Source: Pelosinus fermentans DSM 17108 | Lineage (GTDB): Bacteria; Bacillota; Negativicutes; DSM-13327 | NCBI RefSeq assembly: GCF_000271485.2 | Contig: NZ_AKVN02000001.1 | Location: 1,306,001 to 1,370,000 of the forward strand | Direction of reading: 5' to 3' | Length of the DNA stretch: 64,000 nt | Shown here: positions 1-64,000 of the stretch, in pieces | Numbering within the stretch: position 1 is the stretch's first letter | Layout: each line of letters begins with the position of its first letter | Translations under genes and position numbers: made by a program | The notes under the pieces: generated by a model | Seen by the model: only the letters and a program-made list of their open reading frames with translations | Database searches by the model: none | What the model was told of the DNA's origin: nothing

Positions 1-131
<131 letters not shown>

Positions 132-166
132 TTGACTAACAAAAAAAATAGGGGGAGAACACATAT

Positions 167-493
167 ATGATTATGGTTAGAGCAATTGTTAGACCAGATA
201 AAAAAGAAGTAGTTCTTGACGAACTTTCCAGCGCTGGGTTTCATGCTGCTACTGTAGTAGATGTTGTAGGCCGCGGGAAACAAAAGGGGATCAAGTTTGG
301 TGATGTTATATATGATGAAATTCCGAAAAGTCTTATTATGTTAGTCATTAATGATGAAGATAAAGAGGATGTACTGGATGTTATTATCCGCCATGCTAAG
401 ACCGGTGATGAGGGGGCTTTTGGCGACGGGAAAATATTTATCAGTTCCACGGACGAAGTGTATACCGTTTCCAGCGGCGTTGCTGGGCTATAG
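167..493 (+). CDS. nifI1: NifI1, PII-family nitrogenase regulator
   Basis: This 108-residue PII (GlnB) family protein starts MIMVRAIVRPDKKEVV and has the NifI1-type region GRGKQKGIKFG where ordinary GlnB carries its T-loop. It ends with the PII signature GAFGDGKIFISSTDEVYTV. A ribosome site GGGGGAG (151-157) sits 9 bases before the ATG; a second ATG two codons later is possible. NifI1 pairs with NifI2 to block the catalytic component when ammonium is available, and 2-oxoglutarate relieves the block; this is known from methanogens and applied here by homology. It lies between anfH and anfD, with nifI2 starting 12 bases after its stop. Confidence 0.93.
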   Translation: MIMVRAIVRPDKKEVVLDELSSAGFHAATVVDVVGRGKQKGIKFGDVIYDEIPKSLIMLVINDEDKEDVLDVIIRHAKTGDEGAFGDGKIFISSTDEVYTVSSGVAGL

Positions 494-505
494 GGGGGCG
501 GTCTT

Positions 506-913
506 ATGAAAGAAATTATAGCTGTAGTACGGATTAATAAGGTCAGTGCTACCAAAAAGGCATTGGTACAAGTAGGGGCTGCCGGTTTTACAGCTTTAAA
601 GGTCATGGGGCGGGGCAGATTAGTAGAGGATAAAGCTGTAATTGCTGAACGTAGAGCGACCCTATTAGCCTTAGCTCAAAAAGATGATTATAATACGGAA
701 AAGCTGATAACCGAATTCTTAGACGGGACTCGTTTGTTTCCCCGCAGGATGTTTACAGTTTTAGCTCATGACGAAGATGTGTCTAAGATTGTCGCGGCCA
801 TCATTGAAGCCAATAGAACGGATTACAATGTTGGTGATGGGAAAATCTTTGTATTGCCAGTGCTTGATGCAGTAAGGGTAAGAACGAGAGAATCCGGAGA
901 TGCGGCAATATAG
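506..913 (+). CDS. nifI2: NifI2, PII-family nitrogenase regulator
   Basis: This 135-residue partner of NifI1 starts MKEIIAVVRINKVSATKKAL. It has the longer NifI2-type insert (about residues 45-85, including DGTRLFPRRMFTVLAHD) and the PII C-terminal signature NVGDGKIFVLPVLDAVRVRT. A GGGGGG stretch about 7 bases before the ATG serves as ribosome site. NifI1-NifI2 complexes bind the nitrogenase dimer and switch it off in response to nitrogen status. Placement between anfH and anfD suggests that control is aimed at this Fe-only enzyme. The gene is co-directional with anfD, 51 bases upstream of it. Confidence 0.93.
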   Translation: MKEIIAVVRINKVSATKKALVQVGAAGFTALKVMGRGRLVEDKAVIAERRATLLALAQKDDYNTEKLITEFLDGTRLFPRRMFTVLAHDEDVSKIVAAIIEANRTDYNVGDGKIFVLPVLDAVRVRTRESGDAAI

Positions 914-2530
<1,617 letters not shown>

Positions 2531-2542
2531 GGGAGGATAGTT

Positions 2543-2893
2543 ATGGAGGATATGATGAAAGACAGAGTTGAGCAACTAGTAGATTATATTATGAAAAATT
2601 GTTTGTGGCAGTTCCACTCTCGTGCCTGGGACAGAGAGAAACAAAATGAGGGAATCTTGACGAAAACCATGCAGATATTATGCGAAGAACCTGTTGAAAA
2701 AGAAACTCCCATGGATAAAGTGTATTGGGTGGATGCCGTATGTTTGGCAGATGCTTTTAAAAAGCGTTATTCCTGGTTGGCTGCTTTGGACAAAGACGAA
2801 ATCAAACTGCTCATGCAGGGACTCAAAGAGCGCATGGATTATTTAACGATAACAGGATCTCTTAATGCAGAGCTTACCGATCCTCATTATTAA
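2543..2893 (+). CDS. anfG: Iron-only nitrogenase delta chain AnfG
   Basis: A 116-residue protein between anfD and anfK. Its sequence ([20 protein letters not shown], then [16 protein letters not shown] and [16 protein letters not shown]) matches the small delta subunit found only in the vanadium and iron-only nitrogenases. AnfG stabilises the AnfDK core and is needed for full activity. An internal ATG at codon 4 or 5 could be the real start; GGGAGG lies 7 to 8 bases before the first ATG. Presence of this gene rules out a molybdenum nitrogenase. Confidence 0.96.
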
Positions 2894-2960
2894 AGTGTAT
2901 AGATAAAAACTGTGCCGTCACGGCGGACGCAAAATGAAACGAAAAGGAAGGAGTATTTCT

Positions 2961-4349
2961 ATGCAATGTGAAGTGAAAAACAAAGAGCGTGCCGGCGTTA
3001 TCAATCCAATATTAACATGCCAGCCTTGTGGCGCGCAGTATGCCAGTATAGGAATAAAAGAATGTATTGGGATTGTTCATGGAGGTCAGGGCTGCGTTAT
3101 GTTCGTCCGCCTGCTGTTCTCTCAGCATTTTAAAGAAAGCTTTGAGCTTGCATCTTCTTCCCTCCATGAGGATGGTGCAGTGTTTGGTGCTACCCATCGT
3201 GTGGAAGAAGCGGTAGATGTGCTCTTGATGCGGTATCCTCATGTGAAAGTTATACCCATCATCTCAACCTGCTCAACAGAAGTTATCGGTGATGATATTG
3301 ATGGTGTCGTTTTGAAGCTGAATAACGGACTTTTAAAAGAAAAGTATGCTGGTCGGGAAGTTCATCTCATTCCCATTCATTCCCCTAGTTTTAAAGGGAG
3401 TATGGTGAGCGGCTACGATGTTGCGGTAAAGGACATTATAAGTCATTTTGCCAAAAAAGATAAACCAAACGGAAAAATTAACCTGTTCACTGGATGGGTG
3501 AATCCGGGGGATGTAACAGCAATTAAACATCTTCTATCCGAAATGCAGGTAGATGCCAATGTTCTTTTCGAAATCGAAAGTTTTGATTCTCCGCTGATGC
3601 CAGACGGCAACTCGGTATCTTATGGTAATACGACAATTGCGGATCTGACCGAAACAGCCGATGCCCTGGGGACGATTGCGCTAAACAGATATGAAGGCGG
3701 TCAGGCTGCTAAATATCTTGAAAATGAATTTGATATTCCGACTATTATTGGACCGACTCCGATCGGCATCCGCAATACGGATATTTTTCTTCAGAATGTG
3801 AAGAAAATGACTGGCAAGCCAATTCCTGAGTCTCTTGTTCGTGAGCGAGGCATTGCTATTGATGCACTGACGGATCTTACCCATATGTTTTTTGCTGACA
3901 AGAAAGTCGCTATCTACGGGAATGCTGATCTTGTCATCGGTCTTGCAGAGTTCTGTCTTGATCTGGAGATGAAGCCTATGTTGTTACTCTTGGGTGATGA
4001 TAACACATCCTATCCCAACGATCCCCGCATTAAGGCACTGCAGGAAAACGTTGCTTTTGATATGGAAGTCATTATGAATGCGGATTTGTGGGAACTGGAA
4101 AACCGGATTAAAAACGAGGGACTCGAACTTGATCTAATTCTGGGGCACTCTAAGGGGAGGTTTATCTCCATCGATTACAATATTCCCATGGTACGTGTAG
4201 GTTTCCCCACTTATGACCGTGCAGGACTGTATCGTCATCCAGTTGTCGGCTACGCAGGTGCCACGTGGCTGGGTGAAGAAATGGCAAACACGCTGTTTAC
4301 CGACATGGAATACAAGAAGAACAAGGAATGGGTTCTTAATGTTTGGTAA
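2961..4349 (+). CDS. anfK: Iron-only nitrogenase beta chain AnfK
   Basis: The ATG at 2961 is preceded by GGAAGGAG (2946-2953) and gives MQCEVKNKERAGVINPI, the usual AnfK N terminus. It gives 462 residues, the normal family length. An upstream in-frame ATG at 2934 has no good ribosome site. P-cluster cysteines are visible at C20 (ILTCQPCG), C45 (GGQGCVMF) and C104 (ISTCSTEVIGDD). An additional cysteine at residue 23 (QPCGAQ) stands where, as far as I recall, AnfK proteins have alanine. The C terminus EHKKNKEW-type motif (here EYKKNKEWVLNVW) is conserved. It is the last structural gene of the anf operon. Confidence 0.97.
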   Translation: MQCEVKNKERAGVINPILTCQPCGAQYASIGIKECIGIVHGGQGCVMFVRLLFSQHFKESFELASSSLHEDGAVFGATHRVEEAVDVLLMRYPHVKVIPIISTCSTEVIGDDIDGVVLKLNNGLLKEKYAGREVHLIPIHSPSFKGSMVSGYDVAVKDIISHFAKKDKPNGKINLFTGWVNPGDVTAIKHLLSEMQVDANVLFEIESFDSPLMPDGNSVSYGNTTIADLTETADALGTIALNRYEGGQAAKYLENEFDIPTIIGPTPIGIRNTDIFLQNVKKMTGKPIPESLVRERGIAIDALTDLTHMFFADKKVAIYGNADLVIGLAEFCLDLEMKPMLLLLGDDNTSYPNDPRIKALQENVAFDMEVIMNADLWELENRIKNEGLELDLILGHSKGRFISIDYNIPMVRVGFPTYDRAGLYRHPVVGYAGATWLGEEMANTLFTDMEYKKNKEWVLNVW

Positions 4350-4414
4350 GCACATGGAATGCATAGGATTCTAAAGCAAGCAATGAATGTAAGATATATT
4401 CCGTTATGTATTGA

Positions 4415-4456
4415 GATTCTGCCAGTTCCTGATGATGATCAGGTTCTGGCAGAATC
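4415..4456 (+). terminator. Hairpin between anfK and nifB
   Basis: Arms GATTCTGCCAG..CCTGAT and ATCAGG..CTGGCAGAATC pair over about 17 bases with one two-base internal mismatch. No run of T follows (next bases are attaaaaag), so it is a weak terminator, or a processing or stabilising hairpin protecting the abundant anf transcript and lowering read-through into nifB. Confidence 0.55.
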
Positions 4457-4512
4457 ATTAAAAAGAGGATTCCGGTAGAGGATCAATATAGAAGAAGTTT
4501 GAGGTGAAAAAT

Positions 4513-5436
4513 ATGGATTGCCCAGGTTCAACGTCGGATACGAAAATGCAAACGGCTGCTGCTATGTTGGAGAAAACCCAGAAGCATCCTTGTTACTCCT
4601 TTGACGCTCATCAAAAATTTGCTAGGATGCATCTGCCTGTTGCGCCTTACTGTAATATTAGCTGTAATTATTGTAATCGTAAATTTGACTGTGTAAATGA
4701 GAGTCGTCCAGGTGTAACCAGTGAAATACTTACGCCACAAGCGGCCAAGAAAAAGTTTGACAGGGTAAGTGAAAAGGTTGAAGAGCTTAGTGTAGTAGGG
4801 ATTGCAGGACCTGGGGATGCTTTAGCTGATTGGGAAAATACAAGGAATACTATAGAACTGATTCGTAAAGAAAAACCGCAGATTGTTTTTTGTCTTTCGA
4901 CAAATGGCTTGCTGTTGCCTGAATATGCCCAGGAAATTGTAGAACTTGGCGTGAGCCATGTTACAGTAACGGTAAATTGTTTAGATCCTGCTATTGGGGC
5001 AAAGATCTATAAACATATTAATTACAAGGGACAGCATTACGAAGGAGAAGCGGGTGTTGCCATTCTGATTGCAAACCAATTGGCTGGTATTTCAAAACTC
5101 ACAAGCCAGGGGATTATTGTAAAAATTAATATTGTAATGTTAAAGGGCATCAATGATCATCACATTCCAGAAGTGGTTAAGAAGATGAAGGAACTTGGTG
5201 TTTATATTACCAATATTATGCCGCTGATTCCAGCTCCGGGCAGTGTGTTTGAAAATTTCCCTCAGACTACCATGAAAGATGTTAATGAGATGAGAAATTC
5301 CTGTGAATTAGATGTCATGCAAATGCGCCACTGTAAACAATGCCGTGCAGATGCTATCGGATTGCTTGGTGAAGATCGTTCCCAAGAATTTCGGGATCAT
5401 GAGGAATCCCTTACTGTTTTTCAACAGGTAATGTAA
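4513..5436 (+). CDS. nifB: Nitrogenase cofactor biosynthesis protein NifB (short form)
   Basis: This 307-residue radical-SAM enzyme builds NifB-co, the [8Fe-9S-C] precursor needed by every nitrogenase type. The radical-SAM cluster motif CNISCNYC is at C47/C51/C54. The central region (VVGIAGPGDALAD, LSTNGLLL, VTVTVNCLDP) and the C-terminal CKQCRADAIGLLGED are NifB hallmarks. The chain stops after this motif, so the NifX-like domain found in many bacterial NifBs is absent. The ATG at 4513 follows GAGGTG (4501-4506); a GTG at 4504 is inside that ribosome site and was not chosen. No nifEN is in view, and FeFe-co assembly may not need it, so NifB is the key assembly gene here. Confidence 0.96.
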   Translation: MDCPGSTSDTKMQTAAAMLEKTQKHPCYSFDAHQKFARMHLPVAPYCNISCNYCNRKFDCVNESRPGVTSEILTPQAAKKKFDRVSEKVEELSVVGIAGPGDALADWENTRNTIELIRKEKPQIVFCLSTNGLLLPEYAQEIVELGVSHVTVTVNCLDPAIGAKIYKHINYKGQHYEGEAGVAILIANQLAGISKLTSQGIIVKINIVMLKGINDHHIPEVVKKMKELGVYITNIMPLIPAPGSVFENFPQTTMKDVNEMRNSCELDVMQMRHCKQCRADAIGLLGEDRSQEFRDHEESLTVFQQVM

Positions 5437-5469
5437 TGCTAGTTAAAGATTGGAAGGAGAGTGGTCCAA

Positions 5470-6555
5470 ATGAGACAGATGGTTATGGTGTCTGATCAGA
5501 CGATCAATGAAGCATTACGCTTAGGTACATCAATGGCTGCTATTGAGTTGATGATACCGATTTTGAAAAAATATGGAATAGCAAACTTCGATGTATCTCT
5601 TGATTATTTGCCAAGTGATGGTGTTCCAAAGCAGCTTCTTTTACACCCGCTGCTGCGCTGTAAAATTCATTCTTCCTTGGACGAAATAGCAAAGGTCAGA
5701 CAAATGGGATTTTCAAAAGTAATCCTTTCCTGGTTTCATCAGCCCTCTCAGTCTTCATTGGATCAACTTACAGAAGCATTAACGGCAGCCCAGGAATTTG
5801 CTCAGGAAATCTATTTATGTATTGAAAATGCAGAAGAACTTACTATACCTGAGTTAACTTCCTATTGGTCACTACTATCTCGTTATCGGGTGAAACGATT
5901 TATTTATCAAGATGTGAGAAGCAGCTTGGAGCCTTTGGGTGTCTGCCGAAAATTAGAGAGCTTGCAGCAGACAGTACCTTGTCCCATCGAATTTCATGGA
6001 CATAATACCTATGGATTAGCTACTGCCAATAGCTTGGCAGCGCTAAGGTCAGGAGTTCAATATGTGGCAGCAGCAGTGAGTGGTATCGGATCGCCAAATC
6101 ATGCTGCCATGGAAGAAGTCTTGATGGCGGTGAAACATTTATGGAAACAAGATCAAGTGCCGTCAGGAAGTTCCCTGACCGCAGATTGTATAGAGATACT
6201 ATCCTATATGGGGATTTCACTGCCTGTTGATAAGGCTTTGATTGGCCGGGATGTATTCGCTCATGAATCAGGAATACATGTGGATGGCATTACCAAAAAC
6301 CCGCTGCTTTATGAAGTCATTCAACCAGAGGAAGTGGGGCAAACCAGGCAATTGATCATTGGTAAGCATTCGGGAACTGCGTCTCTTAAAATAAAATTTT
6401 TGCAATGGAATTTAGAATTGGATCAGGCAGAAGCCTTAGAATTGTTAGAAAAGGTCAGGAGACTCGCATCTGTGCAAAAAAGACCGTTATCTGATTTAGA
6501 GCTGCATCAGCTATATTGGCGAAGGAATCAAATGGATCAAAGTCAGTTGGGGTAG
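5470..6555 (+). CDS. nifV-omega: Homocitrate synthase omega-type subunit
   Basis: A 361-residue HMGL/isopropylmalate-synthase family protein. The N-terminal half has a degenerate TIM barrel that retains PIEFHGHNTYGLATANS. The C-terminal half carries the region missing from its neighbour: FAHESGIHVDGITKNP and LIIGKHSGTASLK. This matches the split homocitrate synthase of Clostridium pasteurianum, where NifV-omega supplies the C-terminal part. Homocitrate is the organic ligand of the nitrogenase cofactor. The ATG at 5470 follows GGAAGGAG (5452-5459) by 10 bases; a GTG at 5461 lacks spacing. The gene follows nifB by 33 bases, so the two are probably co-transcribed. Confidence 0.9.
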   Translation: MRQMVMVSDQTINEALRLGTSMAAIELMIPILKKYGIANFDVSLDYLPSDGVPKQLLLHPLLRCKIHSSLDEIAKVRQMGFSKVILSWFHQPSQSSLDQLTEALTAAQEFAQEIYLCIENAEELTIPELTSYWSLLSRYRVKRFIYQDVRSSLEPLGVCRKLESLQQTVPCPIEFHGHNTYGLATANSLAALRSGVQYVAAAVSGIGSPNHAAMEEVLMAVKHLWKQDQVPSGSSLTADCIEILSYMGISLPVDKALIGRDVFAHESGIHVDGITKNPLLYEVIQPEEVGQTRQLIIGKHSGTASLKIKFLQWNLELDQAEALELLEKVRRLASVQKRPLSDLELHQLYWRRNQMDQSQLG

Positions 6556-6582
6556 CTTCCAGGGATAGAGGAGGATTGTACC

Positions 6583-7449
6583 ATGGATGGTAAAATGGGA
6601 TTCCAACTTGTTGACACTACCTTTCGTGATGGCGAGCAGTCAGCAGGGGTTGTTTTTTCTACTGAAGAAAAAATAAATATGGCGATTGCTTTGGATCGGG
6701 CTGGTGTTGCTTGGATTGAGGCTGGTACACCAGCAATGGGGCAAGAAGAGCAAGAAACCTTACGTTCTCTTTTGGCATTACCTTTGCGGACAACCTTAAT
6801 TGCTTGGAATCGGGCAGAATTGGCTGATATTCGTGCATCCTTATCCTGTGGCTTTTCTTGTATTCATATTTCATTACCAGTATCTGATTTGCATATATCC
6901 CAAAAGCTGAAAAAAGATCGTGAATGGGTGATTCAGCAATTGAAGACGGCATTGCAGCTAGTCCAAAGTTATGGCTGTACGATTACAGTAGGTGCGGAAG
7001 ATACTTCAAGAGCAGATTCTGATTTTTTCCTGAAATTTGCTGATGTTGCTGCTCAATATGGGGCCACGAGAATTCGATTTGCCGATACGGTAGGCTGCTT
7101 GGACCCGTTTATGACATTCGATCGTTTGCAGGATGTAGTCAAACGATGTTCCCTTCCTATTGAATTTCATGGTCATAATGATTTTGGTCTGGCTACAGCC
7201 AATACGTTAGCTGCCTTTCAGGCTGGAGTTCAGTTTGCAAGTGTTACCTTAGCAGGGATTGGTGAACGGGCGGGAAATGCATCCTTAGAGGAAGTTGTGG
7301 CTTCCTTGGAAAAATTTTATGGATATCATTGCGGCATTGAAGCAAGTCATTTAGGTTCATTAGCCGATTTAGTTGCGAAGGCAAGCAATAGACCTTTATT
7401 TCCTTATCGTCCCGTGGTGGGATCCGTTTGCCGAAAGACTATATTGTAG
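6583..7449 (+). CDS. nifV-alpha: Homocitrate synthase alpha-type subunit
   Basis: This 288-residue subunit holds the catalytic N-terminal barrel. It has VDTTFRDGEQSAGVVFS near residue 10 (the DxTLRDGEQ metal and substrate motif, here with F for L), GAEDTSRAD, and the metal-binding PIEFHGHNDFGLATANT near residue 200. It lacks the GIHVDG/GKHSG region, which the preceding omega gene provides. Together the pair should condense acetyl-CoA and 2-oxoglutarate to homocitrate. The start is chosen from AGAGGAGG about 7 bases before the ATG. Both subunits share EFHGHN and TANxLAA blocks, so they look like a divided duplication. Confidence 0.9.
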   Translation: MDGKMGFQLVDTTFRDGEQSAGVVFSTEEKINMAIALDRAGVAWIEAGTPAMGQEEQETLRSLLALPLRTTLIAWNRAELADIRASLSCGFSCIHISLPVSDLHISQKLKKDREWVIQQLKTALQLVQSYGCTITVGAEDTSRADSDFFLKFADVAAQYGATRIRFADTVGCLDPFMTFDRLQDVVKRCSLPIEFHGHNDFGLATANTLAAFQAGVQFASVTLAGIGERAGNASLEEVVASLEKFYGYHCGIEASHLGSLADLVAKASNRPLFPYRPVVGSVCRKTIL

Positions 7450-7489
7450 TGAGTACAAGGAAGTGTACTACCCAAAAGAGGAGAAAAAT

Positions 7490-8035
7490 ATGAAAAATAT
7501 TGCTCATCATTATTTCGCCTATGGTTCGAATATGAATTTAATGCAAATGCAGCAACGATGTTTGAACCCTAAAGTGCTCGGAATTGCTCGTTTACCTGGA
7601 TACAGAGTTGAATTTTATGGATATTCTGCCATATGGGACGGAGGACAGGAAACGGTAGTTACTGATCTTGATTCGGAAGTTTGGGGTGTGTTATACGAAT
7701 TGCAGTTTTCTGATCGGGAGCAGCTAGACTTTTATGTAGACGCCCGTTTTGATGGAACAGGACAGTATTTTCACTATCCCTTGGATGTAATCGATAGTGA
7801 GCAAAGAGCAATCGATGCTGTGATTTATAAAAAAGATAAAGGCGGTGAAGAGACATCTCCTAGTGCAGAATATTTAAGTTTCATTATACAAGGTGCAAAA
7901 GAACAAGGCTTACCGGAAGGGTATATAGCATTATTGCAGAATAGAATAACCAAGCCCGCTGCATATGCGGTGCCTCTCGTGAGAAAATCGAAGTTCAGTT
8001 ATATGAACATCAGTTGCGGCGATTGTGGTGAATAA
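7490..8035 (+). CDS. Gamma-glutamylcyclotransferase-family protein
   Basis: Starting at the ATG at 7490 (AAGAGGAG seven bases before) gives 181 residues opening with HYFAYGSNMNLMQM, the YGSN substrate loop of the GGCT/AIG2-like fold. The chain continues with LPGYRVEFYGYSAIWDGGQETVV and VWGVLYELQF, also typical. Members release 5-oxoproline from gamma-glutamyl amines or peptides; the substrate here is unknown. A longer frame start at 7373 overlaps nifV-alpha and is not used. The neighbours are a glutamine amidotransferase and a flavin-fold protein, suggesting a small gamma-glutamyl or amine metabolism group placed behind the nif genes. Confidence 0.75.
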   Translation: MKNIAHHYFAYGSNMNLMQMQQRCLNPKVLGIARLPGYRVEFYGYSAIWDGGQETVVTDLDSEVWGVLYELQFSDREQLDFYVDARFDGTGQYFHYPLDVIDSEQRAIDAVIYKKDKGGEETSPSAEYLSFIIQGAKEQGLPEGYIALLQNRITKPAAYAVPLVRKSKFSYMNISCGDCGE

Positions 8036-8076
8036 AATTCTCTTTAAAATCCAGTTATGAAAGGATAGAAACAAGC

Positions 8077-8790
8077 ATGAGACTCCATTATTTGCAGCAT
8101 GTCCCATTTGAAAATCCCGGCAGCATTTTAACATGGGCAAAGGAAAATGACCATGTTATAACCAATACACAATTATATCAAAATGCCTCATTGCCAAAAC
8201 AGCAGGATTTTGATTGGCTTGTGGTCATGGGTGGTCCAATGAATATTTATGAAGAAGAGAAATATCCCTGGCTTGCCGCTGAAAAGGCGTTCATCCGAGA
8301 AGCTATTGCATCTGGTAAAGTAATTATTGGTCTATGTCTGGGAGGCCAATTGATTGCCGACGTGATAGGCGGCAAAGTAACGCAAAACCCTTATAAGGAA
8401 ATTGGCTGGCTTCCTCTCCAATTAAGTGAGAAGGCAAGGCTATCACCTTTATTTTCTTTTTTCCCTGAGCAGCCGATTGTTTTTCAGTGGCATGGGGATA
8501 CTTTCAGTGTTCTGCCGGAAGATGCAGAGTGTATCGCCCAAAGTCAAGCCTGCAGGCATCAGGCCTTCATTTATAAAAAAAGAGTGTTTGGATTTCAATA
8601 TCATATGGAGAACACATTGTCCATTATAGAAGGTCTTGTAGAAAATTGCCGCGACGAAATGGTACCGGATCTTTATGTGCAGACGCCGGAAGAGCTCCTA
8701 GCTCACCCTGAATATATCGAACAAAACAATAGGTGGATGAATCAGTTTCTTACACAGCTGGAAAAAATGTATAGAGAGGAGGAACTTTGA
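8077..8790 (+). CDS. Class I glutamine amidotransferase-like protein
   Basis: A 237-residue GATase1 domain protein. The nucleophile is in IIGLCLGGQLIAD (about residue 90), with the oxyanion strand VVMGGPMNIYEEE before it. The catalytic His is in VFGFQYHMENT (FQ[FY]H..E motif, about residue 175). It resembles stand-alone GMP-synthase-like amidotransferases (GuaA glutaminase-domain homologues) that act on gamma-glutamyl compounds. No synthetase domain is present. Its stop overlaps the start of the next gene (TGATG), so translation is coupled. The specific substrate cannot be told. Confidence 0.8.
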   Translation: MRLHYLQHVPFENPGSILTWAKENDHVITNTQLYQNASLPKQQDFDWLVVMGGPMNIYEEEKYPWLAAEKAFIREAIASGKVIIGLCLGGQLIADVIGGKVTQNPYKEIGWLPLQLSEKARLSPLFSFFPEQPIVFQWHGDTFSVLPEDAECIAQSQACRHQAFIYKKRVFGFQYHMENTLSIIEGLVENCRDEMVPDLYVQTPEELLAHPEYIEQNNRWMNQFLTQLEKMYREEEL

Positions 8791-9323
8791 TGCATCAGGT
8801 TAGTTATACCAAGAGAAATTGTACAGATCAAAATAAAATTGAAACATTTCTTTTGCAAGAAAGAGTGGGCGTACTTGGAATGGTAAGCGATAGTTTGCCC
8901 TATGCCGTTCCGGTAAATTATGTATGGCACAACGGTTCTATTTACTTTCATGGTATGGGTTCAGGGAAAAAGGTAGAGATCCTTTCTCAAAGTCCTCCTG
9001 TTTGTTTCACTATATATAAAGAACATGGAACAGTAACCGATCCGGTTCCCTGTCATGCCGATACATCCTATATGAGTGTTATGATTTTCGGTAAGGCTGA
9101 AAAGGTGACTGATTATGAAGAGGCTGCTGCGGTTCTTCAGGAATTGCTTGAAAAATTCATGCCTGAATATTATAGCCATCCCTTAACCAGCAATTTGATT
9201 GAGAAATACCGCTCGGGAATGGATGGGAATGGGGTTGCAGTTTATCGGCTAACGCCACAGGAAATGACGGCGAAAGAAAACGCGGTGGAAGCGGATCAAT
9301 TGTTTAACCAAAAAGAGCAGTGA
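8790..9323 (+). CDS. PNPOx-fold (NimA-like) flavoprotein
   Basis: This 177-residue protein is of the pyridoxamine 5-phosphate oxidase split-barrel type. It shows the usual start ERVGVLGMVSDSLPYAVPVNYV and the strand SIYFHGMGSGKKVEIL with a flavin-binding GKK. Later come PPVCFTIY and YMSVMIFGKAEKV, as in NimA/5-nitroimidazole-reductase-like proteins. These usually bind FMN or F420-like cofactors and reduce small molecules. The ATG at 8790 overlaps the previous stop and has GAGGAGG about 6 bases before. It ends the three-gene group 7490-9323. Confidence 0.75.
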   Translation: MHQVSYTKRNCTDQNKIETFLLQERVGVLGMVSDSLPYAVPVNYVWHNGSIYFHGMGSGKKVEILSQSPPVCFTIYKEHGTVTDPVPCHADTSYMSVMIFGKAEKVTDYEEAAAVLQELLEKFMPEYYSHPLTSNLIEKYRSGMDGNGVAVYRLTPQEMTAKENAVEADQLFNQKEQ

Positions 9324-9354
9324 TTCATGATAAATTCTTTGCTACTGTCAGTAA

Positions 9355-9432
9355 TCGCAGAGGCGCAGAGTACGCTGAGGGGGATTTTTTAATCCGATTT
9401 ATTTCTCCTCTGTGTTCTCTGCGCCTCTGCGG
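9355..9432 (+). repeat. Dispersed palindromic repeat, GCAGAG type
   Basis: An imperfect inverted repeat with left arm CGCAGAGGCGCAGAG (from 9356) and right arm CTCTGCGCCTCTGCG (ending about 9431), separated by a T-rich centre. Related half-copies lie at 20373-20402 and 51070-51099, and a GCGAAG subfamily is at 35329, 36199 and 39095. It follows a gene end. No open reading frame is inside. Confidence 0.8.
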
Positions 9433-9457
9433 TTAAAAATATTGATCTTTTTTTTAG

Positions 9458-9513
9458 TTTACATAGAAGCCAACATTTTGCTGTGCAGCAGGATGTTGGC
9501 TTCTCTATGTAAA
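9458..9513 (+). repeat. Long hairpin in the 9324-9715 gap
   Basis: Arms TTTACATAG..AAGCCAACAT and ATGTTGGCTT..CTATGTAAA pair over 19 bases with a two-base bulge and a GC-containing loop. It is preceded, not followed, by a T run, so read on the minus strand it would have an A-then-hairpin layout. Its role is unknown; it could be a transcript end or a small palindromic element. Confidence 0.5.
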
Positions 9514-9588
9514 TAAATAGATTGAAAGCGATGAAACATATGGGTATAATGAAAATAAACTAAAATCATCCTTTGTGTACAATGACGT

Positions 9589-9632
9589 ACCGGTCGGATG
9601 TGCTGATGCACTCTGGAACCGGTTTTAATTTT
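9589..9632 (+). terminator. Terminator-like hairpin ahead of the DUF1858 triad
   Basis: ACCGGT at 9589-9594 can pair with ACCGGT at 9618-9623, enclosing a second stem GTGC/GCAC, and is followed by TTTAATTTT. This is a weak intrinsic terminator or a leader attenuator about 85 bases before the gene starting at 9716. Confidence 0.4.
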
Positions 9633-9715
9633 AGGTAAGAGAAAAAAGTTAGTAATTAAAAACGATAAAAACGGATATTCTGTAAATGACCAGGCAGTAA
9701 AAGGGAGGGAAGGAT

Positions 9716-10954
9716 ATGGAGCAAATACAACTGACGATGACAATTGGTGAAATTATTAAGAACTATCCTGAAACGCGTGAGGTCTTCATTAATAATGGCT
9801 TTGCTATTTTTGCCGATGATACGGTAATACAGCAGCTGGGAGTAGTCCTAAAATTAAAAACGGCATTAAAAAGTAAAAATATAAATGAAGAATCTTTTAT
9901 GAAACTGCTGCAAGGAAAAATTGCAGAAACAGACAGATATAAGAACTTACAAACGACAGTGCTTGAAAATGACACAAACCACTTAAATATGCTGTCCCTA
10001 TTGCCTTGCCCATTAAAAGTTCCCATGCAAGGGGAATTAAAATTATTTCTGGACTATTTGCGTGAAGAAAAAAATCTGCCCTTGAATTACTGCATCGAAT
10101 CTTTTTTCAATGATCATTTGGATTATGAGGATTATCTGGAGCATTTTGAAGAGGCAGATGAAATTCCTGATATTATCATGACTGCCGGCTACGGTTTTTT
10201 TTATAAAAACTTCATGGATCGCTTTGTTGCCAAAGGAATCTTTGCTGACGTGATCAATCGTCCCGTAAATTCTCGTCTGGCTGAGGCTGGTATCATTGAT
10301 CCTGATGGGCATTTTACAGTGATTGGAGCCAATGTTCTTGTTATGGTAGTGGATCAGAATCGCTTAGGAAACATTCCTATGCCTAAGACCTGGGGGGATT
10401 TATTAAAACCTGAGTATGAAAACAAAGTAGTGATGCGCGGGCATGGTGATATTTTTTGTGATGTTGTACAGCTTAATTATTATAAAGATTATGGAGCAGC
10501 GGGAGTGGAGCAATTAGGACGGTCTGTAAAGTATGGACTCCATCCGGCACAAATGGTAAAAGAGCTTACCAGCAGCCGTAAAGATGTACCGCCGATTCAT
10601 ATTATGCCTTACTTTTTTTACAAAACCATGAAGGAGTCTGCTCATATAAAAATCCTATGGCCCGAAGACGGAGTCTTAATCTATCCGATATCTGTGCTGA
10701 TTAAAGCGGATAAGATGCAGGAATTGCAAGAATTAGCGGAGTATCTGACAGGTCCGGAAATTGCACGGATTTGTGCAGAAGCGTATTTTCCGGCCACCCA
10801 TCGGGATGTGAAGATGAACCTTCCTGAACATGTGAAATTAAAATGGCTGGGCTGGGATTTTATTAAAAATAATGATATGAAATACCTTGTGGAAACCATG
10901 AATGATACCTTTATGCGGGTATATCGCGGGGGAGGAAAAGAAGTATGCAGCTGA
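9716..10954 (+). CDS. Cytoplasmic substrate-binding-type protein with N-terminal DUF1858-like domain
   Basis: This 412-residue protein has no signal peptide or lipobox. Residues 8-66 (MTIGEIIKNYPETREVFINN, then LKLKTALKSKNINEESFMKLL) resemble the DUF1858/ScdA-N helical module, but the CC found in ScdA-type proteins is replaced by AIFADD. From about residue 85 the chain looks like a type 2 periplasmic-binding fold of the iron/thiamine class: PDIIMTAGYGFFYKNFMD, VIGANVLVMVVDQ, PKTWGDLLKPEYENKVVMRG. AAGGGAGGGAAGG precedes the ATG. It overlaps the next gene by 10 bases. Together with the following GTPase and ATPase it suggests a cytoplasmic ligand- or metal-handling complex; that function is inference. 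Confidence 0.75.
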   Translation: MEQIQLTMTIGEIIKNYPETREVFINNGFAIFADDTVIQQLGVVLKLKTALKSKNINEESFMKLLQGKIAETDRYKNLQTTVLENDTNHLNMLSLLPCPLKVPMQGELKLFLDYLREEKNLPLNYCIESFFNDHLDYEDYLEHFEEADEIPDIIMTAGYGFFYKNFMDRFVAKGIFADVINRPVNSRLAEAGIIDPDGHFTVIGANVLVMVVDQNRLGNIPMPKTWGDLLKPEYENKVVMRGHGDIFCDVVQLNYYKDYGAAGVEQLGRSVKYGLHPAQMVKELTSSRKDVPPIHIMPYFFYKTMKESAHIKILWPEDGVLIYPISVLIKADKMQELQELAEYLTGPEIARICAEAYFPATHRDVKMNLPEHVKLKWLGWDFIKNNDMKYLVETMNDTFMRVYRGGGKEVCS

Positions 10955-11631
10955 TTACGGTTGCCGGACCACCCTCGGCGGGTAAAACTTCCGTTATGTT
11001 AAAGATCATTGAAACTCTTCAGGAAGAAACGCTGAGGGTAGGTGTGATCAAGTTTGATTGTTTGTCTACCCAGGATCAGATTCTCTATCAAAAAAAAGGC
11101 ATCGAGGCAAAGATTGGTCTGTCGGGAAATCTTTGTCCAGACCATTTTTTTGTGAGTAATGTTCAGGATTGCTTACTATGGTCGCAAAAAAATAATTTGG
11201 ATATGTTAATTACGGAGAGTGCTGGTTTGTGCAATCGGTGTTCTCCTCATATTCGTGATGTCATGGCAGTTTGTGTAATTGACAATTTGAGCGGTGTGAA
11301 TACTCCAAGAAAAGTGGGGCCTATGCTGAAATTGGCCGATATCGTCATTATAACGAAGGGGGATATTGTTTCCCAAGCGGAGCGGGAGGTCTTTGCTTTT
11401 CGAGTGAAGCAGGCAAACCCAAGTGCAATCATTGTTCATGTAAATGGTATTACTGGTCAGGGTGCCAGGGAAGTTGGCCAGCTCTTTAAAGGAGCGCAAA
11501 GTGTGGATAGTCTTACTGATTATCATTTGCGTTTTTCCATGCCGGCAGCTACTTGTTCCTATTGCTTAGGACAAACTCGTATCGGGCAAAACTTTCAAAT
11601 GGGAAATGTTCGCAAAATGGATCTTAGCTAG
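10945..11631 (+). CDS. P-loop GTPase with HypB/COG0523-like features
   Basis: A 228-residue SIMIBI-class GTPase. Walker A is GPPSAGKTS (residues 8-16). The stretch ITESAGLCNRCSPH (89-102) sits where metallochaperone GTPases of the HypB/COG0523 group have an E-S-x-G-L motif; here it adds C96 and C99. VIITKGD (134-140) is the N/TKxD base-recognition motif. A second pair, C204 and C207 (CSYC), is near the C terminus. These cysteines could bind a metal or Fe-S centre. The start overlaps the previous stop by 10 bases, so the two are translationally coupled. HypB, UreG, CooC and COG0523 relatives insert Ni, Zn or other metals; the target here is unknown. Confidence 0.75.
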   Translation: MQLITVAGPPSAGKTSVMLKIIETLQEETLRVGVIKFDCLSTQDQILYQKKGIEAKIGLSGNLCPDHFFVSNVQDCLLWSQKNNLDMLITESAGLCNRCSPHIRDVMAVCVIDNLSGVNTPRKVGPMLKLADIVIITKGDIVSQAEREVFAFRVKQANPSAIIVHVNGITGQGAREVGQLFKGAQSVDSLTDYHLRFSMPAATCSYCLGQTRIGQNFQMGNVRKMDLS

Positions 11632-11680
11632 AAGCAGATCACATCATAGTAAGTAGGGTTATTAGGAAGGTGGAAATGCC

Positions 11681-12700
11681 ATGTGGGATAGCTTGTCTGT
11701 AATGACAATAAAGCAATTATTTAGTTCGTATCCCTATGCAGCCGATTTTTTTTCGTCGCTGCCGAATCTAGAGCAAAGTGAGGAGTCTTCTGTTGGAGCA
11801 TATTTCGCTGCAATCGAGGAAGATACATTGCAAGATTTAGGGATTGGCCGGCAAGAGTTTTTAGAGCAGTTTCTTTCTTTTATGCTGCAAATGGAAAAAT
11901 TAAAAGAAGATAAGGTCAAAATTGAATCCATTACGATTATAGGCGGCAAGGACAAGCAGGGAAAAGCCGAAGACATAGAATTAACGATCCATGCGGGAGA
12001 AATTGTCTGTATTGTGGGACCTACTGGTTCCGGCAAGAGCCGATTACTTGCTGATATTGAATGGGTAGCGCAGCAGGATACACCAACCAATCGCAAAATA
12101 TTGATTAATGGACAGCTGCCTGATATGAGGTGCCGATTTTCTGTTGAACATAAGCTGGTGGCTCAGCTTTCTCAGAATATGAACTTTATTATGGATCTAT
12201 CTGTAGAAGAATTTGTCAGTATGCATGCAGAAAGCAGAATGCTGGAGAATATAGAAGAAGTGACCAGTCATATTATCGCTAAGGCCAACGAATTGGCCGG
12301 AGAACAATTTAACCCCGATACACCTGTTACCTCCTTAAGCGGAGGCCAGTCCCGGGCTTTAATGATTGCCGATACAGCCTATTTAAGCTCGTCCCCCATT
12401 GTGCTGATTGACGAAATCGAAAATGCTGGTATTGATCGTCAAAATGCTCTGCGGCTGCTAATTGATAAGCAAAAAATCGTATTGATGGCAACTCATGACC
12501 CGATATTGGCATTAATGGGGGATAAACGGATTGTGATTAAGAATGGGGGGATCAGTAAGGTTATTTTAACGTCTGAAAAAGAGCGTGGGAATTTAATCCT
12601 GTTAACGGCAATCGACCGTAAGATGTTAGCCATTCGAGAAGTGTTGCGCAGTGGTGGACATATTGATGAAATTCCAATGGCGTTGGAAGAAATAATCTGA
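11681..12700 (+). CDS. ABC ATPase with N-terminal DUF1858-like domain, no permease partner
   Basis: Residues 8-70 (MTIKQLFSSYPYAADFF, then LGIGRQEFLEQFLSFM) repeat the pattern of the N-terminal module in the protein encoded at 9716. The ABC domain follows: Walker A GPTGSGKS (113-120), signature LSGGQSRAL (219-227), Walker B PIVLIDEIE (239-247), and switch histidine in MATHDP. There are no membrane segments and no permease gene nearby. An AGGAAGG site precedes the ATG, 49 bases after the GTPase gene. The fold resembles soluble ABC proteins that remodel or load partners. The shared module suggests the ATPase and the binding protein dock to each other or to the same partner. Confidence 0.78.
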   Translation: MWDSLSVMTIKQLFSSYPYAADFFSSLPNLEQSEESSVGAYFAAIEEDTLQDLGIGRQEFLEQFLSFMLQMEKLKEDKVKIESITIIGGKDKQGKAEDIELTIHAGEIVCIVGPTGSGKSRLLADIEWVAQQDTPTNRKILINGQLPDMRCRFSVEHKLVAQLSQNMNFIMDLSVEEFVSMHAESRMLENIEEVTSHIIAKANELAGEQFNPDTPVTSLSGGQSRALMIADTAYLSSSPIVLIDEIENAGIDRQNALRLLIDKQKIVLMATHDPILALMGDKRIVIKNGGISKVILTSEKERGNLILLTAIDRKMLAIREVLRSGGHIDEIPMALEEII

Positions 12701-12740
12701 TAATAATAATGGTGAGAAAATAGTTGTAATAAAAGCAAAT

Positions 12741-12764
12741 AAATACCTTTTTTTAGGTATATTT
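12741..12764 (+). promoter_or_regulatory. AT-rich dyad upstream of mop
   Basis: ATACCT and AGGTAT flank TTTTTT about 95 bases before the mop start. It may be a small transcript end for the upstream gene or an operator; nothing else supports either reading. Confidence 0.3.
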
Positions 12765-12855
12765 ATGTTGAATATGATGTAGAATAATGCTAGAATTTGG
12801 AATAAGAAAGCCTGTCATTTTCAGGTAAGTACATATTAAGAGAGGAGATATTATT

Positions 12856-13059
12856 ATGAAAATTAGCGGCAGAAACAAATTGCAAGGCATTGTTAAAGAA
12901 GTGGTTAAAGGCGCTGTAATGGCTAAAGTTGTGGTTGACTATAAAGGTGACGAAATTGTCTCTACGATTACTGTGGATTCCATCGATGATTTGGGATTAA
13001 AAGTGGGTGATGAAGTAACGGCATTAATTAAATCCACGGAAGTTATGATCATCAAGTAA
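12856..13059 (+). CDS. mop: Molbindin (Mop), single TOBE-domain molybdate/tungstate-binding protein
   Basis: A 67-residue protein made of one mono-Mop (TOBE) domain: KISGRNKLQGIVKEVVKGAV, then AKVVVDYKGDEIVSTIT and the ligand segment DDLGLKVGDEVTALIKSTEVMII. Such molbindins form hexamers that hold several molybdate or tungstate ions in the cytoplasm. AGAGGAG precedes the ATG. It converges on modC, whose own C-terminal TOBE region is missing, so Mop may provide the cytoplasmic molybdate sensing or buffering capacity. Transcription ends at the hairpin 13096-13134. Confidence 0.92.
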   Translation: MKISGRNKLQGIVKEVVKGAVMAKVVVDYKGDEIVSTITVDSIDDLGLKVGDEVTALIKSTEVMIIK

Positions 13060-13095
13060 TACCCTTACAGATAAGAAGAAATGGATATAAAAAAT

Positions 13096-13134
13096 AACAG
13101 TGCCGCCATCAATATTGATGGTGGCACTGTTTTG
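13096..13134 (+). terminator. Terminator shared by mop and the converging modC
   Basis: A nearly perfect 18-base stem (one G-T pair), left arm AACAGTGCCGCCATCAAT with its complement directly following, then TTTTG on the plus strand. An A-rich stretch on the other side suits termination from the minus strand as well. Confidence 0.85.
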
Positions 13135-13177
13135 TTAAAGATAAAAAGATGCAACGGATTATAAAACATCTTTTTTA

Positions 13178-13882
13178 CTAATAAAAGTATTGAAAAGAAC
13201 TTCTTGTCGTTTTGCCGTTTCCATTCATATTCCAGGAAGGTGGCGGCTCAGATACTTGCTGTCCTTGGTGGAGAAATAAGACTTCACTGCCTATTGCCTG
13301 GGCTTCTTCTGGTGAATGGGTGACAAGGACGAAGGGAATGTTCCAGATTTCCTGCAGTCTTTTTAGCTCATCCTGTAATTCGTAGCGACTTTGGGCATCT
13401 AGAGCAGATAAGGGTTCGTCGAGCAAAAGGATCTGAGGTTCAGCCATTAATGCACGAGCCATAGCCACCCGTTGTTTTTCACCGCCAGATAATTGGCTTA
13501 TGGAGCGGTGGGGGAGATGTTCGATTTTTAATAAAGTAATCAACTTTTCGTATAATTCATTGGCCTCTTGGCTGGGAGTTTTTACTCCATACCAAATATT
13601 ATGCTTAACATTCATATGGGGAAACAGTGCGAAGTCCTGAAACATATAGCTGACATTTCTCTTTTTAGGTGGTAAATGAATTGCTTTCGTAGAAGAATAA
13701 AAAACAGTATCATTAGAAACAATACTGCCTTCATCGGGTTTCAGTAAACCTGCAATACAGCGCAAGATGGTTGTTTTACCACAGCCGGAAGGACCAAATA
13801 AAACAATTGTTTTATTTGGAGCAGTAAAGGAGATATTCAGAGTAAAATCAGATAATTTTTTTTTGATATCTACTGTTAGCAT
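13178..13882 (-). CDS. modC: Molybdate ABC transporter ATPase ModC (short, lacks TOBE domain)
   Basis: 234 residues with Walker A GPSGCGKTT near residue 31, the Q-loop in YMFQDFALFPHM, signature LSGGEKQRVAMARALM, Walker B QILLLDEPLSALD, and switch His in LVTHSPEEA. The chain ends shortly after VLFLHQGQQV, so the C-terminal TOBE domain that usually makes ModC about 350 residues long is absent. It drives molybdate or tungstate uptake with ModB (stop-to-start gap 16 bases) and ModA. With Mop encoded next door, the regulatory binding site may be a separate protein. ModC is preferred over CysA or PotA because of the modAB neighbours. Confidence 0.93.
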   Translation of the reverse strand: MLTVDIKKKLSDFTLNISFTAPNKTIVLFGPSGCGKTTILRCIAGLLKPDEGSIVSNDTVFYSSTKAIHLPPKKRNVSYMFQDFALFPHMNVKHNIWYGVKTPSQEANELYEKLITLLKIEHLPHRSISQLSGGEKQRVAMARALMAEPQILLLDEPLSALDAQSRYELQDELKRLQEIWNIPFVLVTHSPEEAQAIGSEVLFLHQGQQVSEPPPSWNMNGNGKTTRSSFQYFY

Positions 13883-13898
13883 GATGTGCTCCTTCCTT

Positions 13899-14567
13899 TT
13901 AGTGCAAAGTAATGTTTTTTCCTTTCCAATGGTTTAATCCGAAAATAATAGAAAAGGTGATTACGCTGATAATGATTACATACATCCCTGCTGTTATTAA
14001 GTCATTTGATTCTGTGGCAAAATAAATTGCCAATGGAATAGTTTGTGTCTTGCCGGGGATATTACCGGCAATCATAATGGTAGCGCCAAATTCTCCCAAG
14101 GTTCTTGCAAAGGATAGTACCAAACCGGACACCAGCCCCGGCCAGGATAAGGGCATGGTAACTGTCCAAAATACCCGCCATTCGCTAGCTCCTAAGGTGC
14201 GGGCAGCATCTTCTAGTGTCTTATCGATACTTTCAAAGGCTGCCTTAGTACTCTGGTACATTAACGGAAAGGATACAACAGTACCTGCCAGAACAGCTGC
14301 AGATTGAGTAAAAATAATCTGCATGTCAAAATATTTCGTTAGAAGAATTCCGACGGGTCCTTGTTTACCAACTAAGATTAACAGTAAAAATCCAATGACG
14401 ACAGGAGGTAAAACCAAGGGAAGAGTAAAAAAAGATTCGAGAGCTGCTTTGCCTGGAATATCGGTGCTGCGCATGACATAAGCCGATAATACGCCAAGAA
14501 AAAATACAAAGAGCACTGAAATAGATGCAACCTTGATTGAAAGAATAACGGGCTGCCATTCGACCAT
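13899..14567 (-). CDS. modB: Molybdate ABC transporter permease ModB
   Basis: This 222-residue integral membrane protein has about five or six hydrophobic segments. It carries the permease EAA loop DAARTLGASEWRVFWTVTMP (about residues 140-160), which docks with ModC. The N terminus (ILSIKVASISVLFVFFLGV) and LVLPPVVIGFLLLILVG are typical of ModB. Gene order modA-modB-modC on the minus strand is standard. A 150-base spacer with a long-range inverted repeat separates it from modA, so its expression may be tuned separately from the binding protein. Confidence 0.95.
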   Translation of the reverse strand: MVEWQPVILSIKVASISVLFVFFLGVLSAYVMRSTDIPGKAALESFFTLPLVLPPVVIGFLLLILVGKQGPVGILLTKYFDMQIIFTQSAAVLAGTVVSFPLMYQSTKAAFESIDKTLEDAARTLGASEWRVFWTVTMPLSWPGLVSGLVLSFARTLGEFGATIMIAGNIPGKTQTIPLAIYFATESNDLITAGMYVIIISVITFSIIFGLNHWKGKNITLH

Positions 14568-14607
14568 ACGTTTTCACCTGCACCATCTTGTTAAATTTGT
14601 ATGATAT

Positions 14608-14710
14608 AAAACGCACTAAGGACTGCTTATATCTGGAAAGTGAAAGATACTATCGCTCTTTGCGCAATTTCTTATTCACAATATCCTGACGGCTAATCGT
14701 TAGTGCGTTT
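14608..14710 (-). promoter_or_regulatory. Long-range stem-loop between modA and modB
   Basis: AAACGCACTAA (14608-14618) and its exact complement TTAGTGCGTTT (14700-14710) enclose 81 bases with a further short pairing GTGAA/TTCAC inside. The element fills the modA-modB spacer in the transcript. It could be a stability hairpin favouring modA over modB, or a regulatory RNA. No known riboswitch consensus was recognised. Confidence 0.5.
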
Positions 14711-14717
14711 GAACTGA

Positions 14718-15521
14718 TTATTTACTCATGGTAAAACCGTATTTTTCAAAAATAGCTTTGCATTCAGGAGTGCTTAAGTAGGCAAGAAAATCAGCAGCTG
14801 CTTTTTCTTGCTTGGTTCCTGATAAAACTGCCGCTGGATAAAGAATTGGCTGGTGAGATCCTTCTGGTGCAGTAGCTGCGATTTTCACTTTGTCACTGGA
14901 TGCAGCATCTGTTTTATAAACGATACCCGCTTCTACGTTGCCTGTCTCCACATAGGTTAAGACGGTACGAACATCTTTGGCAAGAACCGCTTTGCTTTGT
15001 ATTTTATCCCAGATTCCCAATTTCTTTAGAACTTCCTGTGCATATTGTCCTGCTGGTACCGATCCTGTTTCACCAATACTTACTTTTTGAACATCATCCT
15101 TTGTTAAATCTTCATATTTTGTGATGTTGAGGGTAGAGGCTGTAGGAACAATCACAACGAGTTTGTTCTCTACTAAGTTTTTACGTGTAGCCTTATTTAC
15201 CAGGTTTTTTTCTTCTAAGTCATTCATCTGTTTTGGTGCTGCGGAAATAAAAATGTCAGCGGGAGCACCTTGTTCGATTTGCTTTTGTAAAGCACCTGAG
15301 GCTCCAAGATTATAGACCAGCTTAACATTGACATTTTTTGTTTCATAGTTCTTTTGGATTTCAGCAAGAGCATCCTTTAAACTGACTGCGGCAGAGACGT
15401 TTAGCTCAACTTTTTCTGGTGGTGTGGCTGGAGTTGCTGGTTTTTCACCACTGCATCCTGTAGTTATGGCAGCTAATATTAATAAGGCTGCCATTAAAAA
15501 TAATAATAAACGTTTTTTCAA
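14718..15521 (-). CDS. modA: Molybdate-binding lipoprotein ModA (copy 1)
   Basis: 267 residues. A lipoprotein signal (KKRLLLFLMAALLILAAITT followed by GC, about residue 23) is followed by the ModA core. That core contains LNVSAAVSLKDALAEIQ, LVYNLGASGALQKQIEQGAP, ADIFISAAPKQMNDLEEK, VPAGQYAQEVLKKLG and VLTYVETGNVEAGIVYKTDA. Ser/Ala/Val positions in SAAVSL, SGAL and TGNVEAG form the oxyanion pocket in the family. It should capture molybdate or tungstate outside the membrane for ModBC. A close paralogue is encoded at 17870. Confidence 0.95.
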   Translation of the reverse strand: MKKRLLLFLMAALLILAAITTGCSGEKPATPATPPEKVELNVSAAVSLKDALAEIQKNYETKNVNVKLVYNLGASGALQKQIEQGAPADIFISAAPKQMNDLEEKNLVNKATRKNLVENKLVVIVPTASTLNITKYEDLTKDDVQKVSIGETGSVPAGQYAQEVLKKLGIWDKIQSKAVLAKDVRTVLTYVETGNVEAGIVYKTDAASSDKVKIAATAPEGSHQPILYPAAVLSGTKQEKAAADFLAYLSTPECKAIFEKYGFTMSK

Positions 15522-15899
15522 TGAATTTTCCTCCCCGATTTTTAATTTGAATAATTCATTCTATAAAAAAACAACTAACTTAGCCCCAACAGAACTAGAT
15601 TAGTTGATACAACATCGTATCTTTATATTAAATAAAACAAAGGCTGCAGATAATAATATTTATGTAAAATAATAATGACTTTATAACTAAAATACTACAA
15701 AATGATACCAGAGTCAATATAAAAGTCTTTGTTTTTATATTAGAAAGGGGTTGAAAGATATATAGCAGCAATGTATAATTGGTTTAAGTTTAATATAGTA
15801 TTGTTTGGTTGAAATACAACCAATTCTGTGTACAAAGAAGTACCGGCTGAACATGATCATGTTCGCAGCCGGTACTTCTTTTATGATAAAAATAGAATA
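15522..15899. other. Intergenic region holding the modABC promoter side and a terminator
   Basis: This 378-base AT-rich gap has no gene. Near modA an inverted repeat CAACTAA (15572-15578)/TTAGTTG (15600-15606), with a further TAG/CTA pair inside, lies about 50-85 bases before the modA start. It is a candidate operator or 5-prime leader hairpin for molybdate control. The other end holds the terminator at 15835-15882. I see no ModE box of the E. coli type. Confidence 0.5.
15835..15882 (-). terminator. Terminator of the HTH/binding-fold regulator gene
   Basis: A 15-base perfect stem AAGAAGTACCGGCTG with its complement CAGCCGGTACTTCTT, the loop itself containing the self-complementary AACATGATCATGTT. 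It lies 18 bases beyond the minus-strand stop at 15900. Confidence 0.8.
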
Positions 15900-16835
15900 T
15901 TAAAGTTCTGCCATTATATCGCCCATCTGGGATACATCATAGCCACCCATACCTGCGATTTCATTGCGGAATATAGGAGAACGCAATATTGACATCAAGG
16001 CTTGGAAGTGAGGTTTCTCTAAATCATGCCGTAACATAACTAAATCATAACGTTCTTTTTGCAATGGAATAAATTCAACATTCTGTACCTGCATCGCTGC
16101 CTTTTCAATACCTAACCCAACATCAGCATCACCTCGGGCAACTGCGCTGGCGATAGCAAGATGACTGGTTTCTTCCTGGCTATAGTTTGGAATGGCTCTA
16201 GGATCAAGTTTGAGTTGCTGAAACTTTTCATCAAGCAATACCCTGGCACCAGAGCCTCGTTCTCTATTGATGAAGCGAATATCTGATCGCAGTAAATCTG
16301 GCCAATTCTTTATATTCTTTGGATTGCCAGGAGCTACATAAAACCCTTCATAGCGATAGACTAAATTAATAATAAGTGCTCTTTGACCTGGCAGCAAATG
16401 ACGAACATAGGGGGTGTTATATTCTCCAGTATCTCCATCCCAAAGGTGAGTAGTAATCAAATTAGCTGTACCGCGGTATAAGGCAATCAAGCCATCCATA
16501 CTACCATTAAAGCAGCGCAAAGAACGAACTTGAGGCATCTGTTTTTCTAAATGACGTGTTAGCACGTCTAGAACAGCATCCTGTCCATAAATGATTAAAC
16601 CATCTTGAGCGGCTAAAGAGACATTGGCAGTTTGAGCGGCAGGCGGTGCAGCTATACTATTTGTACCTTTTGCATTGTTCATGTATTTTTCCAGATCTGC
16701 TGCTTCTATGCGTAATTTACGGCCTATATGATAAGCAGTCAATTCGCCGCGTTTGATGAATTCATAAACAGTGAAACGTGAAATTTTAAGTATTTTAGCA
16801 ACTTCTTCCGGGGTGTAAGCTATCGTATTTGCCAT
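15900..16835 (-). CDS. One-component regulator: excisionase-type HTH plus periplasmic-binding domain
   Basis: 311 residues. The N terminus (YTPEEVAKILKISRFTVYEF, then IKRGELTAYHIGRKLRIEA) is a MerR/excisionase-like winged HTH. After a linker rich in Ala and Pro (about 55-70) comes a PBP-like domain: GSMDGLIALYRGTANLITTH, then LWDGDTGEYN, PGNPKNIKNWPDLL, FINRERGSGARVLLDE, and ASAVARGDADVGLGIEKAA. This layout is known for putative molybdate- or tungstate-responsive regulators that replace ModE. It sits between modABC and modD-modA2 and is read away from modD, so it probably senses the oxyanion in the cytoplasm and controls both sides. The ligand is inferred. Confidence 0.85.
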   Translation of the reverse strand: MANTIAYTPEEVAKILKISRFTVYEFIKRGELTAYHIGRKLRIEAADLEKYMNNAKGTNSIAAPPAAQTANVSLAAQDGLIIYGQDAVLDVLTRHLEKQMPQVRSLRCFNGSMDGLIALYRGTANLITTHLWDGDTGEYNTPYVRHLLPGQRALIINLVYRYEGFYVAPGNPKNIKNWPDLLRSDIRFINRERGSGARVLLDEKFQQLKLDPRAIPNYSQEETSHLAIASAVARGDADVGLGIEKAAMQVQNVEFIPLQKERYDLVMLRHDLEKPHFQALMSILRSPIFRNEIAGMGGYDVSQMGDIMAEL

Positions 16836-16995
16836 TTACTATCACCTCATAGGTTACTTGAATTTAATGTTTACAGCATATCTTATTTTCAATGATTTAA
16901 CAACGGACAATCTGTAAATTCATGACCCTTTATAAAAAGAAAGATAGCTTCTAAAATATTTTGCACTAATTATAAAAATTTATAAGGAGGAATAA

Positions 16996-17805
16996 ATGAT
17001 GAAAATCTATCCATTAGAGCGTGGTTTAGAGGAAGATTGTCCCTATGCGGACATTACTACTGAGCTATTAGGAATCCAAGGGCAGGGACGATTAAAATTC
17101 GTCACTAGGGAGGAGGCGGTTGTTACTGGCATATTGCGTCTAAAAGAATTTTTTGAAGCCCAAAAGCTAGTGGTGCTGTTCTGGCAAAAATCCCGGGACT
17201 TGCTAAAATCAGGGGACACGATAATTGAGGTAATTGGTGATTTAAAAGTGCTTTTTAAAATGTGGCGGATCAGCCAAACCTATCTTACAGCTCTTTGTGC
17301 GATTGCGACAGAAACACGGAAAATTGTTGCGGCAGCGAAGGAAATCAATCCAGAAATTGAAATCGTCGTTGCCTGCCGAAAAGCACACCTGGGCATGCGG
17401 CAAGAAGAAATTGAAGCAGTTGAGGATGGGGGAGGATTATATCACCGCAATTCATTGAGCGATACGGTACTCATTACCCAAAATCATTTGAAAGTATTAG
17501 GGAAATTACCAATTGATATAAAATCATTTCATCATAAAATTGAAATTGAACCGCGTAATGAAGAAGAAGCGTATCAATGTGCTAGTTTTGCGGATGTTAT
17601 ATTGCTGGATCATTTTGAACCAGAGAGCCTGCAAATCGTAGTACAAAAACTTAAACGTTTGAATAGTCGGCTAAAAGTCGGCGTCGCTGGTGGGATTCAA
17701 GCCTCCCGGGTTAAAGAATTTGCAAAGTTTGTGGATATCATTGTTTTAAGTTCTGTCTTATATGCTGCTCCATTGGATTTCACATGCAAGATAGAACGTC
17801 TTTAA
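16996..17805 (+). CDS. modD: ModD, NadC-like protein of molybdenum clusters
   Basis: 269 residues of the quinolinate/nicotinate phosphoribosyltransferase fold. It begins LERGLEEDCPYADITTELLG and continues with the central VVACRKAHLGMRQEEIEAVE and GGLYHRNSLSDTVLITQNHL. The barrel end contains ADVILLDHF and VGVAGGIQASRV. ModD proteins differ from true NadC by lacking the full quinolinate site and occur with molybdate transporters; their biochemical role is unsettled. AAGGAGG lies 5 bases before this ATG and 8 before a second ATG at 16999, which may be the true start. The gene probably forms an operon with the second modA. Confidence 0.85.
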   Translation: MMKIYPLERGLEEDCPYADITTELLGIQGQGRLKFVTREEAVVTGILRLKEFFEAQKLVVLFWQKSRDLLKSGDTIIEVIGDLKVLFKMWRISQTYLTALCAIATETRKIVAAAKEINPEIEIVVACRKAHLGMRQEEIEAVEDGGGLYHRNSLSDTVLITQNHLKVLGKLPIDIKSFHHKIEIEPRNEEEAYQCASFADVILLDHFEPESLQIVVQKLKRLNSRLKVGVAGGIQASRVKEFAKFVDIIVLSSVLYAAPLDFTCKIERL

Positions 17806-17869
17806 TACATCCATCTCAAATTTAGACTTTTAACTTGTATTTAAGCGCTCAATGAATAAGGAGGAATAC

Positions 17870-18676
17870 ATGATGTCGATATATAGACTACATGCTATAG
17901 TATGTCTAATTGTATGTTTTATGGTACTTTCTTTTGTTGCAGGGTGCGGGAATGTACAGCCGGCTGCAGTTCCCTCAGTTCAGCCAGCAGAAATAAATGT
18001 ATCGGCGGCTATGGGCCTTAAAGATGCCCTAGGGGAAATTCAAAAGAAATATGAAGCGGATCATTCTGTTAAAATTGTATTTAACTTGGCGTCTTCAGGG
18101 GCATTACAAACTCAAATCGAGCAAGGGGCACCAGCGGATTTATTTATTTCCGCTGCTAGTAAACAAATGGATGAATTGCAAAAAAAGAATCTAATTATTC
18201 CTGCTACGCGCAAGAATTTGGTCGGAAACCAATTGGTATTGATTGTACCTAAGACTTCTCAACTGGAGTTGCATAGCTTTCAAGATTTGACTAACGCAAG
18301 TGTTACTCGTTTTGGCATGGGTGTGCCAGAGACAGTACCAGCGGGTGAATATGCCAAACAGGTACTGGAAAAATTACAAGTATGGGAAACTGTACGAGAA
18401 AAAGCTGTAATGCCTAAAGATATTCATAGTGTATTGACTTATGTGGAGACAGGGAATGTAGAAGCCGGGATTGTCTTTTCTACCGTGGCGGCTGCAAGTG
18501 ATAAAGTAAAAGTTGCTGCCATAGCGCCAGCGAATACCCATGAGCCAATCATATTTCTAGGTGCTGTCGTGAGCAGTGCTAAGCATCCTAAAGAAGCAGA
18601 AGCATTTTTACAATATCTGACGAGTTCGGATGGAATGGCAGTGTTTACTAAATATGGTTTCCAAGAGATGCAGTAA
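17870..18676 (+). CDS. modA2: Molybdate-binding lipoprotein ModA (copy 2, no adjacent permease)
   Basis: 268 residues. A lipoprotein signal ends at FVAGCGN. The core, INVSAAMGLKDALGEIQKKY, FNLASSGALQTQIEQGAP, VPAGEYAKQVLEKLQVWE and VLTYVETGNVEAGIVFST, is a clear paralogue of the ModA at 14718. The SD AAGGAGG (17858-17864) places the start at ATG 17870 or 17873; the ATG at 17852 lies upstream of the SD and is not used. It has no modBC of its own, so it may feed the shared ModBC, or bind tungstate rather than molybdate. It follows modD by 64 bases. Confidence 0.92.
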   Translation: MMSIYRLHAIVCLIVCFMVLSFVAGCGNVQPAAVPSVQPAEINVSAAMGLKDALGEIQKKYEADHSVKIVFNLASSGALQTQIEQGAPADLFISAASKQMDELQKKNLIIPATRKNLVGNQLVLIVPKTSQLELHSFQDLTNASVTRFGMGVPETVPAGEYAKQVLEKLQVWETVREKAVMPKDIHSVLTYVETGNVEAGIVFSTVAAASDKVKVAAIAPANTHEPIIFLGAVVSSAKHPKEAEAFLQYLTSSDGMAVFTKYGFQEMQ

Positions 18677-18698
18677 AGATAATCATATAAATAGCATT

Positions 18699-18728
18699 AA
18701 AATGATCCCCACTTGTAGGGATCATTTT
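18699..18728 (+). terminator. Terminator after modA2
   Basis: AAATGATCCC and GGGATCATTT form a 10-base perfect stem with an 8-base loop, followed by TTC. It lies 22 bases past the modA2 stop. Confidence 0.85.
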
Positions 18729-18802
18729 CTATATTACTCAAAGCTATGCTATGATAGATAAGATAGATACGATAATTCAAAAAAATGAGGTTTTAAAATC
18801 AT

Positions 18803-20257
18803 ATGGACGAACAAAGCGTGGACAGGTTTGCTCTTAGTAAAGAAATAGCACAGGCATTAGAGGAATTAGGGTACGAGATACTTACTAAGGTTCAGGAAGA
18901 AGTCATACCATTGGCTCTTGCCCAGAAAGATATTATAGTGAGATCCCAAACGGGCAGCGGTAAGACAGCTGCTTTTGCTATCCCGATTTGTGAAAAAATA
19001 AGAGTAGAGCAAAAAAATCCCCAAGTGCTGGTTCTTACGCCAACACGAGAATTGGCAGTACAGGTAAAACAGGATATTGCCAATATCGGCAGGTTTAAAA
19101 GAATCAGGTGTGCTGCTGTTGTTGGCAGGCAGTCAATGGAAATACAAAAAAGGGAACTGAAGCAAAGAGTGCATGTGATCGTTGGGACTCCCGGGAGAAC
19201 CTTAGATCATCTGGAAAGAAAAAGTATGAATGTAGAAGAAGTGCAGTACCTGATTATTGATGAAGCAGATAAAATGCTGGATATGGGCTTTATTGAGCAG
19301 ATGGAAGCTGTCATAAAAATGTTGCCCGACGATAGGGTTACCATGTTATTTTCTGCTACTATGCCAGAAAAGATCCAGGAAATATGCAGTCAATATATGA
19401 AGAATCCGATAAAAGTAGAAATTGATTCAGAGAATCCTAGTTTACAGAACATTGAACAATGCTATTATGACGTAGAAGAAAATGAAAAGTTGACTTTGAT
19501 TACGCAAGTGCTGCAGATAGAAAGACCGGGCACCTGTATTCTCTTTTGCAATACAAGAGACAAGGTGGAAATGCTGTTGACAAAGATGAAAGAGAAAGGC
19601 TGCTCTTGCGGCAGCTTGCATGGCGGCATGGAGCAAAGAGATCGTTTGGAATCCATTCAAAGTTTTAAAAGAGGGGAGTTTCAGTTTTTGATTGCGACGG
19701 ATGTGGCGGCAAGAGGTATCCATATTGATGATATATCCCTTGTGGTTAATTATGATATGCCACTAGATAATGAAAGCTACATACATCGAATTGGCAGGAC
19801 AGGAAGGGCTGGAAATGTAGGCACAGCTATTACTTTTGTAACGAGAATGGAATATAGGGATTTGCAGAGAATAGAGGAATATGTTCAGTATAAGATACCC
19901 AAAAAAGAATTGCCAACGATGTCAGAAATAGAAGAAGGACAGCTAAGTTCGAGTATCTATGATGGAATGGAGCCTGCACTAAAAATAGATAAAAGTGAAA
20001 AGTTAAATAGACAGATTACGAGAATTCGGATCAATGCCGGAAAAAAAGGGAAGATGCGCCCGGGAGATATACTGGGAGCTATCACTGCCATTCCAGGAGT
20101 TAATGGCAATGATATTGGCATTATCGATGTTCAAGATACCTGCTCCTACGTTGAAATTCTCGCCGATAAAGGCGACCTTGTAATAGAGGCGCTTCAAAGT
20201 ACAAAAATAAAGGGGAAAATATATACCACAAAGAAAGTGAACTTTTCGAGAATGTAA
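18803..20257 (+). CDS. dbpA: DEAD-box RNA helicase, DbpA/YxiN type
   Basis: 484 residues. All superfamily 2 motifs are visible: Q motif near residue 30, motif I SQTGSGKTAAFA (about 50), Ia PTRELAVQ, II DEAD (IIDEADKMLDMGF, about 150), III FSATMP, and later LIATDVAARGIHID and HRIGRTGRAG. The last 75 residues (RIRINAGKKGKMRPGDILGA, ITAIPGVNGNDIGIIDVQD) match the DbpA-type RNA-binding domain that recognises 23S rRNA hairpin 92. Its role would be late 50S subunit assembly. The terminator upstream and the large hairpin downstream mark it as a single-gene unit. Confidence 0.92.
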   Translation: MDEQSVDRFALSKEIAQALEELGYEILTKVQEEVIPLALAQKDIIVRSQTGSGKTAAFAIPICEKIRVEQKNPQVLVLTPTRELAVQVKQDIANIGRFKRIRCAAVVGRQSMEIQKRELKQRVHVIVGTPGRTLDHLERKSMNVEEVQYLIIDEADKMLDMGFIEQMEAVIKMLPDDRVTMLFSATMPEKIQEICSQYMKNPIKVEIDSENPSLQNIEQCYYDVEENEKLTLITQVLQIERPGTCILFCNTRDKVEMLLTKMKEKGCSCGSLHGGMEQRDRLESIQSFKRGEFQFLIATDVAARGIHIDDISLVVNYDMPLDNESYIHRIGRTGRAGNVGTAITFVTRMEYRDLQRIEEYVQYKIPKKELPTMSEIEEGQLSSSIYDGMEPALKIDKSEKLNRQITRIRINAGKKGKMRPGDILGAITAIPGVNGNDIGIIDVQDTCSYVEILADKGDLVIEALQSTKIKGKIYTTKKVNFSRM

Positions 20258-20272
20258 TAGGGCGCTTAAATC

Positions 20273-20342
20273 TGTCATTTGCGAACAAAGTGAAGCAATC
20301 TTTGGCAAGCAGGAGATTGCTTTGCTATGCTCGCAATTGACA
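20273..20342 (+). terminator. Long hairpin downstream of dbpA
   Basis: TGTCA..TGCGA and TCGCA..TGACA form outer arms and AAGCAATCT/AGATTGCTT an inner stem. Total span is 70 bases, ending in an A-rich tail instead of T. It probably ends or protects the helicase transcript. Confidence 0.5.
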
Positions 20343-20372
20343 AAAAAACGTGAAAAATGCATTGTAAATAGA

Positions 20373-20402
20373 TCCTTTGTGTACTTTGCGCCTTTGTGGT
20401 TC
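20373..20402 (+). repeat. Solo half of the dispersed palindromic repeat
   Basis: CCTTTGTGTACTTTGCGCCT followed by TTGTGGTTC resembles the right arm of the repeat at 9355-9432 (tgtgttctctgcgcctctgcgg), with CTCT changed to CTTT. No left arm is nearby. Confidence 0.55.
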
Positions 20403-20472
20403 GATTGGTTTTATATGTTTTAAAAGGACGTGTCAACATTTTCGGGGGAGATAAAAGGAGAAAGAAGACATT

Positions 20473-21618
20473 ATGAGTGATAACGTATTAACTGAGAGAG
20501 AGTTCGCTCAAATCATTGCAGAGAATGGCGGGCGTGTATTTAGAGTCGGTGGTTGCGTCCGGGACAGCTTTATGGGCGTCACACCGAAAGATATTGATTT
20601 CAGTGTCGTTGGTATGGTTAAGAAAAATTTTAAAATGCTATTTCCCAAGGCGGAAGAATGTGGTAAGTCGTTTCCGGTTTTTCGCCTGGCGATAGACGGT
20701 ATAAAGCGTGAAGTCGCCTTTGCTAGAACCGAGTGGAAAGTCGGCAGTGGTTATAAAGGGTTTAGAGTATCAGCCAAGCCAAAGATCACCATTGAGGAAG
20801 ATCTTTTTAGACGAGATACTACTGTTAATTCCATGGCGCAAGATAGCTTAACAGGAGAAATTATTGATCCTTTCCAAGGGCGAGAAGATATAAGGGCTAA
20901 GGTATTACGAGCGACTAGTCAGCATTTCTCCGATGACCCAATGCGAGCTCTGCGTCTTGCTGGTCAATCCGCTCGGTTTGATTTTTCAATAGATCCAGCT
21001 ACATTGCTTCTTGCCAGGGATGTCAAGGAAGAGCTGATTCACGAGCCTGTGGAACGGATGCTTGTGGAATTGGGCAAGGTTTTAGCAGAAGCATCCGAAC
21101 CAGGGCGATTTTTTAAAGTTCTGGCAGAGACGCAGTTATTGGCGGTTACCTTTCAAGAAATCGCAGAGTTGCCTATAGACGATTTTGAAAAGGCAATGGC
21201 TGGGCTTAATTTAGTGGCAAAAGCTACAGCAAGCTCTAAATTACGATTTGCGTCCCTGGGTTTAGTGATGGATCAAATGCGTTTAGCACAATGGAATCAG
21301 AGAATGACTTTGCCTGGCGATTGGCTGGATGCGGCCCTTAAAGTGAATCAAATCACAGACTTTTTAGAAGAACCCACTCCTGAGAAAATCGTAGATACGA
21401 TTGGAAAGTTAAGGCGTGGTTCTCTCCAAATTGAAGAATTAGATCTTATTATTACAGCGGCCAAGATAAAAGTCTTAACATTGGGGCCGCTAAAAGCTGC
21501 AATGGTCTTGCCTCAAGGGGAGAGTGTCCCTAAAACCTTACAGGGGAAAGAAATTGGTGAATGGCTGCGAAAAAAACATATTGAGGCTATCACCAAACAA
21601 TTGAACAGCAGTTCATAA
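20473..21618 (+). CDS. cca: CCA-adding/poly(A) polymerase-family nucleotidyltransferase
   Basis: 381 residues. The class II nucleotidyltransferase core is intact: RVFRVGGCVRDSFMGVTPKD with IDFSV (GG and DxD near residues 27 and 40-42). The RRDxxxN motif reads DLFRRDTTVNSMAQD, and the RNA-binding continuation is DDPMRALRLAGQSARFDF. It adds or repairs tRNA 3-prime CCA, or adds A tails; family members split between both and sequence alone does not settle it. Note that the four tRNA genes in this window already encode CCA. AAAGGAG precedes the ATG. Confidence 0.85.
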   Translation: MSDNVLTEREFAQIIAENGGRVFRVGGCVRDSFMGVTPKDIDFSVVGMVKKNFKMLFPKAEECGKSFPVFRLAIDGIKREVAFARTEWKVGSGYKGFRVSAKPKITIEEDLFRRDTTVNSMAQDSLTGEIIDPFQGREDIRAKVLRATSQHFSDDPMRALRLAGQSARFDFSIDPATLLLARDVKEELIHEPVERMLVELGKVLAEASEPGRFFKVLAETQLLAVTFQEIAELPIDDFEKAMAGLNLVAKATASSKLRFASLGLVMDQMRLAQWNQRMTLPGDWLDAALKVNQITDFLEEPTPEKIVDTIGKLRRGSLQIEELDLIITAAKIKVLTLGPLKAAMVLPQGESVPKTLQGKEIGEWLRKKHIEAITKQLNSSS

Positions 21619-21675
21619 TAAATCTACATTCATAAAAAACGTAGATAAATGGCTGCGTTATACCGAAACTCAATG

Positions 21676-21734
21676 AAATAGACAACATCAAGGTAACACA
21701 ATTTGCTTATGTTACCTTGATGTTGTCTATTTTT
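21676..21734 (+). terminator. Strong terminator after cca
   Basis: A 22- to 23-base nearly perfect stem beginning AAATAGACAACATCAAGGTA and followed by TTTTT. The top of the hairpin, starting GTAACACAATTTGC, recurs as an exact reverse complement at 21920-21942. Confidence 0.88.
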
Positions 21735-21919
21735 AATACATTACGTCATTTTTTGGCGTTTTCCTTCTTCTGCCACGTAATATTTTGAAAAAATGGATTG
21801 ATTTCCCGGGAATATTACATAATGTACCAACTTGAATTTAAAAAAACAAGTAGTTTCTCAAATTGTGTAATGTTTTTAAGATTATCTAAACGTATTTGGC
21901 TTTAATACTCTTATTTGAT

Positions 21920-21942
21920 GTAACATAAGCAAATTGTGTTAC
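21920..21942 (+). repeat. Inverted copy of the terminator apex, upstream of a chemoreceptor gene
   Basis: The 23 bases starting GTAACATAAGCAAATT are the exact reverse complement of the apex of the hairpin at 21676-21734. Each copy is itself a dyad (GTAACA..TGTTAC). It lies about 95 bases before the chemoreceptor start at 22036. Confidence 0.75.
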
Positions 21943-22035
21943 ATTAATATAAAAGCATTGGCAAAGCAGAGAATCTTTGACAAGCTAAAAGTCATTTTTA
22001 ACAAATTTATTAAAGGGATAAGGTGGGAGAATTTT

Positions 22036-23724
22036 ATGCGGATATCAATTAGCAAGCAAATACTATTTGTATGTATCATGATCGTTATAGCTTTTACAGG
22101 GCTTAACGTGTATACATATTATGAAATTAACAATGTGAAAGATGGCTATGATAATGTGCTAAAGCGAAGCGTTCCTTTAGTAGTTGAGGTTAAGGATCTT
22201 AATATTGAATTAAATGTTCAATCATCCCAAGTTCGAGGATATATTTTAACGATGAATCCTACATATATTCAAGGGTATGAAACCTCTAGAAAAAATATGG
22301 AGGCAACTTTGGTTAGCCTGGAAAAGAAGTTAATTACACCTGAAGGCAAAGAACAGGTAGCTGCTCTTAGGGCAGCACTAGCTGAATATCATAAGGTTTC
22401 TGATCAAGGAATTAATGCTCGTAAGACATTAGGTCAAGAGGAAGCCTTAAAAGCAGTAGCTGCTTCAGGAGCAAAAATCCAAGCCGCTGAAAAAAACATG
22501 ATTGATACCGTAAAGTTTTTAACCGAACGAATGGATCTTAGAATACAACAAAATATTGATGCAACAGAAAACATGCAGATGCTGCTTGGAATTTTAGATG
22601 TAATTATCTTAATCTTGGCTTGCATTTTGGCGATCTTTTTGGCACGGCGTATTTCCAAACCTCTTGGGAAAGTAGCTGCATCAGCCCAAAGTATCGCCAG
22701 CGGTGATTTGCGAGTGGTTAATATTCAATATACTGCCAAAGATGAGATTGGCGATATGGTTCAAGCATTTACGGCTATGACTGATAATCTGCGCAATGTG
22801 GTAGGACAGGTGTCGAAATCTGCTGAGCAAGTAGCAGCAGCCAGTGAAGAATTAACAGCCAGTTCTGAGCAGTCCGCTCAAGCGGCAGGTCAAGTTGCTG
22901 AAACGGTTACGAATGTAGCCAGCGGTGCATCCAGCCAACTGGTGACAGTAGACCAAACGGTTTCAGTCGTAGGGGATATGGCATCAGCCATTACTCATAT
23001 TGCCAACAATGCCAATCAGATATCTGCAAAATCAGAGGAAACGGCTCAGGTGGCAAGTGATGGTGGAGAGGCAGTGAACCTGGCAACGAAACAAATGCAG
23101 ATCATTGAAGAGTCCGTTGCCCAATCCGCACAAGTCGTACAGCAATTAGGGATAAGTTCGCAGCAGATTGGTGAAATTGTCGATGTCATCAGCGGCATTG
23201 CCGGGCAGACCAACTTATTGGCGCTTAATGCTGCTATAGAGGCAGCCAGAGCTGGCGAGCAAGGACGAGGTTTTGCAGTGGTAGCTGATGAAGTACGAAA
23301 GCTAGCTGAGCAGTCCCAAGAAGCAGCGCAAAGAATCGCTGTCATTATCCGTGACATCCAAGCAGAGACTGGTAAAGCAGTAGCAGCCATGAATCAGGGA
23401 ACGATTGAAGCCTCCAAAGGCACAGAGATTATTACGAGTGCTGGTGAACGATTTCATGCTATTACTACAATGATTGAACAGTTAAATGGTCAGATCCAGG
23501 ATATTGGTACAGCTGCTGAGAAACTTTCCATTTCCAGCGGTGATGTTGTTTCTTCTGTAGATAGTGTGAAAAGCATAGCAGGTAATACAGCAGGAGATAC
23601 CCAGACTATTTCGGCGGCAACAGAAGAACAATCTGCTTCTATGGAGGAAATTGCATCTTCCAGCCAAGCCTTAGCTAGTATGGCAAACGAATTGCAAGTT
23701 GTTGTTTCTCAATTTCGCCTATAA
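22036..23724 (+). CDS. mcp: Methyl-accepting chemotaxis protein
   Basis: 562 residues. The ATG at 22036 follows AAGGTGGGAG and gives [20 protein letters not shown], the first membrane segment; longer in-frame starts lack a ribosome site. A four-helix-bundle sensor with heptad pattern spans about 35-190 (MCP_4HB type). A second membrane segment follows, [20 protein letters not shown] (about 180-200), then HAMP ([20 protein letters not shown]). The signalling hairpin tip is [20 protein letters not shown] (about 395-415). C-terminal [17 protein letters not shown] is a likely methylation region. It is transcribed alone, with terminators on both sides; ligand unknown. Confidence 0.93.
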
Positions 23725-23767
23725 GTAAAAATTGGAGAATGACTTCTTAAATAAGGTTTTATCCTAG

Positions 23768-23806
23768 CTAGGTACCTTTCTCGTGAGGAATAGGTGCCTA
23801 GTTTTT
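23768..23806 (+). terminator. Terminator after the first chemoreceptor
   Basis: CTAGGTACCT pairs with AGGTGCCTAG (one G-T pair) around a 14-base loop and is followed by TTTTT. Confidence 0.82.
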
Positions 23807-24083
23807 CTTATAGTCTAAAAGTATAATTTGCTTCAAGGGACAACGTTAAACACAGAGACTGTGTTTCAAAATGGCTATGTTTTAAAGGGGGCGTCAGTCT
23901 TTTTCTTATTGCTTAGTCCGGTTTGCAGGAAAATATGTAGGTAGTAGTCGAATTTCTTAGATTAGGATTGTAAGAGTGTGATTCTAATTAATAGTGGAAG
24001 CATAAATTGCCTCTCAGGATAACATTATGCTTCTATTCATGTACGGCTATCACATTATATTTTTTATAACAAGGAGATCTTAA
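23807..24083. other. Intergenic region before the YibE/F gene
   Basis: There is no gene here. The left part (about 23845-23900, gtgtttcaaaatggctatgt...) resembles 44045-44085 and looks like a decayed dispersed repeat. The right part holds a perfect 9-base inverted repeat GAAGCATAA (23997-24005)/TTATGCTTC (24025-24033), 50 bases before the start codon. This could be an operator or leader hairpin. Confidence 0.45.
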
Positions 24084-25205
24084 ATGAAATTAAGACGCAT
24101 TTTTCCCAGCTATATTTTAGTCGCTTTCATAGCCTGTTTACTTTTTGGTACCCTGCCCGTTCTAGGGGCAGGAAGTAATGCGGAATCCATTGAGTATGTA
24201 AATGGTGTAGTATTGACTATACAATCTTTGGATGTCACACCCAATAAAAAAGTAGGTATCAGCAGTAAAAGTTTAGTTACAGTCCTGCTCACGTCAGGAG
24301 CGGAGTCAGGTAAACAAGTACAAAGCATTAATTATATTACGAATCAGCCTTTATTTGACATCATTCCCAGCCCTGGCGATAAAATTATTCTTGCTGTAAG
24401 TGAAGTGCAGAATGAAAAACAGTATCATATTGCTGATTATAATCGTCTTTTTCCTACGTATGTCCTGGTTGGCCTCTTTGTTTTATCTTTATTAATTCTA
24501 GGGAAGACTATAGGTATCAAAACAATTTTTGTTATTTGTTTTTCGGTGGTCGTTATTCTTAAAGGTATGGTTCCTTTAATCCTAAATTATCATTGGAATT
24601 TTATCATTGCTACGATGCTTGTTTGTGCAGTGATTACAGCCATTACTCAAATTACCATTAGCGGCTGGAATGCAAAGACCTGGGGTGCTATTTTAGGAAC
24701 CGTTGGCGGCGTACTTATCGCTGGTGTATTGGCTGCTATTTCGATTTCCTGGATGCATCTGACTGGGCTGGATAGTGAAGAAGCAATGATGCTAAAGGTG
24801 ACGACTCTCACCTTTATGAACTTTCAAGAGGTACTATTTGCAGGCATTATTCTAGGATCATTAGGTGCTGTTATGGATGTTACCATATCCATTGCGTCGA
24901 CTCAATACGAGATCAAGCAGTCTTGTCCTCATTATGGTTTTGCTGAAATATTCAACTCTGGTATCAATGTTGGGCGTGATGTTATGGGAACGATGGCAAA
25001 TACCTTGATTTTGGCTTATACTGGCAGCTCCTTGCCTCTGATATTTTTGATTGCATCACAAGATAGTGTATCATTCATGCGAATTATGAATTTGAACATT
25101 GTCGCAACAGAGATCACAAGAGCCCTCACGGGAAGCATAGGGCTTATTTGCTCCATACCCCTAACAGCGATTATTACAGCATTTCTTTTGAGTCGAAAGT
25201 CGTGA
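24084..25205 (+). CDS. YibE/F-family membrane protein
   Basis: 373 residues. An N-terminal signal or anchor segment (FPSYILVAFIACLLFGTLPV) is followed by an extracytoplasmic domain (about 30-120), then seven or eight membrane helices. The conserved YibE/F stretch is here: GAVMDVTISIASTQYEIK, then GFAEIFNSGINVGRDVMGTM and ANTLILAYTGSSLPLI. Function of the family is not established; some members have been linked to transport. An AAGGAG ribosome site precedes the ATG. It seems to be a single-gene unit. Confidence 0.88.
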   Translation: MKLRRIFPSYILVAFIACLLFGTLPVLGAGSNAESIEYVNGVVLTIQSLDVTPNKKVGISSKSLVTVLLTSGAESGKQVQSINYITNQPLFDIIPSPGDKIILAVSEVQNEKQYHIADYNRLFPTYVLVGLFVLSLLILGKTIGIKTIFVICFSVVVILKGMVPLILNYHWNFIIATMLVCAVITAITQITISGWNAKTWGAILGTVGGVLIAGVLAAISISWMHLTGLDSEEAMMLKVTTLTFMNFQEVLFAGIILGSLGAVMDVTISIASTQYEIKQSCPHYGFAEIFNSGINVGRDVMGTMANTLILAYTGSSLPLIFLIASQDSVSFMRIMNLNIVATEITRALTGSIGLICSIPLTAIITAFLLSRKS

Positions 25206-25239
25206 TATATACCCTTAATGCTAACAATCATGGGAGATG

Positions 25240-25268
25240 TTGACAGTTTATGTAATATAATGTAATAT
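25240..25268 (+). promoter_or_regulatory. Sigma-70-type promoter of the riboswitch transcript
   Basis: TTGACA (25240-25245), a 17-base spacer and TAATAT (25263-25268). The predicted start is a few bases before the c-di-GMP aptamer. Confidence 0.7.
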
Positions 25269-25280
25269 TGAGTAGAAAAA

Positions 25281-25366
25281 TATATTGTGGCAAACTTATC
25301 AAAAGATAAGGACGCAAAGCCGTGGGTCTAAGGGAAGATATCCTATGATTGCCAGGTTGCCGATTC
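25281..25366 (+). ncRNA. Cyclic-di-GMP-I riboswitch (GEMM)
   Basis: The conserved GEMM elements appear in order: GGCAAAC (25289-25295), a GNRA-type loop with AAAAG, GGACGCAAAGCC (25310-25321), GGTCTAAGGG, then ATGATTGCCAGGTTGCCG. The tetraloop/receptor arrangement and the central GGACGCAAAGCC box are diagnostic. It lies between a promoter and an intrinsic terminator, ahead of a chemoreceptor gene, a common GEMM target. The terminator indicates control by premature termination; whether ligand turns expression on or off is not decided by inspection. Confidence 0.93.
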
Positions 25367-25383
25367 AATGTAGAATTGTAATT

Positions 25384-25418
25384 AGCACCAGTGCGTCTTG
25401 GCCTGGTGTTATATTTTT
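25384..25418 (+). terminator. Expression-platform terminator of the c-di-GMP riboswitch
   Basis: GCACCAG and CTGGTGT close a hairpin whose tail is TATATTTTT. It ends about 28 bases before the chemoreceptor start codon. Confidence 0.75.
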
Positions 25419-25445
25419 ACATTTGTATTATTTTAGGAGGTTGGC

Positions 25446-27152
25446 GTGAAGCTAAAGGTTAAAGGGAAAATACTTGCAATTATCTTAATAATATCAATGG
25501 CAACACTTTTAGTTGGTTCTATCGGATATTATTATACCAACACGATGAGTAATGAAATGAAAATTATGTATAGTGAAAATCTGTTGTCGATTAAAAGGTT
25601 AAATGAAACGCGACATAATTTTAGAGCCGTCCATGGAATGATCCTGGAAATGATTTTTGGCAATCTCGATAAAGCAAGAGAAGATGCCTTGGTCACGCAG
25701 ATGAAATCCTTATCGGCAGAAACAGACCAAACATTAAAGGCATATGAAAGTCAAAATTTGGGGTCCTTCGAACGAGAAAAGCTAGTAGTGCTAAAAGAAG
25801 CAATCGGTCAATATCGAACAGAGCGTCAAAAAGCTATCGAATTATCTCAGCAAGGGCGCAAGCAGGAAGCATATGTTTACTTCACCCAGCAGGCAGCCAG
25901 TAAATTGGAAATTGTCAATTCGACTCTTAAGGAGTTAGCTGACTTCATGTCAGATAAAAGTGAAAAGGCGAATAGTAAGGGGCAAGAGTATGCTGGATTT
26001 GCGGGAATCGTTATTTTCACATTAACAGGATTTTTTGTTCTACTCTGCTTGTTCTTAGGCTGGCGATTATCCAATGCAATTGCCAGAAGGTTAAAATCTG
26101 TTTGTATGTTTCTAAATGAGATCGAAAAAGGAAATCTTGGTGTAGAGAATATTAATGTGGTAGACCAGGATGAAATTGGTGATATTGGGGTTGGGTTAAA
26201 TAGCATGGCTGGCAGCTTGCAGCGTTTGGTGCGCCAGGTCGCATCTTCATCTGAGCAAGTTGCTGCCTCGTCAGAAGAGCTGACAGCAAGCGCAGAGCAA
26301 TCGGCTCAAGCTACGAATCAAGTAGCAGCGACGATTAGTGAAGTAGCACAGGGAGCTGAGCAGCAGGCAAGTGCAGTGAATGTTACGACTGTTGTAGTGC
26401 AGCAGCTTTCTGCAGGCATTGAGAAAGTTGCTGAGAATTCAGCAATCATAAGCGGCGTATCCGATCAAACCTCTAAAGCTACCCAAGATGGTACACAAGC
26501 CGTAAATGCGGCAATTAGTCAGATGGAAATCGTAGAGAAAACGGTGACTAAGTCAGCTCAAGTGGTGACGAGACTGGGAGAACGATCCAAAGAAATTGGA
26601 CAGATTGTCGATACGATATCGGGAATTTCTGCTCAGACTAATCTTCTAGCGCTAAATGCTGCTATAGAAGCTGCACGGGCAGGTGAACATGGCAGGGGCT
26701 TTGCTGTTGTTGCTGAGGAAGTTCGTAAGTTGGCAGAGCAGTCCCAAGAAGCCGCCAAGAAAATTGCCGATTTAATTACGGAAACCCAGTCGGATACCGA
26801 AGAAGCAGTGGTTGCGATGAAGGAAGGCAGCCATGAGGTTAATGTAGGAGCACAAGTGGTTAATACCGCAGGGCAAGCTTTTAGGGATATATCAGCACTC
26901 ATTGACCAATTAGCGATGCATATAAAAGAGACTTCAACTTCTATTGAAGAGATGGCTTCTGGCAGTAAACAGATTGTGGAATCGGTACATGACATTGATA
27001 CGATTAGTCAAGAAACGGTTGGCAGGACACAAATCGTGTCTGCCGCCACCGAAGAGCAGTCGGCATCTATGGAAGAAATTGCTGCGTCCAGCCAAGCATT
27101 AGCTAAAATGGCAGAAGAACTTCAAGGGATTGTTAGACAATTTAGAATGTAG
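25446..27152 (+). CDS. mcp: Methyl-accepting chemotaxis protein under c-di-GMP riboswitch
   Basis: 568 residues from a GTG start that follows TAGGAGG (25434-25440). First membrane segment ILAIILIISMATLLVGSIGY, a 4HB_MCP-type sensor domain (about 30-185), second segment YAGFAGIVIFTLTGFFVLLC (about 180-200), HAMP, then the signalling domain with [20 protein letters not shown]. It closes with [20 protein letters not shown]. It is similar to the receptor at 22036 in its C-terminal half but its sensor differs. The upstream aptamer ties its expression to c-di-GMP, so chemotactic input would change with the motile/sessile state. Confidence 0.94.
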   Translation: MKLKVKGKILAIILIISMATLLVGSIGYYYTNTMSNEMKIMYSENLLSIKRLNETRHNFRAVHGMILEMIFGNLDKAREDALVTQMKSLSAETDQTLKAYESQNLGSFEREKLVVLKEAIGQYRTERQKAIELSQQGRKQEAYVYFTQQAASKLEIVNSTLKELADFMSDKSEKANSKGQEYAGFAGIVIFTLTGFFVLLCLFLGWRLSNAIARRLKSVCMFLNEIEKGNLGVENINVVDQDEIGDIGVGLNSMAGSLQRLVRQVASSSEQVAASSEELTASAEQSAQATNQVAATISEVAQGAEQQASAVNVTTVVVQQLSAGIEKVAENSAIISGVSDQTSKATQDGTQAVNAAISQMEIVEKTVTKSAQVVTRLGERSKEIGQIVDTISGISAQTNLLALNAAIEAARAGEHGRGFAVVAEEVRKLAEQSQEAAKKIADLITETQSDTEEAVVAMKEGSHEVNVGAQVVNTAGQAFRDISALIDQLAMHIKETSTSIEEMASGSKQIVESVHDIDTISQETVGRTQIVSAATEEQSASMEEIAASSQALAKMAEELQGIVRQFRM

Positions 27153-27189
27153 AAAATCTACCTGAATAGAAAACCTTTCTATAATACAT

Positions 27190-27243
27190 AAAAAAACCCT
27201 ACAGAGGAGACTTTTTTAGTGTCTCCTCTGTAGGGGATATTTT
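27190..27243 (+). terminator. Bidirectional-type terminator after the second chemoreceptor
   Basis: CCCTACAGAGGAGAC (27197-27211) pairs perfectly with GTCTCCTCTGTAGGG (27221-27235). A seven-base A run precedes it and an AT-rich tail follows. The rest of the 300-base gap to 27453 shows no gene. Confidence 0.8.
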
Positions 27244-27452
27244 ATATTAGAAAGGTTTTTATTATTTACTCATGGACACTTGTGATTTGCATGGTAAAGC
27301 ATGATTCCCTTGATTTTTTGATCAAATCTCTTTAAAGTAGAAGGCAAGATAAATCATAATAAGATCTAGCGGATTAAAGCGAATCATTATATAGTAGTAA
27401 GACAGCTGCGAGTATAGAGCCGAGGATAATTTTAAAAATAAGGTGAGGTCAA

Positions 27453-28433
27453 ATGAAAGTATTAATCATTGATGATGAAAAAAGCATTCGCACCATCCTT
27501 TCAGAAATGGTACAGCAATGGGGATATGAAGTGATCCTTGCTGCTGATGGTGAAAGTGGATGGAAGATATTCCAGATTATTAATGAGCCTGTTATTGTGC
27601 TCTTAGACTGGATTATGCCCGGTATAGATGGAGTGGAGCTATGTAAGAGGATAAAACAAGGCACAAAAACGTCCCATACGTATGTCATTATGCTGACAGC
27701 AAGAAAAAGCGATATAGAAGATATGGTTATTGGCTTTGATGCCGGAGCAGATGATTTTTTGACTAAGCCAATTGATCCAAGAGAACTGAGTTGCCGATTA
27801 TCCGTTGGCAGCCGTATTTTAAGTTATCAATATGAATTAGAGCAACGCAATGCCACCTTATACGAGACTACACGAGTGATGGAAAATATTATGCGGGAGT
27901 TACAGACTGTAAATGGAAAGTTAAAAGATCTTTCTATGGAAGATGAAGTTACAGGTATTGCCAATAGACGATGTTTGGAAAACTATTTGGCTAAAGAGTG
28001 GTGGCACGCATTGCGAGAGAAAAAAATAATGACGTTTATCATGATTGATGTAGACTATTTCAAGCTTTATAATGATACCTATGGACATCTGGCAGGAGAT
28101 GAATGCCTAAAAAAGGTTGCAGCAGTATTGGATCATAGTGTAAAACGCAATTCAGATATAAAGGCACGTTATGGCGGTGAAGAATTTGCAGTTGTTTTGT
28201 ATGCTGCCGATTATGCTGGAGGACAAAAGATTGCCGAAAAAATCAGGTTAGCTGTTGAAGAACTGCAGATACCTCATAGTGCTTCTGCAATTAGTTCCTA
28301 TGTTACGATTAGTTTAGGCGTTGCCACAATGATGCCAGATCCTGATTCCTCTTATGAAATGTTGATTAAGAAAGCTGATGATGCGTTATATCGGGCGAAA
28401 CGTGAAGGCAGAAATAGATGGATTGCTGTTTGA
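27453..28433 (+). CDS. Response regulator diguanylate cyclase (REC-GGDEF)
   Basis: 326 residues. REC domain 1-120: acidic pair in IIDDEKSIR, phospho-acceptor Asp in VIVLLDWIMPGIDG (about D52), Lys in FLTKPIDPREL. A coiled linker (about 125-160) joins to GGDEF. The active site is ARYGGEEFAVVLY, catalytically competent, and an RxxD inhibitory site (RNSD) lies five residues before GGEEF, so product feedback is expected. It would make c-di-GMP when phosphorylated. It is immediately upstream of cheA (19 bases) in the same direction, and a c-di-GMP riboswitch lies 2 kb upstream. Confidence 0.95.
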   Translation: MKVLIIDDEKSIRTILSEMVQQWGYEVILAADGESGWKIFQIINEPVIVLLDWIMPGIDGVELCKRIKQGTKTSHTYVIMLTARKSDIEDMVIGFDAGADDFLTKPIDPRELSCRLSVGSRILSYQYELEQRNATLYETTRVMENIMRELQTVNGKLKDLSMEDEVTGIANRRCLENYLAKEWWHALREKKIMTFIMIDVDYFKLYNDTYGHLAGDECLKKVAAVLDHSVKRNSDIKARYGGEEFAVVLYAADYAGGQKIAEKIRLAVEELQIPHSASAISSYVTISLGVATMMPDPDSSYEMLIKKADDALYRAKREGRNRWIAV

Positions 28434-28452
28434 CTTAGGAAGAGGTGGTAGC

Positions 28453-31065
28453 ATGCTGAAGGATGAAAAACTGATTCAGGAATTTGTTGTAGAGGCAAAA
28501 GAACATGTAGAAAAGATAGAGTCAGGACTGCTGTCCTTTGAACAAAAAGAGTATGATGAAAATGTGATCAATGCAATTTTTCGCTCGGCCCATAATATTA
28601 AAGGGACAGCAGGTTTCTTTGGCTTTCAGAAAATCGTTGAATTATCGCATGCCATGGAAAGTGTACTGGGAAAGATACGGAGCAGGGAACTTGCTCTCAC
28701 ATTTGACATCGTAGATGCATTATTAATGGCTAATGATGAGCTGCGGGAACTATTAGATCATATCACTATAAGTGAAGAACGAGACATTGCTTCTTTGGTA
28801 AAAAGGCTGCAGCATATTTATATAAGTGGAAAGGAAGCTCAGCTGATTGAACCATTAGATGATGGGGATGAGACCTTCATACCTGAAATACCCCAAAAAG
28901 CAGCAAAGAAGCACAAAGATGATGCCGATAACAAGATGATTAGTGAATTGGGAAAGAAAGGCCATAAAATATATAAATATGTACATGCACTTGATTCTCA
29001 ACAGATTGATGTAGAGCGATTTTCTATCAATATGTCAAAGAGTATTCAGTCCATTGGAACCATCTTGAACTGTTATATTCGAAACAAGAATTTTGTAACA
29101 GAAGAGAATTTTTCGGGGCAAGAAATAGTATTTTTGTTTAGTACTGTGCTGGAAAAAGAACTGGCAGTAATGGCAATTGGTGCCAACCCAAGAGAGATTG
29201 AGGAACTTTCCATTTCCACTCAAAGTGCAGAAATTTTTCAACTATTATCGGAAACAGAAGACAAATCAGCTGATCCTAAAGAAGAGAAATTGCTTAATAC
29301 TAAGCAGAGGGCTTTAGATCTTTCGGAAGAAAGAATTAAAAATGATTTGGTTGAAGAACGGATTAAAGTGGATGTTGCTTTACTTAATAATTTAGTAAAT
29401 TTGTCTAGTGAAATGGTACTGGCAAGAAACCAATTGCTGCGATTATTAGAATCACATGTGGATGGGATACCGGGTATTCGCGCTGTTTTACAAAAGATTG
29501 ATCATACCACCACCGAAATGCAAGAAAAGATTATGCGTACGCGGATGCAGCCCATTTCCATTTTATTTCATTCCATTCCACGTTTAGTACGTGATCTGTC
29601 AAAGAAATTGGGGAAAAGCCTTACACTAAAAATGGAAGGAAAGGAAGTGGAAATGGATAAATCCATTCTGGAAGGATTGATCGATCCATTTACCCATCTG
29701 ATACGTAATGCATTAGATCATGGTATAGAAAAGCCTGAGATGCGAAAGGCTTCAGGGAAAGATCCTACTGCAATGATCGAGATAAAAGCTCGGCACGAAG
29801 GCGGTCGAGTGATTATCGATATCATGGATGATGGAGCAGGAATTGATATAGAGAAGGTTAAGCAGCAAGCTTTGCAAAAAGGGCTGATTGGACAAGATGA
29901 AGCAATGGATATCAGTGAAGGTAAAATGGCAGAATTAGTCTTCTCACCAGGTTTTTCAACCGTCTCTCAGGTAAGTGATATTTCAGGCCGGGGCGTAGGT
30001 TTGGATGTGGTCCGATCGAATATTGAAAAGTTTGGCGGTATTGTAGAGCTGCATACCTTAAAAGGAAAAGGAACGACCTTTCGTTTGCTGCTGCCGTTAA
30101 CCTTAGCGATTATACCTTCTCTCATTTTAGCAGTTGGCAAGTATAATTTTGCTTTGCCTCAGACTCATTTACAGGAAATTGTGCGAATCGTAGATGGAAA
30201 AGAGGCAGGGAGATTGCAGTGGATTCAAGGGCGAAGAGTACTGCAGCTGCGTGGGAAATTGGTTCCCATTGTTCATCTTGCGGATGTAATTAGTTTGGAA
30301 AAAAACTTCGAAGTAACAAGCCCTATTACACGAATTCTGATTATAAAAATTGCCAAAAGAACCTTTGGTATCATTGTTGATGCCATTCATGGTCAGGAAG
30401 AACTTTTAGTAAAGCCCATGCCTAATCATTTAAAAGAAGTAAAAGTGTACTCAGGAGTAACGATCTTAGGTGATGGCAGTATTGCCATGGTTCTGGATAT
30501 TGACGGGATTGCCAGTATGGGGAATTTAGTGTTTTCCGAAGAAGGGGTGGAAAGTTCTCAATCGGAAATGGTATCATTAGAGAACCAAATACAAGAGATG
30601 CAGGATTTATTGCTATTTCAATGTTCCGGACCGGAGATACTTGGCCTGCATTTGTCCATGATCGCAAGGGTTAACGAAATCAGCCCTCACCAGATCGAAG
30701 AGGTTGGGAATAAACAATACTATAATTCTCAAGGCGATATCATCCAATTAATCCGATTGGAACAGTATCTGCCAGTTGCTTCTAAAGAACAATCAGGTGA
30801 GAAAATGTATGTGATTACACCTAAAGGGAATAACCTTTCATTAGGTCTTCTGGTAAGAGCAATAAAGGATACAGTACAAGTAGATTCCTTGATGGTAAAA
30901 GGGGATATCCAAGGAAAAGGACTATTAGGATCCACGATCATCAATGAAAAAATCGTGCTGTTAGTGGATTTGCATGAAATCGTTGAGATGAGTGTTCCGG
31001 AGCAGTATGCCCAATTGAAATTTGATAAGGCAGATGTGCAAGTTTTAAGAGGAGAATTCTCATGA
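28453..31065 (+). CDS. cheA: Chemotaxis histidine kinase CheA with two CheW-like domains
   Basis: 870 residues from ATG 28453 (AAGAGGTGG before it). Domains in order: Hpt with the phospho-acceptor H47 in FRSAHNIKGTAGF; a middle region (about 140-290) without a clear P2 match; dimerisation helices (LNNLVNLSSEMVLARNQLLR); HATPase with N box LIRNALDHGIEKP, G1 DDGAGI and G2 GRGVGLDVV; a first CheW-like domain (about 555-690); a second divergent CheW-like domain (about 710-855). Most CheA proteins are about 650-700 residues with one such domain. Its stop overlaps cheW by 4 bases. Confidence 0.94.
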   Translation: MLKDEKLIQEFVVEAKEHVEKIESGLLSFEQKEYDENVINAIFRSAHNIKGTAGFFGFQKIVELSHAMESVLGKIRSRELALTFDIVDALLMANDELRELLDHITISEERDIASLVKRLQHIYISGKEAQLIEPLDDGDETFIPEIPQKAAKKHKDDADNKMISELGKKGHKIYKYVHALDSQQIDVERFSINMSKSIQSIGTILNCYIRNKNFVTEENFSGQEIVFLFSTVLEKELAVMAIGANPREIEELSISTQSAEIFQLLSETEDKSADPKEEKLLNTKQRALDLSEERIKNDLVEERIKVDVALLNNLVNLSSEMVLARNQLLRLLESHVDGIPGIRAVLQKIDHTTTEMQEKIMRTRMQPISILFHSIPRLVRDLSKKLGKSLTLKMEGKEVEMDKSILEGLIDPFTHLIRNALDHGIEKPEMRKASGKDPTAMIEIKARHEGGRVIIDIMDDGAGIDIEKVKQQALQKGLIGQDEAMDISEGKMAELVFSPGFSTVSQVSDISGRGVGLDVVRSNIEKFGGIVELHTLKGKGTTFRLLLPLTLAIIPSLILAVGKYNFALPQTHLQEIVRIVDGKEAGRLQWIQGRRVLQLRGKLVPIVHLADVISLEKNFEVTSPITRILIIKIAKRTFGIIVDAIHGQEELLVKPMPNHLKEVKVYSGVTILGDGSIAMVLDIDGIASMGNLVFSEEGVESSQSEMVSLENQIQEMQDLLLFQCSGPEILGLHLSMIARVNEISPHQIEEVGNKQYYNSQGDIIQLIRLEQYLPVASKEQSGEKMYVITPKGNNLSLGLLVRAIKDTVQVDSLMVKGDIQGKGLLGSTIINEKIVLLVDLHEIVEMSVPEQYAQLKFDKADVQVLRGEFS

Positions 31066-31490
31066 CAGGAAAAATTTTAACCTTCTATCTTGGCGGCAGT
31101 TTGTGTGGCATTGATATAGTTTTTGCTAAAGAAATTAATCGAAATGTCAAGTATACGACTGTCCCAGGGGGGGCATCCCACGTAGTAGGTCTTCTGAATT
31201 TGCGTGGACAAGTAGTGACTTTATTTGACTTAGCCCAGATATTACATTTAAATCAGAAACAAGAAGATAAGCAAACAAAATGCATAATTCTAAAAGGGCT
31301 TTTTCAGGGAGATCATATAGGGTTTTTCATTGATAAACTGGCAGAAGTAATTGATATAACACCCGATATGTGCGAATTGCCGCCAGCAAATATAAAAAAT
31401 CTGCAAGGACGATTTATATCGGAAATAGTAAAGTATAATAAAGAAATGATTTTAATGTTAGATATAAATAAAATATTTGATGCGATATAA
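31062..31490 (+). CDS. cheW: Chemotaxis coupling protein CheW
   Basis: A 142-residue single CheW domain: [20 protein letters not shown], then [20 protein letters not shown] (the conserved NLRG.V.P..D.. core) and [14 protein letters not shown]. It links receptors to CheA. Its ATG overlaps the cheA stop, showing translational coupling. Confidence 0.93.
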
Positions 31491-31516
31491 ATGGAACATG
31501 GGAAGGAGAAAAAGGT

Positions 31517-33523
31517 ATGAAGTGGTTTAATGACTTAAATATTGGCAAAAAACTAATGATTTGTTTTATGCTGATTGTCTTTATTGCGTGTCTTATGGGG
31601 GTAATGGGAATACGTAATATTAAGGAAATAGAAGTGAGTGATCAGCAGTTATATGAGGTCAATACCATTCCTCTGGGAGATCTTGCTCAGGCGGCGATGT
31701 CCTATCAGCAGATTCGAGTGCTTGTCGGTCAATCCATTATTGAAACAGATACAGAGAGGAAAAAGCAATATCGTACTTCTATTGATGAATTGCATAATAA
31801 GATGAATATGGAATTGGCGGAGTTTGAACAAAGTATTAAATCGCCAATGGTTCGACAGGAATTTAATAAGTTGAAAATCATACAAGGTAAGTGGAGCGTT
31901 ATTTTGGATGAAGCATTACGTCTTATCCAGGCAGGAGATAATCAGGCTGCTTATGCTATTTATGCCGGGCAAGGCAATCAATTTTCATTAGAACTGACTC
32001 AGCTTATTGATCGGTTAATTGATCTACAAATGGCACATGCAGGCGAAAAGGCAAGAAGTAACTCGGCAGAAGCGGAAGAGACAATTAAGAATATGGCGAT
32101 TTTACTTGGTATAGGCTTTTTGGCAGCGATGAGTTTAGCTGTATTTATAACTAGGAAAATTACAGAGCCTGTGAAGGAACTGCAAAATCTCATGTCCCAG
32201 GTAGAAGACGGTAATCTTACCATAACAGGAAAAGCAAGTTCTCAAGATGAAATAGGGCAGCTGACGTTGTCTTTTAATAAACTCATTGAGACAATGCACC
32301 AAATGACGAAAGAAATCTATGACACCGTTATTGTTTTGAATCAATCCTCCAATAGCATGCTGATGGTTGCGGAGGTCGTAGCATCCAACAGTGAAGAAAT
32401 GAGCGCTGTTATTAACAGTGCCAGTGAGTCTACAGAGGAAATCAATATAAGTGTTACTCATGAAGCGAATGCATCTTTGGAGTTAAACGGAAATATACAC
32501 TCCATCTCTGTGGCCACGGAAGAAATTTCTTCAACCATTCATAGTCTGGCTTCTGCTTCTGAGCAGGCATCTGTCAGTTTAGATCAAGTAAGCAGTCTTA
32601 TTGAGAAAATATCTGGAGGTATCAGCCTAGTTGCTGGTTCTGCCAAAGATGTATCAAGTTCTGTATCCGATGTGGTAATAGCTGTAAAAGAAATTAATTT
32701 TTCTTTAAATGAAGTGGGAAAAAATTGTCAGCAATCCATTTCCGTAGCCAAAGATGCAGAGCTGCGAGCACAGGAAACTACAATTATTATTCAGACTTTA
32801 AGCGGCGTATCAAAACAGATTGGTAAGGTAGTTAATTTGATCAATGACATTGCCGATCAGACTAATATGCTGGCGCTAAATGCAGCTATTGAAGCTGCAG
32901 GTGCAGGCGATGCAGGCAGAGGATTTGCTGTTGTGGCTAATGAGGTCAAGGAATTAGCCAAGCAAACATCAGGAGCAACAGATGAGATAAGAGCCCAGAT
33001 CGAAGCGATGCAAGATAAAATGCAAGAGGCAGTACAAGCAGTAAATGGTATTACCCAGGTTATTGATGTAATGAATACGAATAGTAATAACATTGCAGCA
33101 GCTGTAACAGAACAATCTACTGTAGTGGGAGATATATCTTCTGCTGTGATTGTTGCTTCTGATAAGATACATCTGATCTCCAATGAAATTGGTGATATTG
33201 CAGAGAAATCCCGCCATGTAGCCCGAGGGGCTGGGGAAAGCACACAGGGAGTGAAAGAAATTGCTCATTCTGTCAGCGAATTGTCCTTAACAGCAGGGGA
33301 GTTGGCTAAAAATACAGAAGGTGCGTCGATAAAAATGAGTGAGGTAGCTAATACTTCCCAGAAAATCGCTGCCAACGTTGAAGAGATAGCCATTAGTATG
33401 AATGAGATCAATAAAGCCTCACATAACACAGCCAGCAAAGGAGTGGAGACCACTCAGGCTGCAGATGAGCTTGTCCTGGTTTCTGGAAAATTAGAAGAAT
33501 TAGCAAAACGATTTCGAGTATAA
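31517..33523 (+). CDS. mcp: Methyl-accepting chemotaxis protein of the che operon
   Basis: 668 residues. Membrane segment 1 near residues 12-32 ([19 protein letters not shown]), a 4HB_MCP sensor (about 35-190), membrane segment 2 [24 protein letters not shown], then a long signalling domain. Its tip reads [20 protein letters not shown] with [20 protein letters not shown], a different signalling class from the two receptors upstream (AAGAG instead of AARAG). It is probably the dedicated receptor of this CheA. GGAAGGAG precedes the ATG, 26 bases after cheW. Confidence 0.93.
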
Positions 33524-33579
33524 AATCGACATTAAAAGAGTATAGAGACAATAAAAAGATATAGTTAGGGGGGATGATG

Positions 33580-34455
33580 ATGAATGGACACCTATCTTCC
33601 CAGGCATTTCAATTATTTCAGAAATATATTGAAGAACACTGCGGCATTGTAATTCGAGATGAGAAAGCGTATTTGATTGAGAGCCGGCTTTCCAAGTTCT
33701 TAATACGATTTGGACTATCCAGCTTTGACGAATTATATAACATGCTGCGTCAGCAGAAGCAAGCCGCTTTGACAGAAGAAATTATTGATGCGATTACAAC
33801 AAATGAAACATTATGGTTTCGAGACAAAACGCCTTGGGAAGTTCTAGAAGATCAGTTGCTGCCGAGATACATTGCAGCAATCAGGCAAGGTATGGGCGGA
33901 AAAATTCGTATTTGGAGTGCTGCCTGTGCTACCGGGCAAGAGCCCTATTCCATTGCTATGTGTATTGATCGTTATCTCCTGCGGCATGGAATTGCCGATA
34001 TTACATTGAATCATTTCGAGATCGTAGCCACCGATATTTCACATACGGTTTTGCAGCTTGCTAAACTGGGAAAGTATGACAATATAACGATGGCTCGTGG
34101 AATGACCTTGGATTATCGGGAACAATATTTTCGCCAGGAAGGACGTACATGGCTGCTGGATGAAAGGATCAAAAACAGCGTTCAATTCAGGCAGTTTAAT
34201 TTGCAAAATAGTTTTATAGGATTAGGATTTTTTGATTTGATCTTTTTTAGGTATGTAGCAATTTACTTTTCAGAAGCATTAAAAAAGGAAATCATCAAGA
34301 AAATTACGAACTCTTTAACTAAAGAAGGTGTGTTAATTCTAGGAAATTCAGAAGTGTTCCTGGATTATAACGAATACTTTGAAGCCGAGTATTATAAAAA
34401 TGCTAACTTTTATACTGTGAGGGGTGGATGTTATGAAAATATTATCCGTAGATGA
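33580..34455 (+). CDS. cheR: Chemotaxis protein methyltransferase CheR
   Basis: 291 residues using the third of three consecutive ATGs (33574, 33577, 33580). The AGGGGGG site ends right before the first, so 33580 has the best spacing. The N-terminal helical domain (FQLFQKYIEEHCGIVIRDEK) and the SAM-binding core are visible: IWSAACATGQEPYSIAMCID, then IVATDISHTVLQLAKLGKYD, and FFDLIFFRYVAIYF where E. coli-type CheR has CRNVxIYF. It methylates receptor glutamates. It overlaps cheY by 23 bases. No cheB gene occurs in the window. Confidence 0.93.
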   Translation: MNGHLSSQAFQLFQKYIEEHCGIVIRDEKAYLIESRLSKFLIRFGLSSFDELYNMLRQQKQAALTEEIIDAITTNETLWFRDKTPWEVLEDQLLPRYIAAIRQGMGGKIRIWSAACATGQEPYSIAMCIDRYLLRHGIADITLNHFEIVATDISHTVLQLAKLGKYDNITMARGMTLDYREQYFRQEGRTWLLDERIKNSVQFRQFNLQNSFIGLGFFDLIFFRYVAIYFSEALKKEIIKKITNSLTKEGVLILGNSEVFLDYNEYFEAEYYKNANFYTVRGGCYENIIRR

Positions 34456-34807
34456 CTCGGCCATCATTCGAAAAATTATACGCAGTGGCGTAGAGGTACT
34501 TGATTATGAATTGGTGGAAGCCGCGGATGGGATAGAGGCCTTAACCATTTTAGAGGAATCTTTTGAAGAAATTATTCTAATATTATTAGATTGGAATATG
34601 CCTGGTATGGATGGATTAGTTTTTTTAGAGAAAATTAAAAATACAGCATCTCTTAAGCATATACCCGTAATGATGGTTACTACAGAGAGTGAGAAAGAAA
34701 ATATTATAAGAGCGATTCAGGCTGGAGCTATTAATTACTTAGTAAAGCCCTTTACCATTGAGGAACTAATGAAGAAAGTATTAGAATGTATGGGAGAGGG
34801 GAGGTAG
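34433..34807 (+). CDS. cheY: CheY-type response regulator
   Basis: A 124-residue single receiver domain. The ATG at 34433 follows GGGGTGG and gives MKILSVDDSAIIRKII. Acidic pair DD at residues 7-8, phospho-acceptor Asp in ILLDWNMPGMDG (about D54), Thr/Ser in MMVTTESEKENI and Lys in YLVKPFTIEEL. No output domain. It should carry the CheA signal to the motility apparatus. It overlaps cheR by 23 bases and precedes cheX by 3 bases. Confidence 0.93.
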   Translation: MKILSVDDSAIIRKIIRSGVEVLDYELVEAADGIEALTILEESFEEIILILLDWNMPGMDGLVFLEKIKNTASLKHIPVMMVTTESEKENIIRAIQAGAINYLVKPFTIEELMKKVLECMGEGR

Positions 34808-34810
34808 CCT

Positions 34811-35284
34811 ATGGAATTGCAGAAAGAATTATTTTTGCAAAAATGTTTAGCAGAGTCTGTTTCTGATGTTTTTAGCACTATGGTTGGAGTAGAACTCTGC
34901 CCGGTACAAGAAAAAGCAGCTGCTCCTAAAGGGTATAAAAGTGAAATTACAGGAGTGATGATGATTTTAAGTACCCATAATGCCTTGCTTTCCATAGCAC
35001 TAAGCAAAAAAAATGCGGCGATGATTGTTTCCTTTATGACAGGCATTGCCTCTGTTGAATTGGCAGATGAAGAACTGTATGATGGCGTTGCCGAATTAGT
35101 AAATATGATAGCCGGCAGGGCAAAAGCCTTATTAGCAGGAACAGACTATCATTATCAAATCACACCTCCTCTTACCATTGTTGGTGAAAATCATTTCATT
35201 CTGTATAAAAAGAACGTATCTCAGCTCAGTATGGAATTTGAAGCCGGAGAAATAAAACTTCATTTAGATTTGACCTATTTATGA
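34811..35284 (+). CDS. cheX: CheX-type CheY-P phosphatase
   Basis: 157 residues. The chain includes the CheX/CheC-type catalytic ExxN in YDGVAELVNMIAGRAKALL (about E94-N97), preceded by a strand-rich part (GVMMILSTHNALLSIAL). This family dephosphorylates CheY-P. One catalytic motif and the length point to CheX instead of CheC. It ends the che operon; the ribosome site is GGGGAGG at the end of cheY. Confidence 0.85.
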   Translation: MELQKELFLQKCLAESVSDVFSTMVGVELCPVQEKAAAPKGYKSEITGVMMILSTHNALLSIALSKKNAAMIVSFMTGIASVELADEELYDGVAELVNMIAGRAKALLAGTDYHYQITPPLTIVGENHFILYKKNVSQLSMEFEAGEIKLHLDLTYL

Positions 35285-35328
35285 ATGCAGGGAGTATAAG
35301 TTTCTACTGTTATATAAAAAAATAATGA

Positions 35329-35414
35329 ACCGCGAAGACACGAAGAAATACAAAGGTCGCGAAGGGGTATTATAGCATTCACAGTTCTTTGTTTTCTTCG
35401 CATCTTCGCGTTTC
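35329..35414 (+). repeat. Dispersed palindromic repeat, GCGAAG type
   Basis: Left arm begins CCGCGAAGACACGAAG and the right arm ends CTTCGCATCTTCGCG, built of 8-9-base units around CGAAG. It is a full copy of the family also at 36199-36272 and 39095-39189, located just after the che operon. Confidence 0.8.
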
Positions 35415-35455
35415 AAATTGTTTTTAAGACTCTTAGTGTTTTTCTATTTTTTTTA

Positions 35456-35484
35456 TTGACAGGAAAGAATCTTATTGATAGAAT
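35456..35484 (+). promoter_or_regulatory. Consensus-like sigma-70 promoter in the che-flavodoxin gap
   Basis: TTGACA (35456-35461), 17-base spacer, TAGAAT (35479-35484). It would start a transcript with about 250 bases of leader before the flavodoxin gene. The leader contains TTGAG..CTCAA near its start and a T run at 35601-35606. Confidence 0.55.
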
Positions 35485-35604
35485 ATAGTCATTGAATTGA
35501 GAATTAATATCAGAAACTCAATTACATACTTCACTGGCTATGTAACTACAAACTTCTTACATACAGCAGCTTATAACGTTTGAACAGCCCATTAGGGTAT
35601 TTTT

Positions 35605-35651
35605 TTCAGTCCTGACATGATAATGAATATCGTTATCATGTCAGGACTGAA
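35605..35651 (+). promoter_or_regulatory. Fur-type operator inside a 47-base palindrome upstream of flavodoxin
   Basis: The core GATAATGAATATCGTTATC (35619-35637) matches the classic 19-base Fur box GATAATGATAATCATTATC at 16 positions. It is embedded in a 19-base-arm perfect palindrome whose outer part is TTCAGTCCTGACAT and its complement. Iron-starvation control of a flavodoxin is a well-known pattern. Confidence 0.75.
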
Positions 35652-35742
35652 TACAGGATGTATTCTCCATAAAAAATCAAAAGAATAAGCGAGTGTAAGT
35701 AAGAGGTTAAGGCAATCAAATAAAAAATGGGGGAATGAGTGT

Positions 35743-36180
35743 ATGAAGAAGATTTCCGTTATTTATTGGAGTGGGACAGGTAATACTGAAGAAATGGCTA
35801 AAGCCATTGCAGCAGGCGCTGGGGTAGATGGAGTTTCGGTGAATTTACTTTCTGTGGATAAAGCGAGTAAAGATGATGTACTAAAATCTGATGCAGTAGC
35901 ATTGGGTTGTTCTGCAATGGGCAATGAAGTATTGGAAGAAGGAGAATTCGATCCTTTTATTACGTCATTAGAAGGGGAAAATCTATCTGGGATTCCTTTA
36001 GTTTTATTTGGCTCTTTTGACTGGGGAGATGGTCAATGGATGAGAGACTGGGTAGAGCGAATGGAAGGACAAGGGGCTAAACTTGTAGATGAAGCCTTGA
36101 CGATCCAAAACGCTCCTGACGATGAAGGACTTGCATCATGCAAAAAACTTGGAGCAAAACTTGCATCCGCTATCGCTTAA
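35743..36180 (+). CDS. Flavodoxin (short-chain)
   Basis: 145 residues with the FMN phosphate loop WSGTGNTEEMAKAIA (about residues 9-23), the LGCSAMGNEVLEEGEFDPF loop and GSFDWGDGQWMRDW near residue 90, typical of clostridial-type flavodoxins. It can replace ferredoxin as electron carrier when iron is short and may donate to the nitrogenase Fe protein, which is inference. A GGGGGAATG-type site precedes the ATG. The Fur box upstream supports iron-dependent expression. It is followed by a palindromic repeat. Confidence 0.93.
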   Translation: MKKISVIYWSGTGNTEEMAKAIAAGAGVDGVSVNLLSVDKASKDDVLKSDAVALGCSAMGNEVLEEGEFDPFITSLEGENLSGIPLVLFGSFDWGDGQWMRDWVERMEGQGAKLVDEALTIQNAPDDEGLASCKKLGAKLASAIA

Positions 36181-36198
36181 GGATAAAAAAACAATAAA

Positions 36199-36272
36199 TC
36201 GCGAAGGTCGCGAAGAAATACGAAGAGCACGAAGGAATATTATTCTTCGTGCTCTTTCGCGTCTTCGCGTTT
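36199..36272 (+). repeat. Dispersed palindromic repeat, GCGAAG type
   Basis: Left arm starts TCGCGAAGGTCGCGAAG and the right arm ends CGCGTCTTCGCG, with an inner stem AGAGCACGAAG / CTTCGTGCTCT. It begins 18 bases after the flavodoxin stop and may double as its terminator. Confidence 0.82.
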
Positions 36273-36342
36273 AAAAAGGTTTATTTTTTAAGGGGCAAAT
36301 TTATGTTTTATAACATTAAAAAATTTACTATATAAAATGTTG

Positions 36343-36371
36343 TTGACGGATATTAATTCCTCTGCTATAAT
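36343..36371 (+). promoter_or_regulatory. Promoter of the tRNA cluster
   Basis: TTGACG (36343-36348), exactly 17 bases, TATAAT (36366-36371). It lies 145 bases before tRNA-Pro. The rest of 36273-36516 is AT-rich without a gene. Confidence 0.8.
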
Positions 36372-36516
36372 TAGAACTCGTCACCACAGTTTAAATTTTA
36401 ACGATAATAACGGATGTTTTTATTAATAAATTACTGGTATATAGCAAAATAAAAAGACCATTGAAGATCGTTTTCTTTGAGAGAATGTTTTGCTGGTGAT
36501 CCGGCCATTTTTTAAA

Positions 36517-36593
36517 CGGGGCGTGGCTCAGCTTGGTAGAGCACCTGGCTTGGGACCAGGGGGTCGCAGGTTCGAATCCTGCCGCTCCGACCA
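36517..36593 (+). tRNA. tRNA-Pro (TGG)
   Basis: A 77-base cloverleaf. Acceptor CGGGGCG/CGCTCCG with one G-T pair, D arm GGCTCAGCTTGGTAGAGC, anticodon stem CCTGG with loop CTTGGGA (anticodon TGG), T arm GCAGGTTCGAATCCTGC, encoded CCA. Confidence 0.96.
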
Positions 36594-36616
36594 TTTTTAT
36601 TTTCAAATATGTGATT

Positions 36617-36691
36617 GCGGGAATAGCTCAGCGGTAGAGCATCGCCTTGCCAAGGCGAGGGTCGCGAGTTCGAATCTCGTTTCCCGCTCCA
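36617..36691 (+). tRNA. tRNA-Gly (GCC)
   Basis: A 75-base cloverleaf. Acceptor GCGGGAA/TTCCCGC, anticodon stem TCGCC with loop TTGCCAA (anticodon GCC), T arm GCGAGTTCGAATCTCGT, encoded CCA. Confidence 0.96.
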
Positions 36692-36696
36692 ATGAT

Positions 36697-36771
36697 GGCG
36701 ACATAGCCAAGCGGTAAGGCAGAGGTTTGCAAAACCTTTATTCCCTAGTTCAAATCTAGGTGTCGCCTCCA
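36697..36771 (+). tRNA. tRNA-Cys (GCA)
   Basis: A 75-base cloverleaf. Acceptor GGCGACA/TGTCGCC, anticodon loop TTGCAAA (anticodon GCA), T arm CTAGTTCAAATCTAG, encoded CCA. Confidence 0.95.
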
Positions 36772-36821
36772 AAAAAATAGTTTACTACACTGCCTTTAAC
36801 AGTTTGGCATATGACAAATAT

Positions 36822-36910
36822 GCCGGGGTGGCGGAACTGGCAGACGCAACGGACTTAAAATCCGTCGGAGAGAAATCTCCGTACCGGTTCGATTCCGGTC
36901 CTCGGCACCA
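36822..36910 (+). tRNA. tRNA-Leu (TAA)
   Basis: An 89-base class II tRNA. Acceptor GCCGGGG/CCTCGGC, anticodon stem ACGGA with loop CTTAAAA (anticodon TAA), long variable arm CGGAGAGAAATCTCCG, T arm CCGGTTCGATTCCGG, encoded CCA. Confidence 0.96.
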
Positions 36911-36920
36911 CGTACATTTG

Positions 36921-36949
36921 AAGCTTCGCAAATCATGCGAAGCTTTTTT
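36921..36949 (+). terminator. Terminator of the tRNA cluster
   Basis: A 10-base perfect stem AAGCTTCGCA/TGCGAAGCTT with a 5-base loop and a T run. Confidence 0.92.
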
Positions 36950-37097
36950 GCTGTTCCAAAAATGTATGAGCTGCAAAAGTTTTTTAGTATATTCAACGTT
37001 TTTTTACTGTTTATTAAAAGTTCATGAAAATATAACCTTTCTTGAAAAATAATAGGATATATAATCTCATAAAAAGCGTATAATAAATTCTGTAGAC

Positions 37098-37135
37098 CTG
37101 CATCTGGTATTCAATTTAGGCAATACTTGATGCAG
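37098..37135 (+). promoter_or_regulatory. Two-tier hairpin in the leader of the potassium transporter gene
   Basis: CTGCATC..GATGCAG encloses GTATT..AATAC, 87 bases before the TTG start. Bacillus kimA carries a c-di-AMP (ydaO) riboswitch; I do not see that consensus here, so this is only a candidate structured element. The rest of 36950-37221 shows no gene. Confidence 0.35.
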
Positions 37136-37221
37136 CTGGATTTTGAAAAGAAGGGACGGACTTATTACTAAAATGTAATGGCGTATATAGAAAAAGGATC
37201 ATAAGGAGGTCTAGATTAAAG

Positions 37222-39066
37222 TTGATCAACATTGCTCGCCGCCTTCTCATTGGCAAGCCCCTTCATAATAAGGAAATGATGCATGAGCGGCTGCCCAAGT
37301 GGAAGGCTCTGTCCATATTTTCCTCAGATGCCCTATCATCGGTGGCCTATGGACCAGAACAAGCCTTACTCGTGCTGGTGGCCGCTCAAGGGATTATCGC
37401 TTATGGATATTTATCCCCCATCATTATTGCAGTATCGATTCTATTAATTATTGTGGCGTTATCCTATGTGCAAGTATCCCGGGCAAATCCTGGAGGCGGT
37501 GGTGCCTATGCCGTTGCCAAAAAGAACATTGGCGAGCTTCCCGCGCTAGTAGCTGCCGGTGCGGTTTTTGCTGACTACGTTCTAACGGCAGCTGTAAGTG
37601 TGGCCGCAGGAACAGCAGCCATAGTATCGGCTTTTCCCAGCTTAGCGGGTAGAGAAGTGGGAATCGATTTAGGTATTTTATTTTTCATATTGATGCTGGT
37701 GAACCTGCGTGGAATGCGAGAATCCTCCAACATGTTTGTATATCCGACCTATGCCTTTTTACTGGGGATGGTCGCTCTCATAGTAACAGGAATGTACCAA
37801 GCCATTACCCAGGATGGTGCCTTGCTGCCTGCTGCCTCCTTAGAAAAACAGCCCCTCAACATGGCAATGCTGTACATTGTACTAAGAGCCTTTGCCAATG
37901 GGTGCAGTTCCATGACGGGTGTGGAGGCAATTGCCGATAGTGTACCCTTATTTGAAAAGCCTGAAGCGAAAAATGCAATCATTACAACCTATTGGATGGC
38001 AGGCATCTTAGTAGTGATGCTAAGTGGAGTGACCTTCATGATGATGCATTTTCATGTCATTCCCATACTGGAAGTAACGGCTTTATCCCAGCTTGCAGAA
38101 CATGTCTTCGGCAGATCCTTTGTCTACTATTACATTCAAGTTACGACGATGATTGTCTTATACCTGGCGGCCAATACAGCCTATAATGGTTTACCTGTAT
38201 TATTGTCAATTGTAGCCAGAGATGGATATCTGCCAAGGTATCTTAGCTCTCGTGGCGAGCGTCTGACCTTTTCCAATGGCATTATCGTCATCACTGTTTC
38301 TGCCGCGGCATTAATCGTGGTCTTTGGAGGACATCTGGACCACTTAATCGCCTTATATGCAATTGGTGTATTTATCTCGTTTACCATTGCACAATGCAGT
38401 ATGGTGGTTCACTGGAAGAGAGAAAAAGGAAGCGGCTGGCTGATCCGAGCTGTTGTAAATGGCATAGGAGCCATTGCTACCGGATTGGTTGTTATCATCA
38501 TTACCCTCACGAAGTTTTCCCATGGTGCTTGGGCAGTATTAGTGTTCATTCCGGTGATGGTGTTCGTATTTAAGAAGATCCGCTCCCATTATGATGATAT
38601 GGCAGAGCAGCTGCATCTTCCCTTGGAGGAAAACGTACAATATGATGATACCCTGATGGTGCGCAATTATGTAATAGTACCCATCTCATCCCCAACACGG
38701 GTAGTATATGAATCCTTAAAATTTGCGAAAACCCTGAGTAAAGACATTATTGTATTACATATTGCCAAAGACGAGGAGAGCGCTGCCAAAGTACAAATGA
38801 AGTGGGATCAATGGAACCCGGGGATGGATCTGGAGATCATTCAATCCCCGTATCGTCTGACCATTCAGCCCTTGCTGGATTATGTAGAAGCATTAAAAAA
38901 GAGAAAAAACCCCCAGGACTATATTACAGTTGTCATACCTGAATTTGAAACAAGGAAATGGTGGCACAGACTATTGCATAATCAAACAGGCTGGCTATTA
39001 CACGCCATGCTGGTAATAAAAGAAAATGTAAGTGTGACAACCATTCCGTATCACTTAAATAAATAG
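37222..39066 (+). CDS. kimA: KimA (YdaO)-type potassium/APC-superfamily transporter
   Basis: 614 residues from a TTG start (AAGGAGG at 37203-37209), giving MINIARRLLIGKPLHNKEMM. The family-typical SSDALSSVAYGPEQALLVL follows near residue 33. About twelve membrane segments span 40-470, with RANPGGGGAYAVAKKNIGE in helix 3 and GVEAIADSVPLFEKPEAKNA between helices. A cytoplasmic USP-like tail spans about 480-614 (VVPISSPTRVVYESLKFAKT, RKWWHRLLHNQTGWLLHAML), as in B. subtilis KimA (607 residues), a high-affinity proton-coupled K+ importer. An amino-acid permease role cannot be excluded. Confidence 0.85.
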   Translation: MINIARRLLIGKPLHNKEMMHERLPKWKALSIFSSDALSSVAYGPEQALLVLVAAQGIIAYGYLSPIIIAVSILLIIVALSYVQVSRANPGGGGAYAVAKKNIGELPALVAAGAVFADYVLTAAVSVAAGTAAIVSAFPSLAGREVGIDLGILFFILMLVNLRGMRESSNMFVYPTYAFLLGMVALIVTGMYQAITQDGALLPAASLEKQPLNMAMLYIVLRAFANGCSSMTGVEAIADSVPLFEKPEAKNAIITTYWMAGILVVMLSGVTFMMMHFHVIPILEVTALSQLAEHVFGRSFVYYYIQVTTMIVLYLAANTAYNGLPVLLSIVARDGYLPRYLSSRGERLTFSNGIIVITVSAAALIVVFGGHLDHLIALYAIGVFISFTIAQCSMVVHWKREKGSGWLIRAVVNGIGAIATGLVVIIITLTKFSHGAWAVLVFIPVMVFVFKKIRSHYDDMAEQLHLPLEENVQYDDTLMVRNYVIVPISSPTRVVYESLKFAKTLSKDIIVLHIAKDEESAAKVQMKWDQWNPGMDLEIIQSPYRLTIQPLLDYVEALKKRKNPQDYITVVIPEFETRKWWHRLLHNQTGWLLHAMLVIKENVSVTTIPYHLNK

Positions 39067-39094
39067 GAAAAAACATTTAAAACCAAAGCTTTTG

Positions 39095-39189
39095 AAACGC
39101 GAAGATGCGAAGATGAATACGAAGGACACGAAGAATAAAAAAGAATCATTCTTCGTGTCCTTCATTTTTCTTCGCGTCTTCGCGTTTAA
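39095..39189 (+). repeat. Dispersed palindromic repeat, GCGAAG type (longest copy)
   Basis: Left arm starts AACGCGAAGATGCGAAGAT and continues to GAAGGACACGAAG; the right arm is CTTCGTGTCCTTC through CTTCGCGTCTTCGCGTT. It sits between the converging transporter and pseudouridine synthase genes and could end both transcripts. Confidence 0.85.
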
Positions 39190-39203
39190 ACGTTTTTTCT
39201 AGT

Positions 39204-40106
39204 TTAGGAATTTTCGCTTCGGCAAAAGTCAACAGCCCGGGTCAGGTCTGGGGGAAGAGGAGCTTGTACAGTAATCTCATTCTGATCTTTTACATGATGA
39301 AAGCTTACAGAAGATGCGTGCAAGGCTTGTCTGGTTAGCCAAGAAGTGCGTATGCCATACATGCCGTCTCCCAGAAGGGGGTAGCCGATATGAGCAAGAT
39401 GTACTCGAATCTGATGAGTTCTTCCTGTATCTAACCGCAGCTCGATTAATGATGTCTCTGAAAAAGTATGGAGAGTATGATAATGGGTAATAGCCGGATC
39501 TCCTTTTTCCTTTACTGCACGTCGATTTGCCATAGTAGGATGAAAACCAATAGGAACATCAATAGTAGCGGAAGGAGGATGAACAATTCCCTTTACCAAA
39601 GCCCAGTAAACACGCTTTAGCGTTCTGTCTTTTAACTGCTGCTCTAAGATGAATTGGCTGCGATCGTCTTTAGCAAAAATTACGCATCCGGAAGTTTCCC
39701 GGTCTAATCTGTGTACAGGGCGAATAGTAGTGATTATGCCTTGCTGCTGCAGGTGGTAAGCCAGATAATTGGCCAATGTGCCCTTAGTAGTTTGCCCAGT
39801 GGGGTGAACAAGCTGATAGGCGGGCTTATTAAGGACTAGCATATAATCATCTTCATATAGAATCTCAACGCTTCCTTCCTCTGGCTCAACTCCGTAAGCC
39901 ATATCCTGCGCCATAAGAACGCGTAAAACATCGTTGGATTTTACCTTTCTTTGGAGAAAAACTTTCTTTCCGTTTAAAAGGATCCCTTTTTGCCTTGTTA
40001 GCTTTTGAATTTTTCTTCCGGAATACTGCAAAATAGTTTTCAGATATTCTTCAAGGGTTAGACCCTCATGTTCCTTCATCACTTTATAGGTTGCAAATGA
40101 TTTCAT
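39204..40106 (-). CDS. RluA-family pseudouridine synthase
   Basis: 300 residues. An N-terminal S4-like RNA-binding domain (LTLEEYLKTILQYSGRKIQK, GILLNGKKV) is followed by the RluA catalytic core. The catalytic Asp is in RPVHRLDRETSGCVIFAK (about residue 140), with LIELRLDTGRTHQIRVHLAH and GYPLLGDGMYG further on. It isomerises uridines in rRNA or tRNA; the RluC/RluD/YjbO split is not decided. The gene is on the minus strand with no operon partner. Confidence 0.92.
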   Translation of the reverse strand: MKSFATYKVMKEHEGLTLEEYLKTILQYSGRKIQKLTRQKGILLNGKKVFLQRKVKSNDVLRVLMAQDMAYGVEPEEGSVEILYEDDYMLVLNKPAYQLVHPTGQTTKGTLANYLAYHLQQQGIITTIRPVHRLDRETSGCVIFAKDDRSQFILEQQLKDRTLKRVYWALVKGIVHPPSATIDVPIGFHPTMANRRAVKEKGDPAITHYHTLHTFSETSLIELRLDTGRTHQIRVHLAHIGYPLLGDGMYGIRTSWLTRQALHASSVSFHHVKDQNEITVQAPLPPDLTRAVDFCRSENS

Positions 40107-40375
40107 CTAGTGAGCCTTCTTTCTCTTGTAAGCAATTTGCTGGGAAGTTTAGTCATACTTATGTGCAATGATACAATATTTATTATCAAAATACAATCAT
40201 GAAAAAAATAGGAAGATCAAAGAGCTGCGTAAATTCCAGAAGAAGGAAGATGCCTATCAGGGTAGAATAAATAACGTACAAGATCGTCGGAATATAGTTA
40301 CGCTCACCCTTTACCTGCTTACGGCTAGATGGATTGTTTTTCAGGAGTTCACTATAATATCAGGAGGATGAACAT

Positions 40376-41983
40376 ATGGATTTTGATGCTCTTTCTTATC
40401 CTTTTCCTTCAAAGCGTACCGTGGTTTTTGCGAAAAATGGAATGGTTGCTACTTCCCAGCATTTGGCTGCGCAATCTGGACTGGATATTCTCAAAGTAGG
40501 CGGAAATGCCATTGATGCGGCAATTGCAGCTGCTGCCTGTCTAACAGTAGTGGAACCTACCTCTAATGGAATTGGTGGTGATGCTTTTGCCTTGGTTTGG
40601 GTAAAAGGCAAATTATATGGACTAAATTCCAGCGGACCTTCACCCCAAAGCATCTCTCTTGAGGCAGTGCGAAGACAAGGTTTTAAAGAGATGCCTGCGT
40701 ATGGCTTTACCCCAGTGACGGTTCCCGGGGTGCCAGCTGCATGGGCAGAGCTGTCAGCGTGTTTTGGCAAACTACCTCTAAGTGAGGTGCTAAAGCCTGC
40801 GATTTCTTATGCTCAAGCAGGATATCCTGTCTCTCCTATTGTGAGTAAGTATTGGGCAATTGCATTTAAGAAGTATTCGAAATTTCTAAAAGGAAAAGAG
40901 TTTGCATCCTGGTTTACTACCTTTGCCCCCTTGGGCAGAGCTCCTTATGCCGGCGAGATTGTTCAATTATTAGATCATGCTGCTACCTTACAGGAAATTG
41001 GTGATACAAAGGGAGAGTCTTTTTATCGAGGTTCTTTAGCAGAAAAAATAAGTGAGTTCTCTCGAAGTTTTGGCGGGTATTTACAAGCTGATGATTTGGC
41101 TGCATATAAAGCAGAGTGGGTTCAGCCAATTAAAGTTGCCTATCGAGGTTATGAGGTATGGGAAATACCGCCTAATGGCCATGGATTGGTTGCCCTTATG
41201 GCATTAAATATATTAAATGGTTTACAGCTTAAAGGGCAAAATCCTATAGATGCTTATCATAAACAAATCGAAGCTATAAAAATTGCATTTGCTGATGGAC
41301 AAAAATATATTGCCGATCCTAAGAATATGACAATAGGAGTTTCTGATTTACTTTCAGAGGGCTACGGACTGGAACGAAGAAAGTTGATTGGAGATGCTGC
41401 CATACTGCCAGAAGCAGGCAGACCTGATTCTGGAGGAACGGTATATTTAGCGACAGCTGATAAGGAAGGCAATATGGTATCGTATATTCAAAGTAACTAT
41501 ATGGGCTTTGGCTCTGGCCTCGTTGTGCCAGGAACCGGGATTAGTCTGCATAATCGTGGCAAAAATTTTTCCTTAGATCCCTTTCATGTCAATCGGCTGG
41601 AAGCTGGGAAAAAACCGTATCACACCATTATTCCAGGTTTTCTTACGAAAGATAACAAAGCCCTAGGTCCATTTGGTGTTATGGGAGCTTTTATGCAGCC
41701 CCAGGGACATGTCCAGCTGCTGGTCAATATGATTGACTATAAATTAAATCCGCAAGCTGCTTTGGATGCACCACGCTGGCAATGGAAAGAAGGCAAAAGT
41801 ATTGATTTAGAGCCGGGTTTCCCGATGTATATGGCAGAAGCATTACTGCAAAAAGGTCATATTGTTAATCTGTCTCTTGAAACTGGCAGTTTTGGACGGG
41901 GGCAAGTCATCATAAGACAACAAAATGGCACGTTTGCTGGAGGTACGGAAGGTCGTGCCGACAGTGCAATAGCTGCGTGGTGA
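40376..41983 (+). CDS. ggt: Gamma-glutamyltransferase family protein, no signal peptide
   Basis: 535 residues. The autoprocessing nucleophile is T355 in DSGGTVYLATADKEGNMVSY. The large-subunit opening is GMVATSQHLAAQSGLDILKV with GGNAIDAAIAAAACL, and the small subunit has YHTIIPGF. Unlike secreted GGTs there is no N-terminal signal, so it is probably cytoplasmic. GGT hydrolyses or transfers gamma-glutamyl groups; substrates of this cytoplasmic branch vary. AGGAGG precedes the ATG. Immediately downstream (39 bases) is a sigma-54 activator. The 269-base gap before it (40107-40375) has no convincing gene. Confidence 0.88.
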   Translation: MDFDALSYPFPSKRTVVFAKNGMVATSQHLAAQSGLDILKVGGNAIDAAIAAAACLTVVEPTSNGIGGDAFALVWVKGKLYGLNSSGPSPQSISLEAVRRQGFKEMPAYGFTPVTVPGVPAAWAELSACFGKLPLSEVLKPAISYAQAGYPVSPIVSKYWAIAFKKYSKFLKGKEFASWFTTFAPLGRAPYAGEIVQLLDHAATLQEIGDTKGESFYRGSLAEKISEFSRSFGGYLQADDLAAYKAEWVQPIKVAYRGYEVWEIPPNGHGLVALMALNILNGLQLKGQNPIDAYHKQIEAIKIAFADGQKYIADPKNMTIGVSDLLSEGYGLERRKLIGDAAILPEAGRPDSGGTVYLATADKEGNMVSYIQSNYMGFGSGLVVPGTGISLHNRGKNFSLDPFHVNRLEAGKKPYHTIIPGFLTKDNKALGPFGVMGAFMQPQGHVQLLVNMIDYKLNPQAALDAPRWQWKEGKSIDLEPGFPMYMAEALLQKGHIVNLSLETGSFGRGQVIIRQQNGTFAGGTEGRADSAIAAW

Positions 41984-42022
41984 ATGAGCTATTGGGGAAT
42001 GTATGCATGATGGAGGTATAGT

Positions 42023-43921
42023 ATGTCTGCCGATATTCTGCTGGTTGCTCCTTATCCGAGTCTAAAGGAATTAGCTGAAAAAGTAAAAATCCATAATGAC
42101 ATTTCCTTTGATATCGTTGTAGGAAACCTGAATGAAAATTGGGATGAAGTGGATTCGCTTATTAGGCAAGGGGTAAAGGTAGTTTTGTCTCGAGGGGGAA
42201 CTGCACAATATTTGCGGGAACGATTAGATATTCCCGTTGTGGATATACCAGCAACATCTTTTGATATTTTAAGTGCAATTAGTCTTGTAAACGGCAAAGG
42301 CTTTAAAAAAATTGCGTTTATTACAACTAGAAATATTATTGTGAAAACGGAACATTTTAATGAGATAATGAATGTTTCTCTTTGTTTTGAGCCAGTTAAA
42401 AGTTCCAAGGAAATCCCTAGCAAAGTACAAGAGTTAATCCAAGAAGGATTTGAAGCAATTATTGGAGATGTCATTGCGACTCGACAGGCTGTTGCTCAGG
42501 GGATATGCGGTCAGTTATTAGAGTCGGGGTATGAGTCCTTGCTTTTAGGTCTTCAGGAAGCAAAGCAAGTTTTAGAAGCAGGTCAAAGAGAGAAAGCTCG
42601 CGTGAAACAAATGGAAGCTATTTTGAATATGATAACAGAGGCTGTCTTAACCATTGATAGACAGGGGCAGGTAACTTTATATAATACTGCAGCAGAGAAA
42701 GTATTTGGTTATTTAAAAGCGGATGTAATAGGGCATCAACTTCCAGAATGTATACCTGAAAGCAAGTTAATCGAAACTCTTCAACGTAGGAAAGAGGAAA
42801 AACACCTTTTAATTGAAATTAATCATAAAAAAATAATCAGTAATCGAATTCCGATAGTAATTGATGATGAAATTCATGGGGCAGTGGCTATATTTGAAGA
42901 AGTGAGCCACATACAAAATCTTGAGTTAGATATTCGTACTAAGCTAAATGAAAAGGGGCTGGTTGCCAAATATACATTTGCTCAGATTGAAAGTAATAGT
43001 TTACCAATTCAACAGGCGATAAAATTGGCAAGGCAATATGCTAATTCCGATGGAACGTTGCTAATCTATGGTGAAACAGGTACAGGAAAAGAGGTATTTG
43101 CTCAGAGTATTCATAATGAAAGCAAGCGTAGTGCAGGTCCTTTTGTCTCTGTTAACTGCGCTGCTTTAAATGAAGGTCTGCTGGAGAGTGAGCTTTTCGG
43201 ATATGTTGGGGGAGCATTTACTGGAGCAAACAAAGGGGGAAAACTCGGCCTTTTTGAAATGGCTCATGGAGGTACTGTTTTCTTAGACGAAATTGGTGAA
43301 ATATCTCTCAGCTTTCAAGCAAAATTATTACGAGTATTACAAGAAAAAGAGATAAGAAGAGTTGGTGGAAACCGCGTTATCCCTGTAAATATTCGTGTTA
43401 TTTGCGCTACAAATCGAAGTCTAAGAGATGAGGTAAGTAACCACAAGTTTCGTGAAGATTTATATTATCGTTTAACTGTATTAGAGATCAATCTTCCACC
43501 TTTAAGGGAACGAAAAGCGGATGTAGTGCCAATGGCCATTACTTTCTTAAAGCAAGAGTGTATAAAAGAAAATAGAAATCTATTCTGGTATGATGATCAC
43601 ATCTTTCAGAGTCTTCTCAAATATGAATGGTATGGGAATGCACGGGAATTACATAATTTTATCAATCGGCTGGTAATTTGCAGTGATGCAGGTGAGCTGA
43701 AAGAAAGTTTTATAGAAGAAATGATAGATAAAAAGCTGGGTGAGAAGTGTTCTGATGAGCATATCAACATTCAAATTAGCAAGAATTTGAAGCAGATGGA
43801 AGCAGAAATAATTTTAAGAATGCTGCAGCGTTATGAAGGTGACAAAGACCGACTATGTCGAGAATATGGCATTAGCAAAACAACATTATGGAGAAAGCTC
43901 AATTTCAAAAATGAAAGATGA
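42023..43921 (+). CDS. Sigma-54-dependent activator with PrpR-type N-terminal domain
   Basis: 632 residues. An N-terminal PrpR_N-like sensor (about 1-170: VLSRGGTAQYLRERLDIPVV, IAFITTRN) precedes a PAS domain (about 195-300: AEKVFGYLKADVIG) and the AAA+ domain. Walker A is GETGTGKEVFA, the sigma-54 contact loop GGAFTGANKGG, and Walker B GGTVFLDEIGE. The C-terminal Fis-type HTH is CREYGISKTTLWRKLNF. PrpR_N domains sense small organic acids. The target is probably the operon at 44151-48480, whose -24/-12 promoter lies 175 bases past its stop. Confidence 0.94.
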   Translation: MSADILLVAPYPSLKELAEKVKIHNDISFDIVVGNLNENWDEVDSLIRQGVKVVLSRGGTAQYLRERLDIPVVDIPATSFDILSAISLVNGKGFKKIAFITTRNIIVKTEHFNEIMNVSLCFEPVKSSKEIPSKVQELIQEGFEAIIGDVIATRQAVAQGICGQLLESGYESLLLGLQEAKQVLEAGQREKARVKQMEAILNMITEAVLTIDRQGQVTLYNTAAEKVFGYLKADVIGHQLPECIPESKLIETLQRRKEEKHLLIEINHKKIISNRIPIVIDDEIHGAVAIFEEVSHIQNLELDIRTKLNEKGLVAKYTFAQIESNSLPIQQAIKLARQYANSDGTLLIYGETGTGKEVFAQSIHNESKRSAGPFVSVNCAALNEGLLESELFGYVGGAFTGANKGGKLGLFEMAHGGTVFLDEIGEISLSFQAKLLRVLQEKEIRRVGGNRVIPVNIRVICATNRSLRDEVSNHKFREDLYYRLTVLEINLPPLRERKADVVPMAITFLKQECIKENRNLFWYDDHIFQSLLKYEWYGNARELHNFINRLVICSDAGELKESFIEEMIDKKLGEKCSDEHINIQISKNLKQMEAEIILRMLQRYEGDKDRLCREYGISKTTLWRKLNFKNER

Positions 43922-43943
43922 TATTTCATTTTTGAATTATATC

Positions 43944-43977
43944 AATAAAAGTCTATTACAGTAGGCTTTTATTTTTT
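43944..43977 (+). terminator. Terminator after the PrpR-type activator
   Basis: AATAAAAGTCTA and TAGGCTTTTATT form a 12-base stem with one T-G pair, followed by TTTTTT. Confidence 0.85.
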
Positions 43978-44095
43978 TGTATATCATACACTTTCAACGA
44001 TAAGTTTCTCGAAGGAGAACGTTGAAGAGGCTTTGTATCTTTGTGTTTCAAAACGGCTTTGTTTTCAAAAGATGCGGCAGCGTTATTTCGTAATA

Positions 44096-44112
44096 TTGGC
44101 ATAAGACTTGCA
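44096..44112 (+). promoter_or_regulatory. Sigma-54 promoter of the sugar-acid operon
   Basis: TTGGCATAAGACTTGCA matches the -24/-12 consensus (TGGCAC-N5-TTGCA) with GG and GC exactly 12 apart. A matching activator gene is directly upstream. Confidence 0.85.
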
Positions 44113-44150
44113 ATAAAATAATGATAAATAAGGATTATGGAGGTTATGAA

Positions 44151-44251
44151 ATGTTTAAAGGTATCTTCACTCCTGTTATTACTGTTTTGAATGAACATGT
44201 AAGCAGATGGATATTATTAAAGAACTTCTGGCAAAGATCGGTATAGCGTAA
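44151..44251 (+). pseudogene. Internally deleted remnant of a DapA/KDG-aldolase-family gene
   Basis: After a good ribosome site (GGAGG, 44139-44143), the ATG at 44151 opens MFKGIFTPVITVLNE, the hallmark start of the dihydrodipicolinate-synthase superfamily. The similarity then stops. Another frame at 44207-44251 reads MDIIKELLAKIGIA and a stop, as in the C-terminal end of the same family. About 800 bases of the middle appear lost, and the two ends are in different frames. It is the first position of the sigma-54 operon, so the intact gene was probably a sugar-acid dehydratase or aldolase. Confidence 0.65.
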
Positions 44252-44286
44252 TTACTGATTAATTCAGTTTTGAGAGGAAATGAAAA

Positions 44287-44583
44287 ATGGGAGAAACCAA
44301 AATTAACGCACTTATTATTAAAAGCACTGATAGTGTTGCTGTCGTTATTGAACCACTACAAGCGGGTACGATAGCTACGTACAAAGTAAAGGGGGAGGAG
44401 TTTAATATTCTCGTAAAGGAAAACATCCCGATTTATCATAAAATTGCTGTATTTGATATTGAAAAAGGGCAGGGATTATATAAATATGGTGAAAATATTG
44501 GATGTGCTTCACGTGCAATTCAAGCAGGTCAGCATGTTCATATACACAACTTAGAAAGTATGCGAGAAACGATAAAAAGATAG
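44287..44583 (+). CDS. UxaA-family dehydratase, small (SAF-domain) subunit
   Basis: 98 residues, a SAF domain like the N terminus of altronate or galactarate dehydratase: INALIIKSTDSVAVVIEPLQ, ENIPIYHKIAVFDIEKGQGL, then YKYGENIGCASRAIQAGQHV with HIHNLES. In enzymes such as E. coli UxaA this is fused to the catalytic part; here it is a separate gene, 17 bases before the large subunit. It should help the iron-dependent dehydration of a sugar acid. Confidence 0.88.
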   Translation: MGETKINALIIKSTDSVAVVIEPLQAGTIATYKVKGEEFNILVKENIPIYHKIAVFDIEKGQGLYKYGENIGCASRAIQAGQHVHIHNLESMRETIKR

Positions 44584-44600
44584 AAAGGAATTAAAGAAGA

Positions 44601-45761
44601 ATGAATTTCTGGGGATACAAAAGACCTGATGAAAAAGTAGGTGTTAGAAATCACGTGCTGATACTGCCGACTTGTGCTTGTTCCAGCGAGACTTGTAGAA
44701 TGGTTGCGATGCAGGTAAAAGGCACAATCAACATTAGCAATCAAAATGGCTGTGCTCAAGTTGAAGATGATTTAGCAATAACGAAACAAGTCTTAGCAGG
44801 GCTTGCTGCAAATCCCAATGTATATGGAACTGTACTTATTGGACTTGGATGCGAAAATGCCCAGGCAAAGGACATGGGAAAACTCATTCGTTCAAAAACG
44901 AATAAACCTCTTAAAACATTAATCATACAAGAAGAGGGAGGAACTATATCTACGATCAGAAAGGCAGTGGAATATGCACAGCAGATGGTGGAAGCTGCAT
45001 CAGCATTAAAAAAAGAACAGTTTCCTATTGCTGAGCTTATCGTGGGGACCAATTGTGGCGGATCGGATCCGACATCTGGTTTGGCAGCTAATCCTGTAGT
45101 GGGGAATCTTAGCGATCAATTGGTTGATTTAGGCTCCACTTCGATTTTATGTGAAACCACGGAATTTATTGGGGCGGAACATATTTTGGCAAAGCAAGCT
45201 GACACGCCTCAAATTGCTCAGCAGATTTATGATATTATTAAACGCTATGAAGATCATTTAGCCAATGTGGGGCAAAGCTTACGCAATGGGAATCCATCAC
45301 CTGGAAATAAAGAAGGTGGTATCACAACATTAGAAGAAAAATCATTAGGGTGCATTCATAAAGGGGGGCATAGACCTATTGTAGAGGTTTTGGACTACGC
45401 CCAATGCCCCACGAAAAAGGGCTTAGTGATTATGGATACCCCAGGGTACGATATTGCATCTGTAACGGGAGTTGCTGCGGGAGGAGCCCTGGTTATGGTC
45501 TTCACTACCGGCAGAGGGACGCCAACAGGAAATCCTATTATTCCAGTGATAAAAATCACAGCAAATCAATCCACATATGAAAAGATGAAAGATAATATGG
45601 ATTTTGATGCCAGCCCTGTTATTCGCAGTGAAAAATCAATTGAAGAAATGGGAGCAGAGCTTCTTAAAGAAGTCCTTGCTGTTGCTAATGGAAAGGTTGT
45701 TAAAGCAGAAGTATTAGGCTTTAATGAAATTGCTATTAGCAGGCTGTGCAACTATGTGTAA
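44601..45761 (+). CDS. UxaA-family dehydratase, large catalytic subunit
   Basis: 386 residues covering the D-galactarate dehydratase/altronate hydrolase C-terminal domain: GYKRPDEKVGVRNHVLILPT, GLGCENAQAK, VGTNCGGSDPTSGLAANPVV, and the C-terminal GGALVMVFTTGRGTPTGNPI. Conserved cysteines in PTCACSSETC and TNCGGSD may bind iron. It dehydrates altronate, galactarate or a related acid to a 2-keto-3-deoxy acid. The exact substrate is uncertain. It forms an operon with the SAF subunit, an MFS transporter and a LarA homologue. Confidence 0.88.
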   Translation: MNFWGYKRPDEKVGVRNHVLILPTCACSSETCRMVAMQVKGTINISNQNGCAQVEDDLAITKQVLAGLAANPNVYGTVLIGLGCENAQAKDMGKLIRSKTNKPLKTLIIQEEGGTISTIRKAVEYAQQMVEAASALKKEQFPIAELIVGTNCGGSDPTSGLAANPVVGNLSDQLVDLGSTSILCETTEFIGAEHILAKQADTPQIAQQIYDIIKRYEDHLANVGQSLRNGNPSPGNKEGGITTLEEKSLGCIHKGGHRPIVEVLDYAQCPTKKGLVIMDTPGYDIASVTGVAAGGALVMVFTTGRGTPTGNPIIPVIKITANQSTYEKMKDNMDFDASPVIRSEKSIEEMGAELLKEVLAVANGKVVKAEVLGFNEIAISRLCNYV

Positions 45762-45811
45762 GCATTAATAAAAGAAGACCTAGTCAGTAAATTTATTCAA
45801 TATACAGAATT

Positions 45812-45840
45812 CTAAAACAATTAGAGCGGCAATTGTTTAG
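45812..45840 (+). promoter_or_regulatory. Hairpin before the MFS gene
   Basis: CTAAAACAATT and AATTGTTTAG pair with one bulged A, 30 bases before the GTG start. It may balance expression within the operon. Confidence 0.35.
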
Positions 45841-45870
45841 GATAATGGTATAGAAAAAGGAGGAAGAAAA

Positions 45871-47166
45871 GTGAACAAACACGTTTCAGAAAAAAGAACA
45901 AATGTCCGGTGGGTGATAGCTATATTTATGTGGGCGGCAATTGCCATTAATTATTTAGATCGTACAGTTATGTCTGCAGCAGCACCCAGTATGATGAAAG
46001 ACTTAAATATTGGCCCAACTCAAATGGGAATTGTAATGTCTTCCTTTTTTTGGAGTTATGCCTTTTTTCAAATTCCTTCTGGTTGGCTGGCAGATCGTAT
46101 TGGACAGCGGGTATGTTTAGCTGGATCCGTTGTATGGTGGTCTTTGGCTACGGCTGTAACGGCTCTGGCTAAAAGTGCAAATGGCTTAATTGGTGCTCGT
46201 ATCTTTATGGGTATTGGTGAAGCTGGTGCGTATCCATGTAATGCTGGGGTAACAGCCAAGTGGTTTCCAGATAAAGAGCGTGGGCGAGTAACCGCTATAT
46301 TCGATAGCGGTACTAAATTTGGTACCGCTTTCACGATGCCGTTAGTAGCTTGGATGGTAGCGGTATATGGTTGGCAATTACCTTTTGTAGTATGCGGCGC
46401 TGTTGGATTAATTTGGGCGGTATTATGGATGGCCTATTATAAAGATCCTGAACAACACAAATATGTAAATCAAGCTGAGTTGAAATATATTCGTGACGGT
46501 CAAGCAAAAAAAGAAGGTATTGATAATATTCAACCAATGAAATGGTATGAACTTCTCAAATATCGTAACGTTCTTGCAATGTGTTTAGGTTTTTTCTTAT
46601 TCAATTATGCTATTTATTTCTTCATTACCTGGTTTCCTACCTACTTGGTTAAAGATCGGGGCATGCAGCTTATGACTATGGGATGGTTTGCCATGTTGCC
46701 ACCTTTATGCGGTATTATAGCCCAGTGGACTGGTGGTATCTTGACTGACTATATGTATACGAAGACAGGATCACTAACAAAAGCGCGGAAGATTAATATG
46801 GTTGGAGGCATGCTTCTGGCTACATCAATCGCTTTCGCTGGCTTTGCAGAATCCAATACAGTAGCAATAGTACTACTTTGTGTATCTTATGGAGGTCTTG
46901 CTTTTGCAGCTAGTGCGATTTGGTGTTTGCCAGGCGATGTTGCTCCTCGTAACATGACCTCAGTGTTGGGTGGTATTCAGAACGCAGCTTCCAATTGTGG
47001 TGGTATTCTCGGTCCCATTGTAACGGGATATATAATCGCAACAACAGGTTCTTTTGTTACGGCTCTTATCATTTCAGGTATTTGTTGTCTACTGGGTGCA
47101 CTTGTATATTTATTGATGCTCAAAGATATTAAACCAATTGATGTTCCTGGAGCGTCTATGAGATAG
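45871..47166 (+). CDS. MFS transporter, anion:cation symporter (hexuronate/sugar-acid) type
   Basis: 431 residues from a GTG start (AAGGAGG before it), with twelve predicted membrane helices. Family signatures: INYLDRTVMSAAAPSMMKDL in helix 1, SYAFFQIPSGWLADRIGQRV with the DRxGQR loop, GIGEAGAYPCNAGVTAKWFP. This is the ACS group with GudP, ExuT and GarP, which import glucarate, galactarate or hexuronates with protons. Its position between a UxaA-type dehydratase and a LarA homologue points to a sugar-acid substrate. Confidence 0.9.
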   Translation: MNKHVSEKRTNVRWVIAIFMWAAIAINYLDRTVMSAAAPSMMKDLNIGPTQMGIVMSSFFWSYAFFQIPSGWLADRIGQRVCLAGSVVWWSLATAVTALAKSANGLIGARIFMGIGEAGAYPCNAGVTAKWFPDKERGRVTAIFDSGTKFGTAFTMPLVAWMVAVYGWQLPFVVCGAVGLIWAVLWMAYYKDPEQHKYVNQAELKYIRDGQAKKEGIDNIQPMKWYELLKYRNVLAMCLGFFLFNYAIYFFITWFPTYLVKDRGMQLMTMGWFAMLPPLCGIIAQWTGGILTDYMYTKTGSLTKARKINMVGGMLLATSIAFAGFAESNTVAIVLLCVSYGGLAFAASAIWCLPGDVAPRNMTSVLGGIQNAASNCGGILGPIVTGYIIATTGSFVTALIISGICCLLGALVYLLMLKDIKPIDVPGASMR

Positions 47167-47202
47167 TTTTAAAAATACAATTCGGCGAAAGGAGAGAGTA
47201 AG

Positions 47203-48480
47203 TTGGATATTATCCAAGAGCTGCTACAAGAGATTCCTTTACCCCGTATGGTGAAAATACGTCAAGAATTTATTGCTGCTGAAGTGGTTGACGTGGCAGG
47301 TTCTTTGCAGCAGGAACTTGTGGCCTCTAATGTACTCGAGCAAATAAAACCTGGAATGAGCATAGCGATTGCTGTTGGCAGTCGTGGTGTTGCAGAAATT
47401 CCAACACTCACAAGAGTTGTTGTTGAAGAGATAAAAAAACATGGGGGCCGTCCTTTTTTAGTACCATCTATGGGAAGTCATGGTGGCGCTAATGCTGAAG
47501 GGCAAAAGGAAGTTCTAGAAAATCTGGGTATTACTGAAACCGTAGTAGGATGCCCAATTCGATCTTCGATGGAAGTTGTGGAAATTGGCTGCTTAGAAAA
47601 TGGCTTACCTGTATATATAGACAAATTTGCTTCTCAAGCAGATGGAATTGTCGTAATTAATCGTATAAAGCCCCATACTGCTTTTCGTGGAAATAATGAA
47701 AGCGGAATATGTAAAATGATTACGATAGGTCTTGGTAAACAAAAAGGCGCGGAATCTTGTCATGCCTATAGTTTTAAATACATGGCAGAAAATATTTTGG
47801 AAATGGCCCAAATTGCTTTATGTAGGATGCCCATTTTATTTGCAGTAGGTACTGTGGAAAATGCCTATGATAAAGTTGCTAAAATTGTCGTGGCTCCTAA
47901 AGATGAAATTATTGAAATCGATCGCCAGCTTTTAATTGAAGCTAAAGCCAATATGCCGCGAATTTATTTTGATCAAATTGACGTTCTTATTATTGATCGA
48001 ATCGGTAAAGATATATCTGGTGACGGTATGGACCCTAATATTACTGGACGCTATCCTACTCCTTATGCCAGTGGAGGTCCTAATGTCTCTAAAATGGTAG
48101 TATTGGATCTGACAGAACGCACTCATGGAAATGCAAATGGCATGGGGACGGCTGATTTTACTACTCAAAAATTAGTGGATAAAGTGAATTTTAAAATGAC
48201 ATATGCCAATGGACTGACTTCGACAGTGGTTGGTCCGACACATATGCCAATGGTGCTGGATACGGATCGTGATGCAATTCGCGCTGCAATAAAAACATGT
48301 AATGCTCTTGATTTATCAAAAGCTAGGGTTGTAAGAATTAAAGATACATTACATTTAGGAGAAATATGGATATCAGAAGAACTCATGGAGGAAGCTGAGA
48401 AGAATTCTTCTATTACTATTTTGAGTGAGCTGCAGGAAATGTCTTTTAATAGTGCTGGAAAGCTCAAGGATTTAGAGTGA
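47203..48480 (+). CDS. LarA-family nickel-pincer racemase/epimerase homologue
   Basis: 425 residues from a TTG start. Expected catalytic and cofactor positions are present: H93 in MGSHGGANAEGQ, H158 in NRIKPHTAFRG, K171 in GICKMITIGLGK and H187 in SCHAYS. The K171-H187 spacing of 16 equals K184-H200 of L. plantarum LarA, where the Lys carries the nickel-pincer nucleotide. Homologues racemise or epimerise 2-hydroxy acids, including sugar acids. In this operon an aldonate or aldarate C2-epimerase role is plausible (inference). The larBCE cofactor genes are not in the window. Confidence 0.82.
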   Translation: MDIIQELLQEIPLPRMVKIRQEFIAAEVVDVAGSLQQELVASNVLEQIKPGMSIAIAVGSRGVAEIPTLTRVVVEEIKKHGGRPFLVPSMGSHGGANAEGQKEVLENLGITETVVGCPIRSSMEVVEIGCLENGLPVYIDKFASQADGIVVINRIKPHTAFRGNNESGICKMITIGLGKQKGAESCHAYSFKYMAENILEMAQIALCRMPILFAVGTVENAYDKVAKIVVAPKDEIIEIDRQLLIEAKANMPRIYFDQIDVLIIDRIGKDISGDGMDPNITGRYPTPYASGGPNVSKMVVLDLTERTHGNANGMGTADFTTQKLVDKVNFKMTYANGLTSTVVGPTHMPMVLDTDRDAIRAAIKTCNALDLSKARVVRIKDTLHLGEIWISEELMEEAEKNSSITILSELQEMSFNSAGKLKDLE

Positions 48481-48497
48481 AATATTGGCAGCTCTTT

Positions 48498-48550
48498 AGT
48501 CAGACAGCTTTGAAAATGATTTTAAAATTGTTTTCAAAGGCTGCCTGGCT
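48498..48550 (+). terminator. Long imperfect hairpin after the LarA homologue
   Basis: AGTCAGACAGC/GCTGCCTGGCT with inner TTTGAAAA/TTTTCAAA. No T run follows. It probably marks the 3-prime end of the sigma-54 operon. Confidence 0.5.
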
Positions 48551-48569
48551 ATATAACCTGTATTTGACA

Positions 48570-48585
48570 TGGAGCCACTGTTGCT
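48570..48585 (+). promoter_or_regulatory. Sigma-54 promoter of the symporter-hutP operon
   Basis: TGGAGCCACTGTTGCT has GG (48571-48572) and GC (48583-48584) 12 apart and a TTGCT -12 box. The -24 box is less perfect than the two other sigma-54 sites in the window. The predicted start is near 48595. Confidence 0.65.
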
Positions 48586-48600
48586 TATATAATCATTATG

Positions 48601-48699
48601 TAGAATAGTAGTACTAAAAATCTGTAAGATGATGTTGTAGGATGGCAGAATGGTGAATGAAACGATGTGCACTCCTAGTGGGAGTGTTTTTTGTTTTTT
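48601..48699 (+). promoter_or_regulatory. Putative HutP-responsive attenuation leader
   Basis: The transcript would begin with clustered UAG triplets at 48601, 48606, 48609 and 48638 plus AAG/CAG at 48626 and 48646. Bacillus HutP binds clustered NAG triplets. An intrinsic terminator follows: CACTCC (48670-48675)/GGAGTG (48681-48686) with the tail TTTTTTGTTTTTT; its loop contains another UAG. A hutP-family gene is the second gene of the operon. That the leader is HutP-controlled is inference. Confidence 0.55.
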
Positions 48700-48722
48700 G
48701 CCGAATTTTGCATATGAATTGT

Positions 48723-48746
48723 AGGAAGGTAGGAAGGTAGGAAGGT
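48723..48746 (+). repeat. Three perfect tandem copies of an 8-base Shine-Dalgarno unit
   Basis: AGGAAGGT is repeated three times without a break, ending four bases before the ATG at 48751. Every unit contains an SD-like AGGAAGG. Copy number change would shift the SD layout and could tune translation. Confidence 0.9.
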
Positions 48747-48750
48747 AAAG

Positions 48751-50157
48751 ATGAATATTCAATTGGTTATCATTATTACTTATATTTTTGTTTTATTTGG
48801 TATTAGTATTTATGTAAAACGGAGGACTGAAAGTAGTACAGGTTTTCTGTTTGCTGGGCGAAAGCTTACTACTTTGCTGGTTGCGACAAATATCGCGGGT
48901 ACAGCGATTGGTGCTGCTTCGACAATTGGTGTTGCAGAAAATGCATATCAGTTTGGCATCGCTGCTGGATGGTATAATGTCGCTTGGGCTGCAGGAGCCG
49001 TATTGATGGCAATGGTAGCAGCTGAAAAATACAGAGAAATGGATTGTACTACGATTCCGGAATTATTTGAACGCTATTATGATAAAAAAGGGCGAGCAAT
49101 CAGTGTTTTGGGGATGATTACGATCCAACTGGTAATCACCTCATTACAGTACATTGCTGGCGGAGCGATTTTATCTTCTCTTCTGCCTGGTATATTTTCT
49201 TTTCAAGGTGGCATGATAACCAGTGCCATAGTCTTTATTGGAACGACTCTAATCGGTGGATTATGGTCGTCAGGCTTGTCGAATATTTTAAGTGTAACTT
49301 TGATTTATATTGGTGTGCTGATCAGTACAGTGACGACTGTTTCCAATCAAGGCGGTTTGAGCAGTATGGCTGCTGCTTTGCCTTCTAATATTGACTGGTT
49401 CAGCCCTCTTGGAGGCTTGGGGCTGGCTACTATTATTGGCTGGTTTGCCGTCATGATGACGCAGACGATTACTGCTCAGGGACCAGTACAGGTTGCTTGT
49501 TCAGCCGTTGATGGCAAGGCTGCGAAGAGAGGATTTTTATGGGGAGCTCTTTTGATGTTCCCAGTTGGCTTCTCCTGCGCTATTATGGGAATGGCTGCTA
49601 GAGTTGCCCATCCAGGTATGAACGCTACATTGGCTCTTCCCCAGATGATTATGGGGCTGGACCCTATCGTGTCTGGTTTGACACTGGCGGCACTTTGGGC
49701 AGCAGATGTTGCTACTGCTTGTCATATTTTGCTTGCAGCAGGAACATTATTTTCTCAGGATATTTACAAACGTTTTATCAATCCTAATGTGAGTGACAAG
49801 AAATATACGATTGTGAATCGTTATTCCATTCTAGGATTGGGGATTCTTACCTTATGGTTTGCATTTAATGCTGTAGGTATTGTTAAGACGATGCTGATTG
49901 GTCTAAGTCTGACTACCGCTTTTACATTGGTGTTTTTGTTTACCATGTTTGCACCGAGTCTTTGCCGTCGTAATTCAGCATTTTATACTACGCTGGCAGG
50001 TATGATCGCATTGTTTGCTTGGCAGATGTTCCCGGCAGTTCAAATTTTTGCACATCCCATTTATATGGAATGGCTGGTTTGTCTGATTACGTTCTTTATC
50101 GTAGCTGCAGTTGATAAAGAAAAAATTAAAGTTGTTGAAAAGAAGGCGGTTGCTTAA
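48751..50157 (+). CDS. Sodium:solute symporter (SSS family)
   Basis: 468 residues with about 13 membrane segments. It begins MNIQLVIIITYIFVLFGISI and has the family start STGFLFAGRKLTTLLVATNI with AGTAIGAASTIGVAENAYQF (sodium-site helix 1) and GGLWSSGLSN. Other SSS features are ALWAADVATACHILLAAGTL and FSQDIYKRF. Substrates range over sugars, amino acids, pantothenate and organic acids and cannot be told here. It is preceded by a sigma-54 promoter, a UAG-rich leader with a terminator, and a triple SD repeat, and is followed by a hutP-family gene whose GTG begins just after the stop. Confidence 0.9.
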   Translation: MNIQLVIIITYIFVLFGISIYVKRRTESSTGFLFAGRKLTTLLVATNIAGTAIGAASTIGVAENAYQFGIAAGWYNVAWAAGAVLMAMVAAEKYREMDCTTIPELFERYYDKKGRAISVLGMITIQLVITSLQYIAGGAILSSLLPGIFSFQGGMITSAIVFIGTTLIGGLWSSGLSNILSVTLIYIGVLISTVTTVSNQGGLSSMAAALPSNIDWFSPLGGLGLATIIGWFAVMMTQTITAQGPVQVACSAVDGKAAKRGFLWGALLMFPVGFSCAIMGMAARVAHPGMNATLALPQMIMGLDPIVSGLTLAALWAADVATACHILLAAGTLFSQDIYKRFINPNVSDKKYTIVNRYSILGLGILTLWFAFNAVGIVKTMLIGLSLTTAFTLVFLFTMFAPSLCRRNSAFYTTLAGMIALFAWQMFPAVQIFAHPIYMEWLVCLITFFIVAAVDKEKIKVVEKKAVA

Positions 50158-50158
50158 A

Positions 50159-50584
50159 GTGGAAATTACGAGTATTGATGTGGGAAGAGCGGCGATGGCT
50201 ATGGCAATTAGTGAAGATCGACAAGATGAACAAGAAATTCGTCAGCGCCTAAATGCTCGTGGTATCTCTTCTGTCGCTGTTGATTTTGGCGGCGAATATT
50301 TACTATCTGTCAAGAAAATTATTGAACGTGCAGTGGTAGCAGCCCAGCGCCAGAAGTTGGTGAGTGCCAATCATGTAGGTGAAGGTGCGGTGGCTGGTGC
50401 GACTCATGCGGCTCTGGAGCAAATTACGTCGAAAGCCGCTGGACTGAATGTGGGCGGAAAAATCGGAATTGCCCGTTATGGAGAACATATTTGCGTAGCA
50501 ATTTACTTTGGTGTAGGTGTATTGAATCTTAATGAAGTAGCGGTAGGATTGGCCCATCGTTCTTTGCCATTAGGAGAAGCATAA
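50159..50584 (+). CDS. HutP-family RNA-binding antiterminator
   Basis: 141 residues from GTG 50159, 1 base past the symporter stop (AGAAGG about 12 bases before). The chain matches the HutP family of Clostridia and Negativicutes: SVAVDFGGEYLLSVKKIIER, then EGAVAGATHAALEQI, GLNVGGKIGIARYGEHICVA and GVGLNLNEVA-like GVLNLNEVAVGLAHRSL. In Bacillus, HutP with histidine and Mg2+ binds UAG-rich mRNA and prevents termination in the hut operon. Here the target may be the leader of its own operon. The ligand is not known. Confidence 0.8.
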   Translation: MEITSIDVGRAAMAMAISEDRQDEQEIRQRLNARGISSVAVDFGGEYLLSVKKIIERAVVAAQRQKLVSANHVGEGAVAGATHAALEQITSKAAGLNVGGKIGIARYGEHICVAIYFGVGVLNLNEVAVGLAHRSLPLGEA

Positions 50585-50742
50585 AAAAATAATATTGTGT
50601 TTTTTACAAAATTTACGAAATGTTTACAAGACAGTGTTAAGAATACGTGGTACTATGATAGTGGACAATCTATTATCAGGTTTGTTAAAAAAATGAACTT
50701 TACTTAGTCCTAAAAGATGGATAGAAAAAAGGAGTGTGTATT

Positions 50743-50988
50743 ATGTGTGGTTGTGAAGAAAAAGATCCTGAATTAACGGATGAGATTCCAGTGTTGTTTA
50801 CGGACGATATCGAAATTCTCGAAGACCGTATAGCGGATGTTATTATTGCTATGGGGCTGCCGGAAGAGCAGACTGGGGCAGTGCTAAGACTAATGAGTGA
50901 CGCGTTAGAAGAACATCATTCCAATATTCTTGACACCTTTGAATACATTATAGCAGACGAAGATGATGAGGAAGAAATCAGCGAATAA
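50743..50988 (+). CDS. Small acidic protein of unknown function
   Basis: 81 residues, start ATG 50743 with AAAGGAG (50729-50735); a GTG at 50734 is inside that site. The N terminus MCGCEEKD has two cysteines separated by one residue. The middle is helical (IEILEDRIADVIIAMGLPEE) and the tail very acidic (ADEDDEEEISE). A strong terminator follows, supporting a real single-gene unit. I recognise no family. Confidence 0.7.
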   Translation: MCGCEEKDPELTDEIPVLFTDDIEILEDRIADVIIAMGLPEEQTGAVLRLMSDALEEHHSNILDTFEYIIADEDDEEEISE

Positions 50989-51016
50989 TCTCGTTGGTTA
51001 ACCGCATCGTTACGAA

Positions 51017-51059
51017 GACCCTCTATAACCACAATGTGGTTATAGAGGGTCTTTTTTTT
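51017..51059 (+). terminator. Strong terminator after the small acidic protein gene
   Basis: A 16-base perfect stem GACCCTCTATAACCAC/GTGGTTATAGAGGGTC with a 3-base loop and eight T. Confidence 0.95.
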
Positions 51060-51069
51060 GTATATTCTA

Positions 51070-51099
51070 TCCTCTCTGTGTCCTCTGCGCCTCTGCATT
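51070..51099 (+). repeat. Solo half of the dispersed palindromic repeat, GCAGAG type
   Basis: TCCTCTCTGTGTCCTCTGCG followed by CCTCTGCATT matches the right arm of 9355-9432. The left arm is absent. Confidence 0.65.
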
Positions 51100-51102
51100 T
51101 TC

Positions 51103-51127
51103 TTTTATTCCACTTGATGGAATAAAA
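51103..51127 (+). promoter_or_regulatory. Perfect dyad upstream of kduI, candidate operator
   Basis: TTTTATTCCA (51103-51112) and TGGAATAAAA (51118-51127) are perfect 10-base arms around CTTGA. A looser TGGAAA..TTTCCA (52075-52096) lies before kduD. The IclR-type regulator at 55329 is a likely binder; this is inference. Confidence 0.55.
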
Positions 51128-51229
51128 TTATTATTTATGAGAAAAAAGAAGGAATTATAACCTGATGCACGAATATAATTTGTGTAAAATGAAAAACAAG
51201 TCCATATAGTGAGAAAAGGAGGTTTTTTT

Positions 51230-52057
51230 ATGGATGTCAGACATAACGTTCATCCAGAAGATGCAAAACATTATACGACCCAGGAGCTGCGAAACCGTTT
51301 CTTGATTCAAGAGTTATTTGTGAAAAATGAAGTAAAGATGGTTTACAGTCACATTGACCGGATGATAACTGGTGGTGTGTATCCAGTTGAGCCTGTAGTG
51401 CTTCAAGCAGGAGCCAATATGGGGGTTGATTATTTCCTTGAACGACGGGAAATCGGAATCATAAACGTTGGCAATGCCGGTTCTGTCGTGGTTGATGGCG
51501 TGAAGTATGACCTTAATACTACTGATGGTTTATACATTGGTATGGGTTCCAAAGAAGTTAGCTTCTCTAGTGCAGATGCAAAGCAGCCAGCTAAATTTTA
51601 TTTTAACAGTGCCCCGGCTCATAAGACGTATCCAACTGTAAAAATTGAAAAAAGCAACATTACTCCAAATCATCTAGGTTCCATAAACCAGTCAAATGAA
51701 CGCAATATATATAAATATATTCATCCAGAAGGGGTTAAAAGCTGTCAGGTGGTAATGGGAATGACTGTTCTTGAACCAGGCAACATGTGGAATTCTATGC
51801 CTTGTCATACACACGATCGTCGTATGGAAGTATATTTTTATTTTAATCTTCCAGAAGATGCTATTGTATTTCATTATATGGGTGAGCCAACAGAGACTAG
51901 ACATGTAGTGATAAAAAATGAAGAGGCGATTCTTTCTCCAAGCTGGTCGATTCATTCTGGGGTAGGTACACACTGTTATACATTCATTTGGGGTATGGCA
52001 GGAGAAAATCAAACTTTTGATGATATGGATCATGTTGATATAAAAACATTGAAATGA
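51230..52057 (+). CDS. kduI: 5-dehydro-4-deoxy-D-glucuronate isomerase KduI
   Basis: 275 residues from ATG 51230 (AAAGGAGG before it; a GTG at 51209 lies upstream of that site). MDVRHNVHPEDAKHYTTQEL, RFLIQELFVKNEVKMVYSHI, then the cupin metal site MPCHTHDRRMEVYFYF are KduI hallmarks; E. coli KduI has 278 residues. It converts 5-keto-4-deoxyuronate from pectin or other polyuronides to 2,5-diketo-3-deoxygluconate for KduD. First gene of the kdu-kdg cluster. Confidence 0.96.
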   Translation: MDVRHNVHPEDAKHYTTQELRNRFLIQELFVKNEVKMVYSHIDRMITGGVYPVEPVVLQAGANMGVDYFLERREIGIINVGNAGSVVVDGVKYDLNTTDGLYIGMGSKEVSFSSADAKQPAKFYFNSAPAHKTYPTVKIEKSNITPNHLGSINQSNERNIYKYIHPEGVKSCQVVMGMTVLEPGNMWNSMPCHTHDRRMEVYFYFNLPEDAIVFHYMGEPTETRHVVIKNEEAILSPSWSIHSGVGTHCYTFIWGMAGENQTFDDMDHVDIKTLK

Positions 52058-52163
52058 TGCTAGTCATTTCAAGCGTTGGAAAGACTCAACATTTCCATTG
52101 TTTTAGGTGATGCAATGTATTACCGGTAAGATGACAAATAAAATATCAAATGGGGGTTTACAC

Positions 52164-52922
52164 ATGAGTACGATGTTTGATTTAACAGGAAAAGTGGCGA
52201 TTGTTACTGGTGCAGCCATGGGGCTTGGTCAAGGAATGGCTCTTGCTTTAGCCAATGCAGGAGCGGATATTGTAAGCGTAGGTTTAGGTGATAATACCCA
52301 GACCCAGGAATTAATTGAAGGTGCCGGCAGAAGGTTCTTAGCAGTGGATGCGAACTTAATGAGCATTGAGGTCATTGCTCCTGTAATTGAAAAAGTGGTC
52401 GCAGCTTTTGGAAAGATTGATATCCTGGTTAATTGTGCAGGCACTATTCGCCGTGCAGATGCCATTGACTTTACAGAAAAAGACTGGGATGATGTTATGG
52501 ATCTCAATCTTAAAACCGTATTTTTCTTCAGCCAAGCGGCAGCAAAACAATTTATTAAACAAGGACATGGCGGTAAAATTATTAATATTGCTTCCATGCT
52601 GTCTTTCCAGGGGGGGATCCGAGTGCCTTCCTATACTGGCAGTAAAAGTGGCGTAATGGGTGTTACTCGTCTGATGGCTAATGAATGGGCTAAGTACAAC
52701 ATTAATGCCAATGCAATCGCACCTGGCTATATGGCAACTGCCAACACTGCTCCGATTCGTGCTGATGAAAAACGTAATGCTGAAATCGTGAGCCGTATTC
52801 CGGCTGGACGCTGGGGATTGCCAGAAGATTTGGCTGGACCGGTAGTATTCTTGGCGGCGCCTGCTTCTGATTACGTGAATGGCTATACAGTGGCTGTTGA
52901 CGGTGGATGGTTAGCTCGTTAA
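52164..52922 (+). CDS. kduD: 2-deoxy-D-gluconate/2,5-diketo-3-deoxygluconate 3-dehydrogenase KduD
   Basis: 252 residues from ATG 52164 (GGGGG 9 bases before). It is a classical SDR: cofactor site VTGAAMGLGQGMA, NAG motif VNCAGTIRR, and the catalytic block INIASMLSFQG..YTGSK with S, Y and K in place. C-terminal NAIAPGYMATANTAPIRADE is typical of KduD. It reduces the KduI product with NADH to 2-keto-3-deoxygluconate (KDG). Confidence 0.94.
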   Translation: MSTMFDLTGKVAIVTGAAMGLGQGMALALANAGADIVSVGLGDNTQTQELIEGAGRRFLAVDANLMSIEVIAPVIEKVVAAFGKIDILVNCAGTIRRADAIDFTEKDWDDVMDLNLKTVFFFSQAAAKQFIKQGHGGKIINIASMLSFQGGIRVPSYTGSKSGVMGVTRLMANEWAKYNINANAIAPGYMATANTAPIRADEKRNAEIVSRIPAGRWGLPEDLAGPVVFLAAPASDYVNGYTVAVDGGWLAR

Positions 52923-53091
52923 TACAAAAAAGGATTTGATTAGGCAGCCATTAGTTAGTATCTATAGTTTTAACGCAGATAAGGTACTAGGCTGTCTGAT
53001 CTGATTGCCATTGAATTCCGAATTTTCGCATATAATTAAATATTTCGTGTAGGTACGCAATTATAAATATTATGAAAAAGGAAGGTATATT

Positions 53092-54060
53092 ATGAAAATC
53101 AAACAATCCATTGATAAAATTCCTGGTGGACTGATGTTGGTTCCCTTATTTATAGGAGCGATTTGTCATACCTTTTTCCCTGAATCGGGTAAATATTTTG
53201 GTTCCTTTACCAATGGGTTAATCACGGGCACGGTACCCATTCTGGCCGTATGGTTTTTCTGCATGGGTGCTGGTATTGATATTCGAGCAACAGGCACAGT
53301 ACTGCGGAAATCCGGTACCTTGGTAATAACTAAAATTGCCGTTGCCTGGGTTGTTGCCGTTATAGCTGCTAGAATATTGCCAGGGGATGGGATACAAACA
53401 GGTTTTTTTGCAGGATTATCTACCCTTGCTTTAATTGCTGCAATGGATATGACTAATGGCGGTTTGTATGCCTCGATTATGCAGCAATATGGCAGCAAAG
53501 AAGAAGCCGGGGCCTTTGTATTAATGTCCATTGAATCAGGTCCTTTGGTGACAATGCTCATTATGGGGACTTCTGGTTTAGCAACATTTGAGCCTCGTTT
53601 GTTCGTTGGAGCTGTTCTTCCTTTCATAATTGGTTTTGCCTTAGGAAATCTGGATAGTGAACTGCGAGAATACTTCGGTAAAGCATCCAATGTTATGATT
53701 CCATTTTTTGCTTTTGCGTTAGGTAACACCATCGATCTGAATGTAATTGGAAAGACTGGCTTTTTAGGGATTATGCTGGGGATTTCTGTGATTATAGTTA
53801 CAGGTATTCCATTAATGCTGGCGGATAAATTTATTGGCGGCGGAAATGGCACTGCAGGACTGGCAGCATCGAGTACGGCTGGAGCAGCCGTTACCAATCC
53901 TCTCATAATCGGTGAGATGCTTCCAGAGTTTAAAGCTGTTGCACAAGCTGCTACGGCGTTAGTTGCTACATCTGTAATTGTGACCTCCATACTGGTACCT
54001 GTATTGACTGCTTGGTGGAGTAACTATATGAAGGGTAAAGAACAATCTGTAGAAGCATAA
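53092..54060 (+). CDS. kdgT: 2-keto-3-deoxygluconate permease KdgT
   Basis: 322 residues, about ten membrane helices. It opens [20 protein letters not shown] with GAICHTFFP, as in KdgT (E. coli 327 residues). Other family blocks are [39 protein letters not shown] and [19 protein letters not shown]. It takes up KDG with protons. A GGAAGG site precedes the ATG. The 169-base gap before it holds no further gene. Confidence 0.94.
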
Positions 54061-54071
54061 ATTGTGACGAC

Positions 54072-54102
54072 GAGAAGAGGCATACTTTGTACGCCTCTTC
54101 TC
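54072..54102 (+). terminator. Hairpin after kdgT
   Basis: GAGAAGAGGC and GCCTCTTCTC form a 10-base perfect stem with an 11-base loop; no T run. It may separate kdgT and kdgK messages. Confidence 0.6.
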
Positions 54103-54193
54103 ATTAGATACTGTTGAAAGAGGGGACGTTTCTTAAACAAATACAACAGGCTAATCAATCATGAGGATTTAGTCTGAAAGCAGGAGGTAGAAC

Positions 54194-55129
54194 ATGAGCA
54201 AGATTCTTACAATTGGTGAGCCGATGGCACTTTTTGTAGCAGACCAGGAAGGTGATTTAAAAGATGTAGAGCATTTTTCCCGTTTTGTTGCTGGGGCAGA
54301 AGTTAACTTTTCAATTGGTATGGTGCGCCTGAAGCATGCAGTCACTTATATTAGCAAACTAGGCGACGATCCCTTTGGTAAACAGATAGAAGAATTCTTA
54401 CAGAAAAATGGAATTGATACTTCTTATATAACCCACGATGCCCAATATTTTACCGGCATGCAGTGGAAGCAAAAGGTTACCAGCGGTGACCCTCACGTTT
54501 TTTCTCTGCGTAGAAATTCAGCGGCTTCACATATGGATGTAAGTACCATTGCAAAACTAAATTGGGATGGATTTGATCATATTCATTTAACGGGTATTCC
54601 GCCAGCCTTATCCGCCGGATGCCGGCAACTGGTGTATGAGCTAATTAAACAAGCCAGGGGAAAGGGCGTATCCATATCCTACGATCCAAACTTACGCCCT
54701 GGTCTTTGGGCAGATCAGAAAGAAATGATCCAGGTAGTTAACGATTTGGCATGCTTGGCAGATATTGTGATTCCAGGCATTTCAGAAGGCAAATTGCTTA
54801 CTGGAAAAGAAGGCGTACAGGAAATTGCAAATGCCTATCATGCTGCTGGTGTGAAGACTGTTGTGATCAAACTAGGTGCAGAAGGCGCTTATACCAGTTC
54901 GGAGGGGCAGCAATTTTATACACCTGGTTTTCCCGTAACAAAAGTGGTAGACACGGTGGGGGCAGGGGATGGCTTTGCTGTTGGTTTAGTAAGCGGGATT
55001 TTAGAAGGCTTGTCCTTGCAGGAAGCTGTAAGACGTGGTACTGCAATTGGAGCTTTGGCAGTGATGTCTCCCGGTGATAACGATGGGCTGCCTGATCGGG
55101 ACAGTCTTGCTGCTTTCATCCGAGTATAA
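54194..55129 (+). CDS. kdgK: 2-keto-3-deoxygluconate kinase KdgK (PfkB family)
   Basis: 311 residues. PfkB signatures are GGAEVNFS-like GAEVNFSIGMVRL near residue 35 and DTVGAGDGFAVGLVSGILEG near residue 255, the latter holding the catalytic Asp. It starts ILTIGEPMALFVADQEGDLK as in bacterial KDG kinases. It makes KDPG from KDG; the KDPG aldolase is not in the window. AGCAGGAGG precedes the ATG. Confidence 0.94.
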   Translation: MSKILTIGEPMALFVADQEGDLKDVEHFSRFVAGAEVNFSIGMVRLKHAVTYISKLGDDPFGKQIEEFLQKNGIDTSYITHDAQYFTGMQWKQKVTSGDPHVFSLRRNSAASHMDVSTIAKLNWDGFDHIHLTGIPPALSAGCRQLVYELIKQARGKGVSISYDPNLRPGLWADQKEMIQVVNDLACLADIVIPGISEGKLLTGKEGVQEIANAYHAAGVKTVVIKLGAEGAYTSSEGQQFYTPGFPVTKVVDTVGAGDGFAVGLVSGILEGLSLQEAVRRGTAIGALAVMSPGDNDGLPDRDSLAAFIRV

Positions 55130-55328
55130 GTTCTCTAATAAAATACTTTATGTCATGTCGTCCTCTTTTCAATTGTGCCCAGCAGCAAAAAGATAAGTAT
55201 CAGTATATTCATTGACTAAGCTGTATTTGTTAGGATTCGATTCTTTATTATATTAGCTATATTCTATGAAAAAGTGATATAATAATACAATCATAATTGC
55301 TGTTGCATGATAAGGAAGGGGTATTGAC

Positions 55329-56096
55329 ATGGCTGGCAAGATAGAAGTTCAATCACTGCACAGGGCATTTGACATATTAGAAACGATTGGAAATAGTCAG
55401 ATACCCATGAGTATTAAGAAAATTACAGAAGAAACGGGACTGCCTAAATCGACTGTATATCGTTTGTTAAATAACCTGGAAAATAGAAATTATGCTTTTT
55501 GCGATACGAATGGAAATTACCGGCTTGGATATCAGCTTCTGATGATGAGTCAATGGGCAGAAAAGGATTTTGAAATTAAAAATTTAGCTAAAGCTTCCTT
55601 AGAATCGTTAAATGCATTTACGAAAGAAACAGTGCATTTAGCCATTTTGCAAGGAAAAAGAGTCTTATATGTGGATACGGTGGAAAGTCCTTATTCTTCC
55701 CGTTTAGTTGCCAAACTGGGAACGACCAATTCTGTTCATTGCACAGCTCTTGGCAAAGCGCTGTTGATTAAACATAAAGATGCTGAGATATTAGAGATTC
55801 TCGAGGCGGAAGGTATGGAGAAAAGAACAGAACATACAGTAACAAAACCTCTTGATTATCTCAAGGAGATGGAAGTGGTTCGCAAGTTAGGTTATGCTCT
55901 GGATCAGCAGGAAAGCGAAATGGAAGGCAGATGTATCGGTGCTCCCATCTACGATAAGTCAGGAAAAGTCGTTGCAGCGATTAGCGTTTCGGGAATAGCC
56001 ACTCGATTCTCCTTGGATTTCATTGTAAAAGAAGTAGTCGATAAACTATTAGATAGCACATTGCGGATTTCTCGTATTTTAGGTTATGTGGGCTAA
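55329..56096 (+). CDS. kdgR: IclR-family regulator (probable KdgR)
   Basis: 255 residues. N-terminal winged HTH: EVQSLHRAFDILETIGNSQI, then KITEETGLPKSTVYRLLNNL. The C-terminal IclR effector domain includes VHLAILQGKRVLYVDTVES, HCTALGKALL, and EMEGRCIGAPIYDKSGKVVA with AISVSG. Position at the end of the kdu-kdg cluster suggests KDG-responsive control of these genes, as with KdgR of enterobacteria. AAGGAAGGGG precedes the ATG. Confidence 0.9.
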   Translation: MAGKIEVQSLHRAFDILETIGNSQIPMSIKKITEETGLPKSTVYRLLNNLENRNYAFCDTNGNYRLGYQLLMMSQWAEKDFEIKNLAKASLESLNAFTKETVHLAILQGKRVLYVDTVESPYSSRLVAKLGTTNSVHCTALGKALLIKHKDAEILEILEAEGMEKRTEHTVTKPLDYLKEMEVVRKLGYALDQQESEMEGRCIGAPIYDKSGKVVAAISVSGIATRFSLDFIVKEVVDKLLDSTLRISRILGYVG

Positions 56097-56106
56097 CTAT
56101 AAAATG

Positions 56107-56150
56107 AAAAAATCACTCCTTACTTTGTACAGTAAGAAGTGATTTTTTTT
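56107..56150 (+). terminator. Terminator after the IclR gene
   Basis: AAAATCACT..TTACT pairs with AGTAA..AGTGATTTT, ending in eight T. Confidence 0.88.
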
Positions 56151-56231
56151 GAAAGAGTATCTGCTATGATTGCAGGTTTCAATAAAATAATGGCGAAATT
56201 CATCACTATAATATTGATGAGGGTGGTTGCC

Positions 56232-58238
56232 ATGAATATTAATAATAGTTATCAAGATGATACTCTTCCTAGCTGGGAACGATTTATTAATGGAGATAAG
56301 AGACAATATTCTACGCGTCCGCAAATTGTTGCATCATGGGTTCGATGTTATCAAGCCTGTATAAACCCCTATGATTATAGTACTCATAGGAAATTAGATG
56401 ATGCTTCAATGTCAACCATGTTATTAGAGAAACAAGAGTTTATAAAGATTGCCAAGCCCTTTATGGTGAATCTTTATAAATTTGTTGAGGGTTCGGGTTT
56501 TGTGGTTGCTTTAACCGATGAACGCGGCTATATTGTAGAAATGTTTGGAGATGAGGATACTCTAAATAATGCAATGACCAGCAATTTTTTTCAAGGTGCT
56601 CTATGGAGCGAGCAATCAGGTACAAATGCCATTGGTACTTCATTGGTAATGAAGGAACCGATCCAAGTCTCAGGTGCTGAACATTATTGTCAGAGGCTTC
56701 ATTGTTTGACTTGTTCAGCAGCTCCGATTTTTGATTATCAGGGGAAAATTATCGGTATATTGAATATGTCAGGTGCATCGTATCGATCTCATTTACATAC
56801 CTTGGGAATGGTGGTAGCAGCTGCTGAAGCTATCATGGCACAGCTTAACATTCAGCGTAAAAATAAAGAGTTATCACATGCCAACAGCTGGTTAACCAAT
56901 ATATTTAATACAATGTCAGATGGAGTATTGATGGTAAATGACAGTGGTATTGTCAGCCAATTAAATCCAGCAGCCCAGGAAATTCTAAATACAACAGAGC
57001 AGGAAGTATTAGGATTGTCTATTGACCGGATATTTGGAAGTAAAACAGTTGTTACACAGCGTATGTTAAAAAATAAAGAACCCTATGAAGATATGGAATT
57101 TATGGTAAATACTAAAAAGAATATGTTTCATTGCTTAGCCTCTGGTGAGCCTTTGACAAATGAGCAAGGAAAAGTGATTGGCGGCGTTATTATTCTACGT
57201 CCCATCAAACAAATACAAAAGTTAGTCAATCGTTATAGTGGCTATTGCGCAGCCTTACAATTTAGTGACATTGTAGGAGAAAGTTTAGAAATACTAGAGG
57301 TTATAAGGGTGTCTTCTCTTGCCGCTGTAACATCATCTAGCATTTTACTGCAAGGTGAAAGTGGTACTGGTAAGGAAATTTTTGCTCAAGCTATTCATAA
57401 TCGAAGCGAACAGCGTAATGGACCTTTTGTAGCTGTGAATTGTGGTGTAATCCCGCGGGAGCTAATCGGGAGCGAACTATTCGGTTATGCTGAAGGTGCC
57501 TTTACGGGAGCGATACGGGGAGGCAAACCAGGAAAATTTGAATTGGCTTCAGGGGGGACGCTATTCCTTGATGAGATTGGTGATATGCCTTTGGAACAGC
57601 AAATCGCTCTTCTTAGAGTGTTACAGGAAAAAAAAGTAATGCGTATTGGCAGTGATAAAGTAATTCCCGTCAGTGTGCGGGTAATTTGTGCAACTAATAA
57701 AAATTTATCCCAAGCGGTAGAAAAGGGAGACTTTCGTCAAGACTTGTATTATCGTTTAAATGTGATCTCAATTACGATTCCGCCTTTGCGTAATCGCGTG
57801 AAGGACATTCCTTTATTGTTTAAATATTTTTTAGATAAAATAGCAAAAGATCGGGGTATTATATATTACGTTGACCCAGCCGTCTTAACGTGTCTAGAGA
57901 AATTTGACTGGCCTGGAAATGTGCGCGAGCTTCAGAACGTTGTCGAACGAGCTGTGAGCTTAGCAGAGTCAGAACTCATTACCATAGCGCATCTTCCCAT
58001 AGAAGTGTATGCTCCTCAAAAAGTAGTCCGGAGTCAGACGCAATTATCAATGCTTCCATCATTGAATGAACATTTTGGACGGGAACAGCGACGGCAATTA
58101 TTAGCTGAAGCGGAGCGTCAAGAAATTTTAGTGCTTTTATCCAAGTGTGGCGGTAATGTAAGTGTAGTAGCACGGCAATTAAGGATTTCACGTAACACTC
58201 TCTATCGTAAAATGCACCTATATGCGATACAGAACTAA
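56232..58238 (+). CDS. Sigma-54-dependent activator, AcoR-like (GAF-PAS-AAA+-Fis)
   Basis: 668 residues from ATG 56232 (GAGGGTGG before it; earlier in-frame ATGs overlap the terminator). N-terminal GAF-like sensor (about 60-215: VALTDERGYIVEMFGDE, SEQSGTNAIGTSLV, CSAAPIFDYQGKIIGILNMS), PAS (about 225-330), and AAA+ with GESGTGKEIFA, GAFTGAIRGG, GGTLFLDEIGD. The C-terminal Fis HTH is VARQLRISRNTLYRKM. This layout is that of AcoR/DhaR-type activators. The perfect sigma-54 promoter at 58441 and the molybdenum hydroxylase operon are its likely targets. Confidence 0.94.
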   Translation: MNINNSYQDDTLPSWERFINGDKRQYSTRPQIVASWVRCYQACINPYDYSTHRKLDDASMSTMLLEKQEFIKIAKPFMVNLYKFVEGSGFVVALTDERGYIVEMFGDEDTLNNAMTSNFFQGALWSEQSGTNAIGTSLVMKEPIQVSGAEHYCQRLHCLTCSAAPIFDYQGKIIGILNMSGASYRSHLHTLGMVVAAAEAIMAQLNIQRKNKELSHANSWLTNIFNTMSDGVLMVNDSGIVSQLNPAAQEILNTTEQEVLGLSIDRIFGSKTVVTQRMLKNKEPYEDMEFMVNTKKNMFHCLASGEPLTNEQGKVIGGVIILRPIKQIQKLVNRYSGYCAALQFSDIVGESLEILEVIRVSSLAAVTSSSILLQGESGTGKEIFAQAIHNRSEQRNGPFVAVNCGVIPRELIGSELFGYAEGAFTGAIRGGKPGKFELASGGTLFLDEIGDMPLEQQIALLRVLQEKKVMRIGSDKVIPVSVRVICATNKNLSQAVEKGDFRQDLYYRLNVISITIPPLRNRVKDIPLLFKYFLDKIAKDRGIIYYVDPAVLTCLEKFDWPGNVRELQNVVERAVSLAESELITIAHLPIEVYAPQKVVRSQTQLSMLPSLNEHFGREQRRQLLAEAERQEILVLLSKCGGNVSVVARQLRISRNTLYRKMHLYAIQN

Positions 58239-58246
58239 AAAAATGT

Positions 58247-58285
58247 ATTTATGTCCCATTTGATTAACACAAATGGGACATAAAT
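58247..58285 (+). terminator. Perfect 16-base hairpin after the AcoR-like gene
   Basis: ATTTATGTCCCATTTG and CAAATGGGACATAAAT with a 7-base loop, starting 9 bases after the stop. Without a T run it could also be an activator-binding dyad about 160 bases upstream of the sigma-54 promoter. Confidence 0.6.
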
Positions 58286-58299
58286 AGGACACAAGTAAG

Positions 58300-58336
58300 A
58301 ATACCATCTTCTAATTATCTTGGAGGTGGTATTTTC
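58300..58336 (+). terminator. Second hairpin after the AcoR-like gene
   Basis: AATACCATCTTC pairs with GGAGGTGGTATT (two G-T pairs) and runs into TTTTCC. Confidence 0.6.
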
Positions 58337-58440
58337 CTATTGCTCAAGAAAAAATAGTTTAGCATTCCAGATACGTATATTTCAATGTTTTTACTGCATC
58401 ATGAAACTTAGTTTTTTAATAGTGATTGATAAAACGATAA

Positions 58441-58457
58441 TTGGCACAATATTTGCA
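58441..58457 (+). promoter_or_regulatory. Consensus sigma-54 promoter of the molybdenum hydroxylase operon
   Basis: TTGGCACAATATTTGCA matches TGGCAC-N5-TTGCA without a mismatch, GG and GC being 12 apart. Confidence 0.93.
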
Positions 58458-58467
58458 TTATTTATAA

Positions 58468-58668
58468 AAATAACACTAAGGCTGAGACTTGGAATAGATA
58501 AAGTCTCAGTTGTTCATGACCTTATTCAATGGGTCAGGTGAAAAAAGGAATACAGTGCTGCCAGAGGGGTAAAAAATGCAAAGCGCTGTCTTTCTTTTTA
58601 CGCTTTGCTTTGCTGCGTACGCAAAGATATTGTGGATTGGGTCTACTTATACATGAGGAAGTGAGAAG
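58468..58668 (+). promoter_or_regulatory. Structured leader of the molybdenum hydroxylase operon
   Basis: This roughly 200-base leader from the predicted start has hairpins CTGAGACTT/AAGTCTCAG (58482-58509), GACC/GGTC (about 58518-58535) and GCAAAGCG/CGCTTTGC (58578-58608). I could not match it to the Moco riboswitch consensus. Length and structure suggest post-initiation control. Confidence 0.4.
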
Positions 58669-59694
58669 ATGAGAGTCATACCAGTGTGGGAGGCGGAAGG
58701 TACAGTATTGTGTCATGACATTACGGAAATTATTCCAGGTAAAGTAGCTGGGCGAGCATTTAAGAAAGGTCATGTTGTAAAAAAAGAAGATATATCCAAA
58801 CTATTAAAATTGGGAAAAGAGCATCTTTATGTATGGGAAGTAAATCAGAATGTTATGCATGAAAATGATGCGGCTATGAGAATTGCTAAAGCCGTGGCAG
58901 GTCCAGGAATTATTTTAACAGCGCCAATAGAAGGCAAGGTGGAACTAAAAGCGCAAATCCCTGGGATGTTAAAAATTAATCTCGATGCCTTGGAAGAATT
59001 GAATGATATTAATGAAGTGATTGTTGCTTCTATTCATTCCCATCAGTTAGTTTCTGTCGGGGAAATAGTTGCAGGCTGCCGCGTGGTGCCGCTGGTTATC
59101 GAAGCTAATAAAATAAACAATGTGGAAAATATCGGCAGATTATCTTTTCCAGTCATGGAAATCAAACCTCTTAAACCTCTTAAAGTAGGAATTGTTACAA
59201 CAGGCAGTGAGGTTTATCATGGGCGTATTCAAGATCAATTTGGTCCCGTTTTAGATAAAAAAATAACTGCATTGGGTAGCCGGGTATTAAGGCAGATCAT
59301 TGTGGACGATGCTATCGACATGATTGATAATGCCATCAAAACATTAATACAAGATGGTGCTGAGATGATCATAACGACTGGGGGGATGTCAGTAGACCCT
59401 GACGATGTAACCCCGGCAGGAATTCGCTCAGCTGGGGGGCGAGTTGTTGCTTATGGAGCGCCAGTACTTCCAGGTTCTATGTTTATGCTGGCCTACATTG
59501 GCAGTATTCCAGTATTAGGCTTACCAGGTTGTGTAATGTATCGCAAAACTACCATTTTTGATTTGATCATTCCTCGCATTCTAGCAGGAGATGAGCTTAA
59601 CCGCAAAGACATTGTACGTTTAGCTCACGGTGGTTTGTGCACTAATTGTGATCCCTGTCAATATCCTCACTGTGCTTTTGGTAAAGGCAACTGA
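58669..59694 (+). CDS. MoeA/MogA-like molybdopterin-binding protein
   Basis: 341 residues with a central MoCF-binding domain: KVGIVTTGSEVYHGRIQDQF, AEMIITTGGMSVDPDDVTPA (the GGxS..DD..P motif) and PVLGLPGCVMYRKTTIFD. The N terminus lacks the usual MoeA first domain layout and the C terminus adds a Cys-rich tail CTNCDPCQYPHC (about residues 322-333). Such proteins occur next to xanthine-dehydrogenase-type enzymes and may load or modify their cofactor. It is the first gene after the sigma-54 promoter and precedes the hydroxylase gene by 64 bases. Confidence 0.85.
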   Translation: MRVIPVWEAEGTVLCHDITEIIPGKVAGRAFKKGHVVKKEDISKLLKLGKEHLYVWEVNQNVMHENDAAMRIAKAVAGPGIILTAPIEGKVELKAQIPGMLKINLDALEELNDINEVIVASIHSHQLVSVGEIVAGCRVVPLVIEANKINNVENIGRLSFPVMEIKPLKPLKVGIVTTGSEVYHGRIQDQFGPVLDKKITALGSRVLRQIIVDDAIDMIDNAIKTLIQDGAEMIITTGGMSVDPDDVTPAGIRSAGGRVVAYGAPVLPGSMFMLAYIGSIPVLGLPGCVMYRKTTIFDLIIPRILAGDELNRKDIVRLAHGGLCTNCDPCQYPHCAFGKGN

Positions 59695-59758
59695 GATTGG
59701 GAAATTTTAGGGGCATATTTCCTCTGAAATAATATGAAATCTTAAAGGAGAGTAGGAA

Positions 59759-62497
59759 ATGCAAAAGAAGGTATTGCATGTTAATGGACTACCGCGAGTT
59801 TTAATCGTAAATCCAGAAACCAGTCTGGCAAGTGTACTTCGAGAGCAGCTCTTATTAACGGGCTGCAAAGTGGGCTGTAATCAGGGGCAATGCGGAACTT
59901 GTTCGATTATCATGGATGGAAAAGTAGTTCGCTCCTGCATTGTCAAGATGAAGAGAGTACCGGATGAAGCAAACATTACTACCATTGAAGGTTTGGCCAA
60001 ACCAGAGAATCTCCATCCCCTGCAGGTAGCTTGGATGGCATACGGCTGTGCCCAATGTGGTTTCTGTAGCCCAGGGTTCATTCTATCGGCTAAAGTATTG
60101 CTGGACACTAACTCGGCTCCGAAGAGAGAAGATGTCCGTGAGTGGTTTCAAAAGAACCGTAATGCATGTCGATGTACAGGCTACAAGCCACTGGTAGATG
60201 CTGTTATGGCAGCAGCTAAGGTAATGCGGGGCGAAATGCACAAAGAAGATTTACTATATAAACCTGTTGGCAATAAAATTTATGGAACGACATATCATCG
60301 TCCTTCTGCTTTGCGTAAAGTTACTGGTACTTGGGATTATGGCGCTGATGTTGCGCTGCAAATGCCCCCAGGTACATTGCGAATGGCTTTGGTGCAAGCG
60401 GAAGTATCCCATGCTAATATTATGGGTATTGATACTGCAGAAGCTGAAAATATGCCTGGGGTATATAAGGTAATTACTCATAAAGATGTTAAAGGCAAAA
60501 ATCGCATTACTGGTCTGATTACGTTTCCAACCAATAAAGGGGATGGCTGGGATCGGCCCATTCTTTGCGATGAAAAAGTATTCCAGTTTGGCGATGCTAT
60601 CGCAATTATTTGTGCTGATACGGAAGAACATGCCAAAGCTGCAGCCCAGAAAGTTAAAGTTGATTTAGAAATTCTGCCCTCTTACATGAGTGCACCTGCT
60701 GCAATGGCTGCGGATGCGATTGAAATACATCCAGGCGTACCTAATATTTATTTTGAACAGGGTATTATAAAAGGCGAAGATACAGAGCCTATTATGAAAC
60801 AATCAGATGTTGTAACTGTAGAAGTAGATACCTATTGTAGTCGTCAGCCCCATCTGCCTCTTGAACCGGATTGCGGATGTGCTTATTTTGATGAAGAAGG
60901 TCGTTTGACCATTCATTCTAAGAGTATCGGCCTTCATTTACATCATGCCATGATTGTTGCTGGGATTGGTATTGAACCTGAAAAATGCCGCATTGTTCAA
61001 AACCCTGCCGGCGGTACCTTTGGCTACAAATTCAGCCCGACCATTGAAGCGTTGCTTGGTGTTGCCTGCATGGCAACAGGAAAACCTGTTTCCCTTAATT
61101 TCACCATGTATCAGAATATTACGTATACGGGTAAACGTTCTCCTGGCTTTGTTAAATGTAAGCTTGCTGCTGATAAAACAGGGAAACTTCTTGCTATGGA
61201 AACGGACTGGTTTATTGATCACGGTCCTTATTCTGAGTTCGGTGATTTGCTGACTCTGCGTCAAGCTCAATTTACTGGTGCTGGTTATGATATACCCCGG
61301 ATACGGGGCAAAGGTCGTACCGTCTGCACCAATCATGCCTGGGGATCGGCATTTCGTGGATATGGTTCGCCCCAAGCCTTTTTAGCCTCTGAAATAGCCA
61401 TGGATGAACTGGCAGAAAAACTTGGCTTAGATCCATTAGAACTGCGCTTTAAGAATATTTACCGTCCAGGAGCTACTACACCTACGGGGCAAGTGCCTGA
61501 AGTATTTTGTTTTGAAGACATGATTAATACTCTCCGTCCTTTATGGGAAGAAGCTAAAAAACGGTGTAAAGAGCTCTCAACGTCGGAGAAAAAACGTGGC
61601 GTTGGTTTATCTCTTGGTATTTACGGCTGTGGTCTTGATGGCCCAGATAGTTCAGAAGCTTGGGTCGAATTGACAAAGAATGGCATAACCGTCGGAGATT
61701 CTTGGCAAGATCATGGGCAAGGTGCAGATATCGGAACCTTAAGCCATGCTCATGAAACTCTGCGTCCTCTTGGTATTAAAGCAGAGCAAATCAAGCTTGT
61801 GATGAATGACACTGCCTTTACTCCTAACAGTGGACCGTCTGGCGGCAGCCGATCCAACGTCATGACTGGTAACGCGATAAAGGTTGCCTGTGAAATGTTA
61901 TTAAATGCTATGCGTAAGCCGGACGGTACTTACCGCTCCTATGATGAAATGGCAGCCGAAAATCTTCCTCTGCACTACAATGGTAAATGGACAGCATCGA
62001 TGTGTACTGACTGTGACCCAGTTACGGGTCAAGGAAAACCTTTCCCCATCTACATGTATGAACTATTTATGCCTGAAGTGGAAGTTGACATGAAGACCGG
62101 GAAGGCTAAAGTCGTTAAGTTTACCACTGTTGCTGATATGGGAACGATTACGAATAAAACAGCTTGTGATGGCCAGATATATGGTGGTTTAGCGCAAGGT
62201 ATTGGTCTTGCTCTTACAGAAGACTTCGAAGATCTTAAGAAACACACAAACCTGGTTAATTGTGGTTTGCCCTTCATTTATGATGTACCAGATGATATTC
62301 AAATTATCTATAATATTACTCCTCGCGAGCACGGACCTCACGGTGCAGCAGGTGCAGGCGAAGGTCCTTTGAGTGCTCCTCATCCTGGGATTCTTAATGC
62401 CATTTATAATGCATGTGGTGTACGTATTTATGCAATTCCTGCACTGCCCGAAAAGATAAAAGCCGGACTGGCAGCACTATCCACAAGGGACAAATAA
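59759..62497 (+). CDS. mop/aor: Mop-type molybdenum aldehyde oxidoreductase (xanthine oxidase family)
   Basis: 912 residues, co-linear with Desulfovibrio gigas aldehyde oxidoreductase (907), with long identical stretches such as KDVKGKNRITGLITFPTNKG. The plant-type [2Fe-2S] cysteines are C40, C45, C48 and C60. The second [2Fe-2S] set is C100, C103, C137 and C139, the same numbering as D. gigas. The molybdenum-cofactor domains include GGTFGYKFSPT, GSAFRGYGSPQ and GPSGGSRSNVMTGNA. The catalytic Glu is in AAGAGEGPLSAPH near the C terminus. No FAD domain is present. It oxidises aldehydes to acids; the electron acceptor may be the next gene product. Substrate is inferred. Confidence 0.93.
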   Translation: MQKKVLHVNGLPRVLIVNPETSLASVLREQLLLTGCKVGCNQGQCGTCSIIMDGKVVRSCIVKMKRVPDEANITTIEGLAKPENLHPLQVAWMAYGCAQCGFCSPGFILSAKVLLDTNSAPKREDVREWFQKNRNACRCTGYKPLVDAVMAAAKVMRGEMHKEDLLYKPVGNKIYGTTYHRPSALRKVTGTWDYGADVALQMPPGTLRMALVQAEVSHANIMGIDTAEAENMPGVYKVITHKDVKGKNRITGLITFPTNKGDGWDRPILCDEKVFQFGDAIAIICADTEEHAKAAAQKVKVDLEILPSYMSAPAAMAADAIEIHPGVPNIYFEQGIIKGEDTEPIMKQSDVVTVEVDTYCSRQPHLPLEPDCGCAYFDEEGRLTIHSKSIGLHLHHAMIVAGIGIEPEKCRIVQNPAGGTFGYKFSPTIEALLGVACMATGKPVSLNFTMYQNITYTGKRSPGFVKCKLAADKTGKLLAMETDWFIDHGPYSEFGDLLTLRQAQFTGAGYDIPRIRGKGRTVCTNHAWGSAFRGYGSPQAFLASEIAMDELAEKLGLDPLELRFKNIYRPGATTPTGQVPEVFCFEDMINTLRPLWEEAKKRCKELSTSEKKRGVGLSLGIYGCGLDGPDSSEAWVELTKNGITVGDSWQDHGQGADIGTLSHAHETLRPLGIKAEQIKLVMNDTAFTPNSGPSGGSRSNVMTGNAIKVACEMLLNAMRKPDGTYRSYDEMAAENLPLHYNGKWTASMCTDCDPVTGQGKPFPIYMYELFMPEVEVDMKTGKAKVVKFTTVADMGTITNKTACDGQIYGGLAQGIGLALTEDFEDLKKHTNLVNCGLPFIYDVPDDIQIIYNITPREHGPHGAAGAGEGPLSAPHPGILNAIYNACGVRIYAIPALPEKIKAGLAALSTRDK

Positions 62498-62517
62498 GAG
62501 TTTCTATATAAATGTAA

Positions 62518-62589
62518 CCTAAAACGAATTGAAACGTAAATTCAATTCGTTTTAGGCTTTCCAATATACGAATTTTATTGGCGTATATT
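62518..62589 (+). promoter_or_regulatory. Two hairpins between the aldehyde oxidoreductase and flavin/Fe-S genes
   Basis: CCTAAAACGAATTGAA/TTCAATTCGTTTTAGG is a 16-base perfect stem (62518-62556). AATATACG/CGTATATT (62563-62589) follows. The first could partly end the transcript or guard the upstream message. Confidence 0.6.
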
Positions 62590-62609
62590 ATGAAGGAAAG
62601 GGAGATAGT

Positions 62610-64000
62610 ATGGAACAAAAAGTCTTAAAGGAAAGAGAGCAGCAATGTGTTCAAGAGCAGCCTCCAGGATGTACAGCTGCCTGCCCGGTTCATGTTGATG
62701 TAAGAGGCATGGTTGCTGCTATTCAAAAAGAGGACTATAAAGCTGGAGTGCAATTATTATATAAAATGGTACCCTTTCCGCGAATCATTAGTAAAATTTG
62801 TGATCAACCCTGTCAGCAGGCCTGTAAGCGGCAAGAAATAGATGAGTCTATTGCAGTGAATGAGCTGGAAAAAAGCTGCGTGGATAATAGTAATGAATTG
62901 ATTCTTAAAATCACACCAATGCCGCCTAAGGATAAAACCATCGCAATTATTGGAGCTGGATTAAGTGGCTTAACAGCGGCAGTTGAACTAGGCAAAAAGG
63001 GCTATAATGTTGTGATTTTTGAGGCAAAGAAATTATTAGGCGGGAGTATATGGGACATTCCCGAACATCAGCTGCCCAGGCAGAATATTGCTGATGATTT
63101 TGCCATATTAAAAAGAATGCCATTAGAAATTAACTTACATGTTATCGTGAATAATCATAAGAACTCAAAGACATCGTTAGATCATATAAGTGCAACTTTT
63201 GATGCTGTCTATTTAGCAACAGGCTGCATAGAAACAAATCCCCATTATTGGGGACTTGCTCTTGACGTGGGTGGAGGGATTGCCATTCATCCTGCAACGC
63301 TGGCAACGAACGTGCCCAATGTTTTTGCTGGGGGCAGTCTTTACTTGGGACCTGATCGTAAGTCACCAATTACCTCAATCTCTCATGGAAAAATAGCTGC
63401 AAATTCAATCGATCGTTACTTACAAAATGCTTCTCTCACAGCCAGTCGGGAAAAGGAAGGATCTTTTACTTCTTTACTTTACACAAATATTGCCGGAGTA
63501 GAACCGCAAAAGAGGGTACGAAGTGCTGATCCCAATAAAGGCTATACGACGGAAGAAGCAGTAAGGGAGGCGAAGCGCTGCCTATTATGTGAGTGTTTGG
63601 AGTGTGTTAAGGTTTGTGAATATCTGGCTCATTTTCACGCTTATCCAAAGCGGTATGTGCGGGAAGTTTATAATAATTTATCCATTGTGATGGGCGTTCA
63701 CCATGCTAATAAAATGATTAATGCCTGTAATTTATGTGGTTTATGTGAGCAGGTTTGCCCGGGAAATTTGAATATGGGAGAAATTTGCCAAGAAGCAAGA
63801 CGGATTATGGTCAAAAGAGGGAAAATGCCACCAAGAGTCCATGATTTTGCTTTACGAGACATGCAGTTTAGTACCAGTGAGAAGTTTGCATTCAGCAGAC
63901 ATCAACCAGGTTTTGCATCCAGCAGTACCGTATTCTTTCCCGGTTGCCAGCTCAGTGCCTCTTCGCCGGAACATGTAAAAAGCATGTACCAATTCCTTTG
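62610..64000 (+). CDS. FAD/Fe-S oxidoreductase with heterodisulfide-reductase-like end (cut by window end)
   Basis: The ATG at 62610 follows AAAGGGAG and the frame stays open to the window end (463 residues seen). The N terminus has the GltD-type Fe-S motifs CTAACPVHVDVRG and CDQPCQQAC. A FAD-binding Rossmann segment AIIGAGLSGLTAAVELGKKG spans about 112-131, with ATGC and GGSLYLG later. Next come cysteine clusters CLLCECLECVKVCEY and CNLCGLCEQVCPGN, the latter a [4Fe-4S] ferredoxin motif. The last part, VFFPGCQLSASSPEHV, is the start of a CCG (HdrB-like) domain. It probably accepts electrons from, or donates to, the aldehyde oxidoreductase. Confidence 0.85.
   Translation, partial: MEQKVLKEREQQCVQEQPPGCTAACPVHVDVRGMVAAIQKEDYKAGVQLLYKMVPFPRIISKICDQPCQQACKRQEIDESIAVNELEKSCVDNSNELILKITPMPPKDKTIAIIGAGLSGLTAAVELGKKGYNVVIFEAKKLLGGSIWDIPEHQLPRQNIADDFAILKRMPLEINLHVIVNNHKNSKTSLDHISATFDAVYLATGCIETNPHYWGLALDVGGGIAIHPATLATNVPNVFAGGSLYLGPDRKSPITSISHGKIAANSIDRYLQNASLTASREKEGSFTSLLYTNIAGVEPQKRVRSADPNKGYTTEEAVREAKRCLLCECLECVKVCEYLAHFHAYPKRYVREVYNNLSIVMGVHHANKMINACNLCGLCEQVCPGNLNMGEICQEARRIMVKRGKMPPRVHDFALRDMQFSTSEKFAFSRHQPGFASSSTVFFPGCQLSASSPEHVKSMYQFL

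Follow-up and report, generated by a model that had tools for sequence, protein, structure and literature searches.

The leader of an SSS (sodium:solute symporter)-hutP operon in Pelosinus fermentans DSM 17108 is probably controlled by a HutP-family, TRAP-like RNA regulator of aromatic amino acid uptake and synthesis that autoregulates its own operon, a reading to which sequence comparison leads us to assign a probability of about two in three. The comparative evidence comprises a UAG motif, its positions and spacing, a bias toward the sense strand, the identity of the target genes, loss of the motif together with hutP, and the HutP fold of the encoded protein. From this evidence, we infer how the protein would assemble, bind RNA, respond to a ligand, and act on its targets. 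No prior description of such a system was found in the open-access literature searched, where one paper, a B. subtilis transcriptome study, mentioned HutP as well as chorismate.

The operon lies on the forward strand of the window, which is the whole 64,000-nucleotide stretch of DNA that was analyzed. The SSS gene (48751 to 50157; PF00474) is followed one base later by a HutP-family gene with a GTG start (50159 to 50584; PF09021), which encodes the proposed UAG-binding regulator. Upstream of the SSS gene, cluster A (GUAGAAUAGUAG; 48600 to 48611) sits at the 5' end of the transcript and contains UAG triplets at 48601, 48606, and 48609, with distances of 5 and 3 that sum to 8 and are kept in relatives. 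Cluster B (GUAGGAUGGCAGAAUGG; 48637 to 48653) consists of UAG and CAG triplets with a period of 8. It is followed by an intrinsic terminator (CACUCC..GGAGUG with a two-part T tract; 48669 to 48700), the stem of which occupies 48669 to 48687. The initial annotation had recorded the adjoining gene pair, the terminator with its T tract, and four UAG triplets (the three in cluster A and one at 48638), and all of these were confirmed, the UAG triplets at exactly the stated positions. It had missed cluster C (48721 to 48745), in which three copies of TAGGAAGG place UAG triplets at 48722, 48730, and 48738, again with a period of 8, in the Shine-Dalgarno region of the SSS gene. Cluster C is the strongest element of the leader; it is purine rich and includes the likely Shine-Dalgarno sequence. 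In the 5-Mb Pelosinus genome, it is the sole place where the motif GTAGNANNGTAGGANNG occurs (two overlapping matches), and each Pelosinus genome has the motif in one place, which is the SSS leader every time. An Rfam search of the leader returned no match at the gathering threshold, including to the T-box (RF00230). Elsewhere in the window are a c-di-GMP-I riboswitch (25279 to 25364; 76.7 bits) and four tRNA genes (36517 to 36907).

The operon is preceded by a sigma-70 promoter on the forward strand (48564 to 48593) that matches the consensus at 12 of 12 positions, with TTGACA at 48564 to 48569, an 18-nt spacer, and TATAAT at 48588 to 48593. A -24/-12 site for sigma-54 (TGG-N8-TTGC; 48570 to 48585) had been proposed initially, and with it sigma-54 control, but it falls inside this perfect sigma-70 promoter. 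Among 45 nonredundant SSS leaders from many families of the class, 35 have a sigma-70-like promoter, whereas the sigma-54 element is found in just two, both from Pelosinus. We therefore rejected sigma-54 control. In approximately 15 leaders, the first UAG starts 7 nt past the -10 box.

To characterize the arrangement of UAG triplets in the same 45 leaders, we compared them with dinucleotide shuffles, a control that ignores relatedness. Pairs of UAG triplets separated by 8 nt were found 87 times, compared to 6.7 ± 2.7 in the shuffled leaders (z = 30). A distance of 16 was likewise enriched, and distances of 5 and 3, which sum to 8, recur as in cluster A. There was no enrichment at a distance of 7, the spacing of the NAG triplets bound by Bacillus HutP. 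The clusters of relatives occupy the 5' end and the Shine-Dalgarno sequence (UAGAAAGGUAGGAUGG), and often the middle of the leader as well; nearly all leaders have the one at the ribosome-binding site. Terminators were found in 20 of the 45 leaders, compared to 1.1 ± 0.9 in the shuffles and one on the minus strand, which indicates that the terminator is real but not universal; the other 25 leaders lack it and yet retain their UAG triplets. The initial annotation had proposed comparing related leaders for both features. Of these, the UAG spacing proved strongly conserved, while the terminator was shared by fewer than half of the leaders. Where present, the terminator forms by default in most of the leaders that were folded.

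The distribution of the motif is linked to that of hutP. The HutP family was detected above the cutoff in 127 of 300 genomes of the class, in many cases directly behind the SSS gene, and this pair is conserved across many families. The three-unit pattern YAGNAWDGYAGNAWDGYAGNA was found in 42 of 119 genomes with HutP and 17 of 181 genomes without it (Fisher's exact test, P = 8 × 10^-8), counts that include many matches from related genomes and do not represent independent events. The reversed pattern, used as a control, had no association with HutP (P = 1). Action in trans is suggested by SSS orthologs that are far from hutP and nevertheless retain the clusters (L228, L229, G037, and G022; weaker in G046). 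The UAG-N5-UAG cluster was absent from four SSS orthologs in genomes that lack hutP (G026, G012, G042, and G049). The genome from which the window comes has a single gene of the hutP family. Motif matches inside coding regions were treated as chance.

Outside SSS leaders, matches in HutP-encoding genomes point to aromatic amino acid metabolism. They were found upstream of genes for DAHP synthase (aroF; seven loci), shikimate dehydrogenase (aroE; three), and prephenate dehydrogenase (tyrA; three), and also of genes for 3-dehydroquinate dehydratase (aroD), shikimate kinase (aroK), chorismate mutase (aroH), tryptophanase (tnaA), a TrpX binding protein, and a PheP/AroP-like permease, with most target names checked by NCBIfam. 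In genomes without HutP, none of the approximately 11 loci examined had an aromatic gene at the motif match. Many of these other targets carry their clusters at the Shine-Dalgarno sequence, and the tryptophanase leader has the same design as the SSS leaders, including a terminator. Two DAHP synthase leaders (L290 and L302) contain a T-box and a UAG cluster together; by our own reading, the specifier in both T-boxes is UAC (Tyr). Six further matches place the UAG cluster at the start of genes for GlcD-like FAD oxidases in Acidaminococcus- or Phascolarctobacterium-type genomes, and about a dozen have no recognized target. Repeats resembling UAGGAUGGUAGGAUGG were also observed in the leaders of an MFS transporter and a LarAH10 racemase in two genomes of one genus. 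In Pelosinus itself, no second clear target was found: its DAHP synthase leaders lack the motif, and we set aside aroD as a candidate, the clusters there being weak and variable. In Clostridia, the same hutP clade adjoins aroH (six cases verified) or the DAHP synthase gene, and among 31 clostridial genomes with this hutP, only two had the period-8 motif, in one case before tyrA.

The SSS protein is itself predicted to be an importer of aromatic amino acids. A paralog with approximately 50% identity, encoded in the same genomes (G000:C1:1580880-1582262 and its orthologs), lies behind a T-box with a UUC (Phe) specifier (GAAGUUC) and a second element, GGGTGGTACC, in 13 of 13 genomes, which speaks for an aromatic substrate in this subfamily of SSS transporters. 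On the upstream side of the operon (42023 to 48480) are a PrpR-like sigma-54 activator, a split altronate/galactarate dehydratase, an MFS transporter, and a nickel-pincer isomerase (group 22). Directly behind hutP is an 81-amino-acid open reading frame (50743 to 50988) that is conserved in Pelosinus and matches no family in Pfam or NCBIfam; a strong terminator comes next (51014 to 51054). Beyond it are sugar-acid genes (51233 to 55129) encoding KduI-like, SDR, and KdgT-like proteins and a kinase, with names assigned partly by eye.

The assignment of the regulator to the HutP family is firm at the level of sequence (PF09021, 150.4 bits against a cutoff of 25; E = 3.9 × 10^-44), and an AlphaFold2 model of the protein (pLDDT = 94.6) has the HutP fold. 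In a fold search with this model, the best matches were all HutP of Bacillus or Geobacillus (Z = 15.6 to 17.2; 2.1 to 2.4 Å over 125 to 130 residues), including 4ok9 (Z = 17.2) and 1wmq (Z = 16.1), while the next unrelated chains scored 7.6 or lower. Sequence searches of solved structures with a profile of the clade found no HutP. The protein is not TRAP, since its sole Pfam match and its modeled fold are both HutP. Its ligand site appears to have changed. His73, His77, and His138 of Bacillus HutP form what we take to be the Mg2+/L-histidine site; in a profile alignment made with hhalign, the first two are opposite Gly76 and Gly80, which are invariant in 41 relatives. Glu126 was placed opposite His138 by eye on a shared VGL stretch, beyond the end of the hhalign alignment. 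The HutP sequences used for comparison were those of B. subtilis and Geobacillus. The canonical triad is replaced by Gly/Gly/Glu, and the targets and neighbors of this hutP are SSS genes, aromatic amino acid genes, and a few others, not hut genes. Together, loss of the candidate His/Mg site and the aromatic target genes disfavor histidine as the ligand. A second HutP subfamily that retains the histidine triad is found elsewhere in some of these genomes; four such genes lie beside apparent malonate decarboxylase or sodium-pump decarboxylase subunits (assigned by eye).

We propose that the UAG clusters ahead of the transporter operon are very probably read by the HutP homolog that this operon encodes, a part of the initial proposal that the strongly conserved UAG spacing supports. 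The HutP-like protein, product of the second gene, would assemble as HutP does and would bind UAG (NAG) triplets 8 nt apart in clusters A, B, and C. Elsewhere in the class, it would act in trans, binding similar clusters at the starts of genes for aromatic amino acid biosynthesis, uptake, and tryptophanase. The activating ligand would most likely be an aromatic amino acid, and the active protein, like TRAP, would repress by covering the ribosome-binding site. In the many leaders that bear a terminator, read-through would be affected too. Ligand-activated translational repression best fits the location of UAG clusters over the Shine-Dalgarno sequences of biosynthesis and uptake genes, although some targets (tryptophanase and the GlcD-like oxidases) fit simple feedback repression poorly.

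In the initial annotation, the HutP homolog, together with histidine or the transported solute, was instead proposed to bind the UAG triplets and stop termination, switching its own transporter on. The modeled HutP fold is consistent with this, as is the presence of UAG clusters before a terminator, both in this leader and in the other leaders that have one. When histidine and Mg2+ are present, Bacillus HutP occupies two NAG clusters, each of three triplets, and prevents termination (PMC7430163), and the shared leader design extends to tryptophanase, a catabolic gene. However, absence of the terminator from 25 of the 45 leaders, combined with a nearly universal cluster at the ribosome-binding site, argues for control of translation start rather than antitermination, and the clusters of other targets are often at the Shine-Dalgarno sequence. 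Histidine is a doubtful ligand for the additional reason that its uptake in Negativicutes has been attributed, in one paper, to HisXYZ under HisR (PMC9413887). We also considered a TRAP-like antiterminator competing with the terminator and rejected it: folding three leaders with their clusters kept single stranded neither weakened the terminator nor revealed a competing antiterminator. Antitermination survives as one option for leaders that have a terminator, but we regard it as unlikely to be the main mode of control.

Less probable still, and by a clear step, is that the repeats serve a transcription factor as a DNA operator and are not an RNA site. Three leaders of GntR-type regulator and mannonate dehydratase-like (uxuA) operons in genomes without HutP carry a similar repeat, UAGUAUGGUAGUAUGG, that may be such an operator; we treated these matches as an unrelated operator. 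Near target genes, though, the motif was on the sense strand in 45 cases and on the antisense strand in none, which argues for an RNA site and led us to reject the operator. Furthermore, the clusters come after the start site and overlap the Shine-Dalgarno sequence, and the presence of the motif tracks a gene of an RNA-binding family. That the triplets are mere AG-rich Shine-Dalgarno sequence and stop codons with no regulatory meaning, as the purine-rich makeup of cluster C might suggest, is very improbable given their strict period of 8, their near uniqueness in the genome, the presence of another cluster at the 5' end, and the lack of the motif in SSS orthologs of genomes without hutP.

The proposed HutP-family regulator combines features of known systems. 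It shares with HutP of B. subtilis and Geobacillus the PF09021 domain, the fold, several NAG clusters per leader, and, in many leaders, a terminator. It differs from Bacillus HutP in sequence (approximately 20 to 25% identity), in the Gly76, Gly80, and Glu126 residues at the histidine positions, in a spacing of 8 nt instead of 7, in having clusters over the Shine-Dalgarno sequence, and in its aromatic amino acid and transporter targets. The likeness to TRAP lies in NAG repeats, in targets for aromatic biosynthesis and uptake, and in sites over translation starts, as at trpG, trpP, and ycbK, where TRAP blocks ribosome binding directly (PMC11255114, PMC4347634). Unlike TRAP, which binds 9 to 11 repeats with short spacers, the predicted regulator is built on the HutP fold and would bind a small number of repeats at 8 nt, and no competing antiterminator was seen in the three leaders folded. 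T-box leaders control the same aromatic genes, and both elements occur in some DAHP synthase leaders, but T-boxes are sensors of uncharged tRNA, and the SSS-hutP leader in the window has none.

On a broader interpretation, to which we give roughly even odds, a HutP branch that is widespread in Negativicutes and Clostridia would be an aromatic amino acid-sensing analog of TRAP built on another fold. Its hexamer may bridge the clusters at the 5' end and the Shine-Dalgarno sequence, joining control of termination and translation for the uptake and synthesis of Phe, Tyr, and Trp. The findings offer a likely function for a gene annotated merely as "HutP," predict substrates for a subfamily of SSS transporters, and supply a defined motif in RNA whose targets, listed genome-wide, are open to immediate testing. 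If the interpretation is correct, Negativicutes, including the gut genera Phascolarctobacterium and Acidaminococcus, would carry a circuit resembling that of TRAP but built on an unrelated fold, and HutP would rank as the founding member of a broad family of amino acid-sensing RNA regulators with a changed ligand, rather than a narrow histidine switch of Bacillus.
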